In this document: piece by piece, positions 1-64,000 of the stretch
Layout of the letters: every line of letters starts with the position of its first letter
How positions within the stretch are numbered: position 1 is the stretch's first letter
NCBI GenBank assembly: GCA_004369045.1
Contig: ML213510.1
Coordinates: 880,736 to 944,735 of the forward strand
Direction: 5' to 3'
Source: Heliocybe sulcata
Taxonomy: Eukaryota; Basidiomycota; Agaricomycetes; Gloeophyllales; Gloeophyllaceae
Length of the DNA: 64,000 nt
Notes under the pieces: model-generated
Seen by the model: the letters and a program-made list of their open reading frames with translations, nothing else
Databases searched by the model: none
What the model was told of the DNA's origin: nothing
Program-made: the position numbers and the translations under genes

Positions 1-1407
1 GCATTGGTACGTCAGCATTATCTTCTGCTGCATCTACCTTGAGTTCTTCCATAAGGAGCTCTGCTGTACGGTCAAAGATCTCACGGTTAACAGGGTGGTT
101 CGCGTTTTTGGTGAAGTCGGGGGTGAAGTACTCCTCCCCAGGTGCTGGACCATCTCTGATGTCGTCAACTGCAGGCCATGGTGTGCTTTCCTGGACACCG
201 CAGATGTTGCGAAACATGCAACGAGTTCTGGTCTATGATCATACAGGTTTGTACAGGTTCTCTGACTGATGATAGCAGTACTCACTGCTAGAATGAGCTT
301 CGCAGCCCGTCGACTCTCGCTAAGCTGCTCAGAAGGCTGAGTCAGTTCTTTCCAGCGCGTGAACAAGGGACCTTCGCTATCACTATCACGGCACTGCGGT
401 TGCGTGCGACCAGCTGCGAGATCGCGGATACGACGAGTCTTGCCTGCATTGTGACGGCCTTGTTTCGGGCGCTGGGGTCGCCGTTCACGATATTCGGTCT
501 CCGAGAGGCATGGGGATTGTGAAGGACGAGAAGGTGCGCATTGACTAGTTTGCCGATTGTGCGTGTTGTGATAGCCTTGCTGATCGCTATAAGACTCCTC
601 GTAGCGCCGGCGTTTCCAGGTGCCACTGGTGGGCCTGCCTGGCTCCGGGAGATCCTCATCAGAATCTTCACGGTAGTGCTTGCCTGTGTTGCGTGAAGGG
701 CCTGGCCTGATAAGCAAGGGAGGTGAGTATAATTGTATATTATATGGTATGAGCATATACTCACCTGTTGTTGTGTTCTTGGTCCCATTCGCGGTCCCAT
801 TCGCGGTCTTGTTGACGGTTGCGCTCATGTTCATGTTCACGGTTGCTCGGATGCTCACGTGCCTGAGGAACCCGGCCACGCGCTTGGATGTGTTCACGCT
901 GGCGCTTGCGGTGCAGCTCTTCATTATCGCGCCCGGGGTGTGAATGGCTACGATTGCTATAATCCGGATATCTGTCAACAAAGCTGAGGATATGTTATAC
1001 TGCGACTTACTTAGAGCTTTGGCAACCTCCTCTCCAATTTTGCTGATCACCAAGCTGCGGGCGACTACCAGGCGGTTGGCGACTTCTTGTTACTGACGGC
1101 CTAGCTTCTATCAGCGGCAGGTTCTCGGTTGCTTATCTGACGACAGAACTTACTGGCGGTCCGCCTCAAGTAGCCGAGGATCAATGACAGATTGATAGGG
1201 CACCCCGTTGGGCCCATCCCGGGAAGAGTCATGAGGACGGGCAGCCCGGGATTGATTATCGAGGACGGCTTGCTGCAGGCTCCGAGGTAAGCTGTTCCAT
1301 GTCTGTTCAGGAAACCCTTCTGGACGTCGAGGACGACGTTCCTCCGCCATGAGCAGGCCTGGAGGGGAAGGAACGAGAAGAGCAACACGTTGAGAAGAGG
1401 GACGCAT
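1..1407 (-). CDS. Unknown multi-exon protein, Arg/Glu-rich, 3' end cut by the window edge
   Basis: I do not recognise a family. Reading leftwards from an ATG at 1407, several open segments look joined by short introns. The first (to about 1150) contains TWNSLPRSLQQAVLDNQSRA. A second, near 1070-1012, contains LVISKIGEEVAKALSK. A third, about 970-770, is rich in Arg, Glu, Asp and His and ends in repeated DREWD units. A fourth, about 710-290, contains EDSDEDLPEPGRP and later SESRRAAKLILA. The last, about 215-1, contains MFRNICGVQE and EIFDRTAELLMEELKVDAAED and runs out of the window. Probable introns are 723-769, about 970-1010 and 239-290. I could not find a join from the first to the second segment that keeps frame, so the 5' end is uncertain. 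The composition suggests a fast-evolving, lineage-specific or mobile-element-associated gene; this is inference. Confidence 0.45.
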
Positions 1408-2849
1408 CGCGAAGCAGAGGATTTCAAGGGCGCGTCAGGGTCGGGCAAGCGTGTATTATTAGATTTAATATGATTTATGATTTCATTGCGCATCATCCTG
1501 TCCGATGGTCAACTATATGAGGTATTCTGGGCTAGATCTGATGCGAACAGCTGAGATAGGCAGACCTATTCATAGGATGTCTATCTTATCATAGATTAGA
1601 TAGTCATGCATTGATTAGATGGGATACTGAGCGGCTGAGCAGCTCTGACTCTGTGGAAAACTCAGGCTTACTCAGCCTTGTTCGAGCAGGCGGCCTAGAC
1701 TCGCCTATTCAGGCCACGAACAGGCGAGCCTAGAACGCAGTGATCGAAAATATCCAATCCAGGGGACAAGCTCGAGTCCGGCGAGGAGACCATTAGGTCA
1801 TCCCAGAGAGATAGCAAGCAGCAGCAGAACGGGATCAGGGATCTTGAGAGCAAGATAGCAGATGTAGAGAGCGAAAACAATGCACTGAAGGACGCCATCC
1901 ATAGAGCGAAAAGCTGCATCAAAGGTCTCGAAGGCCAGCTATCCAAACATATTCAGGTGACGAAGAGATGCAAAATCAGCTTGAGCTTGCGGAACAGAGT
2001 CTGAAGGTGATGGCAGACCTGTTACTGATGTATGTCATACCGTACAATCAGATTAATTGCGGCTCACGAGATAGAACCACAGAAACTCATCTGCACTGTA
2101 CTTATGCTTTACCCCGGTGTCTCAAAGCTCGCACCAGATTGCCTTCCTTCTGCTTCGTGATGTGCCCAGTGTCATCGCAGCATCTGAAGCCGCATATATG
2201 GATGTGCTCAGTCTGCTTTGATTGAAATATATATCTGCTCGGGTGCTTTGAGTACCTCCCGCAACAGCATGGTATCTGTCCGGTACCTTCTCTACAAAAG
2301 GTGTTTCACATTGCATACATCGAGAGTATCAAATACATACTGCGGTCTGCATCCACCATCCTCGAGCCTTTCTTGTCAGGTATTTGCGGTACTGTTGCAT
2401 GCAATCATAGAAATAGCCAGCAGTAGCAAACGCTGCACCCGGTAATCGTCAGTGGTAGAGAGTCTGTTGAGCCCGTTGAGCGCTGAGCAGTGAGCACGAT
2501 GGCGTCAATGGGTGAAGCCCAGTAAGAACTCGATCTCCCTGCGTCGATTTACATGTATTTACATCACTCGGTACGAGGAGAATTGATAACAAATATGAAA
2601 TGGCACTTTAGTAGAAGCCACATCAATTTACCTGGATTTCTGTCACTTGCCGTCACATAAGGTCATGGAAATCGAGCAAAATGTCCGATTGCGCAGCGTA
2701 GTACCTCTAATATGTTCGATTAACTTCTATTTGTTATCCATCACATGTTTGCAGTTGAATCACAGGACATTGCCATCATGTTCAATTTCTGTCAAATTAC
2801 ATCTAATACATCTGTCCCCTGTGCCCTATGCCCTGTACCAGAGTCCACC

Positions 2850-2913
2850 CACTACCTAGTTCCCCGACCGAGTCCTCCCACTACCCAGTTCCCCGACCAC
2901 TACCCAGTTCCCC
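2850..2913. repeat. Short tandem repeat, about 3 copies
   Basis: Three imperfect direct copies of a unit close to CACTACCCAGTTCCCCGACC lie head to tail, with a short insertion between the first two. No gene overlaps it. It is a minor minisatellite. Confidence 0.6.
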
Positions 2914-3559
2914 ATACCCTCGTGAATCCACAGCCTTCCACCATCTGACCCATATGTACTGATTTTGATCTGTATGGCTTGCTAGCATAACCATGTCAGT
3001 ACATTGAGCAATGGGATCAGAATACCCCAGACTTACTATCTGATTCGAAGGTCGCTTGAAGTCCTATCAGAAGCAAAGCGGTGACCGTCAGAACATTGTC
3101 GCAATGGGCGCAGACTCACAGTCCCAGCAGGCGGGATCGCGGCACGAACAGAAGCAGCGCTCACGGCGAGAGCAGAAGCAATGCAGTATCAGCGGCGGGG
3201 GCGGACAGAGTGGTGGTAGTGGGGGCGGAAAGAGTCGCGGCATGGGGAGCGCGACACGCGCCTCCCTTTATATAGTGCCGAAGATGAAAACGACCATGAT
3301 CGGAAGCTTGGTCGTCACACTCAAGCTTATTGGGGCTAGCAAGTGTGCCCAAAGTTCTCACGGCTTCGTCAGCACGATCTGATGCCCTGAGAAGATCAGC
3401 GCTGGCTGCACAAGGAGAGAAGTGATGGACCTCCAAACAGGGAGACCCGGAAATGGGTGACGGCCCGGGGGTTCTATGTGTTAGTGCACGGTACCCTGCT
3501 CAGAAAGAACAAATATAAAAAGGACAGGTATTAGAAAGATAAGGCTGTAATGAAAAGCA

Positions 3560-3595
3560 AAATGACATAGGGAAGCAAAATTCCCTATGTCATTT
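3560..3595. repeat. Perfect 15-bp inverted repeat (hairpin)
   Basis: The arms 3560-3574 and 3581-3595 are perfect reverse complements around the 6-nt loop GCAAAA. The right arm begins TTCCCTATGTCATT. No gene lies next to it, and no T-run follows, so it does not look like a terminator. It may be part of an old mobile element. Confidence 0.75.
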
Positions 3596-3824
3596 AGATA
3601 TAGCCGGATGTGGAACCGGGGAATGCCGGAGGCGAGTTTACACATAGAATACATTGAACTAGCGTGAGCAACTGAGGAGAAAGAGTCCTTATATCACTTA
3701 ACAGGAAGATATGATTCATGTAAGTCTTATTGGAGGAACCCGTGCCTCAGCAGGACTGCAACATACGAGATTATCCCTAAACGGGAAATACCGAAGGCGG
3801 GGACTTGGTCGCGCGAGCCCAACC

Positions 3825-3925
3825 AAAAAACGCAAAAAAAGTGTATACGGCAGGAATCGAACCTGGAAGCTCTAGAGTACATGGACTACACATGTCAATG
3901 ATACATCCATTACACCATGGTGTTC
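3825..3925 (-). ncRNA. tRNA-like Pol III unit (tRNA pseudogene or SINE head)
   Basis: On the minus strand an A-box-like TGGTGTAATGG (3907-3917) is followed by a perfect B box GGTTCGATTCC (3853-3863), then by two T-runs: seven Ts at 3834-3840 and six at 3825-3830, a Pol III terminator. Between the boxes ACATG and CATGT can pair as a 5-bp stem around a 7-nt loop TGTAGTC, as in an anticodon arm. However, the base before the would-be anticodon is G rather than the invariant U33, and I see no 5' strand to pair with the 3' acceptor-like CGTATAC. I therefore read it as a tRNA-derived relic, or the head of a SINE, and not a working tRNA. Confidence 0.4.
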
Positions 3926-4834
3926 TTGGGAGCCAAAATTCTTTAATATATATATTCACCCGCATAACCGCTGCCGAAAGAGGAGTCCGAGTCGGTCGCC
4001 GATCGGCTTCGGGAAGTTGCCATTTTTGGAGAATTGCCGGTTGCGGTAACGCGAAGCGCTAGCGATGGCGTGTGAACTTTGGGCAGTCTTGCTAGCCGCT
4101 TATTGGTGTGCACGGTCAAACCAGTCGTGGAAAAAAATAGATGGAATTGATCGGTGTGGGGCTAGAAGAGTCTTGTTGCAGAAATAATAGAGGTAATTCG
4201 AGATAATTGACAGTGCCATGCTTCCAACAGATACAAATACAGGTAAATCGACGCGGGAAGAATGGGTTCTTACTGGGGGTGAAGATGTCGGTGTCAATGC
4301 GAAGTCCAGCGTCGGACTTAGAATGCAATGCGCGCGTGCGTGCTATGTGCCGGGAACAAGTGCCGCTCATCTCCGGGCACCGGGATGATCGAAACCGACG
4401 TCAATATATGGTCGACATATTCCGAAAAAGGCAAAACCATGGTATATTCTTGGCAGACCTTAGGGGTTGCCCGAAAACCGCACGTGACACATTCTATCGT
4501 TTTATGCTGTGAAATCCGTCTTCGGGATCGACTCCCTTTCACAAAGGAAGCATTTTGCCAAGAGAGATTGTTTTTCTGATTTTTTCTGCTTCACCCACAG
4601 TGACTGTTAACGAGAAGCGGTGGCTCAGTGAAGCGCACCATAGATACTGGTCCTAATTGCAAGCACTCACGATGGCAGGCAGTGGCATACCCACCGGTCT
4701 TCAGAGCTTCACCGGTCTCATCCTCACCGCGCCCATCAAAATATCTGCCCATAAGGGTATACAACTAAGAATACATTGCACGATAGATAAATAGACATTC
4801 TCAACGCATACAACAGCACATTGCATTCACCCCC
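3926..4834. other. Intergenic, 3' side of glycerol kinase
   Basis: No coding exon, RNA gene or clear repeat was recognised here. The last part is probably the 3' UTR of the minus-strand glycerol kinase gene, including the pyrimidine-rich plus strand just before 4835. Confidence 0.4.
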
Positions 4835-6921
<2,087 letters not shown>

Positions 6922-8288
6922 GACAAGAGTAGAGTATCGGCGACTAGAGCAAGATATGAAGGGGAATAAGGAGGAGGAATCAGCGCCAAGTCTCGAAGGG
7001 ACAGGTATTTATTCGTACGGTGATGTTGATAGGGCTGCCGCTGCAGCCAGTGATGATCGCACCGGTCCGAATCTCCTGTTTGTCAGATGACGCATTGAGT
7101 TCGTCGGGGTTCCCCGGACCGGCACGGGAAAGATTATTGCACGATAGCGGAAAAGGGGGGTCATAATCGAGGGTGGACGCCGACGCCCTCGAGGACGAGC
7201 ACGCGGACAGAGGTCGAGCGGGTGGCTACCAATGCGGCGAGGGGAAAGGGAGAAAGTTGCGGGGATGGTCCGGGGTGCGGCACAGGTACCAGCTTGTTTT
7301 TCGAATTCGAGGGTTTGTGTGGGGCACCGTTCTGATCGCTTGATCCTGCAGATTCCGAAGCCACAATTACAGCCACAAAGTCCGATGCAGTCTGACTATC
7401 GGAGATTCAATATTCAATGGTCGCAGCTGTTACGTAGACTGAACGGACATGAACAGACTGCTCTCAGAGCTCGAACCTCTTTGATTCTCACCTTAGCAAT
7501 GGCAATCAGCAACTCTGTTCACTTGTCCTTGGTCGCAGGTGCAGCAGACTCACTGGAAAGCAAGGACATGTCCAAGTGTATCATATGTCTCTTGCATAAG
7601 CAGTCCGCATCGCTCGCTCGACGGCAGACTCGACGTCGACTCGGCCACTCGGAAGATCGAGCAAGGTCACGGCCGTGTCACGTTCTTTAACGCAGTTCAG
7701 GCACAGAGGCAATCACACTCCAGTTACAACACGTACCAATCGGAACCGTTCTCTCCTGGCACCGATCGTCTTGTTTCGCTACGTTCCTAGGCTGGCCGAT
7801 AATGAAGAAGGTACAAGGTCAAGAGACTCTACATATAACTGTGCACCGGCTTCTCGACTTCCGAACACCCACCGTCCACGTTCCTGCTACCACGTACGGT
7901 AGCGCTGGCAATAGAAGTCCAAGTCCCTTTCATGGTAGCTTGAGAGAACCCTTAGGCATTGCTCCCAGAGGTCCATAGGGATATATCTCATAAGGCGGCG
8001 TTCATATTTATTCTCTCACTCTTGTATACGAGCATTTCGACAGCCACAGGTGTTCGGGCTTCTGAGCAGTTGTCCGAATGAAGACTTCAGAACGATGGCT
8101 TCTCTCGCGGATCTGTTAGCGTTCCTAGACATCCGTAGTATCTGCCCCCCACTACGAAAGATTGGCCGGCCAATGGCGGTTTCGTACTCGCCCCTGTCTT
8201 CGGCATAGCTTCCATCTACGGATAGATCTACATATGTAAGAGCGATCGAAATGCTAGTCCCGCCACCAGGACTCCGATCTGCAATTTC
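6922..8288. other. Intergenic region upstream of GUT1 and of the BTB gene
   Basis: Glycerol kinase (minus) and the BTB gene (plus) diverge from this 1.4-kb stretch, so it should contain both promoters. Open frames at 7232-7690 and 8016-8489 look like chance frames: there is no domain, and the second overlaps the BTB exon in antisense. I see no further gene. Confidence 0.45.
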
Positions 8289-9389
8289 ATGTCGCAAAGC
8301 AAGCTCACTCGCAAACGAACAGGAGAGGACGACGAGTCTGCACCGTCGCCAGTCAAGAAGGTGAAGGTCTTGGATGAAGATGACGCCCCTCCAGCTTACT
8401 CTACCGCTCTCGCAACTGCCAAGGGACTGTGGTACGAGGACGGGACAGTCATCCTGAACTGCGCTGGAGAGGCTTTCCGAGTCCATCAAGGCTTCTTATC
8501 CACGCATTCTGTGGTCCTGAAAGCCCGGTTCGCGAACCTCCACCCCTCGGAGTCTCTAAAGCTTGAGCACGTCCCTGTCCTCAATATCGAGGAAGCTGCT
8601 CGTGACATGGCCGAGCTGTTGTCAATCTTGTACTTTCGTAGGTGAATATTATCGCAGTTTTCTCCCCCCTGCCTTATTCCCATGATCTCACCTAGGAACA
8701 CTTTCGATAACACACACGCCGTTACCCTTCGCTCGCTCTCGTCCTTGCTGCATGTGGCGTCTGTGTATGAAGTTGCCCCAGTCCGCAAGGATATCATACA
8801 GCACATGATAAAGTTGTATCCGCTCTCGTACACGGAGTTTGTTGCGATGCCTCCGGGACTACGCCCCCGACGGGATGAAGCCATCCTCGCCGTGGATGTT
8901 GCCAGGCGCTTCAATCTCCACTACATTCTTCCCATCGCTCTCTACTACTGCTGCGAGCTTCCAACCACGACGTTACTGAAGGGATACACCGCCAAAGGCG
9001 TGGCAGTCAATCTCAGTCCTGAGGACCTCGAGCTCTGCCTCATTGCCCGCGACGACCTGCGCATCTTCCAATGCACAATCGTCGACCGTTTCGCTGGCGG
9101 CATGCAGCCTAGCAAGCACTGCGAGGGAGGTGCGTGTAGGTGCAGATCCTCGCTTGTGGACGTGGTGCGCGCGCAGCGGTGCCATCACTCCAGCGCCATT
9201 TTCACGGCGCTGCCGAAATCTGCGATTTATGGGACGGGAATTGTCTGCGAGCCATGCAGGACGGAGTGGAGAGAGATGGAAAGGAAGGGGGTGAAGCAGG
9301 TGTGGGAGTCTCTGCCTGGACTGTTCGGGCTTCCGTCCTGGGGAGAGCTGCAGAGGAACATGAATATCGATCTTGCAAGTGGTAGTTAG
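8289..9389 (+). CDS. BTB/POZ-domain protein, 348 aa
   Basis: This belongs to the large family of mushroom BTB proteins, whose members mediate protein-protein contacts, often as Cullin-3 substrate adaptors; its own partner is unknown. Exon 1 is 8289-8641 and exon 2 is 8696-9389. The join gives LYFRR-NTFDNTHAVTL, and the exons sum to 349 codons including stop. After a basic, nuclear-localisation-like start (LTRKRTGEDDE, SPVKKVKVL), the BTB fold begins with YEDGTVILNCAGEAFRVHQG at about residues 54-73 and continues through FLSTHSVVLKARF. A helical region follows, and a Cys-rich stretch (CEGGACRCRS, later CEPCRTEW) lies in the C-terminal third. The Cys cluster is unusual for a plain BTB protein and could bind metal. 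It stands alone between glycerol kinase and the TMEM97-like gene. Confidence 0.85.
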
Positions 9390-9902
9390 TTGCTACTGTA
9401 GCCTACTTGGCATGAGACGTTGCTGCGAATAAAGGGCTTACCACAATATGAGTAAGGAGTGACCTTCAGGCGACGATTGACTCAAAGGACGATTAATGAC
9501 CAAAATTTATGTGCCGCATTGGAGTTCTGAGACCATGATTCACTGCAATAATTGTGGCTCGCCTGCATACGATCATCTCACGGCCTATCTGGCAAGACTC
9601 GAGGGCAGGCGCCGTTTGTGTGGCCTGCGCCACAAATCTAGATCACGTGGATACAGGAGCGTTGCGGCCAATACCGAGCTTACCGTGCCGCCCGGCATTT
9701 TCCGGAAAACCGCCGTCTTGTCAAGTCACCGCTAATGTACGCTCTCCGCTCTCCTCTTGCTCTCCTCCCAGGCCACCCGTGCTCTTACTTGTTCGCTACG
9801 TGTCATTTGAAGCTAGCGACCTAAAAACGGACAGGTCCTCAAGCATTCTGCTACCTTTGTCGGAAAAAAAGTAGCAAGAGCGTTTGGTTGACAAATCTCA
9901 AG
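9390..9902. other. Intergenic
   Basis: This stretch holds the 3' flank of the BTB gene and the promoter of the TMEM97-like gene. No other feature was seen. Confidence 0.4.
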
Positions 9903-10567
9903 ATGTCCAAACGCGTACCTCTCAGTGCGCGTCCTCTTGACCAGGTGTATTTCTTGTTTTTCCTGGTACGTGATCATTGGCACACTGTCCTTTCTGTTCT
10001 TTGCTGACTTGAATAAGATGCATATACCCGCCACGCTACTCCTGGACTTGCAAGCCATCTACCCAACGTCGATGGTCCCAAAGTTTATTGCAAGTCTACC
10101 GGCGTCCTACGTGAAAATGTCCGGTGACCCGCTCATCGGCGGAGCCATGGGCTATTTTGGCACTGAAGAAACATATGTCTGGTTCAAGACCTTCCTCTTT
10201 CTCGAAGCGTGAGTTGTGCACTATCAATGCCCGCCCAGTTGATGTCTCATCCCAATCCAGGATCTTCCAACTACCGACGTTTGTCCTCGGTGCACGTGCT
10301 CTGTATAAGGACAATCGCCGCATATATCCTCTTCTGCTGGTCTACGCTGCCTCGACAACTACCACCACTCTGCCCTGTCTCTCTGTCGTCCTCACCACAC
10401 GCCTTGCGTCCGTCGCAACAGCGGGAGCTATTACTTCTGCCCAACGACTACTGCTATTGTCCAGCTACATTCCATTTTTCATCCTCCCCCTTGTGATGAC
10501 GATAGACATGGCTATGCGCGTGTCTGCATCAGTCACCGATGGTAGCGAGGCAAAAAAGGAGAACTAA
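9903..10567 (+). CDS. TMEM97 / sigma-2 receptor-like EXPERA membrane protein, 186 aa
   Basis: The family (EXPERA domain, with TMEM97 and the sterol isomerase EBP) contains four-helix ER membrane proteins that bind sterols. TMEM97 itself has been linked to cholesterol handling. The exons are 9903-9965, 10018-10208 and 10261-10567, exactly 187 codons with stop. The first exon encodes a short lead and the start of helix 1 (DQVYFLFFL). It is followed by MHIPATLLLDLQAIYP, the family's conserved Asp in an amphipathic turn, then YVWFKTFLFLEAIFQLPTFV, which matches TMEM97 WFKSFLFCELVFQLPFF. Two more hydrophobic segments end in FFILPLVMTIDMAMRV, and the tail is charged. Human TMEM97 is 176 aa, so the length fits. 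The catalytic role is unknown. It converges on the acyltransferase gene. Confidence 0.85.
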
Positions 10568-10810
10568 GACATGTACGCCTTGCTTTGCCGCTGCTTGTCT
10601 GGGAGAGATATACTCCCTGCTTTCTTGGTGCCATTCCACCATGCTCTATGGATCTCTTGTCACTCTTGTGCAGACACTCGCTTTGCCCTCCAGTCACGGA
10701 GATGTATTTAACGGCGCTATCTCGTCTGAATACGTACGGGCATGAATGTGAGGTGCCACAGAGTACAACTGGGAGTGTCCATTCCCTGAACATCTCACTC
10801 CAAGTCGTCC

Positions 10811-12451
10811 TCACAGGCGACGGAAGCGCCGAAACTGCTCGTCCTGGTCAAGAATAGGCCATAGTGGCTCGCTCAGTGCTAGGGCGATATCAACAGAACC
10901 CTTGTCACGCAACTGCGAGTCTGCGGGCTGCACCTGCTCCTCGGTGGCAAGAAGGTAGAACAAGCCGTCGATAAGCGAGATCGGCGTGAACGGCTGCGAT
11001 ACGAGCGCCGGCGCGACGTCCAACACAGCTCCTGCGTACATGTCGAACTTGCACCACTGGCTGATCATGGTGCAGCCGTATCCGTAGCGCAAGCGCAGTT
11101 GTATACGGTTCTTGTCAGGCTGCGCCGCGATCCATCGAGCTATTTGTTCCGCCTCTTGCTGAGATGATGCACGAACCAGGTCGTGCATGGCCTTTGCGAC
11201 CTTCCAGAGCGGCCCATCAGCCAGCATTTCGTGCGAGAGGGTGGTGCAGTAGCTGCTGAGAGCGTTAGGAAAGTAACGCGGTGGTAGATTGAGGCGGGTT
11301 GGGTCGCGTATGTTGACTGGCGTGAGGAAGTCGCGAATGATCTCGGATGCGGCTGCCGATGGTGACATTCCTTGGGATATGCGCAGCTGAAGTCGCGCGC
11401 GGTAGACGGACTGATACAAGTGCGCTGACAGTGCTTCGAAAGTGGACACCCAGCCTCCTGCGTCAGACGGAGTGGCATGGGCTTTGAGCGCGTCGAGCTC
11501 GCGACCGGAGAAGCGCACAATACGCCCGACGACCGGAGGCGGAGGCGGGAGGGCAGTCGGCGCGGGTATCAATGCTGCCATCGCGTCCTCAGGGCTGGGC
11601 CCGACATCGTATAGCGACGGTTGGAACTCGAGCGCCGACTGCCGTTCAGCCTCCGTCATAGGTTCCGACAAGTAGGACTGGAAGTGGGGAGGGCTATCCA
11701 GAGCTGCCACACCCGTTCCCGGACTTGTGTCTGCCTCGGATTCAGATGCGCGCAAGCTGCGATACAGCTCTGCCAGATCGCGCACGAGCTGGAAGAAGCC
11801 ATCCGCGTCGCATATGGTGTGGAGTATACGAAAGCCGAGTGCGATGCTTCCGCAGGCAAATCGTGTGTGCTGGATGGAGAAGACGGGGTGGTTGCAGACG
11901 CCTTCCACTGTCGAGTCGAAAGGCGCCAGCAGGGCTTGCCCGCCGTCGGGCAAGTCCGTTATCACGATGCGGCTCTGGGTGCATGGGCTGTCGTCGGGGG
12001 AAGAGTAGGACTCGTCCAGATGTGCGCTACATTCCGCAGTGAACAACACGGCACCTGTGCCCAGACGCTTGATCTCGCGGGTTCCATCCGCGTTGAGATG
12101 CAAGCGACCCGTCAGGTGCGGATAGTAATCGAGCAGAAGTGATCCAGCGCGCCGCAGCCGCTCCACGGGGATCAGTTCCCTCGAAAGTGCGGCTACGCTC
12201 GGGCTAGAGGTGGGTGTTTTGTAAACGTAAACCACTGCAATCGGTATATTGGGCGGCACCAGCTGATCTAGAGGGCCGAGCCTCACTGGAGACTCGAGCT
12301 CTGCTAGCGTCGTCTTGTTGGCGCATTGGAGGGTATGTCTTTCGGTAACTCTGACTCGGTGTGGCGCTGCAGCTGACTCTACGTGGGTGCTCATGGGCGG
12401 ACCTAGGAGAGGTTCGACAGGGAGAGATGTCTTGGGCGAGACTCGATGCAC
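10811..12451 (-). CDS. BAHD-like HXXXD acyltransferase, 546 aa, intronless
   Basis: This belongs to the transferase family (PF02458 type) that moves acyl groups from CoA thioesters to alcohols or amines, mostly in secondary metabolism; fungal trichothecene acetyltransferases are relatives. The catalytic motif is HTICD at residues 211-215, within RILHTICDADGF. The usual second motif DFGWG appears as FDMYAG near residue 470, so the structural motif is present in altered form. N-terminal hallmarks include LGPLDQLVPPNIPIAVVYVY and the SLLLDYYPHLTGRL stretch near residue 105. A second Met at residue 20 (MSTHVESAAAPHRV) could be the true start. The gene has no introns, unlike nearly every neighbour. 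The substrate cannot be read from the sequence. No other biosynthetic gene adjoins it. Confidence 0.85.
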   Translation of the reverse strand: MHRVSPKTSLPVEPLLGPPMSTHVESAAAPHRVRVTERHTLQCANKTTLAELESPVRLGPLDQLVPPNIPIAVVYVYKTPTSSPSVAALSRELIPVERLRRAGSLLLDYYPHLTGRLHLNADGTREIKRLGTGAVLFTAECSAHLDESYSSPDDSPCTQSRIVITDLPDGGQALLAPFDSTVEGVCNHPVFSIQHTRFACGSIALGFRILHTICDADGFFQLVRDLAELYRSLRASESEADTSPGTGVAALDSPPHFQSYLSEPMTEAERQSALEFQPSLYDVGPSPEDAMAALIPAPTALPPPPPVVGRIVRFSGRELDALKAHATPSDAGGWVSTFEALSAHLYQSVYRARLQLRISQGMSPSAAASEIIRDFLTPVNIRDPTRLNLPPRYFPNALSSYCTTLSHEMLADGPLWKVAKAMHDLVRASSQQEAEQIARWIAAQPDKNRIQLRLRYGYGCTMISQWCKFDMYAGAVLDVAPALVSQPFTPISLIDGLFYLLATEEQVQPADSQLRDKGSVDIALALSEPLWPILDQDEQFRRFRRL

Positions 12452-13428
12452 TTGGAGAGAGGCGGTTGTCTTATGGGATGTCGTGTATCAGCAGTCCTTT
12501 CTGCCCTGTTATACTATAAGTGATAGTGGCAGTCCTGATGTGCTTACTGTTCACGAGGTGCGGCTAGTCATCGTAGTCCGAATCGGCACCGCAGCTCGCG
12601 GAGATCTGATCCTTCGGCGCAGCCGTGAATGGTTACCAGAGGTATGTATCCGGCATATGCATGTTCACTTATACATAGATGATAGTCATGAATGTGCCTA
12701 GTCATGAATATTGTATCCTATAGACGAGGCCTAGACGAGGCCTGGCAAGCTGGCAAGCACCGAACTTTACTGAGATCTGATTGGCCGAGGGAGTTTGCCG
12801 TGGTAAGGATCAAAACAGTACTAGACGCTGACATGCAGTAGTGCCTCCGCCACTCTTCTCTTGGAAGCGCGCTAAAGGCCCGAGTTTCTCAACAGGGCAT
12901 TCAGTTCGAGCGACATGCATCTCGGAATAGCGAATTACTACTGCCACTCAACGTTCAACGTCCACCATGCACCGTCAACCGACGTTGAACTTTGTGGCAT
13001 CGGCAGATCCTAGATGCATCCTTCTGTGCCCGGCACCTGATAGGCTAACACGTCCCAGATTTCCCTGACGCTCCATCCGAAGACGTAGCTAGGCTGATAC
13101 TGAGTGGCCATGTATATATGAAGGTAGGAAGAACGAAGAAGCGCCGGTGGTGCCAGTGGTAAGTTTCGCACTGTTCTGAAGGTCATACTCAAAGGGTATA
13201 TATATGCCTTACATAGATACCTGCCTGATAAATTGCTAATCATTGTGCTGCTAGAATATCCTACAAAACGTCTCCTCTAAGCCATCGAGCTACCACGCGG
13301 AAGGAAAAACCAAGCGATACAAGTTGCAAGCATATCAAAACAACATAATGCACGCAAGAGTCCCGTGTCGTGTTACGTGAAGGGTCGTCGCCATAATGAT
13401 AAATAGAGGTGAGGACGAGAGCGTCCTT
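12452..13428. other. Intergenic
   Basis: This is the promoter side of the acyltransferase and the 3' flank of the ZIP transporter. I saw a direct doublet of GACGAGGCCT near 12723-12745 and no gene. Confidence 0.4.
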
Positions 13429-14940
13429 TTATGCCCACTTGCCGAGCAGGGCCATGATGCCGCACCCGAGGCACATGCAGGTAATGGCATAGACGAGCTT
13501 GCCTGTCGATGCGTTGGCCATCTCGCGGCTGAACAGGAACTCGTGCGCCATGAGCTGCATCGACGTACCCATCAGTCTCCAAAATCATGGAACGAAACCA
13601 GGCTATATGCGCACCTCGACGAGACCCGTGTAGATCAAGATACCCGCGCTGATGGCGTCCATGACACCGGACACGATGCTCGCGCGTTGGGTATTCGGGT
13701 TGTACGAGCTGCGGATGCCGAGCCCAGCTGCAATGCCGATGGGGGTGGTGAGGCCGTACAAGATGGCGCCGATGACGGGGACGTGGTTCAAGGAAGAGGG
13801 TAGACGCATGTAGGCGAGACGCGAGCCCAGACCCAGGCCCTCGAAAAGCTCTGTTGAGGGAGTGAAGTTGGTGAGTGGGCCAGACGGTATGGTATAACAG
13901 GGAACACCCACGGTGGAAGATGATCACGATGAAGAGAGTTATGAAGCTCTCGTCAACAGCAAGTGTCATACCGATCAAAACACTAAATCACGTCTTGTCA
14001 ATCTCGTCTCTGAAATACCAAGAGTGGGACGTACCTATGCAAGACGATACCGAACTCCAAAATCATGATACCGATGATCTGAGATGCGGGGGTATCGAGG
14101 ACGTTCGACCCTGACGCACCGGCTTGCAGGCCAGCCTTGTAGTCCGCATCAACGTCGGAAAGTTGCGACGCTGACTCGGCTGGCCCAGGTGCACGGCTCT
14201 CTTCGTCCACTTTCTCACTTCCATGGGTGTGCGTGGGGCCAGGTGCGCCACCGAAACCGTGAGTGTGCATATCTGCAGGGCAAAACGGCATACATATTAG
14301 CAAGACGCGGTGCAGGAGGTAAATCGATGCTACCGGTTGGGATGCCCAGCTTGGCCAGTTTGGCACTACCCCAGCGGAACGCAACGAGTTCCACGATGAA
14401 GATGCCGAAGATACTCATAAGGCAGAAGGCGAGCGCGTACGGCTGGTGGGGGATATGGTTGAATACTAGCTGCATGAGATGTTGTATTACTCACATATTC
14501 ACTCCAGCCGTCTGTCAAGCAAGGACTACCGAGTTCGTCCATGGCGGGATCAAGTAGGTGGATGAATGCCGTAGCGATCTCCATTGGTGCTCAATCAAAC
14601 TCGTTGCATCTAACTTGGATCGATTCCACTCACGATGACTCCCGAACCAAAGTACTTGGCAAACCTGCAAACCAAGGCGTCTATACCTCTCCCGGACAAT
14701 TACAGATCGTCCGACTTACTCGAATGCCGGTTTCGGGATCCTCAACCACTTCGTCCTCCTGGCAAGAACAGGGAACAACGCGCCGGACATCGAGCAGGCC
14801 AGGATAACGAACACAGAGCCGATCCTGAGACCAAAGTACGTGTCGGATCCTCCGCCATTTCCGCACCAGGTGCCATCGCTGGCATAGGTGCCGGAAGGGG
14901 TGCTCGAGGACGACGTTGCCGTTGGTGAAGCGTCGGACAT
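13429..14940 (-). CDS. ZIP-family zinc/iron transporter (ZRT-like)
   Basis: ZIP permeases move zinc, and often other divalent metals, into the cytosol across eight membrane helices. The start at 14940 encodes an extracellular Ser/Thr-rich lead (MSDASPTATSSSSTPSGTYA), then helix 1 (SVFVILACSMSGALFPVLAR). Later exons carry IATAFIHLLDPAMDELG, PYALAFCLMSIFGIFIVEL and a His-rich cytosolic loop (HTHGFGGAPGPTHTHG), a likely metal sensor. Helix 4 is IIGIMILEFGIVLH, joined to SVLIGMTLAV (the ZIP signature HSVxIG), and helix 5 is FHQLFEGLGLGSRLA with the metal-binding HQxFEG motif. The C-terminus is GCGIMALLGKWA. About six introns are present, and all signature residues that I can read are intact. Zinc versus iron preference is not readable. 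No zinc-response element was recognised upstream. Confidence 0.92.
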
Positions 14941-15964
14941 CTTTGTTGGTTTCTGCGGAAAGGAGACTTGGTGCTAGTTAAAGAGAAAAGAGCTAAACCA
15001 CAGCGCTGAACCGAAGATGGAGCGGCCACAGAGGGGGCATATATAGAGGGCGAGTCCGTAAAGCGAGAAAATGTCGCGTATAAGGTCCCGTCAACGCCGC
15101 TTTCCGTCACGACTGGTGCGGTACCCCGCGAAAATAGATCACCAATCCCTCGCGGATGACCTCTTGTCTTCCATGCTCTCGATGTTGAAGATGCCTGGTA
15201 GGCTTGCTGTCCCTCGAGCTGGTCAAGAAATCGATAGGAAACAGTCCCTCGACGACGCCAACGGCATCGACGAACGTAAATTTCGCAGATTTTGCAGGCA
15301 CATGGGATGTCGTCCGGATATGGTAAGTATAATGCAACCAATGACAGGCCGTGCGAATGTGTCAACCCGGCGTGGCGAGTACCCTCGCGGTCGGCGGGAA
15401 TAGCAGCAGTACTTACTCCGTGGTTGACAGCGCGAGAGAGCGCTATAGGAATGGCGGCGTCGTGGCTCTGGCATACTGAATGGGTGGAAAAGGTACAAAC
15501 AGCCTCACAAGTGATTGCGTTATACAGCATCATGCATGCTCCCGTCATGTATTCTCGAATACTGTTCGCAGTTCACAAGTAATGAATACTGAAAAATCCA
15601 GTCCCCCGCCAAGACCCATAACAGTAGGTCGGCGCGGCGGGAGTACCACAGAAGTTGCCGCTTCAGCTACCGAGGTCAATAAAACAAGCGAGTAAGTGCC
15701 GCACACATGGAGAGCTGCCAGGGCCAGATACCATCATAGATCAAAACCAAACGCGCTCTGACAGCGGGGCCGACTGCGAGGGTACCTGCCGACGTCCAGT
15801 TCATACAGGTTCTATATCTGAAACGGCGATGTAAGAGAGTAGAAGGATACCTGTCTGATTGACAGAGTCGAGAACGCCTCGTGCTGACTTATGACAAAGA
15901 GTGCCGATTTAACACTTGACATACCAGATACCAAAATTAAGGGACAGACCCACCACTCCAAGTA
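14941..15964. other. Intergenic, ZIP transporter promoter side
   Basis: Open frames on both strands here have no recognisable domain. The interval lies between the ZIP start and the ZNHIT2 stop, so it should contain the ZIP promoter and the ZNHIT2 3' UTR. Confidence 0.4.
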
Positions 15965-17669
15965 TCACAGCTCCTCGATCAGCCGTCCCCCCGCACTGGC
16001 TCTCCTGGCTTCATTGGCGGTTGCACGTATGTTTTCAACTTCTCTCTTCGATTTTGTTTGTCCATCAACGCCCTCACCCGACCACCCAGTATTGGCCTCG
16101 CTTTCCATCACCGTCGCCCTGTGCACCGCTTCGCTGGCGAGCATGTCCAAGACAACCGAGGGGGTTGAAAGCACATGCACAGTATAGAACGTGAGTTTGT
16201 GCGTGATGTGGCTCTGCTTTAGCTTTGCTCCTGCTTTCAAATTGGGTTTCGACTTCGCTGAATTACTTGTGATTGAGTTTGCCTCGAATACCTGAGCTAA
16301 ATCTGAGAACACGCGGAACAAGTCCGCGTTTGGGTGTGTCTCCAAATCCACTTCTGCTCCTGCGCTGTCAGCGGGAGGCTGAGAACTTGTCGATTGCGGC
16401 GATATCTCGACTACCCTACTGGGTCGCACGAGCCTGGCCGCGTCTCGGAGAAGCAGCGCCAACATTTGAGGCGTCATTAGATCCTGAATCCAGAGTATAG
16501 TCAGCTTCGATTCCAGGTACATAGACATGCGTGAGGCGCAAACAAGGAACTTTATATCTTGCACCGGTGATCGGAGAACTCACCTGGCCAAAGCGGGACC
16601 ACAGATCTGTGACGACGTCACTCAGATTTGAGTACACCAATGTAGACTTGCGCTCCACCAGGAAGGGGATGAGGGGAGAGAGGACATCGGTGGCGTCCGT
16701 TGGGGACGAGGAGAGGGGGGAGATGGCGAGATGGCGTGTGGTGAATGCATAGGCGACACTAGATGTCGCAGCGGTGAGTTCACTCCAAAAGCTCTCAAGC
16801 TTGTCAGGATGACTCACCACAATGCACACGCATTATACAGCAGCGAGGGGCTGGAGGCAGGGATTGGCTTGACCATGCTAGTGGGTACGCAGATGCTCAT
16901 CTCTGGCTTCTTGCCGTACCGCTTTCGCAGGCGGGAATTCGCAGTCGCAGAGGTAGTTACTTGTTCCTCTTCCTGAGCGACAGAGGCGTCGGGATCCTCC
17001 CACCATGGATCTATGCGTACATTCTCTAACTCTTCACTGGCGAAGAGCTGCTGCGCGAGGTCACTATTGGGGTCGTCCACTGCCTTAATAAACTTCTCGC
17101 GTTCCTCTGGCGTGAGCATGGACCACAGCTCCTCGGGCGGTACAGAGTCTGAAAGAATAAGCACGTAAGCGCGGATGGGATTTGCCAATATCGCGCACAG
17201 GCTGACCTAGATCAACTTTCCCTAACCTCCCCGCCAGATCGTTCTCGTCCTCCTCCTGACCGTCATCGCCAAGCACTTTCATAATATCGCCGTCGTCGTC
17301 CAGAGAATCTTCCTCGAACCGCTTCAGCAGGTCCATCATCTTGAGCCTCTCCTCAGCGGTCTTAGTGGGCGCAGTCTTGATGTCCACCTCGACTTCCTTG
17401 CGGTAAAAAGATTCCGAGCAGTCTCCGTGAGCCTATTTGCACCTCTGAGTACAATATTCTACGTGGATATCCCAAGACGAACCTCTGAGCGGAAGCAAGT
17501 CAGCGAGCAGTACGGGACGTTGCATTTCGGACAGAGGTATTTTGAGAACTGTCTCCGGCAGCTAAGGTGTTCAGTAAGGCCTCTGTCAAATAGATATTAT
17601 TCGAACGTACATTCCACAAGGAACTTGACTGAGCGGTTCAGCGGGACCAGGCGTGCTTGAAGATGCCAT
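15965..17669 (-). CDS. ZNHIT2-like HIT zinc-finger protein
   Basis: ZNHIT2-type proteins carry an N-terminal HIT zinc finger and are linked to R2TP/RUVBL-assisted assembly of nuclear complexes, such as U5 snRNP and box C/D machinery. The start at 17669 gives MASSSTPGPAEPLSQVPCGI. A short intron follows, then CRRQFSKYLCPKCNVPYCSL, and after another intron AHGDCSESFYRKEV. The Cys and His spacing is that of a HIT finger, and FYRKEV closes it as in relatives. Next comes the acidic, helical segment RLKMMDLLKRFEEDSLDDDG, then the family-typical PPEELWSMLTPEEREKFIKA, WWED, and a long helical C-terminus ending GGRLIEEL. Around six introns are seen. It shares a short divergent promoter with DBP9, another ribosome or RNP assembly factor. 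Confidence 0.88.
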
Positions 17670-17945
17670 CCTTCCGCGAATCTGGCAGGATATCTAGAGA
17701 AATGCAGAGCAGATATTGCGCCTCTGAGTCGCGTACTGGTTGCAATAGAGAATCCAAAGGAGAGTGTCTGTCGAACCAGACGACAAGCTAACCTGCAGGA
17801 GATGGATTTCCGCGAGCGTAGACAGATTTGATCTCAATATTTGATCTCAGAGTGATCTCAGATCAACACGTGACTTCAAAGTCCGACGAAATTTCGTCTT
17901 TGCTGTGCCCGACGACGTGCAAAGTACTCCGGGACGTCGTTTACC
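17670..17945. promoter_or_regulatory. Divergent ZNHIT2 / DBP9 promoter
   Basis: The 276 bp between the two start codons must hold both promoters. It contains three copies of TGATCTCA in a row (about 17829-17860), an E-box-like CACGTGAC near 17867, and a perfect 14-bp palindrome GACGAAATTTCGTC at 17885-17898. These are the only notable elements. Their binding factors are unknown. Confidence 0.5.
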
Positions 17946-20356
17946 ATGGTCGAGGGCCGACTCGTCGACAACGAAGCTACCTTTGCGAAGTTCTCGCATC
18001 TTCTCGATGCTCGCCTCCTCCGTGCCCTCGCCGACATGGGCTTCGCACGCCCGACGCTCGTGCAGGCTAAAGCGATCCCTCTGGCCCTGGAAAGCCGCGA
18101 CATCCTTGCAAGGGCTCGCACCGGTAGCGGCAAGACTGCGGCGTATTGCTTGCCGGTGGTGCAGAAGATTTTGAACGCTAAAGCTGTGGGTATGTCTCTC
18201 CTGCCAGAACGCGGATCTTGGGTTGACTTATGTGGGTAATATAGAACTTGGGAGCAGAGGATGAGAGCAGGCGGGCAACGAGGGCTTTGATTCTGGTGCC
18301 TACCAGGGAACTTGCGGAACAGGTTTCGGCATACCTTAGAAATTTGCTGGTTTATTGCGAGAATGAGGTCGTCATAGCGAATGTTGCGGGAGGCACCACG
18401 ACGCATCTACAACGGTACGCTCATCAAATGCTATACGAGTATCGGTTATGCTGAGACGAATCTATGACAGGACACTACTGGCCGACCAGCCCGACATCGT
18501 CATTGGCACTCCTTCCCGTGTCCTGAGTCTACTCCAATCCAAGGTAAGATATGGTAGCGGAATATTGGTGCCTATCTGTTTCTGACCAGGCTTTCCAGGC
18601 TCTTGTGCTCAGTTCGTTAGACTCACTAGTCATCGATGAGGCCGATCTGGTTCTATCATACGGCCACGATGAAGATGTCCGGCAAATATTCTCCGGGGGA
18701 TACCTCCCCAAAGTCTTCCAATCGTACCTAATGAGTGCGACTATGACGGAAGATGTCGAGACTTTGAAAGGCCTCGTCCTTCGAAACCCTGTGCGTACTT
18801 CTCCGCATGTTTGAGTTACTTTCCTCATCCTGTTCCTAGGCGATCCTCAAGCTGGAAGAGGATGAGGACGAAGCGGCCAACTTGAGCCAATACTCGGTGA
18901 AGTCCGTCACTGCCGCGTCGATCGGTATGTTGGAGTGTACTCATGCAGCCCCAGATGCTCCGAAGTGGATAAATACCTTTTGACGTACATAATCCTCAAG
19001 CTGAAGCTCATAAAAGGCAAATGTATCATATTCGTCAACGACGTCGACAGGTGTTATCGGCTTAAGCTGTTCCTGGAGCAGTTCTCGATAAAGAGTTGTG
19101 TTTTGAACTCTGAACTGCCATTGAACTCCAGGTACGTCTATTTGTGTCCAGCGTCGGCGTGCCGTATGCGTTGCTGTTGCTGACAATCATCATTAACTAG
19201 GTATCACACGGTGCAGGAGTTCAATAAAGGCGTGTATGATTATATTATAGCGGCTGATGAAGGAGGTAAAGGAGAAAGGGACCGCGATGACGAAGAGGAA
19301 CAAGAGGACGCAGATCACTCCGTGGAGCAAGAAGACGACGAACGTAGGAGCCATACCTCTCATGTCAAAACCGCCTTGCTCACTTATGTATTGTCTCATA
19401 CACAAAGTTATGTCAACGCAGCGCGAGGAACAACCCGAGGGAGTTACCGAGGACGCGGATGCCCAACCTTCCAGCACCTCCCGTAAACGTAAGCGACCGG
19501 CCGGGTCCCCAGCGCCTGAGCCCTCCTCATCGAAGTCTCAAAAATGGAACAAACAGCACAAGGGCGGGCGCGATAAAGAATACGGCGTCACGCGCGGCGT
19601 AGACTTCATTAACGTCACCTGCGTGCTCAACTTCGACCTCCCGACATCCGCTCGCTCGTATACACATCGCGTTGGGAGGACCGCCAGGGCAGGCCGCACG
19701 GGCATGGCTCTCTCCTTCGTGGTGCCCAGGGACCAGTGGGGCAAGAATAAGGTTGTGGGGTGCGTGGAGAGTGCGAAGGGGGATGAGAAGGTATTTGCGC
19801 GGATCGAGAAGGAGCAGGGGGCGAGGGGGAGTAAGATCAAGGATTATGTGTTTGACATGAGGCAGGTGGAGGCGTTTAGATATCGCATGGAGGATGCTCT
19901 TCGGGCGGTGACGAGGAGTGCGGTTAAGGAAGCGAGGATCAAGGAGCTCAAGGCAGAGATTTTGAATTCGGATAAGCTCAAGGTTGGTGTTTCTAGCAGC
20001 CGTCTGGGACCGTATCACTGACGGACCGATAACATTAGGCACACTTCGAAGATAACCCACTCGATTTGGAATACCTGCGCCACGATAAGCCGCTCCATCC
20101 GACTAGGGTGCAATCGCATATGAAGCATGTACCGAAGTACTTGCTTCCGAGGATCGCACCGGTGCCGGGAGCAGAGGGCGAAGTGCCTGTTGCTGCGGCT
20201 CTTAGTGACACGGCAGCGAAGGGAGATGCGCCTGGGTTTGTGCCGTTCAGGAAGGATGGTGGGAGGGGGCGTGGTCGGGGAAGAGGTAGAGGACGAGGAG
20301 GGTTCGGGAGAGGGGGTAAGAAGAAGTCGGACCCGTTGAAGAAGTTTGGGCGGTAG
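17946..20356 (+). CDS. DBP9: DEAD-box ATP-dependent RNA helicase DBP9 (DDX56-like)
   Basis: This nucleolar helicase acts in 60S ribosomal subunit biogenesis. In order, the sequence shows the Q motif ([18 protein letters not shown]), motif I ([16 protein letters not shown]), Ia ([15 protein letters not shown]), Ib ([13 protein letters not shown]), II ([17 protein letters not shown], a DEAD box), III (SYLMSATM), IV ([20 protein letters not shown]), then the DBP9-typical [12 protein letters not shown]. An acidic insert ([20 protein letters not shown]) and a basic insert rich in KRKR follow. Motifs V and VI close the core ([30 protein letters not shown]). The C-terminus has an RG-rich tail ending [11 protein letters not shown]. 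About eight short introns interrupt it, and all catalytic motifs are intact. Confidence 0.95.
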
Positions 20357-20639
20357 TGGTATTCTGTATCTTCCGCTCTATTGAGTGTGCTTCTTGTAGG
20401 TAAGCAGAAGTTGACACGTCTAAAACATTGGATGTGCCCGCTTTGCGTAGGCGGGACGGCATGCGCTTGGTGGCAGCTGCTGAAGACTACCTTGACGACT
20501 GTGTCGCACATCCTTGTAATATAGACGAATGGTCAGACATTCAAGCCAGGCGGCCGCTGATTCGGCGGTGCTGGCCTCGAAAAGTAGACGTTGCAGGGAG
20601 TCGTTGGTTCATGGACATATAACCGTGCGCTCCGATGAT
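20357..20639. other. 3' flank of DBP9
   Basis: No feature recognised between the DBP9 stop and the alcohol dehydrogenase relic. Confidence 0.3.
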
Positions 20640-21452
20640 TCATTGCGGACTTCGGGTACATTCATATAGATGGCCAGCTTACCCCAGCGACGGTGTGCAT
20701 AGCACTATAGGCAGCGATTATGGAATCACCTGTGCCGCGACTTCAGTGAGAGGCCCATAGGCTGTTCAACCTTGAAGAACGAATATCTGCGATATCCTAA
20801 CATGCAGTAGAGGTACGTACAGCAGGGGCAAGTTGTGGCTCATCTACCAGCACGTATTCGGCGAATCCGCCGTCCTCACCGACGCCGGTCGTATCGGTTA
20901 AGGCGTTTGAAGCTGCTGCCGCATGTGCGCGAGATTAACCAGCCAAACGGCTTTCAGTCTGCCCTTCTCGATGGGTCCGAGTCTATCAGCCATCAGCTAT
21001 TGCATAAACGTGTGCATGGTGGAAACGCTCACTCAACCGGAACACCGACAATTTCATGGCCAGGTGTGAATTTCTTGGTGAGCCCAACAGTAAGAACACG
21101 TCCGTGTGGCATACCCGGCACACTCACAGACGTCCAGGACGACTTGTCTCTTTGTCGGCTTCGGGACACAGTAGACAGAATCCAACACCGAGGGCCACGT
21201 GTGGAGGCGGGCATATACCATATGTTAACCCCCGACGCCACTATATAAGGCCGAATGCTGACCACTTCTACCAGAGGACCCGCACCGCCAGTGGAAAATA
21301 GGCTGTCAACTACAGGTCAATGGCACCCAGCTTCTTGGGGGGCAGACGAGTAGACTATGCTCGAGAGGTGACGCTCCATCGGACCGTCGTCGTAGGTGAT
21401 TTGAGCTTCCACGAGTTGTCAAAGAGAGTCGAGTGCGCGTTCGTCGAGGCCA
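20640..21452 (-). pseudogene. Decayed zinc-type alcohol dehydrogenase fragment
   Basis: Two blocks on the minus strand match the catalytic half of MDR-type alcohol/butanediol dehydrogenases. One is FTPGHEIVGVPVE near 21029-21070 (the GHE zinc-site motif). The other is DTTGVGEDGGFAEYVLVDEP and on to QLAPA at 20821-20898 (the DGGFAEY motif). Between them the four structural-zinc cysteines and their spacing are gone, and stops interrupt each frame. Upstream, 21340-21452 has a plausible start (MASTNAHSTLFDN) that soon loses frame. Downstream, only a weak trace (AAYSAMHTVAGV) of the next block remains, and no Rossmann GxGxxG domain follows. It is a truncated host pseudogene. An unusual exon arrangement cannot rescue the missing NAD-binding half. 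Confidence 0.65.
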
Positions 21453-21460
21453 TTTAAAAC

Positions 21461-21803
21461 ATGTCAGATAAGCCAGTTGTTTCTAGTCCAGTTCCATATC
21501 ATGTTCAGGATGACAGGAAGAAACCCGTTGCTCGCCTACCCGGTTTCATTGAGGAGACGTCGCTAGCAAGTCTAGAAAAGAGCTTGATGTGGTTGAATGA
21601 CCCCGCGAGCTTTGGAGCGAACAATATTGCAGTTGACAGGATGCATGGGTATGTTATCCAGCAGAGTCAATATAGGTGCATGTGCATGTATATGTCAGAT
21701 CCATGCACTAGCACGCTTAGAAGCGTATGGATTCGAGCTTCCGCCACCCTCCGCCACCTCCCTGACCCACTTCTCGCGGAACCTGATGCATTACCCGTGC
21801 TAA
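21461..21803 (+). CDS. Possible small two-exon protein, unknown
   Basis: An ATG at 21461 opens a 60-codon frame containing KPVARLPGFIEETSLASLEK and SLMWLNDPASFGANNIAVDR, which looks like real protein and not a chance frame. A GT donor follows codon RMHG near 21650. A frame further on, ending ELPPPSATSLTHFSRNLMHY near 21803, looks like its natural continuation, but I could not find an intron that joins the two in phase. It lies 70 bp before the APN2 start and 8 bp from the start of the decayed dehydrogenase on the other strand. It could be a small conserved gene with an exon I misplaced, or a relic. Function unknown. Confidence 0.35.
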
Positions 21804-21873
21804 CAGTGCAAATTGGAGCTTTGTTCTGTCGAAGTAATTGCATGCTATAGTTGGCTGAGACGCTGCATTACTT

Positions 21874-23971
21874 ATGCGGATACTTTCTTGGAATATTGTG
21901 AGTCGTGTTGCTATTTTCGCGATTATCTGTTCCTTTACATCGAGACATGGCAGAATGGCGTAAAGACATTGCCACAATACCACCCGTTCGTGTTTTAAGT
22001 CATTATAAACCATGCGCTGCTCTTAATTGAATGCGTCAGATGGAACACGTTCAAGACCTTCGAGGCAGTACTGGAGGAGCTGAAGGCGGATGTCATTTGC
22101 TTTCAAGGTGGGCGCGTAACTGCGATACTCTCGACGCGTCCATTGACGCAATCTCTTAGAGATGAAAACATCCCGCTCTGCTATACAGCAGGCAGCTGCA
22201 CTCCCGGGTCGATTCAACGCGTTCTTCTCTTTCCCTGTGAACAAAGGCGGCTACAGCGGTGTAGCAGTCTACACAGACTCGCACACCGCCATTCCCTTGA
22301 AAGCAGAAGAGGGCTTGTCGGGTCGTATCCAGCCGAGACCGCCGCTGTCACCGGAGGAACGGGTCTCATCCTCTTACCCCCAGGCTCATGACATGGATCT
22401 GTTCCCTGACGAGCAAGAGAATACGCCCTCGGACTTACTGCCTCTAGACTCGGAAGGACGCGCGCTCGTGCTTGACTTTGGCCTGTTCGTGCTTATCAAT
22501 GTCTACTGTCCTAACGAAACAAGCCACGCCCGTCTACCCTTCAAGATGAACTACCATCTAATGCTGCAGGAGCGCGTCGCAAAACTGGTCAGCGAGGGTA
22601 GGGAGGTGATTGTCGTGGGTGACATGAATGTCTGCGCGGCATCACTGGACCACTGTGATGGGCACCTACCCAGCCATGCAAGCGTGTTCTACGAGCATCC
22701 TGCGCGCCGTTGGATGCGAGATTGGCTGGAGCCTAACGGGCCTATGGTAGATGCAGTGCGTAAGTTCTGGCCTGACAGAGACGGAATGTATACCTGTAAG
22801 CCTTGTCTCTCATCCCCTTATGCCAAACTCATGTATGCCAGGCTGGAACATGAAGATTTGTGCGCGAGAGACGAATTACGGGACACGTGTCGACTACATC
22901 CTCACCACCCGCGGACTCTCTAAGTGGCTGAAACACGGCGACACGCTTCCATCTATCAAAGGCTCAGACCACTGCCCTCTGTACATCGACTTACACGAGG
23001 AAATCACACTCGACACGGGTGCAGTCGTCACATTACGAGACGCCATGCAGCTCGGGACGAGGAAGAGTCCTCCGCGACTGGCATCAAAATTCTGGCCAGA
23101 GTACTCAGGGAAGCAAAAATTGCTGTCATCTTTCTTCGCCAAGGGCCGCGATAGTCCAGCGGATGCGAAGCTCCTAAGCCCTCCGAAGGGTCCCGACGGC
23201 CCAACGGATGCGAAGCTCCCAAGCCCTCCGACAGTAGCAAAGGCAAAGAATATTCAGTCCTTATCTCCGGTCGCGTCTACTACAGCTGAGTCTGGAGCGA
23301 GCGGAAACGTAAAGTTCGCAGCATCCCCGCGCACCTCACAACCATCCACACCAGTTAAGCTATCCTCATCAAACCCCCCCAACCTTAAAAGAAACTCTAA
23401 GGAGACACTAGACGCCTCCCGCACTAAGAAGCGGCTCAAGCCGGGCCAAGCAAGACTCTCTAATTTCTTCGCCAAGCCCGCTGAAGCCTCAGGGAAATCG
23501 GTGACGGCAGCGGTAACGGTTCTCGACGACGATGACGATGCCGTGAAGGACGATCAAATGGAAGCTGATTACCTCCTAGCTTGTGAACTGTCAAAGTCAC
23601 AGCAGGTCTTGGTCGAGCAAAGCGAGCCTGTTTCCGAGAACAAGGGAAAAGGACAGGGGAAGGAGGCCTGGTCGCAGCTATTTGCGCGCGTTGAGCCCCC
23701 AAAGTGTACGGTTCATCGGGAATCGGCGAAGATGTTCACTGTCAATAAACCTGGACCGAACAAGGGCAAAACGTTCTTCATCTGTTCTCGGTAGGTCCCC
23801 GATTTGCAAAATATACGTCTCTTCTGACTCGAGGGCAGGCCCGTAGGCCCAGGCTATGATAAGGGAAGAGGCGCTCGGCCCCGAGATGAAGTGGACCACA
23901 AGTATCGTTGCGATTTCTTCAAATGGGCTAGCGAGGTGAAGAGGGAGTCGTTGCGTCAGCCAAGCTCATAA
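21874..23971 (+). CDS. APN2: AP endonuclease 2 (class II, with GRF zinc finger), 613 aa
   Basis: This base-excision repair enzyme cuts DNA at abasic sites and trims 3' ends. The exons are 21874-21897, 21954-21985, 22040-22107, 22160-22795, 22842-23790 and 23839-23971, exactly 614 codons with stop. The start is fixed by MRILSWNI-NGVKTLPQYHP: the catalytic Asn lies just after the first intron. The metal-binding Glu is in CFQEMKTSRSAIQQAA, the catalytic Asp/Asn in VVGDMNVCAASLDH, and the essential His in IKGSDHCPLYIDL. The middle is a low-complexity Ser/Pro-rich linker with a repeated SPADAKLLSPP unit and a PIP-box-like GQARLSNFFAKP near 23450. The C-terminus is a GRF finger: CTVHRESAKMFTVNKPGPNKGKTFFICSR, here split over several motifs, then the final Cys in YRCDFFKWASEV. 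All key residues are present. Confidence 0.93.
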
Positions 23972-24281
23972 GGTTCACTAAGGCGCACAGGTTCTTTTGG
24001 ATGACGGTATCCAAGCGTCTGGTTCTGTAACTTGCTGTCTATTATGTCGTCCTGTTCTGTCGCTGCGCTATCAGTTGTATAATAGACATTTTGCTGGTAT
24101 ACCGTCGTTCGTTGAAGCACGCGAGATGTGTTCTGATGCCCCAAGGCATCAAGGCACAAGATAGTTCTGCGAATCTAAAGGGCATACAGCAATAGGCCAT
24201 GTCATATTTGCAGTAAAAACGGGGTGTGAATGGAGACGTAGGTGGTGACGGTACAGTGCGCGACGCGATATCATGATGCAA
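23972..24281. other. Convergent 3' flanks of APN2 and RPL33
   Basis: A 310-bp gap between two convergent stop codons. No gene or repeat was seen. Confidence 0.4.
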
Positions 24282-24871
24282 TCAGATGTTCGAGGGGTAG
24301 AGCATCTGGGAAGATATGAGCACCGCGGCTTAACGCAATACAGACAGGTACGCACGACGCGGACACTGGCACCGAAAGCGTGTGGGGGCATGTTATGCTT
24401 GAATTTTGCCTTGACAACACCGGAGTTGCCATGCGGGCGCGAGACGCGACTATCCAACAGGTCAATTGGCACCACAACAAGCACGACTCAGGACAGCACG
24501 TACCCCCAGATCACCCGGACCTTGGAACCCTGACGCTCAGTCTTTGCCCGGTAGACGTACGCAACGCGCTTCCCGAGGTAGAACTGCGCATCCTCCTTCG
24601 AGCCGACACCCTCGATCTGAAGGAGGGTGGTGCTGGGGTGGGTGTTGCGCTTGCCGCGCTTGTGTCCGAGAACACGGCCCTTGCTATATAATCTGCACGC
24701 AGAACAGGCGTTAGTTCGCTGTTCATTCGCAGAACCTCCATGCAGCCTAAGTCCCGTCATCCAACCCTCCAGCTGTGCATCCACCTATTGCATCGCCCTC
24801 ATCCACCACAGAACCCTCGCATATGCATTCCAAGACATTAGGACGATAGATACTCACCTTGTTGATCCCAT
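24282..24871 (-). CDS. RPL33: 60S ribosomal protein eL33 (L35Ae), 106 aa
   Basis: A component of the large cytosolic ribosomal subunit. The exons on the minus strand are 24871-24858, 24692-24504, 24449-24356 and 24305-24282, exactly 107 codons with stop. Exon 1 encodes only MGSTR, the last codon being split. Exon 2 gives [20 protein letters not shown], then [20 protein letters not shown] and [20 protein letters not shown]. Exon 3 gives [20 protein letters not shown] and AFGASVRV, and exon 4 gives the conserved end MLYPSNI. Length and every conserved block match the family. As in many fungal ribosomal-protein genes, introns crowd the 5' end. The gene converges on APN2. Confidence 0.95.
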
Positions 24872-26212
24872 TTTTGTCGGTCTTCAGGCGTCCCCGGATC
24901 GATGAAGCCTTGAGTTCTGTGTATGAGGGTATCGGTGGAGGAGTGACGTGTGACTGCAGACGTGACATGCCACCGGATTTGGGCGGCGAGACCGCCCGGC
25001 CAATCACCTCCTGTGGCGCGGCGCGGCGCGGTTCCTCGAAGTTCCTTCAGCTCAACCACTAGCGTCAACCCTGACTTTCTCTGCAATAATGGTACTCACT
25101 CGCTCGTGATGTGCGATGTTTGAACGCATAGCTCGGGAAATGATACTGTGCCACACCTGTAACGGCCTTCTGTATCTGGTGAACGACCGAACTCCTGTTC
25201 GTATCGCCCTTTTCGCCACATTCTTGTTCCTTGCTTATCATGCCGGCATCGGGAATGCCATATATCGCTCTCCTGCAGGTCTTTCGATGTCTCCACGGAC
25301 ATACGATGATTTTGTCAACCCCACTGGAGCTGCACCGATGTATTGGACTTTACGGCTCACGCTCGGGCTACTATCTCCGTAGTGCGGCTTAAGCGCTGAT
25401 GCTGATGCAAAAGCCACTCTCGATGATCTCGCAACTTGTACCCTGCTTTTGGTCTCAGTTTCTGTCTGCTCTCTGCCCCGCGCCGCTAAACTGAACCTCG
25501 CGGTACAGCGGAACCATCTCCCCTCCGTATGCATTCTTTCGCGTCAAGTCTCATGTCTCCACACCGCCACCAGGCTCCCCGAGGATCATTTGATTGCACA
25601 TGAAGCGTATTGGAACAGACTGTTAGGCGAGCTCGGCTGCTTTTTGATTCTCTGGAACTGATAGTAGCAGCTCTATGCCATGAACTACGGTAACTCTGAC
25701 GACCTTCTGGGTTTCTCGGGTCGGACTCAATCGTCGTTGACATACGATGTAACTCTACCCCATCCTGCGTCTCCGAACTGGCACATGTTCTCCTGTATAC
25801 AGGGTGAATGTAGCCGCTATGTCAGACATGAATCATGCGACAACTGCACCCTGCTGTTGATCAGTTTGGTCTACCTTGGTCGGTTTTCCAAATGTTTGAA
25901 GTACGTGCCTAGAATCTGTCATATTAGATTGACTTTCAATACAGTCGACGTAAACGCTCTTGAGAATGCAAAATCTATAGTCACGGCATGATCCAAAATC
26001 CAGTCCATAACTGACAGCACTCTAACTGACGTATGCCTATCATTGAAACCCTACTATTGTATCCGACGTTTCGAGTACTTAGGGTTAGTCAGAGAGTTCT
26101 AGGGTTCCGATACTCAGGACGTCTACAGACTTTTCGTAACACTCTACGGCATAGAGAACGTCTGTCGAAGTGCATTGATAATTTCTGTCGCTTTCTGCAA
26201 AGCTTGCAGAAT

Positions 26213-26247
26213 TCCCGCCTGTGCAATATTCACCGCCACAGGCGGGA
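26213..26247. repeat. 11-bp inverted repeat
   Basis: TCCCGCCTGTG (26213-26223) is perfectly complemented by CACAGGCGGGA (26237-26247) across a 13-nt loop. No gene context. Confidence 0.65.
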
Positions 26248-26322
26248 GGCCTTCGGGAGTCCGCGGGTCACAAGGTTTGAGTGATCCGATTGGTTACAAG
26301 TGCTGCAGACAGTGGCGTGCAC

Positions 26323-26366
26323 ATGCGCAGTGTGTCGAGCTGGCATGCGCAGTGCGTCGAGCTGGC
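26323..26366. repeat. 22-bp direct tandem repeat, 2 copies
   Basis: Two adjacent copies of ATGCGCAGTGTGTCGAGCTG plus GC differ at one base (TGTG in the first, TGCG in the second). A recent local duplication. Confidence 0.7.
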
Positions 26367-27564
26367 CGAGAAAGCAGCTTCTCGGAAAGCAGGAAAATGT
26401 ACGACCGGCAGCGTCACCTCCCAGCGGCCGTATCACGTAAGTTGTCTCATGTTTACGGCCTGAACATGCAGTTGCGGATGGACTGATTGAACTGGTGTTT
26501 TGCATTGGCACGCAGCATCGATCTCTTGACACCTTCGCTATCATCTCGCATCACGTCCGCATTCGTAGCTTGGTTAAGCAGCACACGATTGACATCACGA
26601 CGTCTTCGCGATTGCATACTGCTAGGGTCGCCCATCTGGCATCTTCGATTCCTATATGTAATGGTCTCAATCCAGATACGTACCCCACTCAAGCATGCGA
26701 CGTAGCGGTCCTTCTGGGACACCGACCTAACCGTAACGGAGTACGTATCGCAGTTATCGTCCCCGATTTCGCCCGTCGATGCGCGTAAGCTATGTTGCGT
26801 TCGTTGCTGCCAGTTCCAGCTAATCTTCGGGCTAGATGCCATATTCACTTACACTGGCTAGATCGCTGGTTTCTCCTCCTTGTGTCCAGTAGAAATAATC
26901 TACGAATGGGATACATGAACCAGTGAGTAACCGATGTTGTGGGCAGTCCCTTGTATACTGATTGATAGGCGTCTGCCCCACCATTGGGTCTCTGCGTTCG
27001 ATCGGCCGGGATTGGCATATTGAGACTGCCATATATATCAGATGTCGGGGTGTGATTGACCGGTTCAGAAGCTCACACGGCTGATAGCGTATGATGGATA
27101 TTCAGATGGTGACGTAGGCATCCTGTTTGTCTGCTTTGACACGAGACGTAGGTTGGATGACCAGGACTGTCAGTGCCAGCAATCATTCATACAACGCTAT
27201 ATGGCATATGCTGACCAGAGCTCACTGTACTCTAGACGCTTATTCTCCTTGAGCGGTGGTCTATACTTCGAACAAGCGTATCAGACTTGGGGAGAAGACT
27301 GTTCGCTACTCAGAAAGGGCAACAGGGAGGCTCGGATCTTTTCGAGTGCTGGGGTTTTAATAACTCCGAGAAAAAGAGGGTGGAGCGCTGACAGAAATAG
27401 CGCACGAACATACGTGACTACTTCCGGAAGAGCCCTTATCACAGGGCCCAGGGCCCATCTCTGAGATAGACAATCAGCTCTGCGGAGGGACTTGACGCAG
27501 GAGCGCGCGGGCGGATTTAGGCGTCACTTCGCCGGTATGTGTAAGACTGCTCTCAGCACTGCAT

Positions 27565-27722
27565 TAGAGTGTATTCGCTAGGTTATTTACCGGAGAATTT
27601 GTGGAATACGGCTGCACGAGTTTTGGCATAAGATGACGCACCGGCTGGCTGTAGTTCTGGAAGAGCCCCACTCTATTCCATAACTACGAAATCCTGGTAA
27701 ATAACGTAGCGAATACACTCTA
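27565..27722. mobile_element. MITE-like foldback element, about 158 bp
   Basis: The left end begins TAGAGTGTATTCGCTAGGTT and the right end, read on the minus strand, begins TAGAGTGTATTCGCTACGTT. The terminal inverted repeats match at about 27 of the first 29 bases and weaker similarity continues to about 50 bases (GGAATA on both sides). The outer TA on both sides would fit the TA target duplication of Tc1/mariner-type MITEs, though it could instead be part of the repeat. There is no coding capacity. The high arm identity suggests moderate age. Confidence 0.65.
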
Positions 27723-29011
27723 TTGTCCTGATTGTGCGAGCTGCAGACGGTGCTAACCCAGGAGCGGCAAGGGGGGCGCAACTTTCATCCTTGTAGCGCT
27801 CGAGCGCTCAATCTCCGTAGAGCGCTCTGTTTCCGCTGCAACAACGCATTAACAGTATTATACATCTAGACGGCAAACAAACCAGGCTTGGCTTCATTAG
27901 CATCGCCTAGTTAGCCGTGTCGGGTAGATTGGGACACGTCCGGAGGTAGGTGTCCTTCCTGTCCCATCCCACCGTTGCTCACTGCAGTCGTATCGGACTT
28001 GATCATAATATCATATCAGGATGCTCCATTCTTGCATGGTTTGTGTTGGAACACATGCATAGGTCGCAGACAATAGCCTTCCCAGGACCCGGCCACCCAT
28101 GCAGAGTCGCAATATCTCGGATAAGAAGGTTCCGCCGCGTGCCAAGTTGATCGGTGCTTGAGTGGCTGTGCCTCTGGTTGCCAAGCAAGCATGCGGTATT
28201 CCGCGGTTTGCCAAGCACTTCGCGAAGCTGTCATCGAGATTCGCTGCATTTGGGAGGAGCGTTTCTCCGTGTGGCTGAATATTCCTGACCAGGTTCACCA
28301 AGATTCATCCAGGTGAGCTCGGCTTCCTTCATATGGATCATGGGTGATTCCAATGTTGCAGAGTGGGGGAAGATGGAAGAGTACGCGTTCGGAACGAGAT
28401 AGTGTGCTCGCCTACTGCAATATCACGCAAAGCTTAAGCCATCGAGCGACTCAGCTCGAAATGGTGGCGTGTATCAGGTAAGTCAAGGAGATGACTTTTC
28501 ACCATTTTCACTGCCCCATTCTCCCACTAGAGTATAGCTTCCGGTAGCGATTGGCGCCAGAAGCAACAGCTATCGTACTTCCTTGATCTTCGCCAATGTA
28601 TGGTCTTCAACCATGAAGCGTGCAACGGAGAGCTTATCATACCGAATGCCACAACAGGTAGCTACCTCGGGAGCGCCTTCGTAAGCCGTTTATCCTTTTA
28701 CACACAGATGAATCTAAGGCAATCTCCACAGTCTCATGCGTAGAGAATGTCGTGACGAGCGAACCCGTACTTCGTCTCCGGTTATCCACCCTTCCTTGCG
28801 GACTGATCGCTTGTGAGGCGCTATTCTTGCTCGCACCGAGTTGGTGGTAAAATTTGCATGTGCCCGTGGATGACGACTTGTTTTAAAAGGCTATGGGAAG
28901 CGCAGCCACTACCCAGTGGGCGTTCTTGCTCAACTCCTAGCACTCCAGCTCCAGGGATCTACCCTCGTCCATCCCTAGCAGTTCTCTGACCACGAGAGCT
29001 CGCTGACGGCC

Positions 29012-32000
29012 ATGTCCATTCCTTTGGCTTTCTTGAATACGTTGCCCGGACCCGCTAATGGGACCTCACTTGGGGACCAGTTAGCGGCGACGATCACAGA
29101 GCACGGTTCATATCGAACTCTTCTAGATTGCCTCTGCGACACGGAGAGCCCGGCATTATGGTCGCCAGATACGTCTCGCCCAGCTCTCCACCACCGCGAG
29201 CTGCATAAGTTCGTCTCGGACTTCGCGCTGCCGACATCAGGCCTACATCCGCATCTGGGTCCCAACGATAGGGTCATGGTAGTGCTGCCTACTAGCCCTG
29301 AGAATGCAGTGGCGCTTTTGGCTGTCGCAAGCTATCACACTTGTGCCCCGGTGAACTCGAGCTGCACGGCGGCCGAGTTGAGCGAGGACGCCAAGCGATT
29401 GAGGGCGAAGGCTGTCGTCGCTACTCCCGACGCCGCAGATCGTCTGGAGCTTAGGAAGTTGCGAGCTGAGCTGGGTTGCGAGGTCGTGTTCCTGCATGGA
29501 AGGGCGGTGGGCCCAGTGGGAATATTCGACATGTCTGTGATGGATGAGGGTGACGAGGACCGGAGCTGGGACGTGGTGGAGGAAAGGAAGCATACCCCTT
29601 CGAAGCTCCATGAGCTGCACGATTACTCCCTTGTCCTACATACCTCTGGGACAAGTGGTAAGAAGAAGGTAAGCGAACCTCCCCGTGTGCTGTTGGCGTG
29701 CAGTAACGCATTTCGCAGGTTGTCCCATACACGCTCAAGTCACTCATCGTCGGGACATGCGCGGTTATCAAATCGTGGGACCTGCAGTCGCGAGATGTGA
29801 ACAGTAAGCGCGATTCTTCTTGAGGTCGGTGCAGGTGCTGAGCCAGAATTTGATCCACTCGTCATCCAGTGAATATGATGCCGCTCTTCCATGTCGGTGG
29901 TATCATCCGCAATCTTTGGGCTCCTATGTTCTCCGGGGGCAGTGCAATCATGTGTGCGGGATTCGACTCTTCCGCATTTTGGAGTATAATCACGGAGCTT
30001 GGGGCGACATGGTCAGTATCTTTGAACGACGATGCTCCCCAGTGCTGACGCCGTATTATATCTTATTTGATTGACAGGTATTATGCGGCACCCACAATGC
30101 ACCACGCGATCCTGTCATCCAGGCCGGAAACTGTTGTTCCATCTCGGGACACTCGTATGCGGATGATCGCAAATGCTGCCGGCGGTCTCCTCCCTTCCCT
30201 TGCTGCTGAGCTGAAGGACACCTTTGGCGCTGTGATCCTGCCCTCGTACGGGATGACCGAGTGTATGCCCATCGCTTCACCTCCAACCACGTACCAACTC
30301 GACCGTCCCGGCTGTTCCGGCGTTGCGTGCGGACCATATTTGTCCATTCGTGACCCGTCCAACCTTGAGAGAGAGCTGGCTTCTGGTTCAACTGGGGCTG
30401 TCTGCGTCCGCGGCTTGCCTACATTCCAGGGTTACGAAGTCGATCCGGATGAGCCATTGGATACTTCCTCTTTCTCAAGCGAGGGGTGGTTCGACTCAGG
30501 AGACATGGGTTATATGGACGACGATGGCTACTTGTTCATAACAGGACGCTCTAAGGAGATCATCAATAAAGGTGGCGAGGTTATCTCCCCTTTCGAGATT
30601 GAGGAAGCTATCACGTCAGTTGCAAAGGGCGAGGTTCAGGCTACGCTTGCGTTTTCCGCGGAACACGACGTCCTCCAGGAAACGATTGCTGTTGTCATCG
30701 TACCAGTTGCAGGAAGACCTCGCATCAGCCTGAGCGAACTACAGGATCTCCTCAAGTCGAATCTGCACCCATCCAAATGGCCCTTTGCGGTGGTCTACAT
30801 GGATGACCTACCCAAGAACAACGCGGGCAAGCCCCTGCGGATCAAGCTCGCTCAGCGACTTGGCTTCGACTGCTTCACTGACGAGACCCCCGTCCTGATG
30901 CGTCACTTCGAAGCAACTGCTCCGGACAAGAACGTCCCTTTGTCAGAACCGATCCCCTGCGCGACGGTGTCTCTCGAGCTGTCCCTTGTCGAACAAGCCC
31001 TGCACGACATAATTGGTGTCTTGGAAGTGGCTCTTAGGGTCAAGAAGGACGGCATGCCCGAGGCGTTCGTGTCTGTCGCTCCCGACTCAGGGCTGCAAAG
31101 CGCAGACGTGCATGGCGCCCTCCTCGGAAAGGTCGATGGTTACTGTATCCCTAGCCCTCTGTATGTCCTATCCGAGGAACTAGCGAGAACGGCTGAGGGC
31201 GATGTGGACTTCGCCCACATGGAGGAAAAGATACAAAGACGGAATGCCTCTGCTCTGTCTAGTACGGCTCTTGTCGTGCGCGGTGCTATTTCCCGCCTCC
31301 TTAATATCGAGCCAGGTATCATAACCTACGACTCGGACTTCTTCCTCCTCGGCGGCAACTCGCTCATCCTCGGTCGACTCGCCCATCACTTGCGGAAGGA
31401 GACAGGTGTCGTCTTGCAAGTCTCTGCTATCTTCACAAACAGCACCGTGCGCGGCATCGCCGCCCTCATCGAAGAGGAAGAGGCAAACATGTCCAAGACG
31501 ACGCTCAACTCGGCCCAGGCATCTATCGCGGAGGAGAAAGGAGGGAGCTACGAGGACGGAGATACTGATGGCAGCAGCATCGACCTCGAGTCTCTTTCTT
31601 ACGGCAGTTCGCGAGGGCGACGGGGCCAAACGCACCCGGTCGCGCTCGTTATCCAGGCCCTGCCGCTTACGTTCTTCTACCCACTTAAGGCTGCCTGGAC
31701 ATGGACAGTCATCGTCTTCGTACTCTCCACATTCGGAAACTTCATTGATGCTGAATACTGGGTTCGCCTTGGATGCCTGCTCTGTGCGATCGTCGTCGCC
31801 AGGCTGTCGGCACGTGTGTTGTGTCCTATAGCAGCCATCTTGTTCAAATGGGTTGTTATTGGCAGGTACAAGCCGGGCACGTATCCAATGTGGGGTTCTT
31901 ACCATCTGCGGTGGTGGATTGTGAACCAGAGCCTGCGCATCGGCGGACGTGGGATCTTCTCCATGCATCCCTCCCTCGAGATTCTGTACTACCGGATGCT

Positions 32001-34143
32001 GGGCGCACGCATCGGGCGGGACGTGAAGATAGATAAGATGGCGAGGATGGGGGAGTACGACTTGCTCACTCTGCACAGTGGGTGCCGTGTTGACAAGGCG
32101 CTCGTCCGCGGCTTCTGCGTCGAACGTGACGGCTTTTTCCGCCTAGACAGGATCGTTATTGGAGAGGGAGCCGTGGTTAACACATATACGCAGATTGCTC
32201 CTGGCGCCCAGATACCGGCGGGAGCAGTCTACGGCCCTCATGCTTCGTCTCATGAGGAGGCAGCCGCGGACAGCAACGCCAACTACAACAGGACTATGAC
32301 GCGGAAGCCGCACTGGGCATTGCAGTGGTTCTTCTGCACGCCGGTGATTGTTGCCGTTAAATTTGCCTCCTACGTACCGTGGTTCGCTGCCCTATTTGCG
32401 CTTCTTTCCCAGTCTATCCATGCACCGGGGTTGAACTCACTCGAGCTTGTTATCTTGTGGTTCGCCTCTCCTCACCGCATCATGTGGCATGCCCTCGCTC
32501 GTGTTATCCGTGGTGTCTTCCCTCCTGTCATCCAGCTCGCGTTGGGGATTGCAGTGAAGCGCATCATGGGGTTAAATAAAGAGGGGCCCATGGAGACTGT
32601 CTCGCAATGGACACTCGCGCGACGACACATCAATCACTCACTTCTGTCTCAGCGTGACCTCAGAGGAGCATTCGATATATTGGGTACCCACTATGGCATG
32701 ACGTCTTGGGTTTTCCGAGCGATGGGCGCCAAGATTGGCCGTCGAGTATATTGGCCTGGGTCAGGCCTGTACTGTCCTGATCCGGAGCTGCTGGAGGTCG
32801 GGGATGACGTAGTATTCGGCTCGCGCTCAGAGCTCTTCACGTCGGATTGCCTGGGCTCGGAGAAGATAGTTATCAAGAGCGGGGCTATGATAGCCGACAG
32901 AGTCGTCTTACTGCCAGGAACAACGGTTGGACGGCGTACTGTTATGGGTTCCGGAGCGATGGGCAAACGGAATGGCAACTACCAGGACGGCTCCGTGTGG
33001 ATGGGCTGCGATCGGGGAGAGGCTGTCTGCTTCGGAAAGGGTAGCAAGGACGTCGGTGGCGACACCATTACTCCCTTTGGAAGGGCCTTCTACAAGCGCG
33101 AGGCATCATTCTTCGTTCTCCCGTATCCGATACTGCTCCTCATCAACCTGTTCACTGCAGCTGGATGCGCCGGGTTCTGGTCCATGGGTGCAATTGCTGT
33201 TACCCAGGCACTAAACCAGATGCGAATCCACTTACACCACATACGCCTGTTCGAGGACTCGTGGCATCGATTCTTTGTACTTTTCGGTCTGATCAGCGTC
33301 TTTTTCATCCTTGCGTTGAACATCCAGGCGTACTTGGCCTTGGCATGGGTTATCGTGACCAAATGGCTCGTCATCGGCAGGAGGAAGGAGGGGCAGTACG
33401 ACTGGGACAAGAGCAGTTATTGCCAGCGTTGGCAACTTCACCTGGGGCTCTCGCGCCTCCTAAACCGCAGCTACGGCAATGGAGGTGTCCTCGGGAATCT
33501 GACAGGTTCGGCGTACATGGTCTGGTTCTATAGAGCACTGGGCGCGACTATTGGGAAAGACGTCGCCATCTTTGCAGGTGGTCGGGTCGGCTTGATGACG
33601 GAACCAGATCTGCTTGAGCTCGGAGACCGCGTCAGCCTTGACGATTGCTCTGTTGTGGCGCATATCAACTCCCGCGGGAACTTCTCTCTGAATCATCTGA
33701 AGATCGCTGACTCGTGAGTTTCCGCTTGCCGCTTTGCCATGATCACTTGCTCATTTGTTGTTTGCAGATGTGCCATGCGATCTGGATCCCGACTGTTATC
33801 TGGAGCGTCCATGGAAGAGAGCTCGATGCTTCTGGAGCATACACTCTTGACTTCGGGCGAGATCGCCGAGAAGGACTGCGTCTACGCAGGATGGCCTGCG
33901 AAACCCATCGACTACTTCCGGCTGGCGAAGCTCTTGAAGTCGTCGATGAAGTATGGCCATAAGCACCTACCCAGCTACGGCGAGCTGAAGAAGCACCACT
34001 ACGAGCTGGAGAAAGAGAAGCAAAGGTTGGAGGAGATGCTAGTGAAGACGGACAAGATGATGGCGAGGGTGCGGCGAGGCATGGAAGATGTGAAGGTAGA
34101 GTCGCGCAGATCGAGAAGAGCTTCCGATCGCTCTCGTCGATGA
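29012..34143 (+). CDS. NRPS-like synthetase: adenylation, carrier and membrane beta-helix C-terminal region, 1631 aa
   Basis: The exons 29012-29668, 29719-29803, 29870-30011, 30078-33713 and 33768-34143 sum to exactly 1632 codons. Residues 1 to about 600 form an adenylation domain: P-loop LHTSGTSGKKKV, SYGMTEC, GWFDSGDMGYMDDDGY with FITGRSKEIINKGGEV, and the catalytic Lys in NNAGKPLRIKL. A carrier domain follows with FFLLGGNSLILGRL; the Ser near residue 720 takes phosphopantetheine. From about residue 820 there are pairs of membrane helices alternating with three hexapeptide-type beta-helix blocks (around LGARIGRDVKIDKMARMGEY, MGAKIGRRVYWPGSGLYCPD and LGATIGKDVAIFAGGRVGLM). This is the NRPS terminal-domain layout of epsilon-poly-L-lysine synthetase, which makes an isopeptide-linked homopolymer. 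There is no condensation or thioesterase domain. Residues from about 1575 form a coiled coil homologous to that of the iron GATA factor at 46.8 kb. The substrate is not readable by eye. Confidence 0.85.
33970..34110 (+). other. C-terminal coiled coil of the NRPS-like protein, shared with the GATA factor
   Basis: The encoded segment runs SYGELKKHHYELEKEKQRLE, then EMLVKTDKMMARVRRGMED. The GATA protein at 46.75-46.87 kb has [20 protein letters not shown], then [19 protein letters not shown]. Over half of the residues are identical without gaps, and the DNA is also visibly similar around GAAGACGGA and GATGATGG. A basic tail rich in Arg and Ser ends the NRPS-like protein. Confidence 0.85.
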
Positions 34144-34399
34144 GCCCCTCGGACGTGTATCGAATATATAGAGGCCTGCTTAGATTCTTAGAGTATTTAT
34201 TTGTATCGATATAGATTCATGGTCCCTTCCCTTCTCGCGTTGATTTAAACTCTGCCGTGTTCTTTAGACGTTGTCTCATGCTTGATTTTATGGGCTGATT
34301 TTCCCGCTGCTGCGCACCGACGTCGATACTGTAGCGATACTCCAGTTTTTCCTTTCAAAAGTCGATATACATTCGTAAAATACGTCGTCAATGATCAAG
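34144..34399. other. Convergent 3' flanks of the NRPS-like and protease genes
   Basis: A 256-bp AT-richer gap between two convergent stops. No other feature was seen. Confidence 0.4.
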
Positions 34400-36024
34400 C
34401 TAAGACAGTTTTGCGAAGCAAACCTCGTTTCGTCCCATGTCAAAAACCGTGTAAATATTCTGCAGGAATACGTCGCCCACGATCCAGAAGTCTACCAATC
34501 CTTAGTGCCTGAATCCACATCAGCGACTGAATAGAAACTTACCTGTTGCCGAAGGGCTAGCCACCAGTCCGCCTACGCAGCGATCCGACCCTGCAGACTC
34601 TCGCCCAAGGTTGAACGTCTGTGGAGAGATATTGAAGGTCGCACTGCCGAAGCTAAGACCCAACTTGGGGATGTTGTTGCATGGTACTAGTGGGTATTGT
34701 GTTAGCGGACCATCAGTGTCCATACAACGAGCAAACGCACCGGTGAAGAATCCCAAGCCGACCTCGAGGATTGCAGGCCTGGAACCTGGGATAGCGGCGT
34801 ATATCTCATCCACAGTCGCTTCATCGCCTACGACCAATGTTGTGCCCGTATCGATGATGGCGTGGATGGAGTTCGTCACTCGATTCCCGTTGACTTTGAC
34901 GTTGTCCATGACAGTCTGCCAGTAGCCCTATGCATAGACGAAGAGTGAGCTTATGCTGAGAGCAATAGTAAGTGGTACTACTTGTTGAGTAACCGGAATA
35001 CACGTAAGCCCGCCGGTGTAAAGGCTGCTATCAGACCCGCCAATGGTCAACTGCGAGCCCGATCTTGCAAGCTTGAAGGAAAAGACGGGCTGAGAGGTCT
35101 GGCCTTGTGCAACAAGTGATGAGAAGACTGGTGGAGCGTTATACTCAGAGATGCTCTGGTAGCCCATGCCCATCAGTCCGTCTGGGACGAAGTTCTCCTT
35201 CGAGAAGCCTGAGGAGTAAGTAGAGGCGGCGCCTAGTCTTTGTTGCTTAGCCTGAATATAGAGGTGACCTCGATGACGCTGAGAACACAGTCCTGAGCCA
35301 TGGAGGCACTTACGGTCAGGCCAGCGATGGTCACTGTGTCGTTATACTGCTCCCCGGAGACGGTGGACCCGTCCCCGTACGCCAGGCTGAAAGATTTATG
35401 CACGTCTGCTGATGTTGAGCTCGCATTTGCATTATAGACCTTATGGCCAGCGCAGTTGGTGTGGCAATCCGAACCAGGGAGGAACAGATCGCTGCTTCCC
35501 GTGTCGAAATCCACTGTATGTAGCGGAGGCGATGGTTAGAAGCTATATGGATATAGAAAACAAAATATACTGACCGGTGTACGTCTTCGGAGGCGTCCCT
35601 ATGCTAATCTGTCCATACCACAACTCTATGGAGGTCCGTAATCAGAACTGAATATACGGAACTGGATGGCGCCGCAAACCTTGGCTGTCGTCTGTCAAAT
35701 CAACAGAACTTGACTTGCGCTTTGATAGACCGTTGTTGCCCGCATCTAATGGATGCTTCATACCAGTATTCTTTTGGTATGCCATGAAGCCTCTCTGCGT
35801 CTTTCTACATGTCGCCCATCATTTAGGTACTTCAGTAGAAACGGGTTGTACTAGACTCACGCAGTCGAGTACGCCAGCTGCCGCCGCAGAGCATCGGCGT
35901 TAACTGTGCCATCTGAATTCATGATTGTGGACCGCTTCTGCAGCGGAATATGGGTGGCGGGGCTCGGTGCCGGACAGGCTGCCACTAGGAGCGGGAGGAG
36001 TGGGACGATGAAAGGCAAATACAT
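34400..36024 (-). CDS. Secreted aspartic protease (pepsin family A1, polyporopepsin-like)
   Basis: An extracellular acid endopeptidase. The start at 36024 encodes a signal peptide (MYLPFIVPLLPLLVAACPAP), followed by a propeptide (IPLQKRSTIMNSDGTVNADA, ALRRQLAY). The mature part has the first catalytic motif FDTGSSDLFLPGSDCHTNCA near 35500 and the flap region FSLAYGDGSTVSGEQYND with its Tyr. Next are GLMGMGYQSISEY and FSFKLARSGSQLTIGGSDSS, then the second catalytic motif HAIIDTGTTLVVGDEATVDE near 34840. A disulfide pair is likely (CMDTDG and VPCNN), and the end is FWIVGDVFLQNIYTVFDMGR through VCFAKLS. At least eight short introns interrupt it, so the inner exon borders are approximate. Both catalytic Asp residues are intact. 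It converges on the NRPS-like gene. Confidence 0.92.
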
Positions 36025-36953
36025 CTTCGATGTTAACGTTCAGGTGCGAAGGTGTGAAAAGGGGAAGGAGGTATGAGGAGACGAAATGCTGAGAACGCCC
36101 GGGTCTCTTGTAGTCCAGCGTTCAGAGCGGCTGGCATTAGAAACAAGACCGCTGGCTGCAGCAGGTCAGCCACGCCAGCCCGAGCCAGAGGGCACTTTCC
36201 ACCATTGGTCGGGCCACAGTATTAACGCATCATCCATGGTGTGGTTCAGCGCTCTTGATTCTGGTTCGTTGCTGACGGGAAACGAATGGTTGCCTTCGAC
36301 CAGCGATATCCGACAGGCTTTAGGTAAGATTGAATAATAGTCCAGCACTGCCCCGTATGAAGTAGACGTCAGTTAGCTAGGGAAGATCTGCGTAGCCAAA
36401 GCCCTGGCCGCTGTGGCAAGGGACGTAAGGATTATTGTGGCGCGACGCGTTCTTCCTCTTGCCACAATATCGGCAGCGTACCAAGGCGGCTGCCACAAAG
36501 TTCGTGTCCTGGAAGCTCAATACATGCATCTCTACCCTCATTAGGCGTGAACTAAGGCTATAATCTCACTGCTACATAAGACACCTCAAGAACGCCCTCT
36601 TGCAGCATCGGAAACTTTCCAGACGTCGGTGCCCATCGAGCCATCACCACAGCTTAGAGAGGAGCCTGTGAGGAGATCATTGGTCTGACTGTCTTCGTGA
36701 TAACTGGTATTTGTTACTAATCCATTGGTCCTCCTACTGAGCTGATTAGAGACCAGCGGTGCGGGTACAATACTGAGAGTGCCCTGTTCAGCACCGGTAA
36801 CGTCCAGAACCCACACATCAGAATTATATCAGTCCGCGATTAGAGGGTGGCTGTAAGGAGATCATTAGGCTGGCTATCTCCGTGAAATACCAGTATGCAT
36901 CAGTAATCTGCTGGCTGTACTAGTACTGAGCTTACTGGCGACTACAGCGAAAC
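36025..36953. other. Intergenic, divergent promoter of protease and VPS9 gene
   Basis: No exon was recognised. It holds a diverged direct duplication (36658-36935, listed separately) and should contain both promoters. Confidence 0.4.
36658..36935. repeat. Diverged direct duplication, two units about 185 bp apart
   Basis: The segment around GGAGATCATTGGTCTGACTG (36670s) reappears as GGAGATCATTAGGCTGGCTA (about 36860). Both are followed by similar sequence: CTTCGTGATAACTGGTAT against CTCCGTGAAATACCAGTAT, then a CTACTGAGCT / GTACTGAGCT block. This is an old tandem duplication just upstream of the VPS9 gene. Confidence 0.5.
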
Positions 36954-39900
36954 ATGTCGAACAGAGAGAACCTCTTCCCTTCTGCTTCTATTGGGCGTTC
37001 ACAAGGTCTTCACATTCAGCGCGAATCATCCCCTGAAAGTCTCACAGCACATCCTCTTCTCACCCCGACTTCGCCGAAGCATCACTCGCCATCAGCGTCC
37101 AGCTCATCCCTGGACCTGGCCACCAGCGGTCAGCCGAGCAACGCGGTTCCCCGATATGTACCGTATACTCCAAGGCAACGAGTAGCACCGACTTCAGCCA
37201 CGACAGGGGCGACCATGCATCCTACACCTCCCCAGCAGCAGAGCCAGGGTGGAGCGACTACGAAGTTGCAGCTCATGAATCTGAAAGCCGCAGCGCAGAA
37301 TGTGGGTCTAGATGGTGCAAGCGTTGGATGGGCTATTCTAGAAAAACTAGAGAGCATTAACGACGGCGATGTGGACTGGAATGAGATTTGGAATGCAATT
37401 TCCTCCGGCAAGGTGCGTGTAGTGGCATCACTCTCGGTCTGGAGTTCCTCACCCAGGTTCACGCTCATTTCCAAATGTCCTAGGCTACACTACTCCTCCC
37501 TCTAGAGCAGGCATCGAATCACGATAACATAACGGTAGACCTGGTCAAGGACCACATCGTCCTCTGCGAAGGCTCTTCCAGGAAAGATGCGCCCATGGTC
37601 TTCCTCTCGGGGCTTCGCGGAACCCTTACAGAGTATGCTTAATTTTCTCATACTGTGACTCCTTACTCAAAACGCATTCGTTCGAACAGCGAAACCCTAA
37701 TCATCCGCTCCTCCCTTGCGACGACTTCCAAACCCTTCCAAGCCATCCTGGACCCATCTTCTCGCGCCTCCGCGCTGTCATCCCTCCCACCCCTCCCAGC
37801 ACTCCCCTCACATCCCAGTATCGGCTACCCATCCTTCTCCGTCCCTTCCTACGCCCCCGCGCTACCAATCCCACCCCGCGCAGCCGCCCCGTCTAAACCC
37901 GCGCTCCCTCCCCGGCCAGGCCCGCGCACAGCATCCGGTGCAGCAGCATCCCGCATCGGCCTCCCCTTCGCCTCTCTGTTCGGCAAGACACCTGCATCGT
38001 CTAGTCCGCCTGTTGCCTCTCCACTCACCAGTTCTCCGTCGACTGCTACCCCGCCGACAGTGGAAGGCGACCATGTCATCGAAGTACCGGCCTTCACCAT
38101 CGACCGCCGTGTCGACCGCAAGGACCTCGGCAAAACCCTCACCAAAGCCATCAAGACGGAGGTTGACGAGATACTGGCCACCGCGAACGCGCCGGCATGG
38201 GTTGCCACCCGGGTACACAGCTTCACCACTGACTGGTACCCACTGACCAAGTCTACGCGGAAGGCAACCACCATTCCTGGCCCGGGAAGTAAGAATGCAA
38301 GCACAACTTCTTTACCGTATCTGGTGAACAACAGGAACGATAGCGAGACCCCGGAAGATATCGCGGGAAGGTTGCAGGACTTCTATGACGCGCTGGAGGA
38401 GGATCTGAAAGCGGTGGGGAAGAAGAAGGCTGAGCGGGAGAAGGAGAAGGAGGTCAACGAGGAAGAGGAACAGCAGGAGAAAGGAAAGGGCATGAATGAG
38501 GCAAGAAGGATGGAGATTGTGGAGGCCGTTGAGCGCGCGATCTGTGAGGTCTTCTATGACAGGTTAGGGTCACATGAGCGCAGGTGAATGGGTGGATGAC
38601 AATGACTTTGCAGATTGTTCCGCCAGCCGACTTCGGATGACGCGCAACACGATGAAGCGTTGTCGAGCCGGATAGCTGCGCTGAATATGCTCGACCTTGG
38701 GCTGGACCATCTTGGAGTGGATGCGGGTAGCGCGACGCCTGATGTTCAAATCATCGTCAAGGCGTGTGGCGAAAGTGAGTAGGCATGTGCTTGCGGGCTC
38801 AGAGCCACTCAGAAGGCTGATTGCCATACCCAAATTACTAGCATTGTCAGGATTGGAGCTTTCCGGCTGCCGTTGCCCAGCCGATAAGGCCGCCGTCTTG
38901 GTTGCGGCCCACAAGATTGTCGTCGGTATGTCTTGTTTGTTCTTCCACAATATCTTCCTAACTGACTGCGGCCATCAGACGGACTATCAAGGCTTCCCCC
39001 AATCCATCTCAAATCTGAGGCCGAAATGGAAGATGATTCGAAGACCCCAAGGGCGGCGACATTCGGTCGTCACAGTGCTCCGGATGACGAGGACGAGGAG
39101 GAGGACACGCCTAAATCGCCAACAACATCGACAGCAACGACAGCAGTTGAGCTACCGGCGACGCCTACGTCAACAGCGGCAGATTCGACTTTTACGGCAG
39201 TAGTTTCGTCACCGGAAGTATTGCCCACAGTTGAGCTGCCTGCTGAAGATATGGCGGTGGCGGAGTCAGCCAAGTCAGCCACCCTTGCCGAGCCTCCTGC
39301 TTCGCCCATCCTCACTATTTCCCCGCCACCCGAGACGCAGAAGGAACCCACACCTGTCAGTGGCGACGTCTTGTTACCTCTAGTGATATATGCTGTCGTG
39401 AAAGCCAACCCGTCTCATCTGGTGTCGCATCTGCTGTATACGCAACGGTTCAGGAACCACAGTGTCGGCGGGGAGGAGAGCTACTGCGTGATTAACCTCA
39501 TGGCTGTTGCCGAGTTCCTCGAGAACGTCGACCTCGCTGCGTTGGGTTTCAAGGAAGACGAGACGAAGGTTCTTAGGTACGTCGTTATCAATGTCGATAT
39601 TGGGCAGTCATAATAGTGTCTTTGTAGTGCTGCGGACCTAAAGCCGATACCGGTTGGAGACGCCCTGGGCAACTCGCCCACGTTGCCGCAACAGCAGCTG
39701 GGTGCGAACCTTCGAGGACGCGTTGAGCAGCAAGTGGACGCCATCACAGGCTCGGCAAATAGAATGATCTCTGGTGTGGTCAACTCCGTAGACACGTCCT
39801 TTGGAGTCCTCCGTGCCTTCCTGCCCGGCGGCTCCGAACAGCCTTTACCCTCGCCAACAGCATCTCTGCAAGAGGCAGCACCATGGAACAGACCCGCATT

Positions 39901-40609
39901 TGGTCTTCTCAGGCGGGAGAGCGGATTCTCAATCGCGAGTCTGGCTGCTAGTCTTCCAGGGAATAGACCCAGATCCGTATTATCCCCTGATGAGAAGGGA
40001 CAACAGATGGTAGAAGTGTCGAGCAGGCCGGGGTCGGTGCGGTCGCTGTACGTCAACGACAGCTCAGAGTCCGGCACGTCAGAGACTGGATCGGAGGATG
40101 AAGATGAGGAGGAGGAAGAGCCGGAGGTCGAACACGATGCCCGCAGTATCAGGAGCTTCGAGAGCATGATGAGCGATCGGAGGAAGAAAGCCCACCCCGG
40201 AAATGGGAGGAAGAGCTTGGCAGATCGTTTGGCCCAAGTACCGGGTCTATCGAGATTGGGCCATGGCCCAGAGGCAGAGTCGTCCTCTCTCGCGTCAAAG
40301 GTTAAGGTCAGTACATAATGCCCACTTGTCGCAGTCTTCTTCCTTAATCATGTTATGCAGACGTCTCCACCTCCATCAAGGCGCTCTTCTCTGCTTGTCC
40401 CAGGTCAGTCCTCCGTACATAATCGGTTCGACACCCCTGCGTCCTCCCGTCCAGCATCTCCAGGACCTGGTTCTTCTCGGCTCGCACCTCCGAAACAACG
40501 TTTCCTAGAATGCTCAGCAGACGACCTCAAGATCTCTGAAGTCTCTGAACTTCTACGTGACTATCGGAGACTGGTCGAAGGCATTCGAGCAGTGGGCGGG
40601 TTCGAGTAG
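36954..40609 (+). CDS. VPS9-domain Rab5-type guanine nucleotide exchange factor
   Basis: VPS9 domains load GTP onto Rab5/Vps21-family GTPases on early endosomes. The protein begins MSNRENLFPSASIGRSQG with a Ser/Pro-rich disordered lead. A conserved region follows, with SVGWAILEKLESINDGDVDW. A Pro-rich linker precedes a helical region (VERAICEVFYDRLFRQPTSD). The VPS9 domain spans several exons: LNMLDLGLDHLGVDAGS, CRCPADKAAVLVAAHKIVVD, an acidic Ser/Thr-rich insert of about 100 residues (DEDEEEDTPKSPTTS), then VLLPLVIYAVVKANPSHLVS and SYCVINLMAVAEFLENVDLA. The acidic insert inside the domain is unusual. The C-terminus is disordered, with the short conserved end ISEVSELLRDYRRLVEGIRA. About eight introns are present. 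It converges on OPI1. Confidence 0.88.
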
Positions 40610-40849
40610 GGTCGGAGCTGACGTTCCTTATATCGTATCTATCTCGGGACTATGATCGGAGTACGTTTGTAGATCTCCTATTATTCAACAATCCTCACGC
40701 AGATCCTTTGTCTGGGTGAGGTTTCATGACAGTCCACTCGGCTAATAAATAGTGTACATTGCGCGAATGGAGGACGATCGGAGGTACGCAACGTATTCCC
40801 AAAACTGGACCCAAGGGAAGGGGATGCATAGAGCAGGACAGGCTGTGCT

Positions 40850-43042
40850 TCACGTGTCAACCTCCATTTCTCGACCAGAGTCGTTACGAGCCGAGGACGT
40901 CAATGACCGCCTTCGCTCTTCATAATCGCGTCTCCTAGGTCGGTCTTCCTCCTCGAGCGTCCTGAGCGCTGCTTTTGGGGTAGGATGCGCCGAATTGGCC
41001 GCTGAGTGGATGGACAAAGCACCGAGCGACGATGCCATGGTGGAGGGTGCATCCACAGGTACAGGGAAAGGCGGATACGTGTCGCTCAGGTTGAGAGGCG
41101 ATGGTAGCGGGGGCGGGGCGTGTCCATTACTTGACGGAGGCCAGAGCGTACTTGGGGGCGGCAACTGCGTCGGCCCCGCCTCTGACTGGCCCTGCCGCTG
41201 GATACCGACGACTCTCAAGCGCTCGACCCACCTACATCAGGGAAAGTTTGTCAGAATCATGGATGGAGGATGAACAGAAGGGGATGAAGCACGTACGCAT
41301 CAGCCCTATCCAGGCTCTCCTTCACAACCCCCGTCACACCGCGCATCATGTCCAAGCTCTCCGTCGCTAGCGTCAATATCCGTTGTGCCGCGGCGGTCGC
41401 AGACCCCGCTGTAGGCCCGTGAGCCGTATGGCTATGTCCGCTCCCTTGTCTCGAGTGAGCGCTGGATCTCGATAACCTCGGGCTAGAAGGCGCAGAGCCC
41501 ACGGGCGAGCTCGGACGTGAGGGTTCGCGGGAGTAGGGCTTGGCGCCCCGTCTGGAGTGTGCGTGGGTGCTTAGTGGCGGGAGGGAAGTGGTTGAGGCGA
41601 CGGGCGAGGTGTTTGCTGAGGAGAGGGCAGACGATGGGTGCTCGTGCCGTTGGCGGTTGGTCGCGGTTGCCCAGCGTTGGGGGAGAGTGAGGATGAACCC
41701 TCGTACTCGGTCGCGCGCCGGCTCGGGTAGGGCGCCTCCTGCGTATTTACTAACCTGAAGTCAAGAGGTGGTCAAGCCATCCAGTGAAGTGAGACAGCTC
41801 GGGGACTCACGACATCGACGGCCTGTCGAACGGTATGCACGACGTCCTGCTTCACGTCATTTAGCGTCTTCATATGATGTGCGCTTATTGGCGCATATGG
41901 CGAGGATGCCGGCCCTAACGGCTGTAATGCAGCGATGAAGTCCCGAATTACTAAGATTTGGGCGTCGATGTGTGCCGTCGCGTACTGTCGGCAGGTGTCA
42001 ACTTTGGAATGATAGAATACCAAGAATGGAACGTACCATCAACCACTGCAAGACGTATTTCAGCCTTCGCATACTCTCTTCACTCACGGCCGCACCCAAT
42101 CCGCCAGCTTCGAGGAGCACGGTGTGCCATCGACTCCGCTGCGCCACCTGCTGTTGTTGCGTCTCGTTTTCGCGCGCTGCCTCGTCTCGTTCGCGTTCTC
42201 GTCTGGGGGATTGGGCCTGTGTTGGTGTCCTTGGTCGACTTGCGCTGCGATCGGATCGTGACATGGACACATCTCGGTCTTGAGCGGGCCACGAATCCAC
42301 CCGCCTTCCTCGCGGCGGCGACAAGCCACGGTTTGGACTGCGGGAGCGGGAAGGGGAGTCGCTGTGCATATGTTCAAGATGCGGGGAGGAGACGCGGCGT
42401 TGGTATCGGTCCAGCTTTGCATCATGGCAGGGTGAGGAGGCGACGCGGTTTGGGGGCCAAAGTGAATATGCGGGATATGGGCGAGATGATGGATGCTCAC
42501 TCTGTCAAGCTGTCTACAGGCGAACTCGTCCAGCTGGTTTACGGGCAACCTGCCGATCACGGGTCGTGATATTGATTTGACGGAAGATTCCATCATTTCC
42601 GCGCCAAACTGTAAACGCAGAGCGCATAGGTCAGATTAGCCATGTCAGGGAATGAGAAGCAACGCACTTTGACTACTCGTGAGCTGGCTTTGCTCTGCTC
42701 GTACGCGCTCAAGGCTGTGTTCACAATGGGAAGCCTGGCGACGCGCGAAACAAAGTCCGGAGAATTTACATCATCTGGGGGCAAAGATGATTGTTCCGTT
42801 GAAGGACTACTTGAAGAAGACGCGACGCTAAGTGCCGGCGTGGGTTGAAAGGCTATAAACTCATATCAACCCCAACTGTCTTGGATCCAACGAATAGGAT
42901 GTTACGTACAAGTAGACGCATAGGAACTCGAGGGCGGCGACTGCGAGCGCACTGTTCTGTTGCGCATGTCGTCGAGAGCGCGCACGGCGATCCTGACAGA
43001 CTCTTCGCGGTCGTCGAGGGACATGGACTCTACTGGTGGCAT
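40850..43042 (-). CDS. OPI1: Opi1-type transcriptional repressor of phospholipid genes
   Basis: Opi1 represses inositol/phospholipid synthesis genes in yeast and is held at the ER by phosphatidic acid. The start at 43042 gives MPPVESMSLDDREESVRIAV and then RALDDMRNRT. The conserved Opi1 core begins SPDFVSRVARLPIVNTALSA with YEQSKASSRVVK, then EMMESSVKSISRPVIGRLPV and NQLDEFACRQLDR. An Arg/Ser-rich linker follows, then LKYVLQWL and YATAHIDAQILVIRDFIAAL, and AAQRILTLATESLDMMRGVT with VVKESLDRADA-WVERLRVVGIQ. A second ATG at 43024 (MSLDDREES) is possible. About seven introns are present. The family assignment is firm, while target genes in a basidiomycete are inferred. Glycerol kinase at 4.8-6.9 kb feeds the same lipid pathway, but linkage is probably chance. 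Confidence 0.9.
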
Positions 43043-46000
43043 TGCAAAGGGAGACTGCTGTGGCGGGAGGTGTTACGCGAATTATCAGAGCTAAGCGATG
43101 CATTTCGTTGGGGATCTCGCTTGCATGTGATTGTGACCGCCACCGCCCAAAAAAGGTAAGTAAGTTCGTTAAGCGCTTGCTTCTTCGTTTCCGTTCTGCT
43201 CCTCGACGCCTGCGCACTTCAGACTGTATATGCTCAAGGTCTCTATGTCTTTAATCTTATTGATTCATGCACCTTAGCGAGAGTTAATTGCGCTTTTGTC
43301 GCAAATGACTCTTTTCAGGCGCTTGGTATCCCCAACGAAATCGATTTCACATGTCTGTTGGTCCTTATGCTTTCCGTGTGGATGCCCTGCAAGCATCTCA
43401 TCTTGTCTGATAAGCTGTCCGGCTTTCACATTTCACGGCGAATTTTCGAGTTATCTTCTCCGATAATGTGCCGCCGGGAGAGCCTGGACTCGACCTCAAT
43501 ATTCAATATTGAACCCGCAATTCAATGAAGCAGGTCCACCTGACCCGTTTTCGAGGACTCGGGCGACTGTGGGTCCTTACTGACTCTCAAATGTCTCCGT
43601 ATTTATGAAAGCAATTATCATCGCCGGCCACACCTGCTCTTCGGATCTGAGGTCGTTCACTCCAGAAACACTTCGCCGTTGTGCATACCGCCGTTCCTAC
43701 CTACACTGGTAGACCAGTCGGAGGGATCGAGACGGTCCAGCTAGACTCCGCTGCCGTACAACGCCCGGTCACATGAACGCATCTACCCACGTTCGCATCA
43801 GTTGCTTGAAAGGGTTCCGTCCTGCCGACGTCTTACGGCCGCTTTGAGTGCAGGCTTGGTATGCTTGCCGTCGTGAACCTGCTGCCCAACTGAATTGATC
43901 GACGAATACCAGTGAGTGGCTATTGCAATGAGAGGGGTACGTAGACTGGCACTGCCTCCAACTGGCGCTGCCTTGCGGTATCGCTGCCTTCGTTGCGGCA
44001 GACCAGTTCCTTCCTGCAACCAGTCACCACCTACGCTCCGTCGCCTCACCATGGTGAAAGACTCTATGGCTGATGTCCCGTACTTCCACACGCCTTTGGA
44101 CAGATGGAAATCAGGGATGAAGTCCGAACATGCGGAAATCTGTCAATCCTTGGCGCAGTTTAAGGAGAACAGTCTGTTCACGGGGGAAGGGGACCCTGCA
44201 GTCCATTATGAGCCCAATCAATTTATCCAGATTCAGACTCATATACTTACCATCTCCACCGTACAATGACGATATTCCGGATCCCCTTGGCCCTTAGGCT
44301 TCTTTTCAAAAATCACGAAGCAATGTCGGGTCTCAACCTGATTGCATGTTCGGACGGGTGGGCCCATCCGCCGCTCTTCCAAACATGAAACGATCATTCC
44401 CTCCACAGTGCCCGGAACTGACCTCTCACTTCTATAATCCTGTGTCCCCAAGACAATCTACAAGGCAAACACCGTGCCCTGCTCCAAACCCTTTGCCACA
44501 GAGAGTTTCAAGGAGGCTGCTCAAGCACTGACCCGAAGCAAGTTACTGCAAGTCTTACTGAATCCCTGCGGCGTGGAACACGTTTCTTCCTGCTGCGGTT
44601 TATCTCAACGTGTTGAATACCCTTGTCTTATCACTTGCCCTCGGGATTCTGTTACTTGGTATTGCAGGAATCTGCAGCACCGATGCAACGTGGTGTGGCT
44701 CGAGTTATCTGCCTGGATGTTTCAATGAGCCTGGCGCTCGCAGAGAGACAGCGCAGCTCGACCGCCATCTTGCTGGAGCTACACCGGCTCGGCAGGATCG
44801 ACAGGACCGTATGCCCGGTATGCCACTACCTACTTACTTGCGAAGGGTTACACAGAGGCCAGCCACGGCTCCGATCCCCAGCAATTGGCGCTGGCAGAAG
44901 CGAAATTGACACACTGATCTCGCATGGCCAATTCCGCTTTGATAGTAGTGCACGGTGATGGTTGACTTGCACTTTTGACTTGACAGTGATGACGACGGCA
45001 AACACGCATTCGCCTTCACCACACGTCCTTGAAGCTCGGGCGTTTCAGATGAAAGTGCAGGACGGCCACCACTGACTACCGCGCTGCAGGACTTGTCAGC
45101 GAGTTCAGCTCCATATCTCGGGTCTCCTCCGCAATCTTGGCGCACGATAATCACAGTTTCCCACCTTCCTCCCGTGGCATGCGAGAGACGTGAGACTGCT
45201 TTCCTGCAGCGCCAAACCAGAGCCGCGGAATTGACGCTCGGATACCCTTCGATTACGTCGCAGGACTTTCGGTTTCAATACACACAGACTGCCCACTCGG
45301 GCGGGTGGACGGAAAGTGTGCTGATGCTATCCGTACGTTTGGCTGCAGATTCGGAATTCACCGCGGACTGGGATTATGTATACAATCCTGGCTTGAACTG
45401 GCTGGATATCATCGACGGTGATGCGTGATGTGCCAAGTCACCGGAGTGATACGTACGTACACAGCCCGGGGAGAGATGTAGAGTCAGACAGGTCCTGGCG
45501 CAGATGGAATCCAATCGCTGGATTACACGATATAGCCATCCTCGCAGCAATTGTCGGAAAGACGACAGGTTGTGCATTTCGCCGTCACTATCATCGCGCT
45601 TGATCAGGATAACTGACGTGGGCAGCGGGAGATATCCAGAGATGTAGGGAGCGTTCGGTTCAAGTGTCGCGAGATGACCCCAGGGCAGGTTTAAGCTCAG
45701 AAAATTCTGGTAGTATTGTCGTAGGCAGAGGGCAAGGACAAGCTAAAGACTGGATCACGCTTTAGCTCGGGAAACCTAGAGGAGGTTCATGCCGAAGCTG
45801 GGCAGGTGAACGAGGCGTCGTCCGAAGAACTTGAATTTGACAGCATAGGCAATCATATACATAATCATCAGTTGACAGTAGCTTCTGTACCTCGGAATAC
45901 ACGAGGCGAAAATACTGAGCATGAAAAGGTGATTCGTACCAGATCAGAGCAATGGCATGTCGGAAGTCTCTTGCAAGTTCGGTCGGCCCTCCAAGAAGGG

Positions 46001-46621
46001 AGATATCAAGGCCCAGCTTTAGCGACAAGATCTATCATCTTACATCCGGGGAAGGCAGGAAGGCATGCATTATCCTAGAGCAATGTCGTGCAAGTATGAA
46101 CCAGAACAAGAGAGCAGCCACCAGAAGATGATCGGACACAAGATGTACATGAGCGATGGATATATATCTTCATTATGGACATGACAACCGGTGATTCTAC
46201 CCAGTAGCGAATATCTATACAGTACAATAATGACATACGAAAAAGACAGATGATAAAGAATGAGCCCAAATAGTACTATGCACATTTTTGTCGGACACAG
46301 GCATCCGTCGTATAAGTAGTAAATAGGGATGGTACGATATCCAGCGCTAGGTGCTATAGATGGAGCCAAGACGAGAAAGAGAACGAACTCCAAGTTCGCA
46401 AGGAATAGTTCGTGTACTGGCGAATAAAATGCAATAGAATACGACTTTGACGGGGCGCCTGGCTTTGGTGAGCAGAGAGATATGAACAAGAAAAGAATTT
46501 GTCCGGATGCCTGATAGAAACGTAAAACGTCGTGGCCGTGGATGAATTTGAAGACTGTAGAGAGCGGCAGGCACGGGCCGCATGGATACCTTGAAGCCAT
46601 TATCTTGGGGAGCATACTTGA
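43043..46621. other. 3.6-kb interval without a recognised gene
   Basis: Several open frames occur, for example 43916-44269 (+, contains YFHTPLDRWKSGMKSEHAEI), 44610-44909 (+, a hydrophobic start) and 45093-45428 (+). They show no known domain and do not chain into a convincing gene. The first of these is the least random-looking and might be an unknown small protein. The stretch 46070-46615 is AT-rich and probably 3' UTR of the GATA gene. Confidence 0.35.
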
Positions 46622-49600
46622 TCACTCGCGAGCGGCCGATTCGGACGACACAACAGGCCAGACAGACTCCCGCCTGCCCTCGCCACGCGTCCCCGACAAA
46701 GGCACAGCAACGGCCTGCCTCTGCTCCGAGACGCGCTGATCCTCGAGACCCCTCCTCACCCTCTCCATCATCCGATCCGTCTTCTCCAACATCTCCGTAA
46801 GCCTCCTCCTCTCCTGGCTCAGCTCATGATAATGCGCCTCGAGCTCCGCCGCGCTCGGAACGACAGACGAAAACGGCATATTGACAGGCATAGACATGTT
46901 TCCCATATTCATATTATTCGCCGCACTTGACGCGGGTCCGCTGAGACCCATGCCGTTGCCGTGGTGCTGGGGCATAGACCCTGGAGCGGGAGATCGCGTA
47001 CCCGCAGGAGGCGAGACAGACATCCCCCGAGCCGGTTGGCCAGGATAGAATTGACTCTGATGTTGATGCATAGATGGATGTCCAGAGGGTAGACCAAGAG
47101 CGTGTGGCGGCGGCAGCATAGTCGTGACCTGGGAGAGCGGACTGTGCGTCCGACTCGGGGTCGACCCGGAGCGGAGATAGCTGCTCATGCTCCCATGGAA
47201 CGTCCCATACGGAGGGCCACCAAGCGCGTGATTCAAAGGCGGGAGATCCAGACTAGTAGAGTGAACCCCGAACTGCATCGGCGTACCACGGGCGTGCTCG
47301 TACTCTCCCTGTCTCGGACTCGAACCGCGACCAGCTTCGCCCATCCGCGGCGAGACACCCGAACCCTCAACACCCATAGGCATACCCATGCCACCCATCT
47401 CCCAACCCACGCCGGACCCAACAGCCGCACCAGACTCCCGACTGTTCCTGCGCCTCTTAAGCGAACCACCACCAACCTCCTCATCGCCCTCCTCTTCCTC
47501 CATCGGGACCGCTCCTTCCTCAGGCCCCTTCTTGCCCCGGCCCCTGCCGCCCCTGGCGCTCGGACCCTTCGCAGCAGTCCTTCTCCTCTTCTTCGGCGCC
47601 TCGCTCTCCTCCTCGCTCTCCTCTCCCTCGCCACCGCTCATCCCGCGCTCGCCCGGCTGAGCACCAGTGGTCTGCAGCCTGCCTACGCTCACAAGCGCCT
47701 CGGCAGCGGCCTGATCGCTGAGCCTGCCCGAGGGGGTAGAGCTGGGCCCAGCCGCAGGAACGCGCTTCCTTCTCTTGATCACCGTCTTCTTCATCGAGTT
47801 GGGGCGATGCGTCCCGTGAAGCTTGTAGTACAGACCTAGATCACGAATCCCGTGCCCAGAGAGATCCGTGTTTCAGGGTAGACGAGAAGATTGTTTTTTG
47901 AGTTCCGCAAGCACAGTAGATAGTCGATTTTGGGAAAAGTGCGAGTGATTGACCGCAAGATCGATTCGCGTCGGAGTGGTCGATGCCAGCGAGGTCGGCA
48001 CAATAGCGGAATCGGATAAATCCCAAGAAGGAAAAGAGGCAACAATTGATCAGCGAACACGCTCCAGCACAGAAGGATACGCAAAAACAAAAATCCAAAC
48101 AAACGGGCAAGAACGAACAAACGAGCATCAACCCCGCACGCGATACCAGAGCAACCGCAAAGCCCGACAACGCGGATGCCGATGAACGAACCCAAACCCA
48201 AAAACTTCTCGCACTATCTGATAAGACAAGATAACTCGGGGCCCGTCATCTGCTTCCGCACGTCTTCCCACGTGGGTTCGAACCCGACCCCGTGCAATAT
48301 CTGGGAGACGGGGATAGAGCGCCCCCAACTCGCCGCAAAAATAGGGCAATGATGTGCAGAGCTGGCGCCATAAGGCAACCATCCCTGACCAAAAATAACA
48401 GATCCCGAAAACGCCCGAACCAGGCGAGGCCAGGCATCCGTCACCAAGGCGCAGACAGCCCCCGGCATCGTATGAGGGAAGGCGAAGCTGGGCAGAATTG
48501 CCTCGAGCCAAGCTCCCGTTAGATAAACAGGCATTAGCCTCGGTGGTCTCGCCCGATCCCAGAAAACCCCCGCGACAACAACCGCCGACCGGCGGCGCTA
48601 TCTGCGCCCACAACGCCAGCTCCCAGACGCACAAATCGACACCATAGCGAAAAAGAGAGGAAGACGCCGACACTCACCGCAAGCATTACATATATTATTG
48701 CCAACATCGTCCCTCCTCCAGAGTGGGGTAGTGCTTGTCCCGCAATTGGCGCAGGCAAGCGCACCCACCGGGCCTTTCGGCACCTTAGGAGGCGGCGGCG
48801 CAGGAGCCGGAGGCTGCTGAGCTTGCTGGGCTTGCTGTGCCGCCAGAGTCTGCGCATTGTTATACGTCGGGCATCCCGAGCACGCGGAGCTGCCCCCCGT
48901 GCCGTCGCACCGCCCATCACCTGGGCAGGTCCCGCCGTGGTGCGGGTCTGTCTTGGACGCGGTGCCCGCGGGGAGCGCTGTCTTGCCGGTTTGACTAGGC
49001 GATTGAGGCACCTGCGCAAGCGTACATTGTCAGGACACTAACTTGATTCGAATATAGAACACCTACCGAACGCGCAGCAGCAACAGGACTCCTCGCATCG
49101 TCGCTCTGCCTGTCCTTCTCCCTCTCCTTGCTCTCCCTCATTTGACTCGCATTTTGATTATCATTACCGAGCCGAGGGCTGGAGTCCTGATTATCGCCGC
49201 GCTTCTGCTGCTGCGACTGCATGACGTGCTGTCTCGACGGCGTCGGGGTGCGCGCGAGCGATGGCGGGCGGGGCATGTGTCGGGCTTTCAGATACAGCCC
49301 TAATAAGATAGGATTAAGACCAAATAGCGTCGTCAGTGCGTGTGCTCTATAATGTCCTCAGATGGAGAAGAATACAAGTGAAGATGGAAATCCCGTATAT
49401 GAATAGGATAATGGGAAGGAATCGGGGAGCGCTTCTCAGTGCAAGACCAGCATGCACCTGTACGGCGAATTGATGCCATTTTACTAGCGTATATATGCCC
49501 CCCGTTCGCAGGACCGTAGCCAGATGTGGCCAGGAGGGAGCGAGGAGCACCCCCGCCTCGCTGCTACCGCATGTTTAGGCAAGGAATGACGAATCGCTGT

Positions 49601-50375
49601 CCCGGTCCCTTTCGTCGAAATCGAGTACCGATTCGCGCAGACGAAACACCGGATGCACTACCAGGCGTGCACCCACTAGCAAATCCCAAACCGCATGCCA
49701 GATCGACGCGGAGGTACGAGGACGGGGCACACCGCTGCAGTCCCATCTGCGCACGGTCGTGCACAGAAAACGGAGCGAAGATCTGCGGGATCTATGCCAC
49801 AAGGCTAGATGCCTGGCATCCGGCAGGATGATATGAAAGAAGGACCACCCTCCCACCTACAGGCCACGTGGGACACGATGTAATGGGCAGAAGATACCGA
49901 GAGACAGGATCGCTCCCGCAACAGATGGGAAGCGTCGAAAACAGGCAGAAGGGCTCTGGGGCAAAGCAAAGGAGTGCTTACCACAGGCATTGCAGATGAG
50001 CTTGCCGTCGCCGTCGCGTCTCCACAGTGGGGTGTTGGTGGTTCCACAATTGGAGCATGACGGCGAGCTGTTCTGCGGTTGCGGCGTCCCATTCGTATTA
50101 TAATTATTGGAATTACCGTTCGCACCATGGCTGCCGGGGTGCGCCTGGTTCTGACTGGAGACGGGGTCGTCGAGGATGCGGATAGAGGACGCGTACGCCG
50201 TTGGTGACGACGCCTGCTGTGTCGGCGACGCGGACGGAGAGGGGCGGTCCTGCTGTTGTCGCTGGCTGTCGGCGGTGGGCGATGACGGGGAGTACTGAGA
50301 CTGGATGCGAGACAGCGGCGACAGGGACGGATGATGCATGTTCAAGATGGGCGGCTCGAGCACGACGGGCGACAT
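46622..50375 (-). CDS. Siderophore/iron GATA repressor (Urbs1/SREA/SRE family), 724 aa
   Basis: These factors repress siderophore synthesis and uptake genes when iron is plentiful. The exons 50375-49982, 49299-49067, 49011-48678 and 47835-46622 sum to exactly 725 codons. The first finger is [20 protein letters not shown] with ICNACG, then [11 protein letters not shown]. The second is [20 protein letters not shown] with ICNACG, then [16 protein letters not shown]. Between them lies the family's Cys-rich iron-sensing region, [20 protein letters not shown]. After the second finger come a basic stretch ([12 protein letters not shown]), an acidic and low-complexity region, and a C-terminal coiled coil ([20 protein letters not shown] and on). 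Introns 1 (682 bp) and 3 (842 bp) split the two fingers at the same codon and phase and are far longer than other introns here. An in-frame ATG at 50498 is an alternative start. It is probably autoregulated (see upstream sites). Confidence 0.93.
48216..48224 (+). promoter_or_regulatory. Exact SRE-type site ATCTGATAA inside intron 3 of the GATA repressor gene
   Basis: The 9-mer matches the ATCWGATAA consensus described for ascomycete SRE/SREA-type repressors. A second GATAA follows within a few bases (AAGATAACT). Its place in a long intron suggests an internal regulatory element, but function is inferred. Confidence 0.4.
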
Positions 50376-51121
50376 GGTATTATTAAGGCTATTATTTTTG
50401 CGGATGTGCGCTGCGTCGAGGGTGGCGGGAAAGTCGGGAAAGTGGAAGGTTGGTAAGAGAAGAAAGAAAGAAAGAGCAGAGCGGGAGCGGGGAGACAAGA
50501 GGGAAACCCAAACAAGATAAAACCAGATAACGCCCGATGGCCCGCTCTAGCCAATCACATACCGGCTAATTCAAATTCCCACCCTTCCAGATAACGACCC
50601 TTGGTAATCATTTGGTATTTATCGTTTATTTAATTTCACGCCTGGAAGCGACACGAAAGCAATTATCGGTTCATACTCACTGAAAATGAGAGTGCGAGAC
50701 GGAGCCCTGGGCTATCAGAGAATCTATGTGATCCCATATACTACAATTTAAGAACGATCACCTGAGTCCAGTAACCCTGTCTCAGCGGATTGGCGTCAAC
50801 TCCCGCTAGTCCAAAGTAATCCCGCTCGAAGAACACTCGTTCCGACAGCCAGGAAACATCTCACCAACTCTAACTCCTCACCATTGCCCGGGTGCTCTTC
50901 CATCCTTGGGGATTCCCATCTACTCTGTACTTGCACGATATATGAGCAGGTCGTCCTGTCCAATCAGCCTCTGCCACAGCGTACTGGACGCGTCACGATC
51001 TCCGGCCCGTTCCATATCCAGATTTTATTAATTATTCTCAATAGTCATTGGTATTTTTATTTTTATTCCCCGTCTCTCGGCGCGGCAGCTGATCCATCTC
51101 TGCCGTCGTTGCCACCGCCCG

Positions 51122-51132
51122 TGATAAGATAA
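51122..51132 (+). promoter_or_regulatory. Double GATA site TGATAAGATAA
   Basis: Two overlapping GATAA cores, about 750 bp upstream of the GATA repressor start codon. They are part of a cluster with TGATAAG at 51318 and CGATAAG at 51374. Confidence 0.35.
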
Positions 51133-52062
51133 CCATCTGTCCAGCAAGCGCAACGACATCTATCACTGCCAGGCTGGCAATGTCGCACGAGGCAAATTGT
51201 ACACACTCGCAGTTTTCCTATAAATTTGCGACCCTGGCCAGCTGAGGCTCGCCCGGGCTCGTCTGCAGCGGACGGCCGGACGCGTTGATCTGCCAGCGAG
51301 AGCGACGTTGCGGGGGTGATAAGATCAGGAGACGGAAGGAAAAGGGGAAGTGTCGCATAATGCGCTCATCGGGCGATAAGATTGCGGGATCAAACTGAAG
51401 TAGAATAGCGGGCATCGTCCTGCGCATATGATTGACGGGGGACGCTGGATCGGCGAGTCCATACGTGTGTGAGTGCGGATGTTCGTACGCAGGAGCCACG
51501 ACGTCTGAGTTATTTGATGACAACGCCGGATTGATCGCTGATACGCAGGTGCAGGGATATCATGCACATGACGGAATGACTGATGGTGCAGATGAAGCTG
51601 AGACTCTCTGGATCAGACAGGCCTGATACGTAACGTCAAATTATGGAAATGTCCATCGCGTAACTTACGAATTAGCTCTCTTGAAATACATCGGACTGTC
51701 CCTGGAAGCACAAGGCATCTCGTGCGTGAAGCTTTGAAGCTTGAAGCTTGAAAACTTGGACGCCGGCGCTCAGTACTCAGTAATCAAATGGATTAGATCA
51801 CAACAGTAACTCCAGTATACGTATCAGATATCAAGTAATTAATGAGCCCCATCTTCCCAGCAAGCGAGCGTATCCCGTAGCCACATCCCCGCTTCTCGGA
51901 TACCAGGATACAGCAGCGTGTCTACGTGACAACAGTCAACCCTGAAATCAACCAATAAAACCACAGAATTCAATATCCGACTCTAACCCCCTCTAGTCTC
52001 CTCCGCCAGGCAATATTTAACCAACCTAACCACGAAAGCGGGCACGATAATGACTAAGATGT

Positions 52063-52109
52063 GAAAAAAGAAAAGAAAAGAAAAAGAAAAAGAAAAAGGA
52101 AAAGAAAGA
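52063..52109 (+). repeat. Polypurine (GAAAA) simple repeat
   Basis: About 47 bases of only A and G, made of AAAAG/AAAAAG units. Such tracts are common in fungal promoters; nothing more can be said. Confidence 0.8.
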
Positions 52110-53690
52110 TCGGGGTTGGCTCCAAGAGCCCTTTTGTCAATGCAATCTGAAGTCTAGCAACTGTATGATGCACTATGTACCATCCGGTAATTTATTCGAT
52201 TTTTCTTCCCGGCCTATGGCCGGATATTTCATGTGGTGGCCCAATTCAAACCCCGCTCAGTATCTGGCCGGGTTTGAACCCCGCTCATTATCCGAGCGCT
52301 CTGCTGCAGAGATACGCTCAGCATCAAGTGGCATCAAAATTTACACCATCTAATGAACTGCATTTTAGAAGATTTATAGGTACATATATAGCATGCAATA
52401 CAGCCGGGTCCGCTACAAGGCTGCATTTCTATTTCCCGCCACATGTCCGGGATTTGCCGTCGAGCGTCCGATTTAATCTCCGACCTCTGGGTGTCACCAA
52501 GCAGGGAGAAGGCTTAGGCAATCTACTGACAAGTGCTGTTTGCCATCTGATATAGCTTAAGTTTGAGCATAACATTACTGAGAACACTTTCACAGAAAGG
52601 TCTGAATATATAGGTGATTCTTGAATCCAAATGCTGATACAGGTCCCGGCCATCCTATAGCGCTCTAGAGGTACAGCACTTACATTTACTTGCCAACTAT
52701 ATTTACTGATATAATACTACCATTAATCTCCTGTTCTTAATGAGCTTGAGGGATCTCTGTCACCAGGAATCAATCACAACGAGCATTTCATACTGCAGCC
52801 ACAGACGACGCCACGTTCGGGCTTTGAATGTGCTTACGGAACTCCGCTCATTATCATACACCGCAGTGAGTAGCGCCCCCGAAAGCGGGATCATCTCTGC
52901 CAACCCACGGCGATCTGATCTTCCGCTCCCTAACGCTTACCGCACCCTATAAGAAGCCCGTCGCCTCTTTCGTATGCACTCCTGCTACCGTCGCGGAATA
53001 GTCTAGCGTGCAAAAGGTCCAGACTGCAGCATAGATACCGAGCGACGGATCTTCTTACCCTCTTGGGACACCTCCACAGTCACTAGTCAAGACTCAAGTA
53101 CGCACAAGTAAGTTCCGGGAAGACCATCACATCGGGGCGGGTTTCCTGGGTAGGAATGATCTGCTGGCAGTATCAGCAGGCGCCTTCCAGCCGGAGGTGA
53201 CTGGGGTATATCCAAGTATGGTAGTTACATTGCCGTTATGGGGCTTTGTTCCTCTGTCTTTCTCTCCAAGTCCCTCAGGATTCAGGATTTTGATACTTCT
53301 GACAAACGGACCACCTGAGCCTGAGTGGCCTTAGCGCGACAAGCCCGAAGCAAAAAAGAATGGAATGTAGACTGCCTTAACATTTTTAACTCAATTTATT
53401 CGCCTGACAAGCGTCCCTCTTCCAGGGAAGGGATCTCACGTAGACCTCATGACCCCAAGACGTATGGAGACTCTCCATTCCATTTCACGCCACATAACCT
53501 GGCTACTGCACCCACCCCTCCCTCACACGGTAAAGTGCCAGGGACGAAGTCCCGCAGACCTGATGGCATAGCATAGCATACTATCACATATTCTGGAATG
53601 CAGTGGAAAGACAGCAACGAAACGTCATAAGCTACAACACGGCCCTCAAGAGTCACAGCGGCGCGGATGATGGTAAACAGAGGAGCATGG

Positions 53691-54579
53691 TTATGCCTCA
53701 GTCGTAGCCCGGGTGCGCTTCTTCGCAGCGGTGTTTTCCCTGTCGCATAAACAACATCAATAGGCGGGAGATGGAGGCGAAAGTGCCTGACAGACCTGAA
53801 CCCATTCTTGAACCGCCTGGGCACATCCTTGAGGTACCGCATCCGGCCGGAACCCGTCGTCTTTCTGCGCTTAGCCTTCTGGCCCCATTCGTATGACCGG
53901 ACCTTAGCAGAAGGGTAACCGCATTGCGCGCAGGCTGAGTGGGCCGCGAGAAGTCAGCATCAGAGATGGAAGGAAGGAAAGGTATTGGGGGGCGTAGAGG
54001 TGATTAACACACTTTTGTGCTGCCTGTGGAAGGCACGCGTGCCACAGCGGCGGCAGATCGTGTGGGTCTTCGTGTGCCGCTTACTATTTGTGCAAGGTCA
54101 AGACCGTACGTTGCGATCGGAGGTGGTTGATGGATACGGATTGAACAGTATCGTGCGGGCGATTGGGAAGACATTGATGATCGATGAATGGAACGAATGG
54201 GATCCGATCAGAAGCAGCGACTAGAGGTGCACAAGACAAGGAAACGCACCCGAAAGACGAGGTACCTATACCACGTCAAAACAGAACATATGCGCTCTGA
54301 TCAGTCTCCAGTTCCAACACTTCTGTCCACCACATAAACAAACCTTTAGTCTATCAAAGCAAACAATCAGTATTTCATTCTACCAAACAGCCCACTGTAT
54401 GCATGCATGAACGGAACGCAATCCAACAACGAGCCGAACTAAGTTCATCCGATGTGACCCAAGTCCATCCAACCCAACCATCGGCCATCCACCTCATCTC
54501 GCGGTTCATCCTGATTCACAGGCCACACAGGAGCCATAGGAAGCGTGTTCAGACAAATAAACTGGCATAGACTCACCAT
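53691..54579 (-). CDS. RPL37: 60S ribosomal protein eL37, 94 aa, with a 7-nt microexon
   Basis: A zinc-binding protein of the large cytosolic ribosomal subunit. The exons (minus strand) are 54579-54577 (ATG only), 54350-54344 (ACTAAAG, 7 nt), 54265-54250 (16 nt), 54083-54013, 53934-53796 and 53739-53691. Together they make exactly 95 codons with stop. The spliced product starts [20 protein letters not shown] and continues [60 protein letters not shown] and [14 protein letters not shown]. The four zinc cysteines are in CRRCG and CAQCG. The tiny exons are supported by perfect agreement with the invariant TKGTSSFGKRH start of this family and by AG/GT on each side. Five introns split a gene of under 300 coding bases. 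Confidence 0.92.
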
Positions 54580-55435
54580 CTTGACGTCTTGAGGATTTTG
54601 GGTGTCGTTTCGTTGCCCTCTGCGCAAGATTGAGTGCGATGCACTCGGGTGTGGCGTGTGAGTTGGCTCGCGTGGCCAAGATTGCCGCGCGCAAGTTCTC
54701 CTCCAGTGCAGTTGAACGTTGAACTTTGTCAGTTCTGACATGAATATTGGTGCTATATACTCCAGAATGCGAGAGTTAATATCCCTGCTAGTCCGCCCAT
54801 CGGCAGTTTTGACTCCGACTACGAGGCTTTCTAGCACTCGGTTGTGCCATGGATCTCAACACAGCTCGCCATACCCTTCAGATGCGTTCCAGCACCGACG
54901 TAGGCATGTCAGAGACGCTCATGCCAGAAACCATAACGTCCATGTCTGTGTTCTCACCTATCGAATACCATGCCACGAGGTAATGCCATGGACTTGTACC
55001 ATGTAAATGACGGAAGTCATGCCACTAGAACTCCCTTCACGCCCGTGCTATCTTTCACGTACGGTTCTCAGCGTATCCATTGCTTAGCGCTTCTGGCCTG
55101 TCTTCCCAATAATCACGAACAACACCACGATTACCTCGACCAAACTGAGTTGATCTTCGGTCAAACGCTGGACTGACATGTAGGCCACGCAGCACATACA
55201 GCAACTGCACGAGGCGGGTCTCCAATCGGACGGTACCCAGAGTGACTGTGAAGAAACTGGCATGGCATATGGAGCACCTGAAAATGATGAAACATCCTTC
55301 ATGGGGCTTCCCCGCCGTTGATCATGTACCCATTCACCAGAGAAAAATGATAGATTCACAGTAATAGACTGTACACGTGAAAACTCGCAATGCCTCCCGC
55401 CACGACCAAGGAGTCTGTGCCAATCGAACACGTCC
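54580..55435. other. Intergenic: RPL37 promoter side and HAUS6 3' flank
   Basis: No gene recognised. It should contain the RPL37 promoter immediately right of 54579. Confidence 0.4.
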
Positions 55436-58089
55436 TCAATCCCATCCCATACTCTGATCAGCGAGGTTAATCCGCGGAGCATCTAAAACGAAGAGTGAGC
55501 AAAGCACCCATTCGTCATCTATCCAGGATCAATCACAACTCACCAAGCAAATCAAACTGGCTGGTATCCTCCGCCCGCAGGAGGATATCCGCAAGACTCA
55601 TACTGTTTCCTTCATATTGCAGATCTTCATCAGAGTCACTGTTGCCTAGATGATGGCGCTCCTCATCGTCGGTCCACTCAGCGTCGCTCCCAACCACCGG
55701 TCCCTCCGGCGGAGGGGTTTCCAGTTCCTCATCCGAGCCCTGTCTCGGAGACCGACGGCTTGGAACTACCTTCTTTGTCTTCACGGTCGATCTTGTCATG
55801 AGACTTTCCGCAGGGCTAGGTCTCCGTCTCGGCGTAGTATACGCAGGGTTATTGAGGTCATCTTGAATGGAGGCAGACGTATCACCGATATCATCCGCAA
55901 TCTTCACGCAGCAATAAGTCAATCATACATCGTCCATCCACACAAATACGTTGGTCACCTTGTCCACTTTGCCCGCGAGTTTTCCACCGTACCCGGACGC
56001 CTTGCCTCGGGATAAAGTCAGACTGACTCGGGATTTCCGGAGAGTGCGCTTGCCGTTAGTCGTCGAAGGACTGTGCTTTGGATGGGAGGACTTAGTGCTC
56101 TTCTTTATCGGCACGTTTTGCACGCCCGTGAATTTTGGTACAATCGACTTCCGCGGAATGGACGTTGAATACGGCTTGCCCGCACTAAGTCCTGGACGCG
56201 CGGACAACGATTGCGCTGCTGAACTACGCTCTTCGTGCCCTAGTATCTCTACTGAAAAATCCCCGCTTGATTTCCCTGCTCCCCGCAAAGTGCTTTCCAC
56301 GATGTCATCACGGATCGGGAGAGCAGGAAATGCGGGAAGGAGTCTTTCACGAATATGCCTTACCCTAGCTTCTAGTAAGTCTTCGGAAGGACGAACAGCT
56401 GTCAAGGAAAGTGAAGCCAACAATTCTGACGACACAGGGGTCTGAAATCGAGCTCGAGTCACTACCGAGTGATCACAGTCAAGACACCTACATTGAAGTC
56501 GATAATAGACGCATCCGCCGAGGGGGGGGTCCACAACTCGAAAGGGCGACCGCTGATCCCTTGCTTAGGCACTCTGATTCGCTCCCGAAGCGCTTGCAAG
56601 CCCTGGCCGAGTTCATTTCCGACCCTCCGGGTCCTGGCAAGCGCATCTTGCAGAGCACGTTGTCTCCTCTTCTCCCCGTCCATCTGCCCATCCATGCTGA
56701 CCAGAGCATGGGAGCTGCTCGCTGCCGTCCGATCTTGACTCTGATTGGCTTGCACAGCCAGTTTCCTTGGCTTGTCGAACACGGATGTCGCGAGTTTGCG
56801 GATATGAACAGGGTGGTGGGCGGCTGCTGTCGTCAGCGATTGCGGCGTAACTCGCGATCCCTGTTTTAGAGTATCCCACCATGAGGAATCAGTGTGATTG
56901 CAACACTAGCGCTCACCAGCTGATTGGGATTATCCTTATTTTCCGAGGTTGCACCAGGTATTTTGCGAGCACCTCCCAGATCCTGGACAGAGGTATCAGA
57001 TCGCCGGACACCACTGGCATCCAGAAGATTGTCAAGTGCGTGCTGCCCGTCAGCGCCTTTCCAGTAACTCGTCAAGAGATCTTGCTGTCTGGTTTCAGCT
57101 AGCATCAACAAACGATTGGTGCTGAGCTTGTCGTATTTCATTTCGGCGCCGTGGTCCGAGAGGGCGAGGCGATGCTGGATATCGGTAGCGTGGCATGTTA
57201 GACATCTGCATCAGCAACCGTGCGTTCAATGCAGGCATATCTTGTACGGACACGCAACCGCTCCAGATCTGCTTGCTGTCGCAAAAGCGCCACCGCCGAC
57301 CGTTCCCATTCGCGGCGATTGGATTGCAGCGAAGTCAGCAGTTCGGCGTAATGCACCATCTGTACCTCCAGAAAAGGCTATGTGCGCATGAGGATTCTTT
57401 CGATATGATGACTGGTTACGAGGCGCTCACAGAAGCATCTGACCCCGACTCAGCCGCTGAGATTGCAGGCAGTTGCTTCAATATTATTTTGGAGAGGGCG
57501 TGGGTCGACAGCGCAAGAACGACTCTCTCGAATCTGGACAAACATTAGCGGAGCATCGGACGTCAGACTCGTAACTCTCTTACTTGTCACCAGAGCACTC
57601 CTCCAACAAGGATTTCCGCACCATGATGTCCCGCCACCACCAGGCAAGCTTGGTCTCGTGGTCCCCGTCTGCAGGCTTGTGCTTAGTGTCCTTTGCTGAT
57701 GAGCGGGCATTGCTGCCATCGGAATTCGTGCTGATGGCTTTATGCCTGATGGTTTCCAGATACTTGGTGAGAGATGCACGGAAAGCGGTAGCGTCTGTGG
57801 GTTTCAGGCAAGGGTATACAGGGAATATCTTCTATCGAGATAAGAGCAGACTATTAGCATCACATGCGCGGACTTGCAGACTCGCACTACTCACAGATCT
57901 AGCGTTTCCTTCAATCTTCCCTACTAAGAAATAGCATATGTCCTCCATGGTCTTCGCACGTTCACGGATGCCTCGCGTTTGTGGATTGAAGATATTCTCA
58001 TCGTATTCCGCGTTATTAGCGTAGGGGTAACTCAGCAGGTGTAGGTGTAGTAGCAGGAGAAGAGGTGTCGGCAGGGCGAGAAAGTCCAT
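55436..58089 (-). CDS. HAUS augmin-like complex subunit 6 (N-terminal HAUS6 domain)
   Basis: Augmin recruits gamma-tubulin to spindle microtubules and drives microtubule branching. The start at 58089 gives MDFLALPTPLLLLLHLHLLS, then NNAEYDENIFNPQTRGIRER and AKTMEDICYFLVGKIEG, as in the HAUS6 N-domain, where a conserved NxF and a YFLxxKL block occur. The next exons give YPCLKPTDATAFRASLTKYL with ETIRHKA, and a long, mostly helical middle (for example YDKLSTNRLLMLAETRQQDL and RVGNELGQGLQALRERIRVP). A basic segment (KSSHPKHSPSTTNGKRTLRK) and an acidic end (GSDAEWTDDEERHHLG) follow, then SLADILLRAEDTSQFDLL and DAPRINLADQSMGWD. About a dozen introns make inner borders approximate. A diverged fragment of it lies at 61.7 kb. 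Confidence 0.75.
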
Positions 58090-58669
58090 GGCACACGTCG
58101 GGGACGGCCTTCGGAGACGGACTGCGAGGGATTCGACCGCGCGACCCAGAACCACGTGCAATAGCACGTGAAAGATGTCAGACTTTGGAGTCACGTGTCA
58201 CAATGGCTTTTGTCTCGATATGGCTTCTCACAGCACTTCCACAATGCTTCTGTTGCTTCTGTTTTAGTTGCCATCTCAGTCCGATCGTCATTTACATCTA
58301 CGCCATATCCTTGATTTCTTTGTCTATAAGATGCTCAGTCTTTTGCTTATAGGCAGTCGCTTTTCTCCCCCATTCCCTCTCCGAATGCCCACATCCAGTA
58401 CTAGTGTTGCCTGGCAGATCTTCCACCATCCCTCTGTGTAAAACCTTCCCAGTCAATGCCGCTATCCAAACCGAGCCATTCAGCTTATGGACTCTGCATC
58501 TCCGTTTCCTATTTGTGCTCTAAAGGGCAGAAGTTCTCCGGAGCCTCAAGAGACCAGCCACTGATGCCGGAGACTTCACCCTGAATTTACCCTGAATATT
58601 CGCACAGTCAGGCCAGCGCAGTTGAGCCAGGCACAGCCAAGAGGGGGTAATTAGATTAGATAGCCACAT

Positions 58670-58678
58670 TTATCAGAT
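58670..58678 (-). promoter_or_regulatory. Exact SRE-type site (TTATCAGAT, i.e. ATCTGATAA on the minus strand)
   Basis: Matches ATCWGATAA, the SRE/SREA consensus. It lies 416 bp upstream of the siderophore transporter ATG and 36 bp from an identical second site. Confidence 0.6.
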
Positions 58679-58705
58679 ATCCGCGGACGATCGCCAATCA
58701 AATGT

Positions 58706-58714
58706 TTATCAGAT
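58706..58714 (-). promoter_or_regulatory. Second exact SRE-type site (TTATCAGAT)
   Basis: Same 9-mer, same orientation, 36 bp after the first. It is embedded in TTTATCAGATAATT, so it also has a GATAA core on the plus strand. Confidence 0.6.
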
Positions 58715-59093
58715 AATTCCAGGCCTTACCACAAGGAGCCGCTCACTCAGAGGTCTCTCCCTCGCGAGCCCGCACCTCTCACACCAGCCTGCGCTATCTG
58801 AACACGCCCACTTTTCCGCTAGAGTGCACAAGGCTGGCGGCCTACGCTAATTATCTGGACAACGTCAGGTCAGCATTCCAAGCTTGAATAGTTTCACAGG
58901 TGCTTATGGGTAGCGCACATACTCGAAACAGCCGGCGATTCATCAGCCCACCTTCCGGCGCCAATTTCTTGGCGGCCAAACGGCGGTGTGTATATATATA
59001 TCTGTCCCTTGAATTAATTTTGTCTGGGGAGCGTCTTCTTGCCCTCTTCCATCAGACTCACGAGCGCCAATCTTAGCTCGCCCTTGGTTTGCT

Positions 59094-61160
59094 ATGCCAT
59101 CCCAGAACGTTACCAAGAAGACTTCAGTCCCAAGCCTCGACCACTCTTCGGGCTCTTTCCATCTGTACGATGCAGAACCCGAGTCCCAGCGGGGCGACAT
59201 CGTCGCGGATGCGACCCTCGGCGACGGAAAGAGCCCAGGTGTCAAGCGCGTCGAGGCCATCGCTTCCAGCTTCACCAGGCTCGATCTCGTAGTGTTATTC
59301 GGTGGTATCTTCCTTATCGCCTACGCCTACGGTCTTGGTACGTCGCCGTCATTCCTAGTGAATCCCACCGCTCAAACGACCTGTAGACCAGCAGACCCGC
59401 TCCGTCTACCAGACCTACGCCACCAACTCCTACTCGACCCACTCCCTTTTGTCCACTCTCAATGTCGTCAAGGCCGTCATCGCCGCCGCCGCTCAGCCGC
59501 CCATGTCCAAGGTGGCAGACATCTTCGGTCGGCTAGAGCTCATCTCGTTCTCAGTCCTCTTCTACGTCGTCGGTACTATCATCGAGGCGGCCTCAGATGA
59601 CGTTCAGACGTACGCGGGTGGACAGGTGCGAATCAGTAGACGGACTATTATCTCATCATACTCACGCCTGTCTCCGAAGGTTCTCTACCAAATTGGCATC
59701 ACCGGTATTCAGCTACTCATCGAAGTCTTGATTGCGGACATCACTTCCCTCCGGAACCGTGTCTTCTTCTCCTACATCCCCGCCCTCCCCTTCATCATCA
59801 ACACCTGGATATCTGGCAACGTCACCTCGACTGTAATGGCCCACTCGACGTGGCAATGGGGTAAGGCTCTCGTATGCCCGGCATGATCGTCCGCTAACCA
59901 AGCTCTCAGGCGTCGGCATGTGGACCATCATCGTCCCATTCACCGCGATACCTATCATCCTCTCCCTCTACCTCGGCCAACGCCGCGCCAGACGCGCCGG
60001 AAAACTCACCTCCATCCTCCCCACCGCGCGCGCCTCCCCTCTGCAGACCCTCATCCAGCTCTTCCACACCCTCGACCTCCTCGGCACCCTCCTCCTCGCC
60101 CTCTTCCTCTCGCTTATCCTTATCCCGCTCACCATCGCAGGCGGCACCTCCTCCCGCTGGGCACACGCCGACGTCATCGTCATGCTCGTCATCGGCTTCC
60201 TCCTCATCCCCGTCTTCATCCTCTGGGAGCTCAAGGGCGCGAGGCACCCCATCGTGCCCTTCGGCCTGCTCCGCGACCGCAGCATCCTCGCCGGGCTCTG
60301 GGTCGCCCTCAGCCTGAACCTGTGCTGGTACCTCCAGGGCGCGTACCTCTACACCCTCCTCCTCGTCTCCTTCGACGCCTCCGTCACCACCGCCACCCGC
60401 GTCACGTCCCTCTACTCCTTCTGCTCCGTCATCGCCGGCGTCCTCCTCGGCTTCGTCTTCCGCTACGTGCGGTACATCAAGTGGTTCGCGGTCGCGGGCA
60501 CGCTGTTCTTTATCATGGCGCTCGGGTTGATGGTGCGCTACCGCTCTGGCGAGCACGGCGGCCTGGCGGGATTGATCGGGGCGCAGGTCGCGCTGGGCGT
60601 CGCGGGCGGGTTCTTCCCGTACCCCGTCCAGGCGCTCGTGCAGGCTGCGACGAAGCACGAGCATGTTGCTGTCATCACCGCATTGTACCTGACGATGTAC
60701 CAGATTGGCAGTGCATTTGGCAGTACGTCCTTTCCGTCTCTTGCGTCCCTCCTGTTCACTAATTTTGCGACTGGCTTTAGACACGATTTCCGGTGCGATC
60801 TGGTCCAACACCCTCCCGTCCAAGCTCTCGGAGTACCTAGGCCCCATCAACGCGACGCTCGTCCCCTCGGCGTACAACGCCCCTTTGACGTTCATCCTCT
60901 CCTACCCCGTCGGCACGCCCGAGCGCACGGCTGTCGTCCGCGCGTACAACGAGACGCAGCGCTACCTGGCGATCACGGGCGTGTGTCTCGCGGTTCCGCT
61001 GTTCGTTGCGGCGTGTTGCCTGAGGAATCCAAGGTTGGGCGACTTGCAGGCGCTGCCTGAGGCGGAGAGGAATCTGGGTAGGAAGGATCGGGTGAGTGTG
61101 CGGGAGCATACTGTAGATGCGGATGCGGATGCGAAGGTGGATGAGAGTGCGTCAGCTTAA
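59094..61160 (+). CDS. MFS siderophore-iron transporter (SIT/ARN family)
   Basis: These 14-helix H+ symporters import ferric siderophores such as ferrichrome. The protein begins MPSQNVTKKTSVPSLDHSSG, then a cytosolic lead and the family-typical VKRVEAIASSFTRLDLVVLF helix 1. Further exons give STLNVVKAVIAAAAQPPMSK with VADIFGRLE (the MFS loop 2-3 motif), VLFYVVGTIIEAAS and TYAGGQVLYQIGITGIQLLI. Then come IADITSLRNRVFFSYIPALP, FIINTWISGNV and WQWGVGMWTIIVPF. The large exon from about 59911 carries the remaining helices, including SSRWAHADVIVMLVIGFLLI and LYTLLLVSFDASVTTATRV. The C-terminal part has NTISGAIWSNTLPSKLSEYL, and the acidic tail ends KVDESASA. About five introns interrupt it. Promoter sites predict repression by the GATA factor at 46.6-50.4 kb when iron is abundant. 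Confidence 0.93.
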
Positions 61161-61685
61161 TTTAATAGGATGTCAAAAGTATGGATTTGGTTTGGTTTGT
61201 TGTTGTTCTTTTGGGTTGAAGGTGCTGGGGACGATGTTGTGATGGACTTGGTAGAACTCGACGGGTTACCTACGCCTGCTCGAATAATTCTTGCGACGCC
61301 ATTCGGATGACTGCCTATCATTATTATTCATGATCATGACCGGGATTTGTTCCAGAAGTTGTCTTACTTGTCGAATGCCACGCAATTTAAAACACTTTGG
61401 TATGTCAGCGGGACTCTGTTCACAATTGTGGCTTCATTAATATTCTGGTAAGGGCATGCTGACCTGGAACGATATTGGCGCTCTGCGTATCCTTGATGGT
61501 GTGCATCGCACGGAAATCAGTCACGATCCACAGGCGTCGTATGCCTCATCCTCAGGACGCGGATCTTTGGCGTAGCAGATCGAGACCAAGAGCCTCAGTT
61601 CATGACAGCAGATAGAGGTTGCAGGATAGTATCAACCGCATATAATTCACCCACGTATCTCGTACAATTTCTGGGTACGAGCCAA

Positions 61686-61815
61686 GTTATGACGACACAG
61701 GAGCGAGAGGTGATAGTCAAGGCACCTATATTAAAGTCGATGACAGGCGTATCCGCCGAAGGTGTGGTCCGTGGAACGCCACGCCCAGGATATGCCCGGG
61801 ACGGAGTTCCTCAGA
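61686..61815 (-). pseudogene. Diverged fragment of HAUS6-like coding sequence
   Basis: On the minus strand this encodes TTPSADTPVIDFNIGALTI, against PPSADASIIDFNVGVLTV in the HAUS6 gene near 56470-56530. The preceding YPGRGVP matches ISGRPFE only weakly. At the DNA level, GACGACACAGG, a CAAGRCACCTAYATT block, RAAGTCGATRA and CGCATCCGCCGA/CGTATCCGCCGA line up in order. Outside about 100 bp the similarity fades. It looks like a partial duplicate or the remains of a second copy. In-frame stops lie just beyond the matched block. Confidence 0.55.
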
Positions 61816-63402
61816 GTATGCGCGGGGACCCAAAAGACAGATTGGACGTGATGCCTGCGCCCTTTTTCGGGCTGGTTGCGGCGAGTCTACACCGCCCATC
61901 CAACGTTATAGGACATCCTGGAAATCTTGCGACATAGCACGCATGTACCTTGTCTCGTAAGTCTAAAAGGAAGGATTGAACGCTCACGTGCCGAAGAATA
62001 GTTCGATGTGCATTCTAGCTTGTCCAACTTCAGGAGTTTTCTTGGAACTCGGAATTTGGTGTGACCTCCGGAGCGCGGTAGAGTGGACCACGTCTTGTCT
62101 TCAATGAGCTAACGAGCAGCTGGGCATTCATGGAAGGCCCAGGTACTGTCGCACAGAGCAAGAAGACATCATGAGTGTAAGTACGATAATCTGGGAGCAA
62201 TTATGACTTACGCTACGTCGCCATAGGAAGCGTGCACTCCTGCAGAGGTCCACTGTCCAGTGAGTTTAACTCTCGATCTTTTATGGTCGAACTATAGGGA
62301 AGGCAGCATCAAAACTATCCGTGATCTGTAACAAGTTAACCCCCGATACCCGAATGAGGTAGAAAGGGCTTACGATCGATTCCCCAAGTCCTGTTGTCGC
62401 TGGGGGACCTGCCGATAATAGTATTGTTGTCAAACTAAGAAAGTGCAAGCATGGATGCACCTCTTGTAATCAAGAACGACCCACCAGCATGAGGCTTGGG
62501 TCACATTGCGCCTACTTCCAAGGGCTGACAGGAGGAGAACTTCACAACTCTTATCCATCGCAATAATCGAACCGGAGCTGCAAGCCCAAAGACACAGTGT
62601 GCGGATAAACCAGTGTGGCATTGGACCAGCGCTGAAGGACATGTGGATTTTATGAGACTATAGTCCTATCGGCAGGGTCTCCCGGACTCACCATCGTCTT
62701 GAGCCCAGGGAGCATGAGTTGTATTGTGCCTCGCTTGGGTGGATGTGTCCGTCTGACGAAGAGGTGACGTTGCACAGGCTCAGGTAACGGCCACAATGTT
62801 TATTCTTACTTGCCGCCGTACCTGTCTCAGCGGCAGTCGTACCCGTCTCTGTGCCTTGGTACTAAAATCCGCGCTGCTGTAACCACGGTGGCAGGCTGCC
62901 GGACTACCTGTCCCGAGCTCTCCTCCCCGTGATCCTTCCCCCACCATTGAAGACCGAATCACATGAAGCGCTCTGCTCATCGCGGAACATCCTTCTCATG
63001 AACAAGACCTATTGCCGCTCCAGATGGGAGTTAGGCAACAACTCTTGCGGCACGAGCATCGGACCTGTACCTGGGAGCGAGGAGGCAAATCGATGACCAT
63101 GGCGATTCTCAGAGAGTCGCCCAAGATCGGATTGCGACAACTCTTGACGTGCTTGATAAAGTATGATGGGAGCCTAACCAGCTCAGAGCAATTCGCACCG
63201 CGTACGTCCTCGCGGACTTTGCGAGCAGCTGAGTATCTCAACTCCGACAAACGCAGTTGCAACTTTCTTCCTCGTGTATCCTCGTGCGGGACCTGTATAC
63301 CATTGATGGCTTAATTGTCGTCTGCTGATGCCGGAACGTGGGGTCTCTCAGCGTCGCCAGATTCCTCCGTTGTCGTGCTGTTCTGCCGAGCCATTCCAGG
63401 CT

Positions 63403-63411
63403 ATCAGATAA
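63403..63411 (+). promoter_or_regulatory. Orphan ATCAGATAA
   Basis: An exact ATCWGATAA match with no recognised gene near it. About one such match is expected by chance in 64 kb, so this one may well be chance. Confidence 0.2.
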
Positions 63412-64000
63412 CGCACGAAGACGTCGGTTCTGCCACTAGCATGGGACGTACGATCATTCATTTATTATCGTGCCGCATACGCATCTCGCCACTAAGACCG
63501 GGAGGCATAGAGTGGTAACCTATCAGATTAGATGCATTGTCTTCCGCTCCTGCGAGCTTCGGAGCCGAGATATTCCTAATGGCGATGATTGTTCGTGTCA
63601 AAACGATGGTCCTGACCTGTGCCAGGGGAAAGGCTACAAAGAAATCAAGAGACTTGCTGATTACCAGTATTACACCGGGCCTTGCAGACTCATTATCGAA
63701 GGAGCGCGCCGGGCATCGTCTGGTACCACCGTCCGCCTCTCAGGGAAGACGCTGTAAGTGCAGCTCCATATGTAGACAGCGCACGCACGCTTGGACTCAG
63801 TCCCGCCATAGAGACCTCAGGAATGGTGGCGAGCGCCCAGGCACATGTACCACAGCCGTGGAGAATTAACCATCTTCACCTATATGAAGCTTATACTCGT
63901 GATTGTCCTCGGCATTCCCACTTGCAAGATAACGCCGTCGAACCTGAGATCGAACTCCGTACATCGGCATTGCGACAAATGGTTATTCGAACATCGGACA

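What the first reader, a model, noticed from the sequence alone, without database searches (positions are those of the whole stretch)
29012..34143. Basidiomycete enzyme with the architecture of an epsilon-poly-L-lysine (poly-amino-acid) synthetase
Seen: adenylation motifs, a carrier domain with GGNS, then paired membrane helices alternating with three beta-helix blocks, and no condensation or thioesterase domain. Established: this layout is that of bacterial Pls, which makes isopeptide-linked polylysine, and of a related synthetase reported from the endophyte Epichloe. Inference: the mushroom protein may make a poly- or oligo-amino-acid at a membrane. Such cationic polymers are antimicrobial, so this is a candidate undescribed product system.
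Basis: partly seen in the sequence, partly recalled or inferred. Interest (0 to 1): 0.8.

Follow-up and report, generated by a model that had tools for sequence, protein, structure and literature searches.

The report
Mushroom polymer-enzyme frame with acid-activating head
This fungal gene encodes a membrane enzyme built like the bacterial makers of antimicrobial polylysine, but its front part looks made to activate a plain organic acid rather than lysine, so it more likely makes an acid-based product such as a polyester than polylysine.

Summary
A five-exon gene (29012-34143, +) encodes 1,631 aa: adenylation (A) domain, carrier with GGNS, then three tandem blocks behind paired hydrophobic helices. 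The C-terminal 750 residues are homologous to the Pls/PosA polymerisation domain (hhalign 100%, E 9e-46, 651 columns).

The A domain's best solved relatives are oxalate- and malonyl-CoA ligases (7e-61), whereas a bacterial relative's A domain finds NRPS, Pls and PosA. The Asp and Glu that hold the two amines (PosA D217/E221, both essential, PMC10522769) are in 81 of 81 readable bacterial relatives and 35 of 35 in a second survey. The mushroom has His255 and no acidic residue in the code.

Best reading: it activates a non-amino carboxylic acid, loads it on the carrier and joins it at a membrane, probably into a polyester. The closest published match in domain list, size and chemistry is the Aureobasidium polymalate synthetase (5,049-bp gene, A-like/T/C-like, six TM, no TE). 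Product unknown.

The parts
29012..34143 (+). Whole gene, 5 exons, 1,631-aa A-PCP-Pls-like membrane synthetase
   Evidence: Splice model with GT-AG introns, one open frame; unspliced pieces found at the same place in the genome
29012..29668 (+). Exon 1, aa 1-219, N-terminal part of the adenylation domain including TSGTSGKKK
29719..29803 (+). Exon 2
29870..30011 (+). Exon 3; carries F254-H255-V-G-G, where amino-acid A domains have F-D
30078..33713 (+). Exon 4, aa 296-1506: rest of A domain, carrier, C1, C2 and part of C3
33768..34143 (+). Exon 5: end of C3, C-terminal tail, stop
29012..30873 (+). Adenylation domain (aa 1-560, introns inside), oxalate/malonyl-CoA-ligase type; catalytic Lys546
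   Evidence: Pfam AMP-binding 2e-43; PDB 6qjz 7.3e-61; code
30874..31275 (+). 134-aa stretch between A domain and carrier, no Pfam match; by eye like a worn second A-sub domain
   Evidence: protein 10 (no family at E 0.1); Lys546-Ser723 spacing 177 residues against 55-59 in 85 relatives; the A-sub likeness is inference
31276..31470 (+). Carrier (PCP) domain, aa 695-759, phosphopantetheine Ser723 in GGNS
   Evidence: Pfam PP-binding 4.5e-13; position
31639..32328 (+). Hydrophobic group 1 (816-877) and block C1 (885-1045)
   Evidence: 18 of 23 columns conserved in bacterial relatives kept
32329..33093 (+). Hydrophobic group 2 (1051-1122) and block C2 (1151-1300), Hexapep 1225-1255
   Evidence: 11 of 29 conserved columns kept
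33094..33927 (+). Hydrophobic group 3 (1306-1378) and block C3 (1386-1560; one intron inside), His1490 kept but the bacterial Q-x-H-x-x-E-D-x-x-(M/F)-K signature otherwise mostly lost
   Evidence: PDB hexapeptide transferase 3ixc 4e-05

Best explanation
A fungal NRPS-like membrane synthetase of the Pls/PosA build whose adenylation domain belongs to the carboxylic-acid ligases of oxalate/malonyl-CoA-ligase type. Mechanism: ATP and a carboxylic acid without an alpha-amine give an acyl-AMP (intact motifs shown; acid inferred). The acyl group moves to the phosphopantetheine on Ser723 (site shown). The membrane block of three hexapeptide-repeat domains then transfers it to an acceptor hydroxyl or amine (inferred from homology). 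Because this C-terminal block polymerises in the characterised homologs I know of, and because a fungal polymalate synthetase of similar described domains and size exists, the most likely product is a polyester of a small hydroxy-carboxylic acid such as malate.
For: A domain: the top 8 PDB matches are oxalate-CoA (3) or malonyl-CoA (5, two of them chimeras) ligases, E 7.3e-61 to 2.5e-33 (60 of 144 matches shown, none of the 60 named an NRPS amino-acid A domain); the control A domain from an Azospirillum relative finds NRPSs, PosA 8g95 at 1.3e-108 and Pls 7wew at 9.7e-84. Against its 87 architectural relatives the A domain reaches only E 2e-8 at 24% identity while the C-terminal part reaches 4e-40. 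Asp and Glu of the amine-binding pair: 81 of 81 readable relatives have both, mushroom neither; 35 of 35 in a survey of three phyla. C-terminal homology over 651 columns, three tandem blocks. A motifs, Lys546 and Ser723 present. PMC9210645 (passages): polymalate synthetase of A. melanogenum is a 5,049-bp NRPS-like gene with adenylation, thiolation and condensation domains, six TM and no thioesterase, forming malyl-AMP; PMC11905612 (section 31) calls it A-like/T/C-like and transmembrane. 5,049 bp is about 1,682 aa, against 1,631 here; PMC10522769 gives its two main fungal clusters of poly-amino-acid synthetases as under 1,500 (section 10).
Against: No sequence of the polymalate synthetase could be compared, and PMC9210645 says its six TM segments are in its N-terminal part, whereas here they are C-terminal; either the review or the parallel may be wrong. 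C2 and C3 have lost many columns conserved in bacteria (11 of 29 and 16 of 38 kept), including the Glu-Asp and Lys next to His1490, so the polymerising chemistry may be changed or lost. The P-loop reads SGTSGKKK where relatives have SG[ST]TGxPK. Two of three oxalate-binding residues as I recall them for Arabidopsis AAE3 (His214, Ser289, His319; recalled, not found) are not kept (H, A, P by the alignment), so oxalate itself is unlikely and the acid cannot be named. All NCBIfam acyl-CoA-ligase models it matches, best FadD7 at 4e-65, are far below their cut-offs. Similarity to dicarboxylate ligases may be ancestry rather than substrate.
Confidence: 0.46

Rival explanations
1. Single acyl transfer: the enzyme activates a small or aromatic acid and the membrane block attaches one acyl unit to an amine, hydroxyl, lipid or cell-surface acceptor, with no polymer.
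For: Hexapeptide-repeat blocks resemble acyltransferases (3ixc 4e-05; Hexapep). The polymerase signature around His1490 is mostly lost. In grass pea the oxalyl-CoA synthetase AAE3 works with a partner enzyme, BOS, to form one amide, beta-L-ODAP (PMC9935904, passages); that BOS is a BAHD transferase is recalled.
Against: The whole three-fold membrane domain is kept, and the characterised homologs that I know of polymerise.
Confidence: 0.35
2. Poly- or oligo-amino-acid synthetase with an unusual amine-binding pocket.
For: Layout and C-terminal homology; fungal poly-amino-acid synthetases exist, and PMC10522769 lists a homolog in Botryobasidium botryosum (section 10; that this is a basidiomycete is recalled).
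Against: No Asp235 or Glu239 equivalent and an acyl-CoA-ligase type A domain; D217A and E221A abolish PosA activity (PMC10522769, table passage). The Botryobasidium code begins D-I-E, unlike this one.
Confidence: 0.08
3. A decayed or non-catalytic relic.
For: C2 and C3 are diverged, the P-loop is unusual, and no obvious gene cluster surrounds it.
Against: One 1,631-aa frame with the other A motifs, Lys546 and Ser723 in place.
Confidence: 0.09

Closest known systems
Polymalate (PMA/PMLA) synthetase, Aureobasidium melanogenum ATCC 62921 (QHD40385.1)
   Same: By description: fungal, A-like + T + C-like, six transmembrane segments, no thioesterase, about 1,682 aa, acid activated as acyl-AMP (PMC9210645 passages, PMC11905612 section 31)
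   Different: PMC9210645 places the six TM segments in the N-terminal part; here they are C-terminal. Sequence not available; the original paper (Int J Biol Macromol 156:1053) did not appear in the searches. What I read does not say that its C-terminus is Pls-like or its A domain oxalate-ligase-like
Pls/PosA cationic homo-poly-amino-acid synthetases (S. albulus Pls, A. baumannii PosA; NCBIfam TIGR02353)
   Same: A-PCP then three membrane-helix pairs with three hexapeptide-repeat blocks; homology along the C-terminal domain
   Different: A domain of another lineage, no Asp/Glu amine pocket; TIGR02353 168 bits against a cut-off of 423, full-length bacterial matches in my searches; 177 residues between Lys546 and Ser723 against 55-59
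Oxalyl-CoA synthetases (AAE3/Pcs60; PDB 6qjz, 5ie0, 8aff) and malonyl-CoA synthetases
   Same: Closest solved relatives of the A domain
   Different: CoA ligases solved as single enzymes; here fused to a carrier and a membrane domain; oxalate-binding residues, as recalled, 1 of 3 kept
Epichloe epsilon-polylysine synthetase Epls
   Same: Fungal gene with the same layout
   Different: 51% identical to bacterial Pls and keeps the lysine pocket (PMC7179176)

Membership tests
Pls/PosA poly-amino-acid synthetase | C-terminal domain of three membrane-helix pairs and three tandem blocks, homologous to TIGR02353 | tested here: met
   but below the family's curated cut-off, and no structure was predicted
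Pls/PosA poly-amino-acid synthetase | Score above the NCBIfam equivalog-domain cut-off (423 bits) | tested here: not met
   168 bits
Pls/PosA poly-amino-acid synthetase | Asp binding the alpha-amine (Asp235; PosA D217) | tested here: not met
   His255; Asp in 81 of 81 readable relatives of 87 aligned
Pls/PosA poly-amino-acid synthetase | Glu binding the side-chain amine (PosA E221) | tested here: not met
   Ile259 or Arg261 depending on gap placement; Glu in 81 of 81
Pls/PosA poly-amino-acid synthetase | Makes an isopeptide-linked polymer | not testable with these tools
   needs the enzyme
Fungal polymalate synthetase | A-like, T, C-like, six transmembrane segments, no thioesterase, about 1.7 kaa | tested here: inconclusive
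   Domain list and size fit, but PMC9210645 puts the TM segments in the N-terminal part
Fungal polymalate synthetase | Sequence homology to QHD40385.1 | not testable with these tools
   no fungal protein collection on hand
Fungal polymalate synthetase | Activates malate | not testable with these tools
   needs the enzyme
Oxalyl-CoA synthetase | A-domain similarity | tested here: met
   6qjz 7.3e-61
Oxalyl-CoA synthetase | Oxalate-binding residues | tested here: inconclusive
   1 of 3 kept by the alignment; the residues are recalled, not from a call

The most novel reading that the evidence does not exclude
The Pls-type membrane domain is a general acyl polymerase, and fungi coupled it to an organic-acid ligase: this gene would be a mushroom polyester synthetase (polymalate-like or with a new monomer), the acid counterpart of polylysine synthetases, and would tie the fungal polymalate enzyme and the bacterial polylysine enzymes into one superfamily.
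Probability: 0.37. Interest if true: 0.7.

Novelty: new variant of a known kind. Interest (0 to 1): 0.5.

Why it matters
If right, a domain known to me only for making cationic antimicrobial poly-amino-acids also makes acid-based polymers, and the A domain decides which. It would give a concrete mushroom candidate for a biodegradable polyester enzyme and a direct test of how polymalate-type polymerisation works. It also warns that layout alone does not predict polylysine.

Tried and rejected
Rejected: a lysine or diamino-acid substrate (pocket). Looked for and not seen: an acyl-type A domain on a Pls frame in bacteria (0 of 81 and 0 of 35 readable; the two sets may share species, and one search was cut at E 1e-60 and at 1e-40, so members as diverged as this one could have been missed, above all). 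A biosynthetic gene cluster: 19 window ORF pieces, of a much larger number, given to Pfam show a mixture of helicase, endonuclease/GRF, VPS9, Opi1, GATA, aspartyl protease, MFS and a BAHD-type transferase about 16.5 kb upstream; 9 of the 19 had no family, and no cluster is evident. A second copy in the genome: besides this gene only one weak match (an exon-wise search, a lower bound; weak matches to this family are unspecific, 13 of 14 control genomes give some). Viral contigs gave no confirmed relative. No tRNA or Rfam match in the window.

No fungal protein collection was available, so distribution in fungi and comparison with Aureobasidium could not be tested. A search for poly-L-lysine synthetase with basidiomycete gave one paper, seen as a listing only; searches listed 3, 1 and 8 papers, none by title on an enzyme like this (of these, PMC10522769 and PMC2823734 were opened, the latter for passages). 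A basidiomycete/polymalate search listed 12 of 6,647; one of the 12 was opened for passages (on Aureobasidium products), the rest judged by title, including a Ganoderma paper that holds the term polymalic acid once and was not opened.

Dropped rows: plasmid locus L010 (wrong frame picked, unannotated) was left out of the pocket count; 8 of 40 plasmid records and 80 of 401 genome loci were fetched; 5 genome loci are cut before the pocket (including the best C-terminal match, L013) and L034 is masked there. Left out of the 35: L103 (same gene as L014, has the Asp), L104 (same as L034, masked), L105 and L142 (same as L013, cut) and L132 (C-terminal fragment). Early pattern searches were faulty and replaced. 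The output was cut in the middle.

Full report
What is there. The gene at 29012-34143 reads as complete: five exons, four GT-AG introns of 50-66 bp, 1,631 aa (a splice model, no transcript). Pfam gives AMP-binding, PP-binding and a hexapeptide repeat and no condensation or thioesterase domain. The C-terminal half has three strong hydrophobic groups at 816-877, 1051-1122 and 1306-1378, each followed by a block; the three blocks are copies of each other, with 0 of 500 shuffles reaching the score of any pair.

The C-terminal half is Pls-like. tblastn of residues 800-1565 against plasmids finds 40 records, the first at 23.7% identity over 96% of the query; of the 30 rows shown 12 have an annotated gene under the match, 9 of them named Pls/PosA family and 3 with other NRPS-type names. 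A genome scan confirms 401 relatives, of which the best 80 were kept. Profile comparison with 16 bacterial sequences gives probability 100%, E 9.2e-46 over 651 columns. It is a distant relative all the same: TIGR02353 gives 168 bits against a cut-off of 423, while full-length bacterial matches in my searches give 368-945 (cut at E 1e-3, 1e-60, 1e-40 and 1e-40). Of 97 columns conserved in at least 90% of 35 bacterial sequences, 50 are kept: 18 of 23 in C1, 11 of 29 in C2, 16 of 38 in C3, 5 of 7 in the membrane parts. In C3 the His of the bacterial Q-x-H-x-x-E-D motif is kept (His1490) but its neighbours mostly are not.

The front half is not. The best PDB relatives of residues 1-579 are three oxalate-CoA ligases (7.3e-61, 2.9e-55, 9.4e-48) followed by five malonyl-CoA ligases (60 of 144 matches shown). 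The same search with the A domain and carrier of an Azospirillum relative finds NRPS proteins, PosA and Pls. Of the NCBIfam models, three acyl-CoA-ligase models score best, ahead of TIGR02353, all below their cut-offs. Against 87 architectural relatives the A domain reaches E 2e-8, the C-terminal part 4e-40. Between the A-domain Lys546 and the carrier Ser723 lie 177 residues, against 55-59 in the 85 relatives where both align (2 others do not).

The pocket. PosA holds the alpha-amine with Asp217 and the side-chain amine with Glu221 (PMC10522769 section 8); both alanine mutants show no detectable activity (table passage). In my alignment of the mushroom with 7 plasmid and 80 genome relatives, 81 of the 87 can be read there and all 81 have the Asp and the Glu; 5 are truncated and 1 is masked. 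A further 35 of 35 from TIGR02353 searches over 398, 395 and 387 genomes also have both. The mushroom has H255-V-G-G-I-I-R: His in place of Asp, and Ile259 or Arg261 in place of Glu depending on where a two-residue gap is put. Its ten-residue code reads HVRYAASPIK in the MAFFT alignment, or HVIYINSPIK if I align by hand to recalled GrsA positions; neither has an acidic residue. An Arg at the Glu place would suit a second carboxylate, but this is suggestive only.

Catalytic competence. YGMTE, SGD, GR, Lys546 and Ser723 are present; the P-loop is present in an unusual form, SGTSGKKK (relatives SG[ST]TGxPK). Adenylation and loading look possible.

What it most likely does. A plain carboxylic acid is activated, loaded on the carrier and joined at a membrane. 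I found one published fungal enzyme of such a description: the polymalate synthetase of Aureobasidium melanogenum, a 5,049-bp NRPS-like gene with A-like, T and C-like domains, six transmembrane segments and no thioesterase, forming malyl-AMP (PMC9210645, passages; PMC11905612, section 31). Against the parallel, PMC9210645 says the six TM segments lie in the N-terminal part, while here they are C-terminal; it also says that deleting the gene did not affect growth and that restoring it recovered one third of the polymer. What I read does not say that the enzyme is Pls-like; that link is my inference. I rank a polyester first, a single acyl transfer second and a poly-amino-acid a distant third.

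Surroundings and uniqueness. This is the only strong family match found in the 31.6-Mb genome (an exon-wise search and a lower bound). The genome also holds a multimodular NRPS whose A domains read F-D, so amino-acid A domains are present in this organism. No cluster is evident among the 19 window pieces examined.

Verdict. Observation confirmed; polylysine reading contradicted by the pocket; architecture reading upheld by sequence, not by a fold. A new variant of the Pls/PosA build, possibly related to the fungal polymalate synthetase; that membership could not be tested here.

Noticed in passing
window 10814-12487 (-): 558-aa frame with a BAHD-type Transferase domain (PF02458, 2.7e-27), about 16.5 kb upstream of the synthetase.
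   Followed up: no
window 34523-34909 (-): Eukaryotic aspartyl protease fragment directly downstream and convergent (PF00026, 2.4e-11).
   Followed up: no
window 59837-61057 (+): MFS transporter frame resembling TRI12 efflux pumps.
   Followed up: no
window 30874-31275 (+): 134-aa stretch between A domain and carrier with no counterpart of that length in 85 relatives; by eye like a second A-sub domain, no Pfam match.
   Followed up: partly
L011 1471-7001: Skermanella plasmid: a diaminobutyrate transaminase gene (ectB) lies directly before the Pls/PosA gene, pointing to a poly-diaminobutyrate product.
   Followed up: no
L005, L012-L092: The bacteria nearest in the C-terminal domain often carry the codes DLEDIGSVVK or DLEDLGTVVK (54 of 81 readable), close to the D-L-E-D-I-G signature that PMC10522769 (section 10) singles out as unusual.
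   Followed up: partly
L100 (genome C5:355000-362500): A multimodular NRPS with ordinary F-D A domains in the same genome.
   Followed up: partly
L004 (genome C27:279442-279732): Weak TIGR02353 match in a 226-aa frame, probably an ordinary hexapeptide-repeat protein.
   Followed up: no
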